Below, piece by piece: positions 1 to 64,000 of a stretch of 64,000 nucleotides of DNA; position 1 is the stretch's first letter; each line of letters begins with the position of its first letter. Both the position numbers and the translations under genes were made by a program. The notes under the pieces are model-generated. The model worked only from the letters and a program-made list of their open reading frames with translations. It made no database searches and was not told where the DNA came from. The stretch comes from Membranipora membranacea (taxonomy: Eukaryota > Bryozoa > Gymnolaemata > Cheilostomatida > Membraniporidae). Location of the stretch: contig OU612071.1 of assembly GCA_914767715.1 (NCBI GenBank), forward strand, positions 27,091,681 to 27,155,680. Reading direction: 5' to 3'.

Positions 1-424
1 ACAGATGAAGCGCACTGAGTAGACTGAGTCTGAATTAGAATTACATAAGTATGTGATTATTCCAACTGTTGTCCTCCTCTGCTCTTATGGACTTCATGAT
101 TATGTTGGACCCAGCATTTTTAATTTATTCAGGTTTTTTCAGCAACCGAATGTATAGAATGAAATGCGGCATATGGCTTAAAGGGGTATATACTCCATTC
201 CATTCCATTCAATTGCCTGAATTGATACAATCGATATGCAACTGTTTCACAGCGTTGGCTCTTATATTTGAAGAAAATGCCAAAAACTTACCACATCTGA
301 CATTGTTTCTGTGATAAGCTTTCGTCATACAAAACCAGCAAACGTCAAGATAATACCTTTTTTTTTCTGCAACAATTTATTGTATTTAAAATCAATGGAC
401 TAAAAAAGTGAAATAAAATAAGGC
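1..424. other. AT-rich sequence, nothing recognised
   Basis: No coding segment with splice-site support, RNA gene or recognisable repeat was seen here on either strand. Confidence 0.4.
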
Positions 425-815
425 AGCGGCATAGTCAGATTAGTCCAGGACTAGTGAGGCAACCATCCGATTGTCTGGAAAACGAAGGACTACTGTCCCC
501 AGGGCGAGGCCAGACACGCAGCCTGCTCGGCAAGTAGCGCACCAACCTCCCACGCAAAGCAGAAGGAGCCGCCCCCTCCATCCCCAGTAGGTGTGAATTC
601 CACAGGTTAACACCTGTGGTCAACAGTGACCTCTCCCCTCTACAGCTGTTGGCTCTCTAGGGGCAAATTTTTCCTTTGACTTAGTGGCCGTAATGGCAGG
701 GGTTTGAATTTCTAACTCCCCAAATAGGCGAGTAATATTAAAGAGTAACAAATAGCGGTATTTAAAAAGCATTTCAATGGGCATAATTTGATAATTAGAA
801 AAGAAAATGGTCACA
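425..815. repeat. GC-rich island, probable inserted repeat
   Basis: Positions about 430-660 are clearly richer in G and C than the flanks on both sides, which is typical of an inserted element. No tRNA-like promoter, terminal repeat or protein could be assigned, so the class is open. The open frames on the minus strand have no resemblance to known proteins. Confidence 0.3.
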
Positions 816-1224
816 TGACCAAGTGGACGGATTTGGAGTATGACACGAAGAGCTGATTTTTGAAGTTAATAGATGCGATTTAGATGACAATTTGCGGCGT
901 GACCATTAAACTCAATACAAATATTAAATGTGGATAAAAGAATGTGCAGTACAAATTGATCATTGTTGGAATATCGAGATATTGTCTTACACTACGCATT
1001 AAAAAAATGATTCAGTTCAATTTCAAACAAACTTCTAAAATATGTGTTTTAAAGATAATGGTCTCATCAATGTGAATGTCGAGAAATTTTGTGCTTTTTT
1101 TTGTCTCTAAATCCCATAGACTTAATAAAAAACCTGCACAGGACACTGAATGGAGCATTAGCATTGAGGCAGTGAGGCACTTAATTGTGGTTATGCGACG
1201 TCACTGGAGGGTGTAGAACTAGTG

Positions 1225-1800
1225 ATTTTTACACTTAGCTATCATTGATTTACCGGTCCCAGCTCCGGTTAAATGTTGATAACTCAACTGGCTTCAATTG
1301 GAATGTAAGTTTGAAAATTGCAATAGATTCAACAGCTTCTGGCGATCATTTTGATAGTCTTTTTAGCATCGTAGCTCAAACATTGTCAAAAGAGCAAGCT
1401 ATTTAAAACCGTGCATAGACTTAAGGCTATAATTCTTTTGCAGTTTCAGTCCTGATTAAATGCATATATCTCGGACCATTTTGATGGGATTTTGAGTTTG
1501 AAAATTGCAATAGATTCAGCAGCTTCTGGTGATCACTTTTATTATCTGTTTAGCTTTGTAGCTGAAATATTATCTAAACAGCAAGCTTTCAAAATCGGTG
1601 CATAGACTCAAAACTATCATTCTTTTTGCAGTTTCAACCCTGACTTGAAATTTATTTCCTAATCAATTTCAATGGGATTTCAAGTTTGAAAATTGCAATA
1701 GATTCAGTAGCTTGTGGATATAATTTTGAAGGTCTGTTCAGCTTTGTAGCTCAAGTGAAACCTAGCAATCAATTGAAAACTGTCATACTACTATTAATGA
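1225..1800. repeat. Three tandem copies of a ~187 bp unit
   Basis: The phrase AGTTTGAAAATTGCAATAGA recurs at about 1308, 1495 and 1683 (spacing 187 and 188). Matching flanking text (an AGCTTCTGG-type segment, TAGCT(C/G)AA and TTTGCAGTTTCA) repeats in the same order. The copies have drifted by many substitutions, so the array is old. The unit length is close to that of nucleosome-length satellites, but only three copies are present. Confidence 0.75.
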
Positions 1801-1831
1801 CGCAATTATTGGCTGCCTCGAAAGGGGTACC

Positions 1832-1837
1832 TTTATT
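1832..1837 (-). terminator. Candidate polyadenylation signal AATAAA
   Basis: TTTATT on the + strand reads AATAAA on the minus strand, about 380 bases downstream of the stop codon of the minus-strand gene ending at 2219. Further A-rich variants lie nearby at 1857-1866. Use of this site is inferred only from position. Confidence 0.3.
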
Positions 1838-2218
1838 TTATTTCAGATACTGCTGTTTTATTTTTATTATTATACAGTGTAGATATGGCAAATGAGTTCA
1901 ACAGATGTATAAATTTTGAAATCAGCTATACCATTCCATAACTACTGATGCTTGAAGATCAATAGGGTGGTTAAGCTTCGATCGTACATTGTCGTTCTTC
2001 AGGGTAGCAATTTTCTCTGTTTCGTAGTGAATGCCGTTAGTAAATATCTGTACACAATATGTTTACTCAGAGTAGTACTATGAATGATGCATGAATCAGA
2101 TCTATGCATATTTTTTGAAGTAAACGTGGATAAGAACTTTACTGCCGTACACCCTGACAATATTTGAATCAACACCATTGATTTCAATGTGGTTTCTTAG
2201 ACCTTGTTCCGTCGCTAC

Positions 2219-3410
2219 TCATAGCTTCTTTACAAATCTTGAGCTAGTTGTTAGACATCCTTGATCTTTGGAGGATACAGGTGTTATGTCATCTTTTGAG
2301 GTTCCACCTGTGGACTGATCAGGGCTGGCGAGAAGTGACTCACTGCAGTCAGAATACTGTAGTTTTAGAGATCTGATGACATACCCACCTGAAAATCAAA
2401 TTCGTCAATAAATTAATATTCCAGAATGTTACAGCTCAATAGTGTTGTATTCAGGGTCGAGTCAACGGGTCGGGTTTCGGGTTTCTGTGGTCGGGTTTCT
2501 GTGGTCGGGTCAAGTCGGGTCAGAGGTCTACATCCTCATGGGTCTCAACTACTAGAGTGATGGTCAAAATACTGCGTGCACCTGGACTCGAACCCTGGAC
2601 ACGAACCCGAGACCTAGTGCACTACAGTCCACGATCTTAACCACTATGCTATGGATTTTAGGTGATGATTTCGGAAATAGAGACTATACGATGATAAAAC
2701 ATATAGCTATTAGTCATGCTTTTGCTGTGATTATTATGAACATACAACACTACATAAAGCTTTCTTCAGACATCTCTAATTGGATAAATACTTGACAGAA
2801 TTTGATGAAACTTGGTCATAGTTCATTATGTCTAGATGATATACTAGTATTACAAACTGAATCAAACTTAACATGTACTATTAGCTAATTGCACTAGTGA
2901 TTAGTGGATGAATATCCATCATTCTTTTAAATTGTGATATCTGAAGACAGTGTAGGAGTTGGACATCGACTTATGAAGTCGTAATGTGAATCCATTTCAC
3001 CGCTCTTTTCGACTCGACCCAACTCGTACCCGAATTTAGGGAAATTTCAGTGGCACGGCTCATTTTCATTTTTGCTGGCTCAATACAACACTACAGCTCA
3101 TTACTGCAGACTGGTCTCCTGCTTCTATATGAAAAAGGGCATAATCCGTAGACTTAATCATATTTTTATGTCCATGTGACATAATTAATTTCTGAGTCTG
3201 GATGAATTGTAGGGGAGATGGTGATGTGGGTATAATCTAACAAATGATATTTGAGAATCCAGTTAATGCGGAATTTACGTTTGATTAATTATAATCTTAC
3301 CGATGTAATCTGATGTGTCTACTATCGGCTTTGAGATGGTGATCTTCAGTTGTGTATCAGGCTCGTCATCAAGAAACTCATCCCCCCACTCATCATCTCC
3401 ATAAGAATTG
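2219..3410 (-). CDS. Unidentified gene, last two coding exons
   Basis: Two exons join with matching phase. Exon 3301-3410 follows an AG acceptor and ends ATCG|GTAAGAT; exon 2219-2388 follows GATTTTCAG and ends at TGA (2219-2221). The first encodes an acidic stretch, NSYGDDEWGDEFLDDEPDTQ, followed by a beta-like LKITISKPIVDTSDYIG. The second encodes GYVIRSLKLQYSDCSESLL, then a Ser/Thr-rich tail ending RFVKKL. Codon use looks coding and both splice sites are good. I do not recognise the family; an acidic and Ser/Thr-rich tail of this type is common in cytoplasmic adaptor proteins, but that is only an impression. A tRNA-derived SINE occupies part of the 912-base intron. Upstream exons should lie beyond 3410 but could not be found among the LINE debris. 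Confidence 0.6.
2445..2692 (-). repeat. tRNA-derived SINE, copy 1 (with A and B boxes)
   Basis: Read on the minus strand, the head contains ATAGCATAGTGGTTAAGATC (A-box-like) and GGTTCGAGTCC (a perfect pol III B box). It is followed by a unique body and a tail of repeated GGGTCGGGT words. A second copy in the opposite orientation lies at 37153-37370, matching from the CCGAAAT-type leader through the tail, so this is a dispersed family and not a tRNA gene. It lies in the intron of the gene at 2219-3410. Confidence 0.8.
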
Positions 3411-3559
3411 CTAAATGCGGATAGGTTTTATGTTTATGATGTCCATGTAATTGCCTATGCGATAGATATAATATAATATATATATAATATTGTTATTCTA
3501 AGTTCATGAGGTTGAAATTGGGGTAGATAACCCTTAAAACATTAGATATAGACTGTTTG

Positions 3560-5116
3560 AATATTAATATTATGAACTTTATTAACAACCGATCAATGCA
3601 TGAAGCAAATAAGACCATGTGAAAACAACAAAAAATAAAAGAAGCAATAAGAAGGCATTGACGTATTTACGCGTATTTATTAATAAGGCTTTTTCTGCAA
3701 AGAGCAGTGTTAGATTTAGGGGGGTCGTGGTTTTATGATGGTTCCTGTTATTTGTTGCTAGGTGATGTAGATGATGGTGATGTGGATGGCTGGTGTTCTT
3801 TCTCACATTATTGACATACTTTAGGCAGCATATGTCCAGATAAACACTTAGTTCTGTTAAATTTAATGCTGCGAGACGCTCATCATAATGTTCTAACCAT
3901 GGCAAAATAACCCTGAGGCATAACTTTTGAAGTCTTTCAAGATTCTCTTTGTCCCCTTTCGATAAGTATGGGAACCAACTTGGTGCTGCGTACAAGATCA
4001 CTGATAGAATTCTTGATCTATAAAATGTGACCAGACTAGACGTGGAGACCCCAACTTTCCTGAGCCGAATAATGGGATGCACAGCTGGCCTTAACTTACC
4101 TATTATAGAGTCAACATGAGCACTGAATCTCATATGATTGTCAAAGCAAACCCCTAAAAGTTTGACTGATGATTTTTGTGAGATGGGCATGTCCTTTATC
4201 TTGATAGGATCACAGATGATGTTCTTTTGAAGGGTTAGAGTCAGTGATTGTGACTAAGTGACATTTAACAGCATTGCGTTTTCTTCACACCAGTTTGCAG
4301 CATAATCAGCTGCAGACTGTAACGGATTGTCATGAAATACAAGAGATGCTTTATGAGACTTCAAATTTTCTATGCGCATTTCCGAGCTTTCTACCACCTT
4401 ATAAACTGTAGTGTCATCTGCGTATTTGATGCAAGGTATTTCGGGCAGCAGATCACGCACAAAAATGTTCCACAAGAGCAGTCCCATAATAGTACCCTGT
4501 GGAACTCTGACTGTGTAACACTCATATGATCAATATACATCTGAGTACCTCACTCTCTGCCATCTATCATTGAAGAAACTTATCATCAGTCTGACGAGGC
4601 TAGGGCTGGTATTTAAGGCTAGAAGTTTTTGAATAGCAATGTGTGGAAGCATTTTATCAGAAGCTTTGCTGAAATCCAGCATCAAAGCCAGCAACATTCA
4701 GTTTATCATCAAGACTATATGCGATTTCTGTTGTAAATTTCACTAGAGCGTCAGTGGTGCTCATTCCTTTAGTATATGCATACTGATCTGCAAAACTGGG
4801 GAGTTCCGCCTTGATCAGCTCTGATATGATTTTCTCCGTAACTTTTCATACATGGAAGAGCAACGAGAAAAGTCTGAGCTCCCTGATGGTAGAAGGTGTC
4901 TTCACTTTATTCAGTTGAGTAACTTCTGCTCTTTTCCGAAGCATGATCGCTTTCAAGAACTTTGTTGATGATATTAGTTATTGGAAGTGACAACAGATGT
5001 GCGTTGTTTTTGGTGACCCAGCTAGGGTAATCCTCTCTATTAGTAGACTTGTGAGTGTTTTTACCTCTAAGACGTTTGAAGACTTCCATTTCATTAACAG
5101 AAACAGAAATATTCAA
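3560..5116 (-). pseudogene. Degenerate non-LTR retrotransposon (LINE), RT part
   Basis: Minus-strand relic of a CR1/Jockey-type reverse transcriptase. In order down the minus strand: the region before RT (5116-4907), an FSKASDKMLPHIAIQKLLAL-like palm segment (about 4690-4620), the catalytic block YADDTTVYK (about 4440-4400), and the post-palm region KLLGVCFDNHMRFSAHVD (about 4160-4100) followed by the typical thumb motif RILSVILYAAPSWFPYLSKG (about 4010-3950). The frame breaks repeatedly between 5116 and 4254. The 3' end near 3580 holds a His-rich stretch and poor coding. There is no endonuclease, so the copy is 5' truncated. It is inactive. Confidence 0.85.
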
Positions 5117-5207
5117 TATTTAGAATATTCAGAGTAAGTTGGCATGATACCTCAATTATGAGAGCAGACAGCTTTGGATTGATTTTGCAAGAGCTGTCCC
5201 CTCATCA

Positions 5208-5751
5208 TTGAGTATAATTGTGTTCGTTATAATATTGAGCATTGCCTCAAAACTACCTAAGTTACCCCAATACAAAAATTATGTGTGGTACACATCATAC
5301 ATTTTATTTAATGCCAAGCAGATAAGAACTTTGGCTATCATAATCTACCGATTCCATTCAATGAACTCCCTCTTCCTCAGGAATAACAACAGGACGATAT
5401 TGACCAATCAGCAAACAGTATCGCTTGAGCTATGTCTGGGACATTTGTTGAAATCAAAAGGGCCGCCAAGTGATGAAATCAATATTACATCTATGAAATA
5501 AAATGGCTAATAAGCCCATATTCCTTACAAAAGAGTTCATGACTGTTAGTTATATCTCAAGAAAAACATCTTACCCTACCATTCTACAGCTGCATCACTT
5601 GCCAAATATACCTGATAGTAGTGTTATTGATTATGTGAACATCAACACACATGTGTATTTCGTTGCTTGTTTCTTTCTTGGCTCAGAAAATATAGTTAGG
5701 GTGGTCTCTTGGGCCCCAAACTATGCTCATTGGATAGAGCACATGTTGTAG
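5208..5751 (+). other. Open frames without support
   Basis: Two open frames (5208-5501 and 5503-5751) read on the + strand but show no known motif and low-complexity hydrophobic composition. They overlap the left arm of the inverted-repeat element at 5360, so I treat them as chance frames. Confidence 0.3.
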
Positions 5752-6244
5752 GTAATCAGCTATGTTTAACTTTTCCAAAAACTTGTCCATGTGAGGGTAT
5801 AGCAAGCCACAAAAGCAAAAATGTGTCTTCAAAATACTTCACAAATGATACAATTTCACAATAAATATCTTCAGTCATAGTGCACTTAGGGACATGTGGT
5901 TTTTTTTATCAGGTAAACACCCATTTAGTTGAGATCAACTATGAATCAAATACAGCTTACTACCCCTCAATAATCCTAGAAACATGATCTGCTCTGCTCT
6001 GAATTTGTGGCAGTGAACCTTCTCAGCCAATGAAAGCCCTGATATTATTTGATGCAGTGAGTCTATTGTTTATTTTCTATTGTTTAGTGGCATACACAAT
6101 GGAAAGCAGAAAATTCCTATATAGACCTAATCTATTAAGCCTATTTTATAAGGGACACTAAATAGGCCAATTGTCTAGGACATCACACTAGGCCACACTC
6201 ACAATTCCTATGTGTTGTTATTCCTGAGGAAGAGGGAGTTCATT
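5360..6244. mobile_element. Element bounded by perfect 32-bp inverted repeats
   Basis: The left end 5360-5391 (AATGAACTCCCTCTTCCTCA...) is the exact reverse complement of 6213-6244. The enclosed ~885 bp has no transposase. A small non-autonomous DNA transposon or MITE is the simplest reading, though a target-site duplication is not obvious next to the arms. Confidence 0.5.
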
Positions 6245-6257
6245 GTTCCATTACTGT

Positions 6258-6470
6258 GGCTCTTATATATATATTGATCTTTTATTGGTTACATATGCCT
6301 CTTTTTGCAGGCAAGGTAGTTTGACAATAAAATGGTTAATAATACATGTTTATATATATATATATATATATATGTGTATATATATATATTGATCTTTTAT
6401 TGGTTAAATATCCCTCTTTTTGCAGGCGAGGTAGTTTGACAATAAAATGGTTAATAATACATGTTTTGAA
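6258..6470. repeat. 115-bp tandem duplication with TA microsatellite
   Basis: The segment beginning ATTGATCTTTTATTGGTTA occurs at 6273 and again at 6388. Both copies run through CCTCTTTTTGCAGGC and AATAATACATGTTT with three or four differences. A (TA)n tract lies between them. This looks like slippage or unequal exchange at the microsatellite. Confidence 0.8.
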
Positions 6471-6831
6471 ATATAAACTTTTGGTTTTACACCATAACAA
6501 CCAGTCAGTGTCTGTAGAAAATTAGAATCATATTAATTGAGACTAAGGTTAAAGGTTAGGTTAAAGATAGTTCAGTTTGATAGAGTGGAGCCGAGAGCTG
6601 ATAACTTCCATTTTGGCGATTTTGGTGATATGAATATAATTTCTTTCCTCCCATGCCGAAGTGAATCCTGTCATTCACAGGTGGGAATTGATGATAACTA
6701 TGGTGGGTAATATATTCTATATGTTATGTGTTCCACAACACTTTTGACTGAATTCCTGAGAATTGGGAAGTCATAGCATAACCAGTAAAATAACGCTTAA
6801 ACATAATATTTACTATATATATTGTTTCAGG

Positions 6832-7868
6832 TTCAAGATCATACCTGTCAAGTAGCTGTGATTAAAAATAGGGAGTTAAGGCGTCGTGACACTTCCAGGA
6901 CGCGAAGCGTCCTGGCCGAGGCACGAAGTGCCGAGACAAACACCTGGGGGGTTTGGGGGTTAGGTTTGACCGCCGAAACATATGAGCAATTTGAGCACCC
7001 CAGATTTTTGTTCTAGGTCATATTTCAGTGAACACAGCATCTACAGCATTCTAGGAGGAAAGTCAAACAGATGTGTTATTTTTAAATTCTCCATGATGAT
7101 GTGTGGCTTCAACCTACTGGCCTAGATTGAAGCTGTCTGCGGGCCTAAGTAGACATCTGATTCAGATACAAAACTTAGGTACCTCTTGCCTTGCCAGCAA
7201 TATCATTTTTGGTGGTGGGGAAGAAGCCTGTTAGCTTAGCTGTTCTTTTCAATTGAGACTCCAACTCTGAGTGGCCTTTAGTGGCTTGGTGTTTAGTCAC
7301 ATCATTTACTCCACCATGGCTATAGCTCAGATCTTTCTTGCAAATGGTACATGTAAAATATGTATCTCCCTTCCCTGACTTCTTGACAAAAGTATATTTT
7401 GTTTCCCACTCTCTTTGATAATGGGAAGAACACTTTTCAGCTTGTTGATAGGGTCTCTTTCTTTTTGGTGAAGACATGTTCAAAATTTTATTTTTACTAG
7501 ACCAGTCGGTCACATACATGTGTAGAATATTTTGTCGTCAACAAGTGCCTTATTATTCCTTGGGATTTCCATTTTTCATAGACTGTCAGATAGTGTTGAA
7601 TTGAGGTCATCTCACATTGGTTCTTAATTGTTTTCCTATCAGTTGTTTGCTAATTACATCAGTCTATTCACTTCACGACTTTTTACCCACTTTATGACCA
7701 GGATGTAACTAACTTGTTTCTATAGCACCTGTGTAAACAGAAACTGGATTTTTCCGGTATGTTGAGGCTGAAATAGGGAGGTTATAGGGAGATAGGGAGT
7801 GAGAGTGAATAGGGTCTTGAAATAGGGAGGGTCCCGACCAAATCGGGATACTTGACAGGTATGTTCAA
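6832..7868 (-). mobile_element. Probable hAT-like DNA transposon remnant
   Basis: CATACCTGTCAAGTA lies at 6840-6854 and its reverse complement at 7849-7863, both flanked by a further matching TTCAA. Between these ends lies a minus-strand BED-type zinc-finger frame (7175-7519), the usual N-terminal domain of hAT-type transposases. The rest of the transposase is absent. Two short hairpins with GAA loops sit at about 6896-6935. Assignment to hAT is inferred from the finger and the overall layout. Confidence 0.5.
7175..7519 (-). pseudogene. BED-type zinc-finger fragment of a hAT-type transposase
   Basis: The frame reads from about residue 15 as MSSPKRKRPYQQAEKCSSHY, then a W...KYTFVKK segment and a C2H2/BED-type finger: YFTCTICKKDLSYSHGG with NDVTKHQATKGH. 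This Cys-x2-Cys ... HGG-x-NDV-x2-H-x4-H spacing is typical of the DNA-binding head of hAT-family transposases and domesticated relatives. It stops at 114 residues, far short of a full transposase (about 600-700). The inverted repeats around it argue for a transposon remnant and not a host gene. A single retained exon of a spliced domesticated gene cannot be excluded. Confidence 0.6.
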
Positions 7869-8016
7869 GATGCTTTTTCTTTATTTTACCTATTTCTGGT
7901 ATATTCACAACATACATAATCATAGTACTGTATGGATTAACAATATAACAGCATAACAACCATACAATGCCTCACTATTAGATTAAGGATAATGTCATAG
8001 CAGACTGTGTAAACAG

Positions 8017-9553
8017 TTACAATTGATTAAACCCAAGGAAATCTAAATCATCTTCGTTGGGATCAGCTGGCGCCTCTACCTCCTCATCAGATGGCTCCTC
8101 CAAATGCTCGGTGGGGGGACTGGTTGCCATTTCAAGCTGTTGAGCGTGTGTTTTACAGCAGCATTTTACATTTAGTGTTATATTTATGTTGTTAGCGGCC
8201 TCCGTGGTCGCCAATAGCTGCTATGCTGATGAGGCGTTGCAGTCCTCAGTAGTTGTACCAACCGACCGGGGGATCTTTTCGGGGGACCGCTCCCTGACTG
8301 GTGACCGATTTCTTGATACATCTCTGGGACACTCAATTCACCCCTCAAATGAACCATATCTCGGCTGTCGGGATTACCTGGTCCTGGACAAGCTCACTGG
8401 TTCCAATTTTCCTAGCTATCACTAAAACTGGACCACTATATGGTGACATGTACGTTCAATGATGCCCTTTTTCAACAGTTCATCTACCTGCCTCTCTATT
8501 TCTAGGTTAGCATGATATCCTACCCTATATGTGGGAAGCCTGATTGGTTGGGTGCCAGGGTTGAGCGTATTTCCATAAGGACAATAACCCATATCATATG
8601 CATTCTTAGAAAACACATCATGATATTTGACGAGGAGTTGTCTCATCTTTGACTTACTGTCAACTGAGATATAATCAGGTAAGGTGTCAAATATGGGGTT
8701 TGACATGGTCTGGTAAGACTGGTTGTGAGATAATGGTGACATCAAATCTTTGGATGGTCATGCCATTCCAGTCTTGTACCTCAGATTCATGTATTTCAAT
8801 AATGTTTCCGTCAGTGAGAAAAGCTATTGGTGTGTCTTGGGCAATGTGGATAGCTTCTGAGGTTATGTTTGCAGCTCTGAGTACCAAACACTAATTCACG
8901 TAGCATCTTGAGGCAATTAGATCGTACAAATCGACTACTCTGAATTTAGGCTCTATGATTCCTATGCCTTCTATGGTGGTATGAGCATACATAAGTATAT
9001 CTCTTTCAGAGTAGGCATCAATGGTCACTGACCGAGCTGAGTAGCATGCACACGCTAGCCTGTTACCACTACTTTTCACTAGAGGTATAGATTGCCATAA
9101 AGTTCTGAGGTTCATTTCATTCAGATCAAGTACGCAACCAAAAGCTACCAGAAAATCCATCCCAATGAAATCATTTTCGGTTATGTCAACCACCTTCATA
9201 AGTCCTACCAAGTTTTCACCGCCCAACTTGACATTCACCTCATGCTCGCCATAACAAGATATGGGACTGCCAGTTGCAGTTTTACCCTTTGGTTTTCCAG
9301 GTTCACACTGACCATCTAGGAATTGAGCATCAGAAGGATCTGATTGCTGATATGGTAATTCATTTAATAATAAGATCAGAGTTGTCTCCTCTTTTTCAAG
9401 AGTTAAACCTGATGCGGGTAAATCAATCTTATCTGGTATAACATAATGGAGCTGTGTTGCTAGACTCCAAACTTGCCAACCTAATTTTTCCAAAATGAGT
9501 ACAAAAATTTGCAAAATGCTTAAAAATGCTAACAAAACTCCAGGGTGCCTCAA
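8017..9553 (-). pseudogene. Internally deleted Ty3/gypsy retrotransposon fragment
   Basis: On the minus strand, 9553-8891 encodes a retropepsin-like region. Its C-terminal signature is DFIGMDFLVAFGCVLDL (about 9160-9115); the catalytic DTG is not preserved in readable frame. The coding continues through 8887-8687 and 8745-8422 into the linker before RT, with LLVKYHDVFSKNAYDMG and a YRVGYHANLEIERQVDELLK segment that normally precedes the RT palm. RT, RNase H and integrase are missing. The sequence then jumps to an acidic C-terminal frame at 8214-8017 (PSDEEVEAPADPNEDDLDFL). This is a deletion derivative, unlike the fuller element at 38-45 kb. A strong hairpin sits at the 9553 end. Confidence 0.7.
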
Positions 9554-9576
9554 ATGACCAGAAAACGCCCCAAAAA

Positions 9577-10190
9577 TTTTTTCGCGCTACGCGCGAAAGA
9601 TGCTATTCTCACAGTAAGTAGTCCTTAGTAGCATGGGAGTGCAGATCACTCAAAATTAGTCTTTTTCCCTTTGCGTTGTAAGGTGCGATCTCCTAATAAT
9701 AAATGAGAAGTTGTTTGTAACCTAGCCTGTCTGGACAAGACAGGCTATTTGAAACCCTGTTTGCCCATCCTCCCTGGTTTGCCCTTGAAAGTCTGGGGCA
9801 GGAGATCTGAGTTATCTCACCCCAACAAGGAGGTAGACAACTTTGTTACTCTGATTAAAGAAAAGTTGAAGTTGGCAGAACCACCATATTCTACAATGGA
9901 TTACTAGTTATGTTGTGTCTCATTGAAGAAAAGTTGCAATTTGGCTCATGCAAAACTTGGACAGGTAAATCAACATCATGGTTTTCTGCAGCCAATACCA
10001 GATTTTTAGACTATTATTTAACCATGACAACCAAGTAAACACTAAAGATAAAAGATGCGTTTTTGATTGCCTAATTAGATGAACAGGCGTTTGGAAAACC
10101 ATAAATGAATACAACTAGCGTTGTGTGTTTAAAACTCAATTAGTGTCAAATAAGCGTTTACAAACGCTTTATGCGTACAGGTTGGCAAGT
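9577..10190. other. No gene; two short hairpins
   Basis: TTTCGCGC-TAC-GCGCGAAA at about 9579-9597 and AGCCTGTC...GACAGGCT at about 9722-9750 can fold. Otherwise this is AT-rich sequence with no support for coding. Confidence 0.4.
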
Positions 10191-10199
10191 ATGCTAGAC

Positions 10200-10545
10200 T
10201 CTGATTCTAATTCTGCTAGCATAGATCCCATTTGTATCATCAGCCTTCAATACAATTAGAGTAGAATATTTAATCCCATCACTGCAACACCTCGACTCAA
10301 ACATTACACAATGGATTATAAGCTTTCTCAGTAATCGCAGACAACAAACAATATCCATTAATAATAACTTACTCTCAGATACACTAATTACCAACACCGG
10401 CACCCCACAAGGATCTGTACACAGCCCTCTATTGTTTTCATTGTATACTGATGGAATTAGATCTAGATGTCAGAACTTTCATGTCTTAAAATATGCGGAT
10501 GATACTTGTTTAATTGGACTCATAGGTAATTCCTCTGATTTAGAT
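10200..10545 (+). pseudogene. LINE reverse transcriptase fragment
   Basis: A + strand relic of a non-LTR RT. In one frame it reads SSAFNTI (about 10225-10245), then ITQWIISFLSNRRQQTI, the block GTPQGSVHSPLLFSLYTD (about 10395-10450) and the catalytic YADDTCLIGLI (about 10493-10525). Only about 110 residues of the palm remain. The SSAFNTI and PQGS(V) blocks fit the CR1/L2/Rex group. It is a different family from the LINE at 3.6-5.1 kb. Confidence 0.8.
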
Positions 10546-10592
10546 GTGAGATAACTTCACAGCTTACTTCATGACTCAGGAGAGTCAATTAA

Positions 10593-10686
10593 AAAGGGGG
10601 GGGGGGAGGGGCAGAAGCTGTGAGATCTCAAGTTCTCACAGCTCAGGCTCAGGAGATTTCAGAGAGAGAGAGAGAGAGAGAGAGGG
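10593..10686. repeat. Microsatellites: poly-G tract and (GA)n
   Basis: A run of G broken by single A residues at about 10597-10612 and a pure (GA)n tract at about 10662-10685. Confidence 0.9.
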
Positions 10687-10689
10687 CAT

Positions 10690-11263
10690 AAAGACAAAGA
10701 GATGACAACAAGTGATAACAGATAGCATCAACCACTTCAAATCAGAGACCAATCTGTTTTATCTTTTGACGAAATCTTTTGTGTATTAGGCGTAATTAAA
10801 TAACTGTCAGCTACCAAAATCCCATCTCCGCTTTTTTGGGAGGTTCAATTGCTGTCATATAAATAATGTATAATTAAACCTTTTTATCAGACAAAAATCA
10901 TACTGTAGTTGCAAATGTGAAAACTTTCGTTTGAGAAACAGTCTTCATTTTGCCAAACATGAATATTAGTGAGAGTGACTACTAAGCATAATATTGGGAA
11001 ATCGTAAAGAAAGCATATAGGTGCAAATTGTATAAATATTTGTTTTAAAACAGATAAATGGTGAAAGTTTGATCTGTAATTGAATTCAAGAGCATGTCAA
11101 TAAGTAATTTGCCTGCTATACTGAGCTTAGGTGCTTAAAGAAAACACAATAAAATTATTGATCTTTTAAGCTGATGTTATATGATGCCTTATCCTATACA
11201 TTAGGCTATAGGCAAATATGAACTAACAAGAAATGATGTTCCCGACACAAGAGAGGCTCTCAT
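10690..11263. other. AT-rich, 3' side of the collagen gene
   Basis: No coding support. It would include the 3' untranslated region of the minus-strand collagen gene ending at 11264, but no clear AATAAA was found on the minus strand. Confidence 0.3.
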
Positions 11264-12978
11264 TTAGCGAGTACACACAACACATGTGAGCTGCCTGTTG
11301 TTAACATATTGCCCATGTTCACATTCATCAATAGTGGCTCGCCCATCACAATCAGCATTCACAAACTCCAAACCCCCACCATAATTACGGCATGAATGTT
11401 CGTAGGAGAGTGGTGTATTATGGACACACGCATAGTTTGATGGATTTCTATAAGCAGTCTCCTGGTTGGCCATAAGATAGCCATAGTATTCACGTGTTCA
11501 GCCTGCGTCACAACTTGTACGAGCTGGTATCGTCATGACAGCAGGTCTCGACTCCGTGTAACATCTCGCACATACTGCTCTTTTTCCATGTAGATTATTG
11601 GGAAGTATTCCATAATCTTCAACAATATACTCTACTGATGCCATCCATGAAACCCATGATGCTGAGTAATTGAACTTCAGCCATTGTGGATTTTGAGGGA
11701 GACAAAGATAGCCCACCCCACCGCTATTTGCAGTATATCTACTTCCACCAACAACCCCTATATAAACGAACGAAAACAACAATCACAATATTAAGCAAGT
11801 GGTGATATTTTTCTTTCATTATTAGAATGACTAGTAGCTACGTCAGGGTGTAGCAGTCACAACATCACATTTGCCATGATTTTTCCTTAGCCTTTGCTAG
11901 AATCCATCATCCCTTTACTGTTCTATGAAATCAGAGGGTTTATATCAGAGCTAGGCTCTAAATACCTTATGTGGTTATACTGGTGCAACCATGAAAACTA
12001 TTTGCAAATGCAGCACAAGAGAGCTTCTAATGAAAAGAGCTGGAGCAGAAAGTGAATCGATTCAGTACATAGGACTATCGATGAAAGTGTGTAACAACAT
12101 AATAAACTACCAAAACTTTTAAACAAACATCATAATAATGATCAGTGGTTCTCTTATTACCTCCCCACAGAATAGAACTGATGAACTAATTGTAACAGAC
12201 CTGTCTAAAATAAGTTGTTAAGATCTCACCGTGGTAAATGAGGGAAGATGTTGAGGGACAATCAGTTCTTCCCCAAACTGTGAACTCACTGCCTCCAGCA
12301 CCTCCCACGCCCTTTTGACCTTTTTGTCCGTACCCAGGTGTGTCCGGCACTTCCTTTCAAGCCTTGATCTCCTTTTGCACCCTGATTTCCAGGAGCCCCT
12401 TTCTGGCCAGAAAATCCTCTATCACCCTGCTGTCCAGCACCTTGCGGTCCTTGCTTTCTCGTAAGTCCTCTTGCACCAGTATCCCCTTTCTCCCCCTTTG
12501 ATAGGTCCACGATTCCTCTCAAAGTTCCAACTTCCGCTGTAATTAATCAACATACTTTTAGTTATAATGGATTATATGGGTTGATTGATATTTTAGATTA
12601 ATTTTTCCCTGTACTATGAGGATTGAAGGCATATAGTCTAGAATTAGATTAACTACACTATGACTATGACCGTAAAAGGCACAGAGACAGACAAAAAGGT
12701 CAAGGATGGGAACAGAAGAGTTTTTGGTTGTGAAGGATGGCTTACGAACCGTTTGGTCAGAACTGAATTACACAGATATATCAATAGATCAGTTACCTTT
12801 TACTTGCAAGTCATCGGCCTTCATTGCCTGTAGTTCACCATTGAGTCTTCCAAACTCTGTGGCAAAGTATGCTGTTGTCGATACAACAGTGATAAGAAGA
12901 ATGACTGTGCTCGCAAATAAAAGTATATTTAAGGATCTTGGGTTACAGCTGATAACATGACATATGTAGGAATCTTGT
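11264..12978 (-). pseudogene. Membrane-anchored short-chain collagen (C4-like), broken
   Basis: Three phase-matched exons: 12797-12978, 12230-12536 and 11264-11757, with acceptors TTTTGTAG, ATTACAG and TATATAG and donors GTAACT and GTGAGA. The first encodes a transmembrane segment (about NILLFASTVILLITVVSTTA) and a short helical neck. The second encodes Gly-X-Y repeats (GEKGDTGARG ... GDQGLKG). The third encodes the conserved Cys-rich C-terminal domain of short-chain collagens: TANSGGVGYLCLPQNPQW, then CARCYTESRPAVMTIPARTSC, GYLMA and a final LTCVVCTR. These proteins trimerise through the Gly-X-Y part; this one would face outside the cell as a type II membrane protein. There are two lesions. 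The collagen repeat shifts frame near 12340-12355, and TGA (11498-11500) stands where the family has a conserved Trp before EYxGYL. The N-terminal exon upstream was not found. Confidence 0.85.
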
Positions 12979-13618
12979 CTACAAAATTAAGATAGGGAAT
13001 AATTTGATAGGTCTTCATTTTCATTATTGGGATTTAACTATCACGTTTTAGTCTTCATTCCATGTTAGAAGTTGACTGGTGACATTTTCTGTTGAGTCCA
13101 TGACCTAACAAAAGACTCAGCATCCATTATTTAATTCAAATTAACAAAGGCCTCTCTCATTATAAAGTCTGATTTGATTTGATTGTGCTGTTTTATCACC
13201 CTATAAAGTTCTTAGTTTGTATAAAGTATATGGCAAGGGATACAATAAGAAATAAAGTTGCCTCTACCACTGCAGATCTCAATACTATAAACAATTACCA
13301 GCTTAAACTGCTTGGGGAAGGCAATAAGTTCAATATGAGTTATACAAGTGTTAACCTTTACCTTGGCTCTCTTTGGGAAACAGAAGGATGTATGGTTACA
13401 TTCATATCACCACCAGCCCTCCCGGAAAATCTTACACCATTTGCCATTATCCAATGTTAACAATTGAGTCTGCAAAACTTTTTTAGCTGGTCAAGTGAAA
13501 GCAAAACTTATTTGTGATGCACAAGTGATCAAAACTTAGATCAATCCCTTCAAATTCAAAATAACTTAATTCTATAGACTATGAGGATTTATAAAGTGGT
13601 ACCACGTAAGAATATAAA
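12979..13618. other. No supported feature
   Basis: This should contain the upstream exon(s) of the collagen gene, encoding its cytoplasmic N-terminus, but no segment with a good donor in the right phase was convincing. The + strand frame at 13179-13460 has no known motif. Confidence 0.3.
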
Positions 13619-13790
13619 CCCCTTTTGTAAGTCATTGTAAACAACTGATGATATACTGACGTGGGAAAATACCACAGATCAATTTAATCTTTGTATACAG
13701 CTTAGGAACATTATACCCCTTTTGTAAGTCGTTGTAAACAACTGATGATATACTGAAGTGGGAAGATACCAAAGCAAAGATGTCAATTAA
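13619..13790. repeat. 97-bp tandem duplication
   Basis: CCCCTTTTGTAAGTC(A/G)TTGT begins at 13619 and again at 13716. About 55 bases through ATATACTGA(C/A)GTGGGAA are nearly identical. Confidence 0.8.
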
Positions 13791-13861
13791 ACCATGTCGA
13801 TTAATGCCAGATGTCGGCTCTTCCATGATATGAGTTTCTGATAAAAGCCGAAGCAACATAG

Positions 13862-14580
13862 AGGTGTCACTACTATATTCTGGCTAACTCATCCCTCATA
13901 GACCATAGGAATATGTTATGCAGTACGCTGAAAAACAGGAGTTTAACATTGATTGCTAGTTCTCTTTGTTACTCATTGATCTCAAATATTGTATTGAAGA
14001 TTTTTTGGCCCATTGTGGCTAAAAAGAATTGTCTACACTTCTAACAAAAAGCCAGAAGATAAATTCTATTGTTATCAAATCAAGGAGTTAGAGGGAAGGA
14101 GGGCACGTGACAATAAGCATTTTATGCTCAGACTGTTTCCTCATTTGCATAAATAGGGGTGTGTCAAATTTCCCCTATATGATTGGTCAAAATTAAATTA
14201 ACATGAGAGGATAACTCGTTTTAACTCCTCTCTGCTTTTGGAGGTACATGCTAAAGCTAGCAAATTTGGGAGGCTGATATCTTTGTGGGTCAAGAAGAGA
14301 ATCACCACTTAGAAAAAGCAGGGGTAGAACCAAGAAAATTGGTTATGTCTAGAGTGATCATGAGCTGTTTACCATTCTTGGAAAAAAAAGTACTACCATC
14401 TTCACTGTAACTAAGGTAAAGTTCACTTTCGACAAAGTTTGACTATTTAATGGCTGATTAATAAAGAACTAAAAAAACAAATCTTGATACACACTACCCC
14501 TGAATATAGTTTGTTCATTTTATTTAGTTTAGCTAACCGATCAGAGTTTGCTCTTTGACATAGCACCCAGAAGCAAAATG
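13862..14580. other. No supported feature
   Basis: AT-rich and without coding, RNA or repeat signals that I could support. Confidence 0.3.
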
Positions 14581-14581
14581 A

Positions 14582-14660
14582 GTCTGGGTCCGTCTGGGAC
14601 AGCATCGGAAAAGTTTGACGGTTACGAACTTTCAAGATACTGTCCCAGACGGACCCAGAC
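14582..14660. repeat. Perfect 21-bp inverted repeat (hairpin)
   Basis: GTCTGGGTCCGTCTGGGACAG at 14582-14602 is the exact reverse complement of 14640-14660, separated by 37 bases. Each arm also contains the internal repeat GTC(T/C)GGG. It lies upstream of the PG-rich repeat exon at 14944. Confidence 0.85.
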
Positions 14661-14943
14661 AGTCTGGGATTGTGTAATTTTCATGTTCACATTGACTGGG
14701 ATTGCTATCTGGGATGGTCGTCAATGTGGACAATGTGCACCGGCCATAAAAGATCAGCTCGTGCAAATTATTTGCCAATTAGATATTAATTCTGAAAGCG
14801 TCAATTAGAACACATTTGCCTGATATACAGCAGTAGTTTAAGATTTAGTGTTTTGAATGTTAAACAAAGAAATAATTTAGTTTACACTTTTCAATTTCCT
14901 TACTAATAAACTTGCTTCACGGAGAGTATCTAAGTTAGCACAG

Positions 14944-15095
14944 GGAAATATGGTGTCTTCACAAATACAGCTCTAGGAGTACAACTTGATCGAACTACTT
15001 CCTGTCCTATTACTCCTGGTCCTGGGACTTACATCATTAAATTTCACAAACCGTACTCTGTGGATGTAACCTTAGATAAACAGTTTGTAAGATAG
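14944..15095 (+). CDS. Sperm-tail PG-rich repeat (SHIPPO) protein, 3' exon
   Basis: The exon follows the acceptor TAGCACAG and is open to TAG at 15093-15095. It encodes GKYGVFTNTALGVQLDRTTS, CPITPGPGTYIIKFHKPYSV and DVTLDKQFVR. PGPGTY is the signature of the sperm-tail PG-rich (SHIPPO/STPG/ODF3-like) repeat found in microtubule-associated proteins of cilia and sperm flagella. The repeat is usually present several times, so this should be the last of several exons; the others were not located upstream. GTAAGA overlaps the last codons, so splicing onward is possible. AATAAA follows directly after the stop (15098-15103), which favours this being the terminal exon. The acceptor's pyrimidine tract is weak. 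Confidence 0.6.
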
Positions 15096-15097
15096 AA

Positions 15098-15108
15098 AAT
15101 AAAATAAA
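15098..15108 (+). terminator. Overlapping AATAAA polyadenylation signals
   Basis: AATAAAATAAA starts three bases after the TAG of the PG-rich repeat exon on the + strand. The position supports this as the end of that transcript, although the untranslated region would be very short. Confidence 0.4.
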
Positions 15109-15201
15109 AACATCGGGCAAGTATTCTTTGATAAAAGTATATGCTGATTGTATGTTGTATGCAAGAGTCTGTATATTATAATGTAGTACTCTTTATTCAT
15201 C

Positions 15202-15419
15202 TCAGTGATAGTAATCAATCCGTATTCGTAGATTATAGATGTCTAGAGTGGACCTTAAATATATAGTACATAGGACATCGACGGTTGCAAATACAAATAC
15301 TGAAAGTATTACAGTATTAAGTACAGGATATCCTTCATAGCTGTTGCAATGAGTATAAGGCAGGGCATAGGAAGAGATCAAGGAGAGGGGATCATTTGTG
15401 ATTCCACTCAACCATGCAT
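15202..15419 (-). CDS. Candidate terminal exon of an unknown membrane protein
   Basis: On the minus strand a frame opens after TTTTGTAAG (acceptor at 15420) and runs 71 codons to TGA. It encodes WLSGITNDPLSLISSYALPY, then a hydrophobic span VLNTVILSVFVFATVDVLC that could cross a membrane, and a short tail ending in IRIDYYH. Composition and length suggest real coding, but no family is recognised and no upstream exon in matching phase was found. It lies 114 bases from the tRNA-His on the same strand. Chance remains possible. Confidence 0.3.
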
Positions 15420-15533
15420 CTTACAAAATAAATAGCCAGTTTTACCTAGTCAAAAATAGAGAGTTTGCTGAAAAATCTGTGACATTCATTCATGTGGTAT
15501 TTTTAGTATTGGTTACTAAAACATAGCTGGCTT

Positions 15534-15604
15534 GCCATGACCAGGATTCGAACCTGGGTTTTCGCGGCCACAACGCGAAGTACTAACCACTATACTGTCA
15601 TGGC
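15534..15604 (-). tRNA. tRNA-His (GTG)
   Basis: The minus strand reads a full cloverleaf. The acceptor stem GCCATGA/TCATGGC pairs over all 7 bp. The D arm holds the A box TAGTGGTTAGT. The anticodon stem TCGCG/CGCGA surrounds the loop TTGTGGC (anticodon GTG, complement of 15569-15571). The T arm holds GGTTCGAATCC (B box). A TTTT run just downstream (about 15518-15521) can serve as pol III terminator. Unlike the SINE heads elsewhere in the window, its stems are intact, so it looks like a functional gene. Confidence 0.95.
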
Positions 15605-16004
15605 TAAATCACCAGCTGGCTGCAGTGGAAAATTTGCCGCTATATATCGGGCTTTACTGACAACCCAGGTGGCTTGTTAGTGGTTTTCTCGTGGTTAGCC
15701 ACAAGCTACCTTTGCCACAAGCGATCACTGGTAACCATACCATGTTGATCTTTACAAATTATGTTAAGTTGCTCACTGAACCGTGCAGAAAGGAGATAAG
15801 AAATGTGATAAGCATCTGAGCTGCGGAGAGCCGCTGGCTTGAACTTAATTAAAGGGTTACAGTTGGCTTGCAATATTTTTGTGCATTATTTATGTATTTT
15901 ATGTTGCCAAGAGGTTGTTAAATGCTGTGATCCATATTTTGGCAAACAAAAATTGTTGAATCAACTGCAACACTGACTAATGTATAAAATATCCGACCGA
16001 GGAG

Positions 16005-16170
16005 ATGTCCCACCATTTGAGTCTTCATGGCGCATTGGGTTAGCGCTTTCGACTGGTTGGTTTGTTCGAAAGGTTGGTAGTTCAAGCCCAACCGAGGGCG
16101 TTGGTTTTGTTTTCCCGTGTTTCAGAAGCAAAAGGAATAAGGATTCGACAGGTATGCCATCCCTCCCTTT
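16005..16170 (+). repeat. tRNA-derived SINE
   Basis: The + strand contains the A-box-like GCATTGGGTTAGCGCTTTCG and the B-box-like GGTAGTTCAAGCCC at the right spacing, but no acceptor stem. A body with GCGTTGGTTTTGTTTTCCCG follows. It is a different family from the SINE at 2445-2692. Confidence 0.6.
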
Positions 16171-16716
16171 CCTTGTTAATTTTTCAGATGGAGTTCACAT
16201 TGAAATTCTCAACAAGAAAATCAAAATAACGGAAATTGAAACTCAGATTTTTCTTGAATACTAGCTCTGTATCTCTCATTGCTCACCAAGCCCATAAACA
16301 TATAAATACTTATGTTTATGTCATGGTTAAACTACTCGCTAAATAAATACTCATCTAAACATGTTTGTAAGTTTATGGATTAGTCCTGTAACATTCTCTT
16401 TTGAAGAGTTTATCAGTTTCCCTTCTGAAGGAGATAGTCAAGAAAGTTGGTTGTTCAACTGCTACTGGAGGTCAATGTTTTTTTCATGTAGTATTACAAC
16501 AAACAACCGAAAGCTTCCAATTGCCAATAAATCATTTTTAGTTTTGTTATCAGCATGATCTTCGAGTGACAAATAATATGTTCATGAAATATGCGGTTGA
16601 TTTATCATTATATTCTGTTTTAAGTAAAGCGAAAACAAGAATATCCCACTCTACCTCACACAGCGCTACCATATCGCTGCCATCAGAGGATCAAATACAA
16701 CAAGCAGCCAATTATG
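16171..16716. other. No supported feature
   Basis: Short open frames without motifs. No splice-supported coding was seen. Confidence 0.3.
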
Positions 16717-16920
16717 CCGGCAACAGTTGAGGGTTGGTCATGCGGTGAAACGCCGATCTACGTTGATGTATGGGAGAAATCTGTCGTTGAATCAACGATG
16801 ATCTGATATCAAGTCAACAGTGATTTTATATCAGATTATCATTGATTCAACGACAAATTTCTCCCATACATCAACGCAGATCGGCGTTTCACCTCATGAC
16901 CAACCCTCAACAGTCGCCGG
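16717..16920. mobile_element. 204-bp fold-back (MITE-like) element
   Basis: The left arm, including GTTGAGGGTTGGTCATG and ACGCCGATCT, is matched by its reverse complement in the right arm down to a short centre near 16818. There are only a few mismatches over about 95 bp, with CCGGC near both ends. It has no coding capacity. A near-perfect hairpin of this size is typical of a MITE. Confidence 0.8.
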
Positions 16921-17755
16921 GCGTCGTCATCAACATCGAATCTCCATCAATCTATGACAGTTTGCACGCTGGGTGACGATTCGTACTGGATTAACACGGG
17001 ACTATAAAACTGTGGTGTAGCATTGCTTGTTTCTAGAGGTCATAGCTTTATTTTTCATCCTGATTGTGATCATAAACCTATGATTAGGTGAATAAGAAAA
17101 ACGGTTGATGGTGAATCAAAAACTCAGATTGAGATGAAAAAGTAAGGACAAAAACGCATATCAGATGTCAGGAATACAAGAAGAAAAGAGAAGAAAAGAC
17201 CTTAATAAAGTTATGATGAAGAATCATAAATAACTATTATTACTCGGCATAAAAAAAGTTCGATTGGGTAATCAAAGAAAAAAAAAATAGTGGTGATGAT
17301 GATAGCACATGATAATTCGTCAGATACATGGAGTTAGTAGTGCCTACCCGCTACGGATACAGCTATACAGCTGGCTTGGTGAGATTTAAAGTAAGTAGTG
17401 TAGGCTATTAAGGTGGTTAAGTCTGAGGTTGTGATGAGGTAAGCTTAGCGATTCTATTCTGAGTTTGGACAATTTACTCTGCTTCGTCTAAAAATAAAAA
17501 TAAGACATCAACAGTAACACAGTTTAATTGTGAAATGTCAGGGCCAATATAATAGTGAGCCGAAGTTTAGGCCAAACTGTTGTTTGAATTCTGATATTCA
17601 ACCGTAGTGCCCTTACATAAATACTTATATAAATATTGTTTACTTCGTTTAGAAACTCTTCTAAGGGTATTATCCGCTACATGTCTGCCCTCGACTAGGA
17701 GGGTAAAATCTGGACAACGTAGATCAGCTTAGAGGAATCGAAACACGGATAAGTG
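16921..17755. other. No supported feature
   Basis: AT-rich sequence; no coding, RNA or clear repeat recognised. Confidence 0.3.
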
Positions 17756-17925
17756 ACTTGCAGGAGTCAAGACAATAGCGACACAAATTAAAATCCGTTG
17801 CAGGGGCAACTGGCGGTAAGCCAATTAAAGAGTTTTTAAAGTAAGTTGATAGTGAATGCAACCATTAGCCAGGTTTTAGTTTACAAAACGGACGAGGAAT
17901 GACTGGTGTTGTTGAGTCTGCTTAC

Positions 17926-17992
17926 CTTTCCAGGTACATCCCTCTCTTTTACTAAACTAACCATTTCTATTTCTTTCTCAGTGCAGGAGCAT
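17926..17992 (-). CDS. Candidate exon, open copy of a triplicated exon
   Basis: A 67-base minus-strand exon between the acceptor ATTTTTCAG and the donor GTAAGC. With one leading base it reads CSCTEKEIEMVSLVKERDVP plus GK. Its two relatives at 19230-19312 and 19925-20014 keep both splice sites but contain stop codons in this frame. The putative first exon at 20566-20618 ends in the phase this exon needs. The function is unknown: it is too short to place, and the acceptor-donor pair with conservation among copies is the only evidence for coding. Confidence 0.35.
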
Positions 17993-18645
17993 CTGAAAAA
18001 TATAAAATAAGTTGCAGTCAATCTTAATGTAATTTCATTGCAAAATTTATGGGGTGTGGTCCTACATTTGAGTTGGAGTTTTCTTCCTGTGAAAAAGTTA
18101 CAAGACAACTTTGTGATTAGGAAATTTTTAGGCCTATGAATATTCGTCTACACGAGATATATATGTAGCCTGTGCAGGCTGTCGGGGGTGGGTGGTGGAG
18201 TAAGGGGAACCTGGCTCTCCACCCACCCCTGACAGCCTAATGAGGCTAACATTTATGCATGAATAAGGTTTAATTTGATGTGAGATCCCTTCTAGCATTA
18301 TGCACATTGGGATAACTGACTTTCAAAGTTTATCAATTGATGAATTGAAACGAAAGTATGTGGCTGTCCAGGGTTTATCTGCAGGAGTCCAGCCATATAG
18401 CGGGTGAGCATCTAATTGAGACCACCCTCAAGATGACTTACTATTGACACAAAATAATTTTTACAGAGCACCCTACAGAGACAGTTTTATTTCTCAGAGA
18501 TTGAGACCAAATATAAACCTACATACCATCAAATCTGTGGCAGGGGCGATGAGATGAGTGAAAACTTAATTACAAACTTTATCCTTGTTAGACCATGACC
18601 ATGGAGAGGCCAGGAGAATATTTCAATACTTTTTAACGGCAGTCA

Positions 18646-19159
18646 ATAGACAGTTTTCTGAGCTCTGATTTAGGCCTCAATTTGGAGTTGTCCTCTCTCC
18701 AGTTTGGCACTTTTAACCCATGCTGCATAGGAAAAACGTGCTGAAAAGAGGGTTACCTTGAAAACCGCTTATAATAGGATAAAAATTATTTTTGATTCAG
18801 AATCTGCAACATTGAAAACTCATATGGACATAGTTTGGGAAATAATTGTAGTATTTGGTTAGTCAATTATAGCATTTTCTGCCTGTTTTGCGGACAATTT
18901 GGCAGAATCTTTCTTGAGTTTTGTCACTAAAATTTAAGATTTATCAACATTCAAGCCTCCAATGATTTGGAAACCCTGTCTCACAGGGTTTTCAATGGTG
19001 CAGACTCTGAATCAAAAATCATTTTTATCCCAACATAGCTGTTTTCAATATATCCCTCTTACAGCAGGTTTTTCCTATGCGGAGTGGGTTAAAAGTACCA
19101 AACTGAAGAGAGGACAACTCCGAATTCTGACATAAATAAGAACTCAGAAAACTGTCTAT
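18646..19159. mobile_element. 514-bp fold-back element with TA target site
   Basis: The ends GACAGTTTTCTGAG and CTCAGAAAACTGTC are inverted and flanked by TA on both sides. Inverted similarity extends about 200 bp inward (GGAGTTGTCCTCTCT, CACTTTTAACCCA, TTTTTGATTCAGA) with scattered mismatches. It interrupts copy 2 of the 17.7-20.1 kb tandem unit: the neighbouring copies lack it. Size, TA duplication and long inverted ends suggest a Tc1/mariner-type MITE. Confidence 0.8.
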
Positions 19160-20105
19160 AAATAGCGTATGAAACCATTGGCCAGTTTTTGGTTTACAAA
19201 ACAGATGAGGAATGACTGGTTCAGCTTACCTTTCCAGGTGCATCTTCTAGGTGTCTATCAAGTATCCCTCTCCATTACTACACTCTCTATTTCTCTCTCT
19301 GTGCATGGGCATCTGAAAAATATTAAAAAAGTCGCTGTGAATGTTGAAGCATCATCATTTTTTCAAAACAGGTAGATATTCATCTTTCTGCTTGGGTTGT
19401 GTTAGAGCTCCCTTCCCACGAAAAAGTTAGAAGAAACATTTGTGATGAGCTAATTTCTATATATTCATATACACTCAAACGGTCAGAAAAGCCGCTCGCA
19501 AGACAAATTTGATGCGAGGTCATCTGTTGCGTTATGCACATTGGGATACCCGATTTTCAAATTTATCAGTTATAGAATTGAAAGAATGGTAGGTGTCTGT
19601 CCACGATTTGTCCACACTTCATCTGCAGGAGTCCGGACAAATAGTGAGTGAGTCTCTAATTAAACCCACCCTCAGTATTATAATACTCTAGACACAGATG
19701 AAAATCTGTGGCAGGGGTGATCGGAGGAGACAGAGTAAATTTCATTGTTAATTTATACGTTTTAGACTATGACAAGGCAAAGACAATATTTGAAGAATTT
19801 TCAAAGTATTTCAATGGTAAATAAATAATTTAGTGAGTAGTTTGTGTATAAAACCATTAGGCAAATAATCAAACCATGAAAACAAATCGCATGGGGGATG
19901 ACTGGTGTCCTTGATTCAACTTACCTTCTAATTCGATGTTACAGGTGTCTAACAAACATTACTCTCCATAACTACACACACAACTTCTTTGTCTACAGCT
20001 CTGCTCCAGGGCATCTGAAAAATATTAAATAAGTCGTTGTCAGTGAGTGGCATTTGCCAACTCTACTAATGACTGCAGGGGCTCTTTGTCACTTTATCAA
20101 GTATA

Positions 20106-20465
20106 GTTGTCCATTCACAATTTCTGTAAGGACAAAAAACTGCAAATTTCAGAATGATAATGTATCCTAATTCTGTCTACGCTGCTGATTTGGGCAAAAG
20201 GGACAGAAGTTACTCACATCACTACCCAAATATGAGTAGTCACCTACGTCTGATTTATGATGCACTAATCTTCCTGGCAATTAGAGTTCTCTGCCCGTAC
20301 AATATTAGATATCAGACAAGTATACATTGTTTGTATGTTTTTTGTTGATGAGTGATTGTCTTCTCACATGAACAAAATGTAAACAATGTACAGTTGTCCG
20401 ATCACAGTTTTTGTAAGGACAGAAAACTGCAAATGTCAGAAAGATAATGTATCCTGATTCTGTCG
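20106..20465. repeat. Direct duplication spaced about 286 bp
   Basis: AGTTGTCC...TTTCTGTAAGGACA, then AAACTGCAAAT and AATGTATCCT(A/G)ATTCTGTC at 20107-20180, recur at 20393-20470 with about 10% difference. Confidence 0.75.
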
Positions 20466-20565
20466 ACGCTGTTGATTTAAGAATGATGACATTAGATTAA
20501 TAAGGAACAGTAATAGTAGCTGACAAGTTAATCACATGGCGTTTGTTTTGAAATTTGTCACAAAC

Positions 20566-20618
20566 CTGGTGAAAGAATTAGTGCCCAGTGCTGTCTGCTC
20601 TTCTGCAGGCTTAGACAT
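20566..20618 (-). CDS. Candidate first coding exon, unknown gene
   Basis: The minus strand reads ATG at 20618-20616 and encodes MSKPAEEQTALGTNSFT, then ends AG|GTTTGT (a weak donor). The polar N-terminus has no signal peptide. The phase (2) fits the open mini-exon at 17926-17992, suggesting a cytoplasmic protein transcribed leftwards across the triplicated exons. Evidence is only composition and phase. Confidence 0.3.
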
Positions 20619-21001
20619 TTTTTCACTGTTACAATACTTTCCACCAATAGTCTAAAACATAAAGGGTGTAAATGAGTCAGCAGTGTTTACATCTAAATAG
20701 ATATAATATTTATAGAATACATGTACAAGTGATATACATCCTGCCCCTATGATTTTATGGCATTGCTGTCAATTATATGTTTTGGCGTCTAACTATATCC
20801 AATCCATTAAAATATGTGGGCCATGCGGCCATAGAGTATTAAAAATGAAAAATATTCAAGAGTACACAAGGCTAGGCAGGCTATCTTTCTGCAATGTTTT
20901 TGTCACACTGCCAAATATGCATGTAAGAAATTTTTTTCTAATTATGCATAAGTTGTTTCCATTAAGTAGATTGAAATACCTGGGTGATGGCGACATCGTG
21001 G

Positions 21002-22276
21002 CTAGCTGGATATCAACATCAGCATGACGGAAGGTGGTACTATGTCACCATTACTGTTGTAGGCCGCACCTAATAATCAGAGAATAAATTGTTCTTTTCT
21101 AGAACCAAACTTCACTGCCTAGACTTGCAGTTGGACCTACTCTTTATATTTTTTATGTTTCCAAAACAATTAATTGTCAACTGCATTGAACTACCATTTT
21201 GAACCATTGCTACCAAAATCAGTATGTAAAAATAAGGGTGAATCTTATTCCTGAGAATGACTGGAAGACTTGCAATATGCACATTCCTAGCATTCAACCA
21301 TAAGTTTGGTGCCAGACTAACAACACATTCCAAATTCCATGCACACAATATGCCTTTTGGTATACCTCTTTATTACCATAAATCTAGAGTTAGTGCTGGC
21401 TTAGTTAGAACGTTTTGAACTCGGAGGTCAGCCTGCTTCAGAAACATCAGTGACTTATCTTTGTGTTCTATAATATAAAATTGAATACATATCACTATTG
21501 TTATCTCAGTCAATATACACATAACTGATTATTTGGTACGATGCAAATCTACTAATTCATTTACCTAAAGTGTATCCTATCTAGTGCTAACAACAATTTT
21601 CGCCTGTAATTCCTAACATTTCTCATATCAACTCGTATCAAAGTACTGAAAGACAAGGAGTTTTCTTTGTCTGTTTGGAGAGGAGGCGACCTAAGGTGAA
21701 CAGAAAATGAAAACAATATACAATTGTCCAATCTCCTATCTCTCAAGAGGTCAGTCGGGAATAATTCCTCATTACGTCTAGGCTATTAAGTGGTAAAATG
21801 TTTTAATTGACACATACCTGTTGGAGAATATATTTCCGGGTCTTCTAGAGGGATACGCATGCCTAAAATGATAAAGGGTATGAAGTGAGCAGCCAGTACA
21901 CGTTTATTTTGGTACCTAAGACCATACACACCAAATACAAATACACCTTAACTCGTATTGAAACATGGAATGTGTGATTAAACTTTGTGAGCACCACCAT
22001 AACAACACACACACACACACCCGATAAAACACTATAAGTAAACCACCATCCAGTAAACAGTTTCCATACTTGAATGAGGGAGACTGAGATAAGACTTTCA
22101 AAACCGTATGACAGTATCATACTGTGGCATGATAGCTATACCAGAACTACACAGAACCCTGTTGATATGAACTCTGACCGAGAGCTCTCTGCTGACCAAC
22201 ATATGAAATTTACATGGTACTCGTCTCAACTTTCTCGCCATCGGAGTAAGTTGAAAGAGCAGCATCGGACTTTGGG
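21002..22276 (-). CDS. Small exons of an unidentified gene
   Basis: Three splice-bounded minus-strand segments: 22214-22276 (acceptor TTTATAG, donor GTAAAT), 21818-21862 (acceptor ATTTTAG, donor GTATGT) and 21002-21069 (acceptor ATTATTAG). In one consistent reading the last two give MRIPLEDPEIYSPT, G, AAYNSNGDIVPPSVMLMLIS and a TAG stop. In another phase the three give PKSDAALSTYSDGEKVETST, then HAYPSRRPGNIFSN and an early TAA. Both readings satisfy codon phase, so the true frame is not settled. No family is recognised. The segment 22214-22276 also reads open on the + strand. Confidence 0.3.
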
Positions 22277-22299
22277 CTATAAATAAAAATATGGCAGAA

Positions 22300-22870
22300 C
22301 TACTGAAAATATATTATACCACTATACAATATCAGAATGCTAATATTTGAGGCAATCTGTGCAAGTTGTCTTTGCAAACTCACAATGCAGTGATAAAGAC
22401 TGTATTCGGAGGGATTGAATTATGTCCTCAAACTAATTAAACAATCTAAATATAGGTGAAGTGGGCCTCGTTGTTAGGATTAGGTTCTTTGTCACACACC
22501 AAGTTTTCAATCAGCTATGCTTCATTATTTGGAGTGTATACATTTCAGGGGAGTTGAGATTGACTTCTGTTGTTATTCGAAAGATAACATGGGCCTGTGT
22601 AGTGTGTACTATCGACATATTTATTCCTGATTGTTACTTTAGCTGTTAGAAGTAAACAAAAAACATTATTTTCTTCATTATTCAGACCAGCAGCAGCAAG
22701 GTCATTTAAGGCCCTCCACTCAATTATCCAATGAAAATTGAAAAAATAATCAACCTCTGTGCTTTCATCTAAAAATAATTAATCGCCCAACTAACCCCAC
22801 TCTCCTCTACCAAAATATTTATGCTTTTAGGCCTCGTTTGTCCTTGTAGAAGAAGTAAAGTCTGTACTCA
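22300..22870. other. No supported feature
   Basis: AT-rich sequence between the exons above and the LINE that starts near 22.9 kb. Confidence 0.3.
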
Positions 22871-22879
22871 ATCAATGAC

Positions 22880-25336
22880 CTGGTAGGAATGGCAAATGGC
22901 ATCCATCAATCGCCATAAAGTTGTTCTGGTGGGTTTTAATCGTAGCAAACACATCCTGATGGGTTTATCACCCCGGTGATGAGTGCCTAAAACCAATCAA
23001 CTCATGTTGCAAACCCATCCATCCCAATGAAATTTGTGTCTGAGTGTGTTTAAAGCAACCAGATACCTATTTGGGGACTGGCAGCCGCAAAATAGGTCTT
23101 TGAATGGGTTCTTATTGCTGCAGATGATACCAGAGATGGGAAAATCCAGGCCTGCAGACCCTTGGGGCTGATGCTAATGTGGTGAATCTGATTAGCACAA
23201 TCAAATTCACAACAGCTAAGCTAGTCTTATTCAGTCTGGCCGTTTTTTGGGTTGGAAATTTTCCTTATTTTAGTAGAAAGGTATGGCTCTACAACAAAGC
23301 AGACTGGGAGGGTATGTGCAAATGCCTAGCCCCTAGACTAGAGAGGGTGGACAGTGAATATCAACCTTCACCAGATGAGCACTGGATTGCAATCAAGGAT
23401 CTGATTCTTGAAGCCATGCAAATATACATCCCAAAGAGACAAACTAGACGAAAGGACTCTCGTCCTTGGATAAACAATCAATTACATAAACTAGTAAAGA
23501 AAAAGAATCAGCTGCACAAACGGTGCAAAAGGAAGGGAAGCTTACACCTGGAAAAGAGAGATACAATGCATACAGACACGTTGTGCAGAAAATGCTGAGA
23601 AAACACCATGCCGAATATGTCCATAGACTTTTCACTGAAGAATGCAAAACCAAAGGTGAACTATCGAAAAGATTCTGGACTTATGTGAAACATCGCCGAT
23701 CTGCCGCAGTGTCATTAGTAGGACCACTGAAAAAGGGTACGAAGATTGTAACAGCCAAAGAGAGAGCTGAGATCCTCAACAACCAGTTTGTATCCGTCTT
23801 CTCCGATCCTACACCACCAACCGATTATCATGAACTGACCTTGAACTCGAAGATGAGCGAAATTATCATCGATATCAATGGAGTACATAAACAACTTGCC
23901 ACTCTGAAAGTGAACAAGGCTACTGGCCCTGATGGTATCAGTCCTCGGGTACTGAGAGAGTTGGCTGAAGTGCTAGCTAAGCCCTTGACCACCCTGTTCC
24001 AAAGCTCACTGGACAAAGGTATAGTTCCCATGGATTGGAAGATGGCAAGCGTGTCCTCAGTTTATAAGAGGGTGAGAAGTACTTGGCAGAAAACTACCGA
24101 CCTGTCAGCCTTACATGCGTCACCAGTAAGATCATGGAGCATATCCTCACCAGCCAGCTACAGACATACGCCGAATCCAACAACATGTTCCACAGCAATC
24201 AGCATGGGTTCAGGGCGAACCATGGATGTGAAATTCAACTCACCAAACTAACTACTGACATTATGTATAATCTCGACCAAGGCAAAGAAACTGAAGTCTG
24301 TGTCTTGGATTTTTCCAAGGCATTTGACAAGGTCAACCATCAAGAACTCCTGCTCAAATTAGCCAAATATGTTGTCAACTACCAAGTAATTGCTTGGATC
24401 GAGGACTTCCTTACAGGGCGGCAGCAGAAAGTTGTAGTTGAGGGCGAAGAATCATCAGTAACAAATGTCACATCTGGAGTGCCTTAGGGCTCTGTGATAG
24501 GTCCAACTTTGTTCCTCTACTACATCGACGACTTACCAGATAACATCAAGTCGGTTGTACGCCTCTTCGCAGACGATACTGTTGTTTATAACACAGTAGA
24601 TAACCATCAATGCCTGCAAGAAGACCTAAACCAGCTAGCCATATGGGAAGCAAACTCAGACATGGAATTCCATCCAATGAAGTGTCAGCATATGACGTTC
24701 TCAAGAAAGCGAAATCCTGACACTCAATCAATATCTCTCCATGATACCAAAAAAATCCAAGAGCTTCTACTGTGAAGTACCTTGGTGTCACTCTCGACCC
24801 AAAGATCATCTGGAACACACATAGAGAATATCACCAACAAAGCCAACTCCACCTTGGGCTTTATAAGAAGAAACGTACTGACAACATCACAACCAGTGAA
24901 GGAAACTGCATACAAGCAGTTGGTCAGACCTGTATTAGAATATGCGTCTGTCGCCTGGGATTCTGTAACAGAAACTCAGGCCAAACGACTAGAATCTGTC
25001 CAACGACGAGCTGCACGCCTGATCTGCGGTATCAGAAAGACCGACCGCCAAACCAGCACAACCAGTCTCTTACAGCAGCTTAACCTGCAACCACTTTCCC
25101 AGCGTAGAGGTGAGCGCAGGCTAAAAGTATTGAGCCAATACCATCACAACAATCCATCAGTTCTCGCTAAATACATCACTAGATCAGCACATAACTCAGC
25201 ACGCCGCCACCAGCACCAGTATTTCACTCCCCAAACCAACACCACTCACTGTCGACGATCGTTCTTCATCCGGACAGCGAGAGAATGGAATATGCTGCCT
25301 GACACCAGTCATCTACTGAGCCCCCAATGTGTCTAA
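22880..25336 (+). pseudogene. Degenerate LINE (CR1/Jockey type), RT nearly complete
   Basis: A + strand non-LTR element without a readable endonuclease; a poor VVLVGFN-like trace lies at 22.92 kb. The linker before RT reads KVWLYNKADWEGM (about 23280). Frame changes follow near 23530 and 24075. RT blocks in order: KVNKATGPDGISP (23910), ENYRPVSLTCVTSKIMEHIL (24088), HGFRANHGCEIQL (24206), VLDFSKAFDKVNH (24304), TSGVP then TAG (24485-24487) then GSVIGPTLFLYYID, and the catalytic LFADDTVVYN (24562). The thumb and C-terminal region, with YKQLVRPVLEYASVAWD (about 24917), runs to about 25336 after another shift near 24775. The TAG stands at the position usually occupied by Gln. It is inactive. Confidence 0.9.
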
Positions 25337-25339
25337 TAT

Positions 25340-25685
25340 TAGCCTGTTATTTGAAAATTTGTTGCTGACCTGGAACGATAAACCGATTGTGGCACAACGG
25401 TTTCTAAAGTCACAGCTGTAGAGGCTGGCGCTGGAAACCTGCCAACTTGCAGGTATACATGCACGTAAACAAATACAAGATAATCCTGTGCAATAGATAG
25501 GATAAAAGTAAGAAAGAACCTACTTATGAACTGATGATAATGTCTGGATTAGCTAATCAGTGTGATGAAAGCAGGTACATGCCTGTAAGAGGGACCAGGC
25601 ATGTCCCTGACTTAGTACATTACAATTAAATATACAGTATGACTGGAATAACGACAAAATATAATAATAAATAACAGACTGGGAC
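25340..25685. other. Probable LINE 3' tail and unassigned sequence
   Basis: No coding. The first part may be the untranslated end of the LINE ending at 25336. GACAG directly precedes the LTR at 25688. Confidence 0.35.
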
Positions 25686-25687
25686 AG

Positions 25688-26860
25688 TGTAGAGGATTTT
25701 GAGGGGGTTTACCCTAAGGCGGCGATACCCGCCACTGCAACCACACACATTGCCTATTTCTACTGAGTACGCCGACTCTCTAAAGCGAGTACGCCGACTC
25801 TATCTGCCTGTGAATATACAGAGTACGACGACTCTAACTGAGGGGGGGCTGACGAGTACGACGACTCTAACTGAGGGGGGTTGGGTGACTAGTACGACGA
25901 CTCTAACTGAGGGGGGTGGGTGACGAGTACGACGACTCCAACTGAGGGGGGGTGACGAGTACGACGACTCTAACTGAGGGGGTGGGTGACGAGTACGACG
26001 ACTCTAACTGAGGGGGGGGGGGTGACGAGTACGACGACTCTAACTGAGGGGGGGTAACGAGTAAGACGACTCTATCTGGGCTGGGAATATAATTGACCTG
26101 ACTTTGGGGCTGGCTTTGGGGGGGGGGATATGTGGACAAAGATAGTAGGATTATCTATCTGGCGAGATTAATTTGGGAGGGAAGGGATATGGACAAACTA
26201 TTAACATATTTATCAGGCAAAATAAATTGGGGAGGGAAGGGATATGGACAAACTATTAACATATTTATCAGGTAAAATAAATAGGGGAGGGAAGGGAGAT
26301 GGACAAACTATTATTACTACTTATTCGTCGGGCGAGACAAAAGGAAGCAAATGGGCCAGGGGAAGAGGGTTTGACAATATAATCAATGGGAGGGAAGGGG
26401 TATAGATAAAATAAATAACCAAATGGGGGGGGGAGGGAATGGCTCTGGGTTTACAACTATCTTTGCGAGATTGCTTGACTGGGCTAGACTGGAACTGGAC
26501 TAGATTGAACTGGACTGAACTGGACTGGCAATCAGGTCAATGGCTGCAGTGGTGCAATGGGGGTTTTCACTTGGCCTCTACCTACTACCCAAAGGAGGCT
26601 ACAGTCTAACAACAGAATACAAACAAGGCAACATTATGTCAAGGCAGGGAGGTCTGCCAGCAGGCAGAACTCAAGAAACTTACTTCAATAGGTTGTGTTC
26701 AGTTATAAGGCACTTTATTGGTGATCTGCAACAAGTTTAAAAATATGAGGTGTTGCTCCTTAGGTTGCTGGATACTAACTGACTAGACTCTTCTGATGTT
26801 CAGTTATAAAAAGCATAATGTAATATGATACTGGCTGATGAAAGAGCAGGAAACAGGGAA
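25688..26860 (-). mobile_element. Solitary LTR of the Ty3/gypsy family at 38-45 kb
   Basis: It begins TGTAGAGGATTT like the LTR edges at 37985 and 44251, and continues with the same order of landmarks: CCTAAGGC, the minisatellite of ~30-bp units (about ten, 25769-26075), AATATAATTGACCTGAC, GGGAGGGAAGGG-type repeats, then CTCTACCTACTA, GGAGGCTACAG and AGGTCTGCCA. No internal coding follows, so it appears to be a solo LTR left by recombination. Its right edge is uncertain: weak similarity to the right LTR may continue to about 27715, where GACAG recurs. Confidence 0.7.
25769..26075. repeat. Minisatellite inside the LTR, about 10 units
   Basis: Consensus GAGTACGACGACTC, then TAACTGA, then 5-12 G, then TGAC/TAAC. 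Length varies mostly in the G run. The first two units read ACGCCGACTC. It is the same unit as in the arrays at 38069-38388 and 44331-44512. Confidence 0.95.
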
Positions 26861-27865
26861 CATTCTAGATGGGTGTGTAAGAGTTAAAATCAGTTATTAA
26901 AAGCATTATCATAATACTGGCTGATAAAATATTTTAGATGGACTGTAATAGTTAAATTCACTTATTAAAAGCATATTATTATTAAAATTTGAAAAGTTAT
27001 AAAAATTATGAAAGGGGAAGACAACTCATGATTCATGGCTTTATTTTTGAATGTTCAGCTGTGGAGGAAAATCAACCACAACAGGGATAATTCATAACTA
27101 CTACTTATCAATGGAACTTAAGTCTTTCTGGTATTCTTCCGATTCTTCCTTCCGATAGGTTGATCGCCGTCGGAGTAGTTGTCTCCTTTCAAGGGCGATA
27201 TGCTGTGTAGTGATAACAGAGTGAGACTTGATTATCTGGGTGTAAATAACAGTATATCAGTCATCGGAGATGTAACAGTTAGGTATTTTGTATAGCTTCA
27301 CAGCCACGACTCGCAAGGGATCAATTCAAGGAGGGTTTTGGCGTCACATTCACAATCGCAGGGTTTTCAGCAGTGGGTTGTTAACATAAAAGGGGGAGGA
27401 TAAGGAGAAATTGACAGACAACTTTTGTTAGTAATCTGGGACAACACTGTAGGGGTTTCCAGTGGAATTATCAGACACCAGGCCACACCACACTCGAGAC
27501 CAGATCAGGGTAACAAGTCCTTGCCCATACACTAAAATCAACCACAACAGGGCGCCGGGAGCAGAGCACGGGGAAGGGGGCTGGGTGCCCTCGAGAAAAC
27601 GGCTACAAATGCACAATCGAAACAGCACTGAGTACTTGTTTCATGAGTTGGTAAATATTGTTGGAGTTGAGTAAGACGAGAGCAACAAATTATAAACATG
27701 TATATACAATGAAATAGGACAGTCCAGTATGTCGATGAGGGTAGTCAGTGGTGTGAGTCATAAGTCAGTAAACAATATCATGAGTCATCAGTAGTACAAT
27801 AACGATCAATAGATAAATGAGCAACAAGGGATTTAGTAATGCGAACAACGAACAACATATACAGT
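26861..27865. other. No supported gene; possible LTR continuation
   Basis: This region lies between the solo LTR and the 3' end of the next LINE. ACAACAGGG-type words and CAACAAATTATAAACAT (27683) resemble the outer end of the right LTR near 45.27 kb, so part may be old LTR. No coding was found. Confidence 0.3.
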
Positions 27866-27867
27866 TA

Positions 27868-30604
27868 TCATAAATCAGTTCGATGGATAGCTGGGTTGAG
27901 ATATCGGTAGACTCGCTGTTTGAAAGCATATTTCTTCACATTGGTGTTGATTGTACCAACAACAGAACCTGTCCGGGTGTTGTGATCGTACATATGGCTT
28001 GTGGAGACTTTGCTTTCATCAACAGCTGCTGAACCTGCAATGATTTTGAAATACAATTTTAGATCGGAATTTTGTCGTCTTTCAGCTAGAGTCTGCCAAT
28101 CGAACTGAGACATGAGATCACTGATATGATCCGACTTCTTTTTGTGATAATCCCATCTGAAAGCCTTCCGATTAATCGCTTCCATAGTGTCGATGTGTTT
28201 CACCAAGTGAGGCGACCAGCTTTGAGAAGCGTATTCCAGTATAGGCCTACAAATACATTAATAGCAAATAGATCTGGATTTTGTACGAGCTTTTTTCAAA
28301 TTTCTCATCAACATATGAAGTGTTTGAGTGGCTTTTTTACATATCTCCCTGATGTGTTTGTCGAAGGATAATTGGTCATCTATATGTACACCTAGATATT
28401 TGATACTGGAGACTTGAGTCAGCTTGGAGTTGTTGAGCATGTAACTAGCCTGGGTTGAGTTATGTTTTTGACGCTGTATTCTCATGTGCTCACACTTATC
28501 CACATTGAACTTCATCTGCCAGGTGTTAGCCCACTCAATTAGTAGATCAAGATCGCTCTGCATATGATCCACATCCACCTGTGATTGTATTCGGTGAAAA
28601 GCTAAAGAGTCATCTGCAAATAGTCTAAGGTTTCAAAAATTGACACAAGATGGCATGTCGTTGATATATAATAAGAACAGGAGGGGCCCCAGAACACTGC
28701 CCTGGGGCACACCAGAGGTAACATGATGCAAAGAAGATTGGACACCATTAACTGTCACTGTGAGTAGTCGGTTGGATAACCATTCAGATATCCAATTGCA
28801 GGTAGATCTATGGATTCCTATGGCTTTCATCTTGAGGAGAAGTTTTGGATGCGAGACGACATCAGAAGCCTTTGAGAAGTCAAGGACTGCTAGATCAACC
28901 GGGATGTTCTGATCATAGGCTTCCACAAGGTCTGTTATGGTTGTAAGAAGCTGGGTGTCGCAGCCATGTTGCTTTCTAAATCCATGCTGGCATTCTACAA
29001 GCAGATTGTTATTATCTAGGAAATTGTTTATGTCATGACATAGAATATGTTCTAGTATTTTAGATGTAATACAGGTCATAGAGATTGGTCGGTAATTCAG
29101 CGGATTACTGCGAGAGCCTTTCTTGTGGATTGGAATGCCATTAGCAAGCTTCCAGTCGTCAGGAACAGCGCCTGTATCAAGAGAATATTGGTAGAATAAT
29201 GACAATGGTTTGTAGATAAAATTTGCCAGAAACTTAAGCAAGGCAGAGGAGAGTCCGTCAGGTCCCGCACCTTTAGTGCGATCAAGTGATTGGAGTTGCT
29301 TCAGCACTCCAATTGGCTGAATCTTAATACATGAAGACTGTTGAGCAGTACATGGGTTTGTGGGGGGCTGTCTACCATCATCGTCAGTAAAGACAGAGCT
29401 GAAAGCAGATGCAAAGCAATCAGTGATATCAGCGGCTGAGTCGGACAGGCAACCATCTATCTTCTTGATTGTATTGCTGTTTCCACGCCTGTTAGAAATG
29501 AACTTGAACAGGGGTTTACTGTCTCCATTCTCGAGCTTGCTACAAATATGGTTGTTTATAAATGCATTGTAATCATGTTTTATGAGTTTATCACAGAGTT
29601 TAGATTGTTTAGACGCTTTTTCTCTGTTCTCGGCAGTATTGTGTAGCTTACTTGTTTTATGCCATCGCTTCCTCCGATTTACTTCCCTCTCTGTTGACTT
29701 GGACATCCAAGGGCTCGGGGTGGGCTTTCTCCTTTTGCTTGGAATGTTTTTAAAAGCGGATTTGAGAATACTGGATTTGAAGGTTTCCCAAACTGTGTTT
29801 ACAGGGGCCCCGACTTTCACTTGCTGGCTAATTTCAGTTTCGATGTCATAGCAGTCAATCATTATCTCAGGGATTTTGGCCTTTTTGAAATTCCAAAATG
29901 GTGTAGTATTGTTGTTATTGATAGAGTCGGATATGGGATGCTCAGAGAATAGGTCAAACAAAAGCACATGGTGATCAGAACAACTTGGCTCACTTATAGG
30001 GATAGAGAGGTCCAAGTTAGAGAGTACAAGGTCGAGGGTGTTTCCGTGTGTGTGTCGGAAAATCAACAAACTGTTCGAGGTCACTGGCTTCTACAAAATT
30101 CAGAAATGATTCATGCATATTTGGGTTCAGGCGTCTTTTGAGTTGACCTTTCGACCAATCAATGTCTGGTAGGTTGAAGTCACCTACAATCAGTTGATTA
30201 CATGAGGTCTGGTTACGATGCCAGGTAAGGAAATCATCTATTGAATTGATAGCTGGTCTCCGATAGTACACTGTAAAAGAGAAAGAAAACCCACCAATAC
30301 TAAGGTCAAGTGACAGGATTTCACCTCTTTCTTCTGGTGTGATCTTATTAACTAGTATATTCGATGTTTCACAAACACCAATCAATACTCCTCCACCACG
30401 ACCAGAAGTGTTAACACGATCTAGCCTGTAAAGGGTATAATTATCACAAATTTCTTTATCTAAAATGCTACCAATTAGTTTAGTTTCTGTGAGGGCAAAT
30501 AGGTCAGGTTTGTGATGGTCAAGAATTAACTCCAGTTGGTGCCTTTTCCCACTTATGCCGTTGCAGTTCCAGACCAATATACTGACAGGATGCTTAGTAT
30601 CCAT
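27868..30604 (-). pseudogene. Near-complete LINE with endonuclease and RT, few lesions
   Basis: Minus-strand non-LTR element of CR1/Jockey type. The AP endonuclease starts at MDTKHPVSILVWNCNG (30604), with LTETKLIG, GRGGGVLIGV, and VGDFNLPDIDW (about 30180-30150). A frame change near 30050-30080 leads to NTLDLVLSN and CSDHHVLLF. RT blocks: TKGAGPDGLSS (29270), NYRPISMTCITSKILEHIL (29100), HGFRKQHGCDTQL (28975), VLDFSKASDVVSH (28885; Ser where Phe is usual), TSGVPQGSVLGPLLFLLYIN (28720). TGA at 28633-28635 is followed in frame by LRLFADDSLAF, and TAA at 28258-28260 by CRPILEYASQSWSPHLV. Apart from one shift and two point stops the frame is open for about 2.7 kb. It is a young copy compared with the others here. 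Traces of an ORF1 end (about 30740-30660) precede it. Confidence 0.92.
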
Positions 30605-31100
30605 CGTGCTTGTTAAAGTTAGACCTGTAAGAGAGAGTACGAAATTAGTTTAGTGTTCCCTAGACGAGGGCTGGTCTGTGTTGACAGTAGAGTCAATAGT
30701 CTTGCCACTTTCATCTACAACAATCCATGCTTCAGTGGTATATCTTATCTTATGTATGAATCATCATAAATAAAGACCTGGTAGATGCATACCTTTCTCT
30801 TTCATCTTTATATCCAGTGGTACAGCAATCATTGGTATGGTTATACAAAAGGTCTCTCCTTCTCTCTGGGCACCTTTTCTCTGTAATTTTCTTTTCAGTT
30901 AAGATTTTCAGTTTACCTTGACAAAGCAAAAAACCTTCCACACCTCCAAGTACCTCCCCCTTCATATAAGAAATAGTTGAGGGATAGGATATCAGTCTCG
31001 AATTATAAGTCATTAAGAAGACAACTCCGACTGACAAAATATTAAAAAAAATTGGGAAGACATCTCTCTATGTGTAATTTGATGAAATGTAACCTTGTTG
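30605..31100 (-). other. 5' region of the LINE, possible ORF1 remnant
   Basis: The minus strand reads TEAWIVVDESGKTIDSTVNT ... SREH and stop just before the endonuclease start. This could be the end of ORF1 or 5' leader. The rest is unassigned. Confidence 0.35.
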
Positions 31101-31104
31101 AAGG

Positions 31105-31275
31105 GGAGCAGTGGACCCACTGCTAGGGGTAACCTTCGACCGAAATCTCTGTTTTTCCACTCACTTCGACGCTCCAATCAGCAGATGCCGACCAGCTTTC
31201 CATGCCATCATTAAGCTGAGTAAAGCGGGGGTCAGCGATTAAAGCCTCTGCAGTTTGCAACTTTTACAAGGCCAG
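31105..31275 (+). pseudogene. Short LINE RT thumb fragment
   Basis: The + strand reads LLGVTFDRNLCFSTHFD and RPAFHAIIKLSKAGVS in one frame. This is closely similar to KLLGVCFDNHMRFSAHVD ... RLRKVGVS of the LINE at 3.6-5.1 kb. About 50 residues remain, so it is a second copy of that family. Confidence 0.75.
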
Positions 31276-33477
31276 GGACTGATCTTAAATAATTGACCTT
31301 GCCATGTCATGACCGATTGATAACGTAATGCCACCAGGGAGAATTCTCCCTGATGCCACTAAATCACATTGCAAGCCATCTGAGCACTGATGTAACCATG
31401 TGCTTTCACAATGTGTGTATACAAATAAGTAGCCAATGATCAAGAGTAGCAAGCCACGCCCCCTACCCTGAGTCAAATTTGTAAAATGATTAGGTTGCCT
31501 CACATTGGTCAAGAACACTACTAATTGGCCAATCAGAAATACTGAGCTAAATTGAAACTGAAACCAAAGCTACTATTGTAAAGTCCACGATGGACCATGA
31601 AATGAAGGACTAGTTTTATTTTCATGTTATATTTTTTGTTCTCTTCATCCATATTGAGTCACCACTCATCACAGGTAATGAAATCATATATCATATATCA
31701 GGAGGTAAAATATTTCATTATTTTACGTCTATTTTCAACTGGCGTCTGGCGGTATTTTGATTTTATCAGGATCTGACAAGGTGGCGGGCGTTCATCTAGA
31801 TCAAGGTATTAATTTGGAGTGGCCTTATGTATATGTATCAATCATAAACATATAAATACTCTAGACTGGAAACTATTGGCTAATTGATACAGGCTCAGTG
31901 TCTTCTCTAATTCAGTGACGCGACCTTACTGCGCTATTCACTTTTTCTCTGAAGTGCATAGGTCAGAATAGGAGTTATCTCCACATAAATGTAATGTGTG
32001 AATAAAAGACCTTCTTATTTCTAAATATGACCACTACAACTGGGTAAAACCGGTGAATTTTACAGAACATGTACTAATGAAGTGTAAAATGTGATCAGTG
32101 TACCGTGCCATCAAATATTGTGTGTGTCATAACAACATGCTATAGCATGTTTCTGGTCTTAACATTTGTATGAAAAATGGTGCGTCAACTTTTCAAAGTT
32201 CAAGGTTTTGCTCAGAATTTTACCTAATAAGCTGCATCTGATCTTTCCAGCTGTCAGGCGTGTTAACGGAAGATGGGAAACACTAATGGTCCTTGAGTAA
32301 GTTCCGATTTCAAATGTCTTTTTGTCAACTAAATGCTTAAAATCTCAGAACACATAGTCTTTGTTCTTCATGGTTCTTGCTCTTGACTACTGATGGAATG
32401 TTAGTGCGGTGAACTAAAAAAAGCATCTCAGCAGCCATCACAAGTAAATATAAACTGTAGATACAACACAAGCAAGTCACCTTGACCGCTGTGTGTAGTG
32501 TGTGTATGGCACATCAGGTTATTTGATCTTTACTGGTGATATCTATAGAACTAGTTTGTTCCCTCGGAGGACGGAGGGAGGACGGTGGTGGTGGAGGGAT
32601 ATTTAAAAAGCTGTGTATCAAATCAGTTTGTACCTATGTATAGTCTATATTGAGCCAAGATCTACAAAAGTGTCCAGGGACCTAAGTCTGCAACATGAGT
32701 GCGGCTTCGTCTGATTCAAATTTTTTTAAGGTATGGAAAGGCAGAAGATTTTTCTTGTCTGCGACTTCCTTATGCATTAAACAGAACCCATTAGAGTCCA
32801 GCTGCTGGTACTCAGAATTTGCAATTCGCACCCTATACCCATATCTACAATACCCCATAGGATGAAAATATTCACTGATTTAAATTTAGCGACCAAGCCA
32901 AGATTAGGAAAACTTACTAGTGAATCAGTAATGAATATCGATTTTGTAAATCCACAATGTATAATATCATTGGTAACTTTGCAAACACCTTATAATTCGA
33001 TTAGGGAAGTAATAATTTGGACATTTCCGTGAATAATTAATATGCGAAATTTAAATTTAAATAAAAGTTTTCATATACACATAGTTTATTTATTTGTGAA
33101 CAAAGTTTTTCGGCAGCAAAACATTTGTTGGCTTAAATCTACAACAGATGCTGAATTGGATGAGTCGGAAGCTACAATGTATCCAATATGTTGTGCTCCT
33201 GTAGATCTTCCTTACATCTGTGCCTCATCAATAATCTTTCTCAACTCTGATAAGTCTAAAAAATGGATGATTGGTTGATAATTAATACATGATTGAGTGA
33301 TGTGCAATGAAGCTCAGTAAGGTAATACAATACAATAACATATCATTGTGCGTATCAATGCACTTATTATAACACACATAATTTTCTAATGTATCTGTCG
33401 ACAGAAGTTATATTGATGCCTTGAATTTGTTCAGCAGCTTCAAATAAAAGACCAGACACAATGTATAGACTACTCAC
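31276..33477. other. No supported gene
   Basis: Over 2 kb of AT-rich sequence without a splice-supported exon that I could defend. Downstream exons of the minus-strand EMI-like gene (which leaves 33478 in phase 1) should lie somewhere to the left, probably here. The + strand frame at 33042-33278 lacks motifs. Confidence 0.3.
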
Positions 33478-35075
33478 TAAGACAGCAATCATTATACCAG
33501 ACATATCCTGCACAGCAAGTATACATATTAGAGGGACAAGATCTCTGTTCTGTGTAATAGTTTGTCATCAGAGAAGAGCATGCATATGTCCTGTAATGAG
33601 AATTAGCAAATTGTTGTCTAAATTGCGAGAAGCTAAGATACTGATTAATGCTGTAGGCATATGTCTGATTGGTCCGGTTCAGTCTTTTAATATCCTTCTG
33701 AGAATGAGTAGTATTTGGCATAATGTTTTCGTTTTCTTACATTTCAAGAAGGTAAACCTTGTTGACCACTAAAGAAAGTTGGAACAGAAATATCAGTGTG
33801 TGCATGATGCAGAATGATTCTCGTGTCCGAACCAATGATTTATCTAGCAGCTTTATCAGTTTGGTGAAGATGTTATGTAAATAACATATTCATGTCATTG
33901 AAACTTACCTCAACAAAGGTCTTGAAGCTTCACATCTAGTCAAGTCAAACAAACCACATGACTGGCTATAGTGATAGGTGATATACTTCTGACATGTGTG
34001 ATATACTGGCTTCTGGCTGGATAGTACAGCTAAAGAAGGGAGAACTCTGCAGCAGCTCATGTCACATTCTGAATTCTGTGGCAGTGAAATAACATCAGTT
34101 TGATGTTCCTTTCTTACTAGTGCATCAGCCGAAGATTGGAGATTGATCTAAAGAAAATTTGAGATGAAAAATGACCCATGGTCCTGCATCATCAGTTTAT
34201 TCTTTCGCCACAGAAATCCCTGGCAATTAAATAAGAATAATTTGAAAGGTTTCAGGTTCACGCCTTCACTAATCTCAGTGTGTATAGGACTGTCATAGCT
34301 TTGTATGAATTGGTCTCTCTTAAACTATGAGTCATTTATTTAACCTCAACCACAGCAACTGCCAAACCCTCAACTCTTTAAGAGATGATCAACTCCGATA
34401 TAAGGATCTATAACTCAATCAACTATGAGACAGAAATTTGACAGTCTGTTAGCGTTTAATTTGCCTCGATAGCTCTTGAGTTGCCAGTATTTAGCAATTA
34501 ATGTGTACTGGTAAAATCAAAAATATTCATGAGGAGTCCAAGGATCGTCATCACAACGGATATAAAGTTAGACAGTTATGGCCTGTGACTACCACATATG
34601 AGCTCAAAATCGTCGTCAATGTTAAATTCTATGGTGACTCCAAAAAATCTAGATAAAGATGCATCGTTTTGCAGAAAACAGAGAGGCGAATAGCAGCAAG
34701 ACAACAGTATATCAGTGGTTTGTTAGAGGCCATCATGCTGGGATGAATTAACAATTTCATCTCTGTATTAAACGTTGGATAGTCTAAGTTTGGGATTTTA
34801 AACGCTTGTTAAAGAATGAAAGATTAGTATAAACCATATTTTGATTCCTTGTCACCAAGTGTAGCACTTCTATTTTATACTGGAGGTAAATGAGGATATA
34901 CCTTGTCTGTTAGTGGGAAATTTGGATCAATTAACAAAGCTTCAAGTTGTCTGAGAACTTCTTTGCCTTCCTTCATACTCTGTACGATGTCAGAATCAGC
35001 CATCAAATCCGTGCTTGACGAAGTCGCAACTAAAATTATCCAAACAGCCAGTTTGTGACTCGACAGTGTATCCAT
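33478..35075 (-). CDS. Secreted or receptor protein with EMI-like Cys-rich domain (5' part)
   Basis: Three exons join in phase: 34902-35075 (ATG; donor GTATAT), 33909-34147 (acceptor TTTCTTTAG, donor GTAAGT) and 33478-33590 (acceptor CTCATTACAG, donor GTGAGT). Residues 1-22 form a signal peptide (MDTLSSHKLAVWIILVATSS). A helical part VQSMKEGKEVLRQLEALLID follows. The Cys-rich region begins SECDMSCCRVLPSLAVLSS, then VYHTCQKYITYHYSQSCGLF, TRCEASRPLLRTYACSSLM, and ends CPSNMYTCCAGYVWYNDCC. The run from C...VLPS...VY..C...C to Y...CC.GY resembles an EMI domain, an extracellular module of matrix and receptor proteins; that match is tentative. The last donor leaves phase 1, so the gene continues leftwards to exons not found. 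Confidence is good for the exons, modest for the domain name. Confidence 0.65.
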
Positions 35076-35079
35076 GTTG

Positions 35080-37150
35080 CCACTTGCAGCCAGTGATGAT
35101 ATTAACTTGGTAATGGAGCAGAATGATTATTAGTGAATTCTAATAGCCATGTCTCATGGATATAATAGTGTTGTTGACTTCAATAACACGGAACTTCACT
35201 TCCTTGAGTTATTATAAGGAAGTACCAGTATCTTTTTACCATCATAATAATCAGAGATCTGGGAATTGGATTGAGAATATCTTTATGCACCACCATTACC
35301 ACCAAATACAAACATCTCGACTGTGGCTGTTACATAACACTTTTTACAGACATAGGGGTGATGTAGAGCAGCTAGTGTAATGTCTGCCTGTAATGGTTCC
35401 ATATTACACCTCTATGAAGCATTTATTTGTTATTGCTTTGGTTACCTTGATGTTGCTAGCTTGCAGCTAGCATAAATGAGAGGATTGCACAATATTGTAC
35501 TGTAAATAGCTCTGCACAGGGCTGCCAACTATTTAACTATCTAGAATTCCTCAATATACTTTCTAATCAGATCAGAAGACCTAATCACCTTCAATAAAAA
35601 GACAATATTAGCTAAAATTATGACTTGGTTTCGAACCAATCATAACAATACAGTGCTGCAAACTATTTTTGATGAAAAAAAATGGGCTTTCGTCAGGGAT
35701 ATAGATGTCTTCGTGGTTACTAAGGGCTGTTGGCACATGGTGTGCAGGAAGGTCGCAGGGGAGGAGGTGTATTACCAATATTGTATTCAATGATCTCAAC
35801 ACTATCAATACTAAAAAATAATAAAAATCTTCCTCCTATAAATTATTAAACATTCTGTTCTCCCTAAAAAACCTAGTCATGTCATTGTATTTAAAAAAAT
35901 ATTACTTTACTTTCTGTGGCTATCAAAACCAGTCAAACACAGTGATCTTGTGATATTTTGCAAAAATTGACTTCACACGTGAATTTCTCGGGAACTGGTA
36001 CTCCGATTTCCATTCTGTTTTTTCATTTTACACAGAGTATCAAAGACTCTTGTAGTATTGCGCGAAGCCCCATAAAAAATTATTTAATTAGAATTAGGAT
36101 CGGAAATGGACAACATTTCTAAAAGGGCTAGGAGGAAAAACTCTTCAGGAATTTGTTCGTTATGATCTATCTCACCATGCAATCAATGTGTTGTTGATCA
36201 GATTAAGTATGACATACATAATCCCCTGTTAACCCAGCACCTTAATCAGCTGCTTGAATATCCATGCTGTGCTAATTTGAGGGAGACAAATTTAACTTGG
36301 CTTTAGCAGACACAGCTGAACTTTATGATGTCAAAATCTATGAATCTCTACCTTTCTTAGAACAAGAGAAAATCACAGATTAGCAACGATTAACATTTTT
36401 TGAGTTAAAGTGGCCTCAGTTCATTTTGCATTAAATGAGGGACGGTTTGTTGACAACCTTTAATTATCTTCAATAAGATTTCAGGTAATACAATTAACTG
36501 CATTAGCTTCTGATCCCGGCAACGGGCATCGCGATGAATCGAATAGAGATGACGACTGACTCTCTATTCATAGCGGTGCAAAATTTAGTAACACCTCAAT
36601 ATTTTTATTTACATAATATTAAGAGTGAATGGAAGAGGCTAGGTATTATGTAACTTTAGTTGCAGAGCGTGCTTCACTTGATGGTATAGGTTTACAATCC
36701 ATTCAACCGTTGCTGGGTAGGTTTTGATCAGATTGAAAAGTGTGCCGACATGCACAAGATCACTGTGAAGGCATTGCTATATAAAACTGTCAATTGGTTG
36801 GAGGAAGTGGATGTAGATAGCAGTCTATAATTCAACTGACTGAACTTTGCACTACATCATTATTTGATGGTGACTGATAAATTCCATGTTTGGAAGAAAA
36901 GGAAAAACCGTATATATATACTTTTATTGGCAACCAAAGTCATCTCATTAGAAATGTTTTGCACTCATTGCCAGAAAAATCTAACAAAAATATTTTTTAT
37001 TGTAGCATGGTTATTTATTTCGCATGTATGCTATCTGATAACTGTATTATCCGAAGGTAAACCAAATAGAAACTAAATATAGTTTTCACTCCAATCAAAC
37101 ATGAGGGGGGGTGAAGACATTTTCTTCTCAATGTTAAATTTAGCCGTCTA
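35080..37150. other. No supported feature
   Basis: Intergenic AT-rich sequence upstream of the signal-peptide gene that starts at 35075. It must hold that gene's promoter, but no specific site is recognisable. Confidence 0.35.
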
Positions 37151-37152
37151 TA

Positions 37153-37370
37153 TATAGTCTTTATTTCCGAAATAATCACCTAAAATCCATAGCATAGTGG
37201 TTAAGATCGTGGACTGTAGTGCACTAGGTCTCAGGTTGGTGCACGCAGTATTTTGACCATCACTCTAGTAGTTGAGACCCGTAAGATTGCAGAACCCTGA
37301 CTTGACCCTAAGATGACCTGACCACAGAAACCCGAAACCTGACCCGTTGACTCGACCCTGAATATAACAA
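37153..37370 (+). repeat. tRNA-derived SINE, copy 2 (B box lost)
   Basis: Same family as 2445-2692, in + orientation: CCATAGCATAGTGGTTAAGA (A box) and GACTGTAGTGCACTAGGTCT, then the body CATCACTCTAGTAGTTGAGA and the GACCTGACC/CCCGAAACC tail. About 25 bases around the B box present in copy 1 are missing here, so this copy has lost its internal pol III promoter. Confidence 0.85.
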
Positions 37371-37384
37371 TAGTGTTGTTGGAT

Positions 37385-37982
37385 TTTCTGAGATTAGTTT
37401 TGTTTTGACTTTTTTATTTCCTTCGTGATTTTATTTTTCAGTTTATGATAGAGTTTTTGATTTCTATCTGCATGTGCATCTTGTTTCTCATCTATCATAT
37501 CCTTGATTTGCTTAGTAATCCATGGCTTCTCATTGAGTTTTCTTTTGAAAGTTTTAATTGGAATGCATAGGTCGGTACAAAAATTAATGTAGTCAGTTAT
37601 AACTTCAGTTTGGTGATCAACTGAGTCATCATCACATAGTAGAGTATCCCAGTTAGTGGTCTCAAAACACGCCAGTAGATTTTCACAGTTCTCCTCATTG
37701 TAGTCATGCTTTTGTACGGTAACTGGTTAAGATTTGGAGAGAGGCACATATGATGGTATGAGGTGCATAATGAAATGGTCAGAGTTTCAAAGTTGGGCTA
37801 ACTAGTTGCACTGTGTGAAGGCGTTCTTAATCCTGACATAACACTTGTCCAGTGTTTTATTTCCACGGGTGTGTTTAGTGACCATCTGGTAATAGTTATT
37901 TAGTTTGATAGGAAGTTTATGAAAATCGCCCAGCACGAGTATGCAGGATTCAGGGTATCTTTGTTCTATCTGCTTAACATGG
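37385..37982 (-). pseudogene. LINE endonuclease/linker, distal half, cut by gypsy insertion
   Basis: The minus strand reads THVKQIEQRYPESCILVLGD with F, then YYQMVTKHTRGNKTLDKCYV, LIPSYVPL, and KRKLNEKPWITKQIKDMI. These are the last endonuclease blocks and the linker before RT of a CR1-like LINE. Its beginning lies on the other side of the Ty3/gypsy element, at 45343-46075. RT is absent: the copy ends near 37385 beside the SINE. Confidence 0.8.
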
Positions 37983-37984
37983 GT

Positions 37985-38840
37985 TGTATAGAGGATTTCT
38001 GGGGGGGGGGGTCTTCTCTAAGGCTGTGAAACCCACCCAAAGTAACCACGCACTTATAGATCTTACGAGTACGACGACTCTAACTGAGGGGGGTAACGAC
38101 TATGACGACTCTAACTGAGAGGGGGTAACGAGTACGACGACTCTAACTGAGGGGGGGGGGGTAACGAGTACGATGACTCTAACTGAGGGGGGGGGGTAAT
38201 GAGTACGACGACTCTAACTGACAAGGGGTAACGAGTACGACTACTCTATCTGAGGGGGGTAACGAGTACGACGACTCTAACTGAATGGGGGTAACGAGTA
38301 CGACGACTCTATCTGAGGGGGGGGGGTAACGAGTACGACGACTCTATCTGATGGGGGGGGGGGGGGGTAACGAGTACGACGACTCTATCAGGGTTGAGAA
38401 TATAATTGACCTGACCTTTGGGAGGGATGTATAGGTGAAAGGGAATAGCCTTATTTATCCTACCAGACAAATTGAGGAGGGGGAGGGATATGGACAATAC
38501 GATTATTAATTATGCGTCCGACCAGACAAAAAGGAACAAATGGACCAGGGGAGGAGGATTGGAAAAATACAATTATTGGGAGGGAAGGGGTATTGGTAAA
38601 TTAATTTATTAATGAGAGAAGGGGATGGCTTGGAGTTATACAACTAGCTGGTAGGAACTGGGCTGGATTCAGGTCAATCAATGGATACAGTGGGCAAAAG
38701 GGGGGTTATCACAATAAATTATATTTATTGGGAGGGGACGGGTATGGATAAAATAAATAATTAATGGGGGATGGAATGGCTCGGAGTTATACAACTAGCT
38801 GGAAAGAACTTGACTGAGAATCAAGTCAATCAACTGAGTT
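37985..38840 (-). repeat. Left LTR (3' LTR of the element)
   Basis: It matches the right LTR from TGTATAGAGGATTTCTGG through the minisatellite (10 units, 38069-38388), AATATAATTGACCTGACC, GGGAGGGATGTATAGGTGAA and ATACAACTAGCTGG. It lacks the outer ~270 bp of the right copy and holds an internal duplication (two copies of GTTATACAACTAGCTGG). The integrase-side proline-rich frame runs right into it, so the polypurine tract is lost. Confidence 0.8.
38069..38388. repeat. LTR minisatellite, 10 units
   Basis: Units GAGTACGACGACTC-TAACTGA-(G)n-TAAC, with n from about 4 to 15. Several units read TATCTGA. Same array as in the other two LTRs. Confidence 0.95.
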
Positions 38841-39849
38841 CCATCAGCGGTAGGGGGCGAGTGGAGTGGGATTCGGGGAGGGTCATTAATGGGTTAGGGG
38901 CATTGGTCATAGCGTTAGCATAGGGAGGACTAAGGACTAAATCCATTAGAGCCGGTATCTTTGCCGGGGGTGCCAATTTTGGGATTTGGTATGGAGGGCG
39001 GGTTACAGTTGAGGGGGCTGGGCGTTTCGTACCTCGGGCATCATCAGCGGGAACTGGGGTTGTTTCAGGCGGGGCTTGGATAGGGTTGTGGGGAACTGGG
39101 GTCTTCTTTGTCTTCGATTTACTCTTTCTCTTTCCTTTCTTCTCCTTCTTCCCTTTCTTGCACTTAGGGCATTTTGGCTTGGGTGTGGTGGGGTCGGTAA
39201 TAGCTGCAGCCATGTGCGATGCCCAACATTGGACGGTTGGGGAATCACCAGGGCAATAATCCACATCTAGGGGAGGGGTCAGAAAACGGGTAGGCTGAGG
39301 GGAGGGTTGCCGGGGAAGTAAGGGGGCCGTTATCATCCACAATCTGTAGGAGGTCCATTTCGTCTGGCAGGTCGCTGTCTCTCTCATCATATTCTGGTCT
39401 TTTGAAATTTGCCATCCCAGGAAAGAAATTATATTATTAGTACTGTGCCTCCACTCAATCCTATTGCGGCAGCAAGAGGGTCAATAATAGTGATAATCGC
39501 CGCTATATGGCTTCTTGGAGACTCTCTTGCTGCGTTGACCAGATTCAGGGTTCAGGAGGGGAGAGATTGGTATGGCCTGGGGCTGGTTATCTGGGACCGC
39601 TGGAGGGGGGATAGCTTTTTCGGTTGGTATGTTAGTGGGAACAGGGGGAAAGGGTTGTGGATCTGGGGTACGGGGACTGGATCTTGGGGACTTCCCTCGG
39701 AGGTTTGGCATTCGTTGGGGTTCGCTGAAGGTCGGGGCACAACCTCGATGGTTTGAACAAGACCGGTAAGGTTTTAACCTACTTTCATGCTCAACAGAAG
39801 ATTTGCCATGTTTATCAATTCTGTACACATGATTGGGCCATACAGGCAC
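38830..39849 (-). pseudogene. Gypsy C-terminal proline-rich frames
   Basis: Two minus-strand frames follow the integrase. One (39849-39481) starts WPNHVYRIDKHGK, the usual end of the integrase C-terminal beta-barrel, and then is Pro/Arg-rich. The other (39390-38830) is Pro/Lys-rich (CPKCKKGKKEKKGKRKSKSK) and ends inside the left LTR. They could be the tail of Pol or an extra ORF; no envelope-like transmembrane segment is visible. Confidence 0.55.
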
Positions 39850-39855
39850 TACTTT

Positions 39856-41373
39856 TTATGGACCTAAGAACTTTGGTTGTAATTTACGGCTAATCCCTCG
39901 ACCATATTTCCTCTTGCTCACCAACCAAACCAAATCACCTTTGCTGTACAAAGGGGGTTCCTCGGTGTCTTCCTTCCGGATGTCTAGTTCTCTCTTCCGG
40001 ATGAAGTCATGAGCTTCCCGCGGGTGGTCTTTGGTTTGTTGGACATAAATATTTCTAGGGGCAGGTTTAGAAGGGGTTTTTTCATAAACTGAGTCATCAG
40101 GTAATGGCAATTCTCTGCCTAACATAAGGCTATTAGCAGTCTCCTGTGTTAATGAGTGGGGAGCGGCCCGGAAAGCTCGGAGAATTTGAGGAATTACTAG
40201 AGCCCAGTTTTCATGGCCTATATCAATGATCAATACTCGTAAACTATCTCCGAGCGGGCGATTATTTCTCTCTACCATGCCGTTACCTTGGGGGTGGTAA
40301 GGGATAGTCCGTGTTTTGTCTACTCTCAAGAGTTTGCACAGTTCTGTTACCAATTCTGATTCAAACTGGGCACCTTGGTCACTGTGTATTTGTTCTGGTA
40401 ACCCAAAATAGCAAAATACACGAGCATCTAGTATGAATGCGACGTGGGGGGCTGTTTCATTCATTATTGGTATGGTGTCTTGCCATCGGGTGAAATGGTC
40501 AGTCAACACCAAGATCCATGCATTCTGACAAGGGGTCAGGGAAAAGGGGCCAACTAAATATATGGCTACTCGTTGCCAGGGGCGTCCAGCATGGAGGCGT
40601 TGTCTATTCTTACTCATTGGTACGCTGCTTGAATTGGCCATCTGTCAAATCTCACAGCTAGATACCGCCTGGAGGATATCTGCAGTCATGCCAGGCCAAT
40701 ACCATTTCAGTCGTATTCTTCCCAGGGTTTTCTTCCGGCTTTGGTTGGCCGGGGAATGGGTCTCCCATATGACTGTCTGGCGAGCGTCTTTGGACATAAT
40801 TATTGTCAACCACCGGGGTATACGTATGACTACCTTGGCTTGGAGGAGGCTGTCAGAGATGCGAAGGTGGTCGAACATTTTGTTCAGTTTCCGTATTTCG
40901 GGGGCTTCATGTGCAATCTGGTCATTTGAGAGGGGCTCTCCATCACTAACTGCTTGATAAATAGGGGATAGCTGGCCTTGCCTCTGCAGCGTGGATATGT
41001 TATATTGCTCAAGGGAGACATCAATGCGGTAGATGGGTTCGGGTAATAGGGATAGGGGAAGGGTGGGGATCTCAGTGGGGGATAGGCCATGGTTATCACT
41101 GCTAGGAGGGAATTGGGGACAGGGTGGCAGAGTGCTACAAGCAGCAACTGTTGGCTTTGGGTTAATTGGCCTGGACTGGTCGATGGAGATGGGTTCGGGC
41201 AATAGGGGTAGGGGAATAGTGGGGATGTCCGTTGGGAATGGGCCTTGGTTAGCATTGCTAGGAGGGAATTGGGGACTGGGTGGCAGAGTGCTACAAGCTG
41301 CAACTGTTAGCTTCGGGGAAATTGGCCTGGACTGGTTGATGGAATCAGAGAGAAGCTGGAGGATTTCAGTCAT
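39856..41373 (-). pseudogene. Gypsy integrase (stops and catalytic change)
   Basis: The N-terminal zinc-binding region, with LKWYWPGMTADILQ, lies at about 40720-40680 and ends in TGA (40645-40647) at the last zinc-ligand position. The core follows: VAIYLVGPF with TAT at 40558-40560 where the first catalytic Asp is normal, then IHSDQGAQFES (second Asp, about 40360) and GNGMVERNNR (Glu, about 40285). The C-terminal part has KGDLVWLVSKRKYG (about 39935-39900) and TAA at 39856-39858 after KFLGP. Upstream, 41344-41033 encodes a proline-rich spacer made of two 52-residue tandem copies. Loss of the first acidic residue would abolish strand transfer. Confidence 0.85.
41033..41344. repeat. 156-bp tandem duplication inside pol
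   Basis: ATGGGTTCGGG(T/C)AATAGGG starts at 41033 and 41189. The two copies keep frame and encode a proline-rich 52-residue repeat (…ACSTLPPSPQFPPSNANQG… and …ACSTLPPCPQFPPSSDNHG…). Confidence 0.9.
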
Positions 41374-41447
41374 AGTGGGCCCCCCATCTCGTTCCTCTAT
41401 GCGTTTACATTGTTTGCAGTCCGCACATTGGGTTCGGCTGAGACCAT

Positions 41448-42326
41448 CAAATTTTTCATCTTTGCTGGTAAGTGCATTGAGGGGCCTGGCTATGGTCGCG
41501 AAATTGGGTAGTTATCGCCTATAATAGCCCACGGTACCTAGAAATGATCTTAATTGGGTTTCACATTGGGGGACGGGCCATTTTTTCACAGCTTCTACTT
41601 TGGCGGGGTCAGTTGCGACTCCTTCAGTGCTCACTATATGGCCTAAATAGTGTACACATTCTTTAAATAGTTCACATTTACTGGGTTTCAATTTAAGGTT
41701 AGCCGCTCTGAGTCTCTCAAAAGCTTGAGCTAGTCGCTCACAAGGTTGGGTGAAGTCTTGGACAAAAACTATCACATCATCTAGGTATATGAGTAATGTA
41801 TTCCAGTTGAAAACACGCAAGACAGTCTCCATCAGCCTCTCAAACGTGGCCGGTGCAGAAGTGAGGCCAAATGGGAGGACAAGCCATTGCCATAATCCGT
41901 TACGGGTTACAAATGCTGATTTGACCTTGGCCTCTTCGCCTAGCAGCACTTGCCAGTATCCACTTAGGATATCTAGGGTACTGCAAAATTTTCTTCCAGA
42001 GAGTGCATCTAAGCTATCATCTATGCGGGGCAGTGGGTAAGCATCCTTGCATGTTACTGCATTCAATTTCCGGTAGTCAACACAGAAATGCCAGGAGTTA
42101 TCTTTCTTTCGCACCAGGACCACTGGGCTACTCCAAGCTCCTTCACCAGTCCTGGTTCAACAAGTCCTTGCTCTCGCAACTGTGTCACTTGTCTGTCTAC
42201 TTCTGCTTCCTTTTCATGACCTAGTCGCCTGGGCCTATGGCGGACTGGAAGGGTTGCAGGAATGGTGGGAATGAAGTTTTTGGCGCGGCTAGTCAGCCCT
42301 ATATCATTTTCATCTTTGCTAAACAC
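41448..42326 (-). pseudogene. Gypsy reverse transcriptase, RNase H deleted
   Basis: The linker (42326-42150) ends in a one-base shift near 42150. RT then reads SPVVLVRKKDNSWHFCVDYR, TLDILSGYWQVLL, FVTRNGLWQWLVLPFGLTSA and the catalytic LLIYLDDVIVF (about 41795-41765), then LGHIVSTEGV and LRSFLGTVGYYRR. TAA at 41512-41514 follows. In the same frame the text continues LPNFATIARPLNALTSKDEK, then jumps directly to DGLSRTQCADCKQC, normally at the end of RNase H. The whole RNase H domain (about 100 or more residues) is missing near 41450. Confidence 0.88.
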
Positions 42327-42446
42327 GTCAGCATATTTGTTCAGGATATTAACTACTAAGAGTTTGTCATTTTGGCTTTGGCAAACTCCGCATGCTTCAT
42401 TATATAGGGACTGAACATGGGAGGGAATGGTGGGTATTGGTTGGGG

Positions 42447-43134
42447 TCAGACTTTGGCGGTACCTATTTGTACTGGGTTAGGGCTCTGTAATGGTAAGGG
42501 TGTAAGGTCATTGATTGGGTCATGGACGGGTTGGAAAGTGCCAATTAAAGAGCCGGACATGATGGTTATGCGTTCTTGGGTCCAATTACAGCATCTGACA
42601 GTACACCGCCTGCGTGAATCTAACTCATTTACACTGCATGCTAGTATTAGACCTGGATGTGTCTGGCCAAAGGGTTGAATGAAACCAGTGCTGGTACCTA
42701 ATTGGACATTGACTCTAGCCGTTATGATCATTTCGGATTTAGCAGGCACTGTGAAAGTCTGGACAGATTGCACACCACCAGATAACTCTTGCTTGTGTCG
42801 GTCAGTACATAGGAGGGTGTGTGTACCAACACCTAATGCCGGTTGATTGAATAGTATTGTACAATCCTCGCGGGTGAAGAAGGACATGCCAAGTATTGCA
42901 TCTTCTTTAATATGATAGGAAAACTACGAAGTCTCCCTTTCAGTATAAGCTTACCATATATTTGCATTGAACTACCGTCGGCCATAACGCCGTATATGTC
43001 AACTGGTTTGAGTTTTTCACGGGTTTCTGAGGAGGAAGGGAGTCAAATATGTGTTTACTGAGTTGTGAAATAGTACACCCAGTGTCAAGCAGGAATTGGG
43101 TGGGCTTGCCAGCTAGCCTACCAGACAGTAGCAT
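42447..43134 (-). pseudogene. Gypsy aspartic protease region
   Basis: The minus strand reads GKPTQFLLDTGCTISQLSKH with the catalytic DTG at about 43086-43078. After a frame change near 42930-42890 it continues MSFFTREDCTILFNQ (the second conserved block of retropepsins) into an extended spacer toward RT. The protease motif itself is intact. Confidence 0.8.
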
Positions 43135-43321
43135 GATACTCCTACATTGCGTGAGGGAGAGTACTCATTGGATTTGCATACATTGTATAGAAGGAGGGGT
43201 CTGGGCTTGGGATTTACTTAATTCTGGGGGCCTGTTGGGTCGGTGCCATGCTTGATATAGAGTCCTTGTTCTATTGGCACACCTACTGAGGACGGTTCAC
43301 GTTTCCCTGGGATTTACTTGG

Positions 43322-44245
43322 GCATTCTCGATGCCAGTGTTGCATGGAGCCACAGTGCCAGCAGCTTTGAGGGTCTCTTTCAGTGTTGGGGTTTCACCAA
43401 CTTGATTTGTTAGGGCCTGGGCTTCGGCACTTCACACTGTGGGAGGGGCCATTGGGTATTGGGGTTTGGTTGACTAAGGTAGCCACTGCTGATGGCATGC
43501 GTTCGAGGGCTGCTAGGACTTTTTCTAATGTGCTTTCGGTAATTTGGGCGACTGTGGGCGGGGTTTCTTCTTCTGTCTCTAAGACATTAAATCTTGGCCG
43601 GTTGTTAATAGCGTGGCCTCCAGCTTGGTAGTACTCTTAGATGGCAGTTACTGTCTCTGCAATTGTATTGCAAGGTACTGCTGACAAATGTCGGGAGAGG
43701 GCTTTATTATCAAGAGTTCTTTTGATCTGTTCTACAGCCAGTAACGTATGTTCAGCTTGGGCCATGGTGGGGTAGGCCAGGCGTATGAGTCCTTGAATCT
43801 CTGTTCCTAGGGCATGGATACTCTGTCCAGGCTCTTTTCTAAGGTTTCCTAGATTATCTCGAGCTTGACGCATAGTTAGACCATAACAGGCGCGGAGTCC
43901 AACAAAAATTTCATCTACAGTCCCTCCTCTTCCAACTTCCACAACACTCCCTTCCAGAGCGGAGCGTAGTTATAAGAGAGAGGCTTGGTCATTCCAATTA
44001 TTTGCTGCACGCACATCGTTGAACTGCTGGATAAACAGTTCAACGTCTGTCAGGCCTTGATACTTGGGGGCTTTGTACCTATCTCTTTGGTTGGGATTAT
44101 TAACTAGGGCATCACCTAAAAGGGCAGCAAGTCTATCAATGTCACCACCTGCACCCTGTTGGCGCCCTGCCGCACCTTGATTACGGTTTGCCGTGTACCC
44201 TGCTTTGTCAAACTGCGCGTGTCCCCAGCAGAACCCACTGCTGCC
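43322..44245 (-). pseudogene. Gypsy Gag with CCHC zinc knuckle
   Basis: Minus strand from the primer-binding region: GDIDRLAALLGDALVNN, YKAPKYQGLTDVELFIQQFN (capsid-like), TAA at 43970-43972, then in frame LRSALEGS, DEIFVGLRACYGLTMRQARD and LGTEIQGLIRLAYPTMAQAE, TAA at 43637-43639, and the nucleocapsid knuckle CWHCGSMQHWHREC (43363-43322; Cys-x2-Cys-x4-His-x4-Cys). The two stops are isolated point changes in an otherwise open frame. Confidence 0.85.
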
Positions 44246-44250
44246 ACCAA
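44228..44250 (-). other. Primer-binding region of the gypsy element
   Basis: Just inside the right LTR the minus strand reads TTGGTGGCAGCAGTGGGTTC. The position directly after the LTR edge is where a tRNA primer would pair. I have not matched it to a particular tRNA. Confidence 0.5.
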
Positions 44251-45337
44251 TGTAGAGGATTTCTGGGGAGGGGGGGGGGTCTTTCCTAAGGCTGTGAAAC
44301 CCACCAAAAGTTACCACGCACTTATAGATCTTACGAGTACCACGACTCTAACTGAGAGGGGGGGTAACGAGTACGACGACTCTAACTGAGAGGAGGTAAC
44401 GAGTACGACGACTCTATCTGAGGGGGGTAACGAGTACGACGACTCTATCTGAGGGGGGTAACGAGTACGACGACTCCAACTGAGGGGGGGGGGGGGTAAC
44501 GAGTACGACTACTGGGCTGGGAATATAATTGACCTGACCTTGGGGAGGGATGTATAGGTGAAAGGGAATAGCCTTATTTATCCTACCAGACAAATTGGGA
44601 AGGGTGGAGGGATATGGACAATACGATTATTAATTATGCGTCCGACTAGACAAAAAGGAACAAATGTACCAGGGGGGGAGGTTTGGAACAATACAGTTAT
44701 TGGGAGGGAAGGGGTATTGATAAATTAATTAATTAATGAGAGAAGTGAATGGCTTGGAGTTATACAACTAGCTGGAAAGAACTGGACTGAGAATCATGTC
44801 AATCAACGGGTACAGTGGGGCAAAGGGGGGTTATCACTAAGCCTCTACCTACTAACCATGGGAGGCTACAGTTCAACAAGGCACAAGGCAATCCGATATC
44901 AAGGCAGTGAGGTCTGCCAACAGGTGATTCCAAACACTTACTTTAGTAGATTGGTTAAGTTGTATTCTCAGAGATTTTATTGAGTTACTGACTAGAAGAG
45001 TTTAACAGATGTGTCCTGTTTGATTGGCAAAAGATAACTGTCCGAATATATTATTGCTCAGTTATTAAAACTATGAAAGAAACATGCCACTAGCTGTGGA
45101 AAATTACAAAAATATGTCATGGAATATAATCAGATTAGTTGCCATGCCAACAATACTGACCTGAAGGTATCAAAATAAGTGTCGTTAAAATTAGAAATGT
45201 TACTACTGATTGCTGATATTATTATGTGTCTGGACTTGTGGAGGTAGAAAAGGTAGTTATGACAACAATTATAAACAAAAATAATGGATAGATTCTAACA
45301 ATGGTGAATAATGTTTGTTCATGATAATTCAGCTGCT
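44251..45337 (-). repeat. Right LTR (5' LTR of the element), ~1.09 kb
   Basis: It starts TGTAGAGGATTTCTGGGG (+ strand), contains six minisatellite units (44331-44512), AATATAATTGACCTGACC and GGGAGGGATG. Its outer part, CTCTACCTACTAACCATGGG to about 45337, has homology in the solo LTR at 25.7 kb. CAATAAAATCT on the minus strand (about 44980) may be the LTR polyadenylation signal. The outer edge is inferred from where LINE coding resumes. Confidence 0.75.
44331..44512. repeat. LTR minisatellite, 6 units
   Basis: Same ~30-bp unit as above. The copy number differs from the left LTR (10), so the array has changed since insertion. Confidence 0.95.
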
Positions 45338-45342
45338 GTTGT

Positions 45343-46075
45343 AATCAATTAGATCTATTACACTTGTAATAGTTTTAGCAGTATCAGTTGCATTTGATTT
45401 TAGACGAGAGTTACCAGTGAGAGGAGTATAGCAGTTTACAGATATAATCGATCAGAACTCGCGAGGCAGCCAGTGGGGTCTTGATTTTACAGTGAGAATT
45501 TCACAGTGTTGGTCTGTGTGATTATGTATTATTTGGTTGTTGGTTGACCAATTTTTATCTACATAGAAGAGAATATCTCCTCCGGCAGATTTGTTACTAT
45601 CCTTCGGAAGTCTATCGTTCCAAAATTGTTCATATCCCTGTAATTAAGTCCCGTGCATATTTATATCTGGTGTAAGCCAGGACTCTGTTATACAGATTAG
45701 TTGTGAGAGATTTTTTATCCTAGGTGTATGTAATAATCCGTGAAGTTCATCTAGCGTGTAGCGTACTGATTGTGCATTGGTCAGTATGATGGCTGGCAGG
45801 GGAACTCTTGAGTTTTTAACTTGATGTTTCACACGAACCGAACCGAACTCGTTTTCCTCTTTTTCTTGCTCTCAGTATTCCAGGGTCAATATATTTAACT
45901 AGAGTTTTGAATTGTCTATTCCATATATCCTTCAGATTGTCTCTGCTAATATAATTTTTAACTTCCAGCAGAGAATTAACATCCATGTATGCTAGACTCG
46001 TCACACCTCATGATTGGTACATGAGGGTGAATATGTGTAGCACCAGTAAAAACAAAGGTTGCAATAGCTGCGCCA
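45343..46075 (-). pseudogene. LINE 5' region and endonuclease, proximal half
   Basis: Minus strand: DIWNRQFKTLVKYIDPGILR and RKRGKRVRFGS (46004-45816), then after a shift LPAIILTNAQSVRYTLDELH and LICITESWLTPDI (endonuclease start), YEQFWNDRLPKDSNKSAGGD, ILFYVDK, VNCYTPL, and ITSVIDLIDYN ending at 45343. It continues at 37982 across the gypsy insertion. The RKRGKR-(x)n-PAIILTN arrangement is typical of CR1-type LINEs. Confidence 0.8.
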
Positions 46076-46439
46076 TTATGTTAACAGAGTTGTGATGTCA
46101 AATAATAAGGATTATAGAGTGCTATTGAAAACACAACCTCTCTCTATGAGACCCAACTGCCATCTGCCAACTGACATCCAGTGATAAGCTATGTGTTGTT
46201 TGTTTGTTAGTTTGTTTAATTGGTAGCTTTCCATACAAAAATGCTTACAATTTTAAGGGGTGAATTATAAAATCGCCCGTTTTAAAATATTGATTATTAA
46301 AAATTCAAAAAGCCTTCCCTTGGTAGGTTTTAAAAAGTGATGGAAAAATAAAAAGTACACAAACATGTTAAAACTGGCTCAATCACTATATTTTGGGTTA
46401 GCTAAAGTAAAGTCAATCCGTTTTACTGTTCTGGTCTTT

Positions 46440-47010
46440 GTATAATAAAGGTCAGACTATGCGCTGCTGCCTGCATGTTTTGGCCTGCCAGATGGTTTGG
46501 TTGTCATACGTTTTTTGAGTGGGTGATAGATGTTTAGTCCCAATCTAGACATATAAGTTGAGCACTGATCATCGAGTGCGGTGCACAATGATGGAATCTG
46601 TGCAGCTTCTATTTTGTCACTGTAATGTTCAAGGTCATGGTTTATTATACGGAGTGCAAGCTTTTGACATTTCTCCAGACCAGATTTCTGCTGATCAGTT
46701 GTAAATGGGTAACAGACTCGAGCTGCATGGCTTATGGTTAGAATTATTTGTGATCTTTGTATGTGTATCAGAGACTGTTTGTCTAGACCAGACTTTTAGA
46801 GAATAAGCAGGCCGTGGATCATTCTGTTGGCTGATTTCAGTCTTTCGATGATATGATCTGAGAAAGTCAGATGAGAATCAACTGTGACCCCTAGCAGTTT
46901 ACTGTGTTGGACATTTTCTACTTTGGAGCTGGTTATTGTCAAATTACTGGTCATTGTTAACTCAGGGAGATTGAGAGTGATTTAGTCTTCTGTGTGTTAA
47001 GCCGCATCAT
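46440..47010 (-). pseudogene. LINE RT thumb and 3' end fragment
   Basis: The minus strand reads KLLGVTVDSHLTFSDHIIER (about 46910-46850), SANRMIHGLLIL, then SLIHIQRSQIILTISHAARV and CYPFTTDQQKSGLEKCQKLA, ending in KPSGRPKHAG near 46475. These are the post-palm blocks of a CR1-like RT. It is independent of the LINE cut by the gypsy element, since RT lies upstream of its 5' end. Confidence 0.8.
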
Positions 47011-47233
47011 ATTAGTGCTGCGCAGTTGGAGCACTGATGATAGAGGGTTTGTAGAATCGCTCTCAGAGAACCATTTCCAAGACCCTCCCTCCGTTGTACA
47101 AATAATTCCTTTCGATTCAAGGGCCATGGTTTTGGAACTAATTTTGATACTGATTGCTCATTTATAGCAGTTCCAAGGTATCATCGTGTCTATGTTCAAA
47201 TATCTGTAACCCTGGTTTATTTTCTCCTTTTTA

Positions 47234-47740
47234 GGAGCTCAGTTACTCGGAGACCAGTTCCCCAGTAAGTATTTCATGGGTTGATAATGTTTGTAAAAGC
47301 TCTCTTAATTATAAGGTATCTTTTGAGCTGTTTGCCTGCACTAGAAGTCTTTTTATCCACCAGTAAAATATCAGAAAGTGTAGAAATTTGTCTTGTCTTT
47401 TCTGGTAAGGACACCTTCATGTACATCATGCAATTTCAACAAATATAACAACCTGATTTTAAAAATATTGTACACTCCATTTTCTTATGTTAACAGGCAG
47501 CTTACATACGGTCCGCTCTGGATAGGCAGACCTCCAATTCAGAACCCATACCTTGGAAACTTCGGAGCTGGTACTAGACTGGGAAGCAATTCATGGTTAG
47601 ACGGATCTCATCGTAACCAGGGAACTGAAGGTTTTGGTGGCCCATCTAACAACGGGCGCCACAGCTGGTACGGAGGGTACTCACCAAGAACTCGATCAGG
47701 AGGTATCGGTTATTCCTACAGATTCGGGAAGAGACGATAG
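47234..47740 (+). CDS. Small Gly/Tyr/Arg-rich protein ending RFGKRR (last two exons)
   Basis: Exon 47234-47263 (acceptor TCCTTTTTAG, donor GTAAGT; 30 bases) joins 47497-47740 (acceptor GTTAACAG) in phase: SSVTRRPVP, then QQLTYGPLWIGRPPIQNPYL and GNFGAGTRLGSNSWLDGSHR, a Gly/Asn-rich middle, and the end SGGIGYSYRFGKRR before TAG. Both splice sites are strong and an AATAAA follows at 47834. A C-terminal -RF-GKRR is the form of an amidation and dibasic cleavage site of an RFamide-type peptide, so a secreted peptide precursor is one reading. A Gly/Tyr-rich matrix or RNA-binding tail is another. No signal peptide exon was found; it should lie upstream. Confidence 0.55.
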
Positions 47741-47833
47741 AGTTATTATACATCTGATGCACACTGATGATAATAATAATTGACTATCGTCAGGAGCAGA
47801 TAATCATTAGGCTGAAAAAATATAGTGCCTATT

Positions 47834-47839
47834 AATAAA
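47834..47839 (+). terminator. Polyadenylation signal AATAAA
   Basis: Canonical hexamer 94 bases after the stop codon of the Gly/Tyr/Arg-rich protein gene. Confidence 0.6.
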
Positions 47840-47844
47840 TTCCG

Positions 47845-50036
47845 ATTTTATACCATTTCAAAACTGTACTTGATACTTTTCATTTTGTGTTATTTTTCAA
47901 GTTGCAAGTTTTTTTAAAGCATACTGTTGAACCTCCTGCTTTTCTGCCAAATCAGAACTTAATATTCAGTATAGCACTTTGTGACTCAAATTGCCAAACA
48001 AATAAGTTTTACTTCCTCTAACTAACCCACAGACTAAAAAACTTCATATCAGCTAATATGACATTGTGTGGTTACTTAATCGAAGCCATTGTTGTCGTAT
48101 GTCTGATATATATTCATAATTTGGCACTCAAACTGTGAATGACAATAAATAGAACAGACTTGCTCTTTGTATAATGCCGCTACAAGGTTTCTAGAATAAT
48201 CTCACCTAAGCAGTTGAAGTTATGTCCCCTTATCCAAGAAGAAGATAACTTAGCAAACATTTGTCATTTGCTCTAGTTCTATTTACATCTAAATTAATAG
48301 CATCAGAACTTTTAGTGAGCATATTTCGAAAGTTTCAGGTATGTAAGCTGTCACCTAGTCTATTTTGGTGCAGGAGGGAAATCCACTTGAACAAAAATCA
48401 TTTAGATCAAGTTTGATCCATTTTTTCATCTGTTCTTGATAATTGTTAATTTGACAGCTAGGTAATTCTCACTCCCTTCATCTTCACCTACATCACCATC
48501 ATTCATTCAGGTCAGCTGCTAGTTTAGGAATGTATTTTTTTGATTTGTCAGATGTTATGTCAGGTGTTTGTGTATCGAAGTGAGACTATGAGCTATGATA
48601 CCTCTCCAGGCTTTTTCCATGTTTGTGGACATTTGGTCTAGCTTCATGGATTTGTATTATAGCTTGGCTTCCTTGATGAGACACAGATTTACCACCTATG
48701 TATTTGATATGCCGGCTTAGATATTGGATATTGTTACTGTTTCTGACGTTGGTATCCTATGATATAGTGAAGTCTCCTGGCTGGTTAAATGTTTGCTGCT
48801 GTATATGCGACATCTGCACCCACCTGCTTGCGATTGCTATGACATGTCAAATGATCTGGCACGCTGATGCGAAGCAACCCTAAAAACATTGTTACTGCGC
48901 AAAATTGAATCAACATCAAACACTGACAGCAGGTAAAGATAACAGTGGATAACCTACTCATACCCATTCTGCGCACGCTCAGCTCTGGGCATGAGCTGAT
49001 CTCTACAAAATTGAGTCTCGGAATTCCGAAGCCATCTGATTGGCTACCTGCTCTGGTGACATATCCCCCAAAGCGTGCGGATTTGTTATTAATAGTTATC
49101 CTCTCTTGTCATTATTAGCTGATTTTGATTGACAGTTTATGCGGGGGATATCCTATTTTCTCTTGCCAAAGTTGCAATCAGAACCCAAACTAAACTCATT
49201 GTTCTTGCACATGCGCAAATTCAAGTCACGCATGATGCATACTTAGCCTTACGACACCTGCTTTGTGGTAATGCTAGCCTAGTTTATCAGTGATCTACAT
49301 GCCCAGTCAGATCACGAGAGTCAGTATGATTCATACCAGATTTTTGTGCCTAATCTCCCAGCAAATAGTAAAACCAATCATACATCCTAATTTCATCCTT
49401 GCTATAAGTATGAATCGGCAAGTATGAATATTTACCTTCCTAGCCGAGCGTCGTATGATATAATTGACGGTTAGGCGGTTAGAAGTTAAAACTATAAATA
49501 TGGCAGATTTTACGTTATGCATTGATTGACGTCCCAGTAACAACCTTCAATAACTCAGCACTCTGCCTGCAGGATAGTCTTGTGACATAGTCTATCACTG
49601 CAGCACAGCAAAGGTGATGCTGGCTTCCATCAAGAAAGGCAACCCCAAGAGTTCAAGGTCGACAGATTGCAAAGCCAGTGTTCCATTTTTTGTTTCCATC
49701 ATATATTTCTTTCATTCCAGAGTAATTACTATAATATGTTGAGTAATTTGTTGACATAATAGAATCTGCTTTGTACATAATAGTAAAAATAATTTAAATA
49801 TTGAGTCATATCTTGCTCAACACTAATATATTCATATCCATATGTAGACCCGTTGTTTTTCTATTCTTTCCTATTCAGTTCAGTTCAAAGTGTCACATCA
49901 TAACTTGCCTTTCAATATGTTACCCATAGCATAAAACTCATAGACGCATTTAATTTAATTCTTTTTATCACATCAAACTTAGGATTTTTAATTTTTGTGT
50001 TTAGCCTCAAACCCAAGTTGTTTTATCTAGTTCTTA
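47845..50036. other. No supported gene
   Basis: Over 2 kb without a splice-supported exon. Between 48480 and 48900 the minus strand has coding-like stretches (for example KYIGGKSVSHQGSQAIIQIH) broken by stops. It may be transposon debris, but I could not assign it. Confidence 0.3.
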
Positions 50037-51375
50037 TTAAGGTAATGTCAAAGACCGATCCGAATATCAACATATCATATACCGTTGGAAAGCTGCCGAG
50101 CTACTGAAAATGAATACCTGAACAAAAACTTGATTTGATGACGTTGTGTCATTTTAGGAAGGAAATGAGGCAGAAAACGCTGTTTTTGTCAAAGCAGATG
50201 GAGGAGTCAAATTAAATGCAAGAAATTTCAAACCAGGTGGAATGCATACTTAGAGATTGCGTTCATCGTAAAATTTTTATTTTCCTTGATATATGACTAG
50301 TCTAAACTGACTTTTAACGTCACGCCGTACAATGCATTTTTTTGTGAAGCCGTGAAAATATGTGAAATTTCAATCATTATTTCAGAACAGATCATAGGCT
50401 CGAAACAAAATTAATTAAGATTTCCCCTAAGAGTACACTTCAAATGTCATACCTATTAACTTTCAACAAATTAGCTTACATATTGTGAAAACAGTAGACT
50501 CTCGAATACAGCTAATATTTTTTGCAACTTTTGCATAACATCAAATGTGCTGTCCAAATGACCATTATTGTGGCCAAACAAAGTTTTTTTTTGAAAGTCC
50601 TCACATACGAAGCCGCTTTCATTAGCCATCGTGCACACAGGAAATGCCAAAAGATTTTTTCCCTGCATCTTCGTTTTTCTTGAATTTTACGCAAAAGAAT
50701 GCCAAAAGACAGCTATTTTGTTCGGACTTTTGAGGTGTTTTTGGCCATTCTTGTGCGTCAAATTCGAGAAAAACGAAGATGCAGTGAAAAAATCTGTGGG
50801 CATTTCCTGCGTGCACCATGGGTAATAAAAGCGGCTTCATATGCTTCATATATTTGGACAGCACATTTGACGTTATGCAAAAGTTGCGAAAAATATCAGG
50901 TGTATTCGAGAGTCTACTGTTTTCGCAATATGCAAGCTTATTTGTTGAAAGTCAATATGTATGACATTTGAAGTGTACTCTAAGGAAAAATCATAATTAA
51001 TTTTATTTCGAGCCTATGATCTGTTCTGGATTAATGATTGAACTTTCACATATTTTCACGGCTGCACCAAAAAAAATGCGTTGTATGGCGTGACGTAAAA
51101 AGTCAGTTTAGACTAGTCATATATAAAAAAAAATCAAATTTTACTATGAACTCAATCTCTTAGTATACATTCCACCTGTTTTGAAATTTCTTGCAATTAA
51201 TTTGACTCCTCAATCTGCTTTGACAAAAACAGCGTTTTCTGCCTCATTTCCTCCCTTTAATGACACAACGTCATCGAATCAAGTTTTTGTTCAGGTATTC
51301 ACTTTCAGTAGCTTGGCAGCGTTCGAACGGTATATGATATGTTGATATTCGGATCGGTCTTTGACATTACCTTAA
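50037..51375. mobile_element. 1.34-kb fold-back element bounded by TTAA
   Basis: Two arms of about 650 bp are inverted copies of each other around a centre near 50706. The ends TTAAGGTAATGTCAAAGACC and its complement match perfectly, and long blocks such as CGATCCGAATATCAACATAT, GCAGAAAACGCTG, TGACGTTAAAAGTC-type and CTTCGTTTTTC match with low divergence. No transposase was found: the overlapping open frames on both strands mirror each other. TTAA at both ends could be the target site, as in piggyBac-type elements, though the next bases are GG and not the usual CC. Confidence 0.9.
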
Positions 51376-52223
51376 AACGAAGTTTTCCACTTTCCCTATA
51401 TCCAAAAAGTACCTAACTATCCTTCAGGCTATATCGTAGAGGCGTAGTTGTTTTTATTCTGTCTAAAGATAAAATAAGGTAGATAACTATCTAACTAACC
51501 ATTTAGGCCAAAATCTCACCAAATTATGGGTTATCATTATTTTGTCAATTTAGGTTCTCTTTTTAAGTGATTTAATTCAAACCCTATGCTGCAAAAATGA
51601 ACATATGCCTCAACAAATCATACATGTGCAGAGTGAAAACAATGGTCAGCTATAATAGATTCTGAATGTGTGGACCAATCAAATATGAGAAATGCGGTCC
51701 AGAAACCCTGTTCAAAATTTAGAAAGGAGCTAGCTCTAAAGAACAACCCTCATGTTTTAACTTTATAAAATTGATGTCCGTAAGAAAATAATATAAAACA
51801 TCTCGGTCACTGAAGCTTGCAGCTCAGGTACGCCTGACAAAGTCAATATAAAAGCTCGTTTTGTCATCTTCATCAACATTTATTGCGATATATTGCATGA
51901 AATCGACGTAAACAATTCATGATTACATATGATTTGTGATATGCTGATCAATCACTGATTTACTAAATACCACCAAGGCTGAGGTTAATCCATGTGGTAA
52001 AATAATTTGGGCTACAGAAACTGTTTAAAAAGTCCACTACTAATTTTGTTTATATCTCGTTCAGTGTATTCTCAATTAAACCTACAGAACTACAAATATC
52101 CAGCTCCTTCCGCCTGAGAACACTGCTAACCATGTCCCTGAATTTTTTTAAGCTGAACTATGGTATAACCTTCAGCCAATCATAATGACAGTGTATTGTT
52201 TGTTCTTAATGATGGTTGAAGAA
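51376..52223. other. No supported feature
   Basis: AT-rich sequence between the fold-back element and the 3' end of the minus-strand NHL gene. Confidence 0.35.
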
Positions 52224-52229
52224 TTTATT
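52224..52229 (-). terminator. Polyadenylation signal AATAAA of the NHL gene
   Basis: TTTATT on the + strand, 115 bases downstream (minus strand) of the stop codon at 52344. Its position fits the end of the transcript. Confidence 0.5.
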
Positions 52230-52343
52230 CGAATGATGACAGTCTTAAAATCGGAGATTGCTCCATTCTTCCCGAATGAAATTGAAGAGAACTTTGTGTG
52301 CAGAAAGCCGGACAAATCATACAGACCAGATAATAGACCATAG

Positions 52344-55300
52344 TTATAGACATGAATCTGTTTTTGTGTCGTATATTTTATTCTGAACACATGAAGAAGT
52401 CAGCACCAGCTTGATATATGCTCCTGCCTTTGTCTTAGTCGGGTAAACTAACCTGGTGGATAGAAGAAAGAATATTCCATCAACTTCTGCAAAATCATAA
52501 TTGATCACATTTACAATCAGTGTTTCTGTACTGAAGCAGCGTAGCATCAAATTCAGGCAGTTAAAATAAAAAGAACTGGTTGTGATTCTAACATATGAAA
52601 TATTTAAATTGAAAGCATATACGACACACATAAATAAGTATATCTTGACAAAAGCAGTCATTCCTGATATGGAACTGACGTTCCAGGTCCTTGCAGGATG
52701 GGATCTATAATGCTGCAGGTCTGCTTGCTTGCTTGCCTGCTTGCACATCCACCGTACAGTAAATGGATACCCCTCTTCCAAAGTTTAAGAAGGCAGTGCA
52801 GTGCGTTGTCCGAGTATCATTGTTGCTAAAACCGTAGTTAAGAGGGGACAACTTTCTCTGCATTCACAACAAGACTAGACGTGTGGCAAAAAAATTGCAA
52901 GGTCAGTTTGTAGGCAGGTCAGAACACACCTGGGGGTCCAACAAGTCCCAGATTGCAGTGGGATTCAAACCCACGACCTTTAACTGAGCCACCTCCTACT
53001 CCTAACTCACATGTTATAAGATTGAGGATACTCACGGGGGATTCCTGGTAATGACTACCAGATTAAGGGTGGGGTATCTACTCTTCTCCACAATTCTGTC
53101 TGTCAATCTCTGTTTTAAGTTTTGAGGTATTTTAGTAACTGTACTGTTGAATGTGACATCAGTAGACCAGGTGACCGTCAGAGTATCATTCTGACAACTT
53201 AGCTGAGCCTTAGAACCAGCTAGCGTACTGCAGTCTGAAAACCACAATTACATGATGTATGTTAATAAAAGCCCTGATTGTTTTACGAATAAAATCTGGA
53301 ACATGGATTAAATTTATATCTTTGTTCTTCATTTAAATACTAGTTGTTAAAACTTAGGATGGGAAAAATTTGTCAGTCACAATCATATCTGTAGTGCAAG
53401 GTATAATAGACTGCAGGTAGTAAATAAGACAGATAAGAGTGCTGCATAAGAACTCAGGCTACATCCGGGAATGCGCAGAAAAGAGGCATTAATAATGACG
53501 CTGGCTTAGAGGGGAGAAGAGAATGAGAGAAGACAAAGGAGTTGTACCTATACTGGACACCTCAGCATGTCTCATGTAAGTTGAATACACTACAATATCC
53601 ACACATAAAGATATTATTTCTCATACCACATACTGACCTGGCTGACATATTTCTCTTATCTGGTTGATATTACCATTAGCCACACTTGTTAGAGTAGATA
53701 GCGCAATGTTATCAGTGAGTAATGTACACTTTATACCATACTCAGCGACCATATCTACTCGTCTCACCAGCCAATAGTCTGAAAGGTTATGTATTAAATT
53801 TTATCTTTAGCTCAATCATTTCAATAACAAACATGTAGTTTTGGGGGAACAGTGATGCACTGTCTCCTTTAGACGGGTAAATGAAGTAGAACTATTTTCA
53901 ATTGGAACTGTTACTAGCATGGTCACTAAAAACTATTGTTTAATCATTAATTATTTGGGATTCGATCTAGGAAGCATATCAAGATCATATCAAGATTTTA
54001 GATAATATATTAAAGACTACCCAAAAACCAATGCATGTTATAGTCATGCAGTTACTTATGATGATGTTATGTCAGATTCGCATAGGTAAAAAAAATCTTC
54101 ATGTCCATCTTCATCTTAATGAGGAAACTCTAGTTCTTTGCATTAAGATGTCACAGCCCCAGGATGTGCTTGTTTCTTGTATTGCACATCTGGAAGACTG
54201 TGACATCATAATGCAAAGAATGAGAGTTGACTTCCCTTATGAAAGGCACTATTTCCACCAGCGATAATTCATGCCAAGTAGAGTATTGAAATTTTTTACC
54301 ATGCAAATCTGACACAACTTTATGATAAGCAACTGCCTGAGATTAACTTGATTTCATCTCTAAGAAGACTTTAATAAATTCTAAAAGTTACTTTGTTGAT
54401 ACATACCATAATATAGCACATCAATGTTCACTGTACAGCCTCCAGTGTGTACCACATGACTCCCAATAGGTAGTTCAGTTTTCACATCAGAAGTTATCTC
54501 CACCAATGCTCTCTCATCACTAGATGACACATATATTGTCATGTTTCTATTCTGACAAGGTGCATTGGTGGGTGTTGTCGGTGTACTGGTCAGCTTAATA
54601 TCTGCAAAAAATTCAAGTTGAAATATTATAATATAAGTCAGGAATGGTCTGATGGTTTACGGTGCGGACATGTGATCTGTGAGTTACAGGTTCAATTCTC
54701 GACGCCGACAGTCATTTCTGATTTGGTACTGGCGTACCATTCATCTAAGCAGGTCCTGGCGGAACGGAACTCAAAATACTATGTGTTTGCACACCCCACA
54801 TGCAATAAAAAGATCCCCCTTTTCCCATTCGATAAAAAAGAGTAGCCGGATTTCCGGCTGGCAAGGGTATAGGCTGCGGGTTGAGTACTATGTGTCCCTG
54901 TATCTGTACTTTAGAGGAGAAGCCTCTCCGCAAGGAAGACTTAGACTTAGACTTATAATATTTCTGGGTTCAAATATAAAGTTCCGTGTCTATTGCAATT
55001 ATTTCCGTTCCGTATTCTTTCTGTACCGTACAACTTCAATGTGTTGCTTTGAACGGAGTAGTCAAGAAACTACACAATTAGATGTTGCTAACTCACCAAT
55101 GTTTTTGACTGTTATGATTATAGAACAGCCGCCATGATAAACCACATGACGTCCCACTGTGTATCCCAATGTTATGTCAGGGGTAATCCTGACCAACGCG
55201 CTCTCGCCATCAGATGTCACATAAGCAGTGATATTTCTGTTCCGACAAGGTGCTCTGCTGGTCAAGTTTCGTATGGTAGCTCTCTGTGTGGTAGGTGTTG

Positions 55301-57791
55301 GTGTGGTCGTTATTTGTACGGTAGTTTTTGGTTTGGTAATTGCTGAGGTAGTTGTTACTGGCATTGTCTTTTTAGGTGTGGTAGTGGTTGATGAGATAGT
55401 CGCTTGTGAGTTGAAGAGTGTGCGATCTACAAAGTTACACAATGAGAATGTATACAAATTTCTGGGAGAAATTCAAATAAGGGGGTCTCTCAGTCTCTCC
55501 TGTTTAGAGAGTAAGAGACAAAAGCAAAGCACTACTGGAATGGAGTAGGTGCATTAGCCAAATAGGAGTATGCTGATAATATAAATGACCCAAATCCTCT
55601 GGTCATATACTCAATTTAATCAACTTTGTAGCAGCGAAGAAGATACTAGAAAACATTCTCTACTAATTTTCTCTATAAAACAAATGGATATAACCAGGTC
55701 TTTACTTCGCCTTAGTACTCACATGTGAACTGCTGCACACTATCGAATTGTCCGATGTACAATGAGGTATTTGTTAGCAGTAGGGAGTAAGGACCATCTA
55801 GACATCCAGAGCAGAGATCCAGTGTGGATATTTTGCCTCTGGTTGTGTCTACTAGTTTAATCTGTTTAACGTCAGCTGTGAGAATAGTTTGATCACCAAT
55901 GAATATAAGGCCACGGGGTTGTAGATCAGATCTGGAGATTGTTACAAGTTTGACTGCTCTGTCTGTGTATCTGATGCAGTAGATAGCTTTGTCTACCGTC
56001 ACAAAGACATCTCCATTCCCAGCCTGTGTCATGTGACTAATTTTCCTCAGAAGGTCAGAGGTCACAAAAGTTTTTTGAGCTCCATCAATGATATCTACAG
56101 TTCTAACCTTGTAGCCATTGTAGTCAGACACGAGAAGTTTACTCTCGTCCTTCTTGTCTCTTATCACAGATTGAGGACTGAATAACTGAGCGGTACGACT
56201 GCCCGAGTTCCATCGTGTCCGACACTGTCCACTAAACGTTGAGGTTTATCCAGTAGCGCGGTCAATCAGTCGTAGACAGTGATTACCGTTATCGGCCACA
56301 ACCACACGCCATTTTGAGGATTGTGTGAATCCGTCGATATTGTTGAATCGGGCCCCTGTAACACGCCCCTCCTGGTACCCCTTCCTGTTTGCACTGCCTG
56401 CTATAGTGAGTGATGTCGTGCCATCACTAGTTTTCAGTGAATGCATATGGGTGTAAATGATGAATCCTGGTCTATACATATCCAACTCAAGATGGCGGAC
56501 GTAGTCATCGGCGGCCCTGATCATGGATCTTGCTGTAGATTTCTCCAGTCTGTGAATATTAAAATTTGAACCGTACCGTAATAGTGTTCAGTGCTAGCAG
56601 TAGTGGACATTGATTTGAATATTGATGTTTATAAAGTTTTGAGCAATATTTTAGAAGAACTGAGTTTATTTTACACACTAAATATGGAAGAGGAATCATG
56701 AAACGTCTTAACTAAACTTTAATTCGCTGTTGACTTTTTTGCTGGTCAACATTGGGAAAGTCAAAAAAAACATCAAGACAAATTACGTTTACCGAGATGA
56801 ATGAAATTTATCAAACCCAAAAAAGCAGCGATTCTTCTGTTTGGACATATACCGATCAACGCCTTCATTCCCCAAATAAGAAAGCTTGAGAAAAGCTTTT
56901 GAAGTTAAGATAATGCAGTAACTGACAACGCTCACAGATTATACCGCACAAAAATTCTGCAAGCACCACAAGGAACAAAGCAGGTCATAAAAAACCCATA
57001 TCGCATTTCTATCAAACTTAGACCGTTTTGCCCTAGAACTCTTCATCGTAGTTGCTTTGCATACATTTAATGGTAAATCAGCTGAACCGGTAAAATGATC
57101 TAGTAGATCTACTTGTGGAAACCATTAAGACAGTAACTCACCGATCAACTAGAGTCTGTGTTTCCTGATCCATACCCAAACCAGACTTCAGTGTCACACA
57201 AAATAAGACCTGTTACAAAAGACTAATGGCAGTAAAAATGCAATCATAAAATCAATAGAGTAAACAGCTAATCTGGCGCCTTGGTCCTCAAATGTTTCTG
57301 TACAGCATCCGATGAAGTGATAAATTTACTAACTAACTAACTTTAAGGTAATACTGGTCAACACAACAAAATAAGTAGTTTACAAACAAAAGACTCACTA
57401 AAGTATGACGTATTTCCTCCTGGTAATGTCCTCATTATGTTCTTAATACGAAACAACCAAATGAATTAGACTGCTGACCCTTGTAAACTTTTGTCAAGCA
57501 GCTTGCCTGAGTTTTTTAAAGTTATTTCTGGGACGTCAATCAATTCATAGCATATGAGCTGCCGGATCTATAGGTTTATTTCGATCCTGACACAATATTT
57601 AATGCTGATGGTATATCTCATAGCCACCCTTTGTAATTTACCACTGATGCACAAATTCATATGAATGGTTAGACCTTGTCAACACTATAACAATAATAGC
57701 TATTTCAACTATTCATTCACTCTTTGAACAGCATAACCAGACCTTGCTGACCACATATACTCACAATTAAAAATGGTAACCTCAGCTCCAT
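52344..57791 (-). CDS. Secreted NHL-propeller protein with HYR-like domains; one in-frame TAA
   Basis: Eight exons join in phase: 57765-57791, 57142-57209, 55723-56549, 55097-55402, 54407-54601, 53638-53778, 53036-53234 and 52344-52587. Exons 1-2 give a signal peptide (MELRLPFLIVLFCVTLKSGL). Exon 3 is an NHL beta-propeller: ARFNNIDGF, VVVADNGNHCLRLIDRATG, LLVSDYNGYKVRTVDI and GLIFIGDQTILTADVKQIKL. Exon 4 starts with a Thr-rich linker. Exons 4 and 5 each encode a related domain (APCRNRNITAYV ... GRHVVYHGGCS; APCQNRNMTIYV ... GSHVVHTGGCT), similar to the end of HYR modules. Exons 6-8 are unclassified and end KIYDTKTDSCL. NHL and HYR modules bind partners outside cells; no transmembrane segment is seen. 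TAA at 56246-56248 interrupts the propeller in frame: a null allele, readthrough or sequence error. The downstream neighbour is the PARP receptor gene. Confidence 0.75.
52895..53012 (-). repeat. tRNA-like SINE head in an intron
   Basis: The minus strand reads GGTGGCTCAGTTAAAGGTCG (A-box-like) and GTGGGTTTGAATCCCACTGC (B box) without cloverleaf stems. It lies in the intron between exons 8 and 7 of the NHL gene. Confidence 0.55.
54640..54960 (+). repeat. SINE with tRNA head and (GACTTA)n tail
   Basis: + strand: TGGTCTGATGGTTTACGGTG (A-box region), GTTACAGGTTCAATTCTCGA (B-box region), a ~200 bp body containing CCCACATGCAATAAAAAGAT and CTGCGGGTTGAGTACTATGT, and a tail GACTTAGACTTAGACTTA. The tandem tail is the usual 3' end of a SINE. 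It lies in the intron between exons 5 and 4 of the NHL gene, antisense to it. Confidence 0.8.
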
Positions 57792-57799
57792 ATTTGTGA

Positions 57800-58949
57800 T
57801 TGAGTTAAATAACTCTGTTATGAAATATACAAGCAGGACTTGTACACATACAAGCCGATCACAGTACTACGAGCGAATGTAACTGCCGATAACACGATCT
57901 ATACTGATTGTAATCAACTCCATATAAGCTGGCATCTGCTAGTTTGCCTAACTACTGATACGAGCATCGACTTCATATTTCATTGAATACTGTGTGTTGA
58001 AAGTATCTTATCAAGGTTCTAGTGTAAACATTGATCAGTATCATATCAGTGATTTGTAAAGCCAGACAAAGCCTATGACGATTTCACCCCATCAAATTAT
58101 ATTTTTAGTTGAGAAATTGGCGTGCACTATCTGTAGACATGATGATAATCATTATTGGATAACTCCAAAACACTCTGACATATCGCAAATTGTTGTCTAA
58201 GAGGGTGCAAGCATTGCAAATACGTTTTGATAAACTATTTTTGCCCTTACCATTTGTAAATGAGGAGTATGTGGTATACTTAGCCCATCATCCAGGTTCT
58301 ATTTAGGAGGTGAGGGGAAAGGAACGTAACTCCTCCATGATGCATTATGATACGACTGTAAAGGTTGACACAATCTATTGTTTCTGTTTTGCTACTCAAC
58401 TGAAACTGCTGCGATAGAGTCGGAAAAATGTCATTTTTGATATTTTTGTTGTATTTGGCTAATTCATCAGAGTTAATGACACAGCCGACACTTACATTCA
58501 TTGTTACTCTCCTCTCAATCATAAGATATGTATTGGGGGAAAATAGATATTTCATAATAGTATGGTTTGGAGTAAATTTAAGAAGGAAGTTCTCATTCAT
58601 TGTGATGAGTCATAGACATTATTATTATTCCTAGACATATATATTCTTATAACTCTGTCAGGCTAACCACTATGGAGCCAATGCTCACACTTAATATATA
58701 GCCTATAGTCTAAACTGGTTATTAGGATACAGAGAGCAAGTCAATTCTCTTCTCGAATAATGAATATACAATAATAAAAATAATATTATTCACTGTATTT
58801 GCTGTTCTGTTCCTCTTTCGGGGCCATTGAGAATATCCTTAGATAAAATCAATGATACATGATACAACCCAACTCTATATTACTCAACTATTCACCTCAC
58901 CCTTGTACAAGGTAAGGGCGGCTAAGCTAGGGTTACATATGAATGGCTC
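57800..58949. other. Intergenic, between NHL gene start and PARP gene
   Basis: It must contain the promoter of the NHL gene (minus strand). The minus-strand frame 58280-58600 (with a TMNVSVGCVINSDELAKYNK segment) has no splice support or known motif and is left unassigned. Confidence 0.35.
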
Positions 58950-59045
58950 ACCTCAATAAGCAGAATGTTAGAGACCGGGATTCAAACCTGCAGCTCTCAG
59001 ATTGTGGAGCTTGAACCCCACCCACTCTAACCACCCTGACATTTA
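58950..59045 (-). repeat. tRNA-like SINE head
   Basis: The minus strand reads GTCAGGGTGGTTAGAGTGGG (A-box-like) and GCAGGTTTGAATCCCGGTC (B box). The acceptor stem does not pair, so it is not a tRNA gene. Confidence 0.6.
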
Positions 59046-59346
59046 TCACTCTTACATTATATAAAAAATAGGACACTGTGAAATAACTGGACAAAATATA
59101 AGAGCATTCAAAACAGACCTTTTAGTACAAAGAATATCATCTTACAAAAATTTTTAGAAGTGAGACATTGCGTGACAATAATCTTGGCAAAACCTTTGGC
59201 TAGGTAAATCTGACAAATTAACTTGTTACTTGTAAACTATTCAAGGGCAGAACATCTTAAAACTACTGCTGCCACTCATGCAAATGACGTGTGCTCATTG
59301 AGTTCTGCATAGCTCCAATATAGTTGATTGAGACTTAAATCTCGTA

Positions 59347-59542
59347 ATTGTCACCTATGCGCAAAATATTTGCACAAACTGATCTTCTAATTCAGGGCAT
59401 GAAATCTACACACCAGCTTATGACGTGTACAGTTGGCACTAGTAAGACGGTAACTACGTCACCTGATGATGTAGATAAACAATTTCATACCCTAATTTTG
59501 ACGATCAGTTTGTGCAAATTATTTGCTCATTATGTGACAATG
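59347..59542. mobile_element. ~195-bp fold-back element
   Basis: Arms ATTGTCAC...GCAAA(A/T)(T/A)ATTTGCACAAACTGATC at the left and the complement at 59505-59541 pair, with further inverted matches inside (AATTCAGGGCATGAAAT / AATTAGGGTATGAAATT). It is a MITE-type hairpin 137 bases downstream of the PARP stop codon. Confidence 0.7.
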
Positions 59543-59678
59543 CTGACATTGCAGCCTCATTTCATCAGTTTTGAGCTATACAGAATTCAATAATCACAAA
59601 TTTGGCTGTGTGGCAGCAGTGAATTAAGCACAACAGTGAAACATCAACAATTTGAGCTCGTAACAATATTAATCTAGT

Positions 59679-60626
59679 TTAGCATGCTGGGGTTGAGTAT
59701 CTGATAACATACATTGGGTATGCTGCTGTATCATGGAACACGGCAAACAGTGCTGGGTTAGTTAGACTGTTTGCAGCCGAGTCGTGCTGTTCTGTTCTCG
59801 ATCCCGATATATACGGTAATGTTTTCATGCCCTGTGTTCCTAAGCAGTAGTCACCTGTTATCACTGATACAAGCATCATGTGTCTGTCACCACATGAGTT
59901 AGCAGCTGTGAAAGAATGGGAATATCTGGCCGACAAGGCAAAGTACGCTCCGCATCCGTATTTAGACCGACCTGTGAAAATAAATAATTAATTAATTATT
60001 ATACCCTTTTTCATTGCTGATTAATGTACCAAAGTATCACCTATGTTCTTGTTTATAATATGTGAAAGATGGTGGGTAATAATGTGGTCAGCCAGTGAGT
60101 GAAAAGAATAAAAATGGAATAATGGTTATGACAACTGCGATACAAACAGAGATGCCGAGCCTGGTGTTTGCACATGTCACACTACCTGCTGGTCTGCCGA
60201 GCATATGCGCATGGTGAGCGGAGAGACATGTGAAGGCTAAAATGTAAATATTTGGGGGGATATCCAGTTCACTTCGGCACAGAATCAGTACATCTAGTTC
60301 ATTCGAGAAAGAGTTGTTGATTCTGCTCCATATTCTTTTTAATTCATCAGCAGTATGAATACCTTGTTGTATATAGAGGTGTTAAATTGTCAATAGAGCA
60401 CCGAATTAACACATTGCCACATTTCATAATTTAAAAAGAAATGACCTGTTCTGGATCTGTCAAAGTTGGTTTGAGTTATCTTCCCCACATTTTCCTCCGT
60501 TGTTCCATGCCACAGTTCTCTCTCTATGGTTAAGTCATCTCGGTTACGACTCTTTAGTTTCGTCTGCACAAAGTGCCTATGAATTCTATACTGATCATAT
60601 GCGACAGGATTTTGAATTCTGGTGAT
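59679..60626 (-). CDS. PARP catalytic domain exons (part of the 59.7-64 kb gene)
   Basis: Exon 60446-60626 starts with the β-strand ITRIQNPVAYDQY found at the entrance of PARP catalytic domains and carries the HGT motif (LWHGTTEENVGKI). The phase-1 junction ACA|G to GT gives RSRTGRSKYG. Exon 59679-59971 carries the Tyr motif GCGAYFA, the helix KYS-like RYSHSFTAANSCGDRHMMLV, the VITGDYCLGTQGM strand, an RTEQHDSAAN loop and the end strands FAVFHDTAAYPMYVI, finishing STPAC and TAA. The loop between the two exons (TGRSK) is shorter than in most PARPs. No stop or frameshift interrupts the domain, so it is likely functional. Confidence 0.92.
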
Positions 60627-63600
60627 CTGAAATTTAAAATAGGTATAACTGCAACATGCTGATTTGAGAGCAATCTAATTCAATGGCATTATGTACCATT
60701 GCTATTTTATATCTATTAATCATTTTTCCAACTTATTCACTGATCAAGCTTATTTAGGGCAATGTGCATATAACACTGTAAACTGTAAAACCTCAGTTAG
60801 TACAATATAGTGACAATGAGTAGGGGAGAAATTGACCTGGGCAAAGCAACCTGGGATTAGATCTCCAATCTCCCAAAAATATCCTCATTGGTTGCCTAAA
60901 TGTGTTTCATGTATTAATTCACTAAGTGAGTAAATAACTATTTCAAGTGAGTAGTGTCGGTTAGTACTAAAGAAGATGTATACACTCGAGGGTACTGGGG
61001 GCTGGAACAATTACCCTTGATAGCCTTCCCAGAGGGGCCCAAACCCACAAACTCTGAAGCACCAATGGGTTGATGGCGCTTATTGGCATACTCGCTATTC
61101 ACGACTCAGAGTTGTATTCTCTCGTCCCACAGCACAGTCCAATTTTCCATCGCCTCTCTATGCAACACATCATACGTGTTAGGGTTATAAGCTTTACATG
61201 GCTCATTGCTGAGACCCCTTGATAGTGACTTATAGCTGTCTTTCCATTTTCTCTGTATTTCTTTCCGTGATGTCACGTGTCTTTCGAGGGAGTGGTCTTT
61301 GTAATTACTGAAGCTTACCTGTTTTACTTCGGCGGTCTGTATCAGCGATTTAATGAACTTTGTGCTCACAGACAGATACTCTCTAGAATCAGAAGATAGT
61401 ATCACCTCACTGTACCCACTGACATCTCCACACCAGGTGATTGGGTAATCTAAACAATAGAATATAGAAAATTATGCTTTCATAGTCTTGGTTTCCTTGT
61501 GGGCATTTACATAGCTGAGTACTAGCGATGTGATGTGAAGTATTAAAACAAAAATATTCATTCTGCATGTGGAGATTCGAAGACACAAAGCTTCTATTAT
61601 TTCGATAATTTGCATGTGATCCACGACAACTTGGCCTGAGCAAAACCTGGCCCGAGCCAAACTTGGCCCAATACAAAATTGGCCTGAGCCAAACTTTGCC
61701 CAAATTAGTAACACTTATCCCAAAATACAAAACTTGGCCCCAAATATAATGCTTTGCTCCATGTAATTTTACTTGGCCCGAGCAAAACTTGGCCCCTGCC
61801 AAACTTGCCCCGAGCCAAACTTGGCCGCGATTAGTAAATCATGGCGCCAATTTGTTAAACTTGCCCCCAAATATAAAACTTGACCCCAATTAGTAAAACT
61901 TGGTCCCAAATACAAAACTTGGCCCCAAATATAATACTTTGGCAGGCCCGTAGTTCTAGGGGAGGCAGGGGCGCTATGCCTCCCCTAGAATGGAAAATAG
62001 AGTGGCCTAAAAATGTTAAAATTGAATATTCCACGCCAGAATCAGCTCATCTAGGAATTCTATTTGCTATTTATGTGAGCTAATTTGCTTTGGGAAGGTC
62101 GTAGCACCCCATCCTATTGATGTTTTGGACTCGCCTCAGATTTTGCCTCCCCTACCATTATTTCTAAACTACGGCCCTGCTTGGCCCAATCTCCTGAAAC
62201 GTGGCCTGAATTGGTAAAACTAGGCTATAAATACAAAATTTTGCCCAAAATATAAAACTTGACCCCTTGTGCAAAAGCTAAGCTAAATTTAAAGTTTGGC
62301 TCGGGCCTTGTTTTACTCGGGCCATGTTTGGACAGGGCCACGTTTAGACAGGGCCATGTTTGGATGAAGCGTAGTTTTTTGAAGTTATAGGACAACTGGC
62401 CTTCACTTATACCTGTTGCATTAAAAGCCATGTCATTTTCAACATAATTGGTTCTACCAGATTAAAATATTATTTGCTTGATGCAAATGTGGTTTGGGAT
62501 CAGCCACTAAATATAAAACACCATGATTTAACTTATATCAGCTAGAGAGGAAGGAGATACCTTTGAGTGCTTTAGTGTTTAGTTTCTTTCCAGCCTGTTG
62601 CCTGAAAATAGATAATAAAATAAGATCAAATATCCATGGTCAAATCATTTGAATCAGATTCTATTTTAGGCCTTGAAGATTGAAGTGCTTGGGCTGGACA
62701 ATATGTTGTTAGGAATAAAGGTTGAAAGTTAACAATACCTTTGTCTATCGTTATACTTTTTTCAGGTCGAATCTCCTAGCCTCAATAAGAAAGCACAAGA
62801 ACAATGAATATGGTTATTATGTATCACATGTGATAAGGAACAAGGAACAACAGTCTCAAGGTTAGGAGTTAAGGGAGACATGACTCCTAGATATTTTATT
62901 ATACCATCGTATAATTGTATGGGTTTAAATCTGTCTTAGGGCACCAAAGGGATCTTGTGTGCACCAAACCTGCCATTACTTAAAGGGTTATAAAAATTAT
63001 ATAATTTGTGAGGTCACCATCGGGTAAATTAAGTGTTTATGTCCCCTGCAAAAAGTGTGGGCAAAAGAGCAGGGGAGCTATCATATGATTTCTATGCAAA
63101 TTTTCCTCCACTGCATACTTGAAGCCCATGGTTCAGGCATGGACAGCTTCAAAATCAAAATCAATTTTTTTTTCCAAATTCGCCAAGTTACAGAGAGTTT
63201 GTGTGCGTGAGGAGAATCTACAAGGTCGTGTAACTTTTTGAGCTCTTGAAAATGATATATGGTGACCCTGCACTTGTCATTTTTAAAAAGAACTTGTGAC
63301 TTGATTGGTAAATCAATGCTTACGCAGCCGCTAGTTTTATCCTTATGTTTTCCAATTCTGACTTGTCATTGCGCTTACAACATCCACACAAACAGTGTAT
63401 CGACAGGAAGATGGTCACTGTGCCCAAAATTAAACAGCTTATTAAGAGCCAGTCTTTAGTAGTATCCGATCTGTCACTAGTAGCTGGTTTTGTACTGGTG
63501 GTAGGAGTTTGACTTTTACTATGAGCAGGTGTTGTTCTTTTGACTGTGGTAGTAATAGGTTGATCAATAGGGTGAGACAATGTTTCATTATCGGAAAGGG

Positions 63601-64000
63601 TCGATCCTGCAATACTGGTCTGATTGCTTTTTTGGAATCTAGTCTCGTACACCAGAAACCCTAAATTATCAGCTATAACAAGTCTTTTTGGTGAGCCAGT
63701 TGTGAGAAAACCACATGAGATTACTCGGCTGTTGATTAGGGATGTGCGAACACCATAACCTTCATTTGTAATCTCGATGTGACGTTTATTTAACACCGAT
63801 CCTTGTATAACAGTTTTGTCATTAATAAAAAAGGCTTCACCGGCATCAGCAAAACTGTATATACTGGTAATTGTCATCATTCTCAATCGAATTTCGTTTG
63901 AAGGTTTTGGCTTTCTAAGGGTGTGTAGAATTCTTGACTGAGAAGGATTAAACACCAAAATACTCGACAGGGGATCAAACTGTCGTACAGGAACTTCAAA
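59679..64000 (-). CDS. Single-pass transmembrane protein with cytoplasmic PARP domain (5' end outside window)
   Basis: Five exons join with exact phase: 63324-64000 (cut by the edge), 62561-62601, 61319-61449, 60446-60626 and 59679-59971; donors GTAAGC, GTATCT, GTAAGC, GTCATT, all acceptors CAG or TAG. The extracellular part ends in a beta-propeller-like segment (RLVIADNLGFLVYE), then a Thr/Ser stalk (TTSTKPATSDRSDTTKD), a membrane span WLLISCLILGTVTIFLSIHC and a basic tail CKRNDKSELENIRIKLAAA. The next exons read QQAGKKLNTKALK, DYPITWCGDVSGY and AEVKQ, then the ADP-ribosyltransferase: ITRIQNPVAYDQYRIH, ERELWHGTTEENV (His), RSKYGCGAYFALSA (Tyr), NPALFAVFHD (Leu at the third triad position) and YPMYVIRY. 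H-Y-Leu fits mono-ADP-ribosyl transfer as in PARP10/11/12/14. Exon linkage is inferred; the domain itself is clear. Confidence 0.75.
61618..62340. repeat. Degenerate minisatellite (AACTTGGCCC)n, split by an insertion
   Basis: About 20 irregular units of 16-24 bases with the core AAACTTGGCCC and variable spacers (CGAGCC, AAATACAA, AATTAGTA) occupy 61618-61940 and continue at 62180-62340. It lies in the PARP gene intron between 61449 and 62561. A 237-bp MITE separates the two parts. Confidence 0.85.
61943..62179. mobile_element. 237-bp hAT-like MITE
   Basis: The ends CAGGCCCGTAGTT and AACTACGGCCCTG are inverted repeats with one mismatch. CAGGN..CCNTG ends fit hAT-type elements. The left side holds a 12-bp hairpin, CTAGGGGAGGCA paired with TGCCTCCCCTAG. 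The flanks CTTTGG and CTTGG are part of the minisatellite and could include the 8-bp duplication. Confidence 0.7.
62602..63323 (-). other. Intron joining the membrane and PARP parts
   Basis: Donor GTAAGC (63323-63318) and acceptor CTATTTTCAG (ending 62602) flank 722 bases without coding. If this intron were not spliced the protein would end at TAA 63320-63322 as ...KLAAA. Confidence 0.65.

Follow-up and report, generated by a model that had tools for sequence, protein, structure and literature searches.

Clade 3 of the PARP proteins includes PARP15, PARP12, PARP14, PARP10 and ZC3HAV1 (PARP13) in the grouping quoted in PMC4245714, and as described in section 12 of that paper the non-catalytic domains of its members are heterogeneous, with some proteins consisting of a PARP domain only. 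The same section attributes transmembrane and H_lectin domains to rhizarian clade-3 PARPs, and an N-terminal transmembrane domain to a clade-3 PARP of the sponge Amphimedon queenslandica. PARP16 also has a membrane segment, which lies C-terminally (PMC4245714). An N-terminally membrane-anchored clade-3 PARP is thus not new as such, and the preliminary description of the locus reported here, which held that a type I receptor form of PARP was not known, was too strong in view of the sponge case in print (PMC4245714). The titles and abstract openings of the PARP literature did not name a receptor-type PARP among the matches listed.

We analysed a window of 64,000 nucleotides from the bryozoan Membranipora membranacea, at the edge of which a minus-strand exon encoding a transmembrane (TM) segment precedes the exons of a PARP domain. 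The arrangement is like that of the Amphimedon protein in that a TM segment would lie N-terminal to a clade-3 PARP domain in an animal; section 12 of PMC4245714 describes the sponge protein without ectodomain, stalk or accession, and the two are likened by description only. It is like PARP16 in pairing a PARP with a membrane segment, but the segment would here be N-terminal and accompanied by an ectodomain, unlike the C-terminal one of PARP16 (PMC4245714). Five exons (64000-63324, 62601-62561, 61449-61319, 60626-60446 and 59971-59679) form an open frame of 440 aa without internal stop, running from the window edge to the stop at 59679; all four introns are GT..AG. The chain is present where the preliminary description had placed it, with matching phases and in frame. 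The relevant features are as follows, with splice scores taken from a matrix of generic metazoan frequencies that was not trained on this species.

63324-64000, minus strand: exon 1, encoding a partial ectodomain, a Ser/Thr-rich stalk, one TM helix and the start of a putative cytoplasmic tail; open frame of 226 aa, 5' end beyond the window
63379 (last exonic base), minus strand: alternative phase-1 donor GTT/GTAAGC, score 4.75, which could splice directly to exon 3
63363 (last exonic base), minus strand: alternative phase-2 donor CAA/GTCAGA, score 4.0, giving the same architecture with a shorter tail
63320-63322, minus strand: in-frame TAA stop overlapping the candidate donor TGC/GTAAGC (3.45 bits)
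62895-62900, minus strand: AATAAA that may serve to polyadenylate a transcript of the receptor alone; some 45 nt beyond it lies a T/GT-rich stretch
62561-62601, minus strand: exon 2, 41 bp, QQAGKKLNTKALK, putative juxtamembrane linker; top-ranked phase-compatible exon
61319-61449, minus strand: exon 3, in which the PARP catalytic domain begins (YPITW...), with PARP matches; its donor CAG/GTAAGC is in the top 0.06%
60446-60626, minus strand: exon 4, PARP domain with the catalytic His (WHGT), from the PARP alignment
59679-59971, minus strand: exon 5, PARP domain with the catalytic Tyr (GAYFA), the third-triad Leu (NPALFAVF) and the stop TAA, from the PARP alignment

The assignment of exons 3-5 to a PARP is secure. 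PF00644 matches the 440-aa chain with 58 bits against a Pfam gathering score of 26.7 (E 1.2e-15), and the best PDB match of the 214-aa PARP part is PARP15 (E 5.2e-25), aligned over residues 30-210; the catalytic domain is complete, as had been proposed. At E<=1e-3 the PDB gave 20 matches, all to PARP15, PARP12, PARP14, PARP10 and ZC3HAV1 (PARP13), with PARP16 not among them, and by these closest matches, rather than by a tree, the predicted domain belongs to clade 3 (PARP12/14/15-like). An alignment with four database proteins places the triad at His 97, Tyr 127 and Leu 192 of the PARP part, in columns that we take to be those of the triad. An H-Y-L triad is the PARP14/15 pattern and implies mono-ADP-ribosylation, and because of it the domain is probably a mono-ADP-ribosyltransferase.

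The domain thus resembles human PARP15, PARP14 and PARP12 in its PF00644 catalytic domain, and PARP14/15 in its H-Y-L residues. It differs from these human proteins in its surroundings, with no macrodomain, WWE, zinc finger or RRM found in the 440-aa chain by Pfam at E<=1, its 5' end lying outside the window, and a TM segment upstream instead. Their absence does not exclude clade-3 membership, because the clade is heterogeneous, some members have the PARP domain only and the 5' end lies beyond the window. A candidate cassette exon at 60362-60186 (minus strand, 177 bp, phase 1 on both sides), which would insert 59 aa into a loop of the PARP domain, was rejected: its acceptor scores below the median AG, and the PARP15 alignment continues through the insertion point without it. 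The frame of exon 3 continues past its very good donor for 70 codons without a stop (61109-61318, minus strand), and this stretch has no Pfam match at E<=1. Intron 2 contains tandem repeats at 61628-62364 with periods of 16, 19 and 39 bp and units such as AAACTTGGCCCCAAATATA.

The upstream exon has the features of a membrane protein, and the Ser/Thr stalk, single TM segment and basic cytoplasmic side of the preliminary description are borne out by hydropathy, composition and a structure model. Mean hydropathy over 19 residues reaches its maximum of 2.23 at residue 185/186 of exon 1, and the next-best value more than 30 residues away is 1.02. On its N-terminal side the segment has a 53-residue stalk, 41.5% of which is Ser/Thr, and it is followed by KRNDK, a positive side that from the sequence would be cytoplasmic. 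An alignment-free structure model of the exon 1 protein is of low quality as a whole (mean pLDDT 41) and contains a helix at residues 180-204, with block pLDDT of 73 and 83 across residues 181-200, and a second helix at 213-225; the ectodomain appears as strands only, at low confidence. The earlier label of a propeller-like ectodomain finds no support, because Pfam gave no family in the exon 1 part of the chain at E<=1, PDB gave no chain similar to the part of the ectodomain within the window at E<=10, and likeness to an NHL-like frame nearby (56245-55715) is not significant, its score being reached by 147 of 1000 shuffles.

That neighbouring frame (55715-56587, minus strand) is NHL-repeat-like at a Pfam NHL E of 0.014, below the cut-off. 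It is broken by a single in-frame TAA at 56246-56248, and downstream of it comes a Thr-rich stretch at 55065-55472; perhaps it is a decayed or mis-sequenced surface-protein gene. A unit of the form CxNRNxTxYVxSxxExALVxIT occurs twice on the minus strand, at 55065-55472 and 54387-54647 (40% identity, E 1e-14), and judging from the sequence these copies are duplicated extracellular-type domain exons; the first copy has no Pfam match above the cut-off. Farther away on the minus strand lie collagen triple-helix repeats (11267-12546, PF01391, E 4.4e-7), beside two frames without Pfam match that resemble the C-terminal portion of the short-chain collagens of invertebrates, and retrotransposons with frames for a reverse transcriptase (PF00078) and an integrase (PF00665) at 28636-30090 and 39859-40644.

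The central question is whether the TM exon is spliced to the PARP exons. The two halves are genuine and can be joined in correct phase, so that part of the proposed receptor-PARP fusion stands; the join itself is not established, because the donor at 63324 is weak in its exonic half, ATG-first exons fit the PARP exons, an AATAAA lies between the halves and no fused relative was found. Overlap of the TAA stop at 63320-63322 with the donor GTAAGC is as the preliminary description reported. Its characterization of this donor as strong does not hold, because its 3.45 bits place it only within the best 13% of the 3547 GTs on the minus strand; the intronic half GTAAGC is good and the exonic half TGC poor. 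The minus strand of the window has 14 copies of GTAAGC and the plus strand five. Two donors within the TM exon outscore 63324, namely 63363 in phase 2 (4.0) and 63379 in phase 1 (4.75), and all three yield one protein plan. With the fusion spliced as predicted, the juxtamembrane region would read QQAGKKLNTKALKDYPITW.

Between 63319 and 61450 there are 311 open exons of compatible phase, and exon 2 scores best among them, which counts for the fusion; when no frame condition is set, it comes second of 1235 AG..GT pairs. Pairs as good as exon 2 are common, with about 6.5 expected per 1.87 kb of minus strand, and this counts against it. The end of the TM exon was compared with the other ORFs of the 64-kb window, the TM exon itself being left out. 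Among 240 such ORFs of at least 60 aa, a phase-2 donor of the score of 63324 occurs at least once within the last 70 nt in 40; five have two, as the TM exon does, and six have a stop inside GTAAG. The corresponding numbers are nine, two and one of 49 ORFs of at least 100 aa, and zero of 15 in all three respects at 150 aa or more. Given these base rates, the coincidence of donor and stop is suggestive only and not proof of the join. The two phase-2 donors and the stop inside GTAAG speak for a fusion, and the presence of a comparable donor near the end of 40 of the 240 other ORFs speaks against it. Overall, splicing of the TM exon to exon 2 is permitted and, on the sequence, mildly favoured, not demonstrated.

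A serious competing explanation, to which we assign somewhat less than an even chance, is that of two same-strand neighbours: one codes for a surface protein with a short tail, stops at the TAA at 63320-63322 and is polyadenylated after 62900, and the other codes for an independent cytosolic PARP-domain protein and has its own 5' exon, for example 63129-63119 leading to exon 2 or 62431-62413 leading to exon 3. The first Met of the PARP chain is residue 149, after the catalytic His 97 and Tyr 127, and when exons 2 and 3 are extended upstream in frame, a stop comes before any Met; a stand-alone PARP therefore needs a separate ATG exon, and we count the lack of an early Met for the fusion. Such exons are available. 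For exon 2 there are six ATG-first exons of matching phase, and the best of them, 63129-63119, speaks for two genes because its donor (5.29) beats every donor listed in the TM exon. However, this exon is only 11 nt long, and each of the six starts ahead of the AATAAA at 62900, none lying downstream of it, so that the promoter of the PARP gene would overlap the 3' end of the receptor gene. A further 18 ATG-first exons fit exon 3 with exon 2 skipped (best donor 5.29), among them 62431-62413, which has a donor of 4.03 and is located after the AATAAA; start exons in that position, however, leave out exon 2, the best-scoring candidate exon.

The AATAAA at 62900 and the T/GT-rich stretch behind it are themselves consistent with a receptor gene that ends between the two halves, as is the weakness of donor 63324. 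Polyadenylation at this signal is possible, and the signal may also be a chance occurrence, because AATAAA is found at 0.875 per kb on the minus strand. Downstream of the PARP stop there is no AATAAA or ATTAAA down to 58500, and the first of the variant polyadenylation signals is at 59126. Two genes would also agree with the cnidarian and insect PARP12-like proteins, which section 12 of PMC4245714 describes as having a PARP domain only, sporadically with WWE.

Far less probable is a PARP gene with additional 5' exons beyond the window edge, encoding for instance other PARP14-like domains, in which the TM exon would be nested or alternative. The window does end inside exon 1, which leaves upstream exons outside it, and macro, WWE or RRM domains are common in PARP14-like proteins (PMC4245714 section 12). 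On the other hand, the TM exon and exon 2 have matching phases, and the 440-aa chain contains no Pfam family besides PARP at E<=1.

Protein searches yielded no fused TM-PARP relative and no relative of the receptor half, from which only the fusion query drew words; this counts against the fusion. The 440-aa query had five matches among 3779 candidates, covering 28-44% of its length. All five contain PF00644, two together with PF01661 and two with PF02825, one of the latter also with further families. Searches with the PARP part gave no match among 438 candidates of a second length range at E<=1e-3 and none among 218 of a third at E<=1. The Amphimedon TM-PARP did not turn up in any of these searches. 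These searches require shared 5-residue words and limited length ratios, and P0001, which the fusion query had matched, was not recovered with the PARP part although it was in the length range; a missed relative is therefore weak evidence. A scan of viral contigs produced three pattern matches, none of which was confirmed as a relative.

Taken together, we slightly favour a single gene over two neighbours, and consider the chances about even that the TM and PARP exons encode one type I membrane protein with a cytosolic clade-3 mono-ADP-ribosyltransferase. The in-frame five-exon chain, the complete PARP domain and the TM segment with its basic C-terminal side argue for this reading, and we also count for it the sponge PARP, in which an N-terminal TM domain precedes the PARP domain according to section 12 of PMC4245714. 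Against it stand the poor exonic half of donor 63324, the better-donor start exon 63129-63119 and the AATAAA between the halves.

In a single receptor-PARP gene, the ectodomain would be followed by a Ser/Thr stalk, probably O-glycosylated, and a single-pass type I TM helix, and a juxtamembrane linker of about 35 residues would lead to the cytosolic clade-3 (PARP12/14/15-like) H-Y-L mono-ADP-ribosyltransferase. The ectodomain could meet a ligand or a neighbouring cell, and the membrane-held enzyme might mono-ADP-ribosylate itself or cytosolic targets in its vicinity. Use of the stop and the AATAAA inside the first intron may give rise to a receptor-only form. By analogy with receptor kinases, the product could even be a type I receptor mono-ADP-ribosyltransferase that passes an extracellular signal directly to a PARP on the cytosolic side, with the overlap of stop and donor switching between a decoy receptor and an enzyme form, but we regard this extended scheme as unlikely.

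If the join is not real, the locus represents two ordinary adjacent genes. If it is real, intracellular ADP-ribosylation would be wired straight to a surface receptor in an animal, and the transmembrane PARP of the sponge would gain a candidate relative with an ectodomain.
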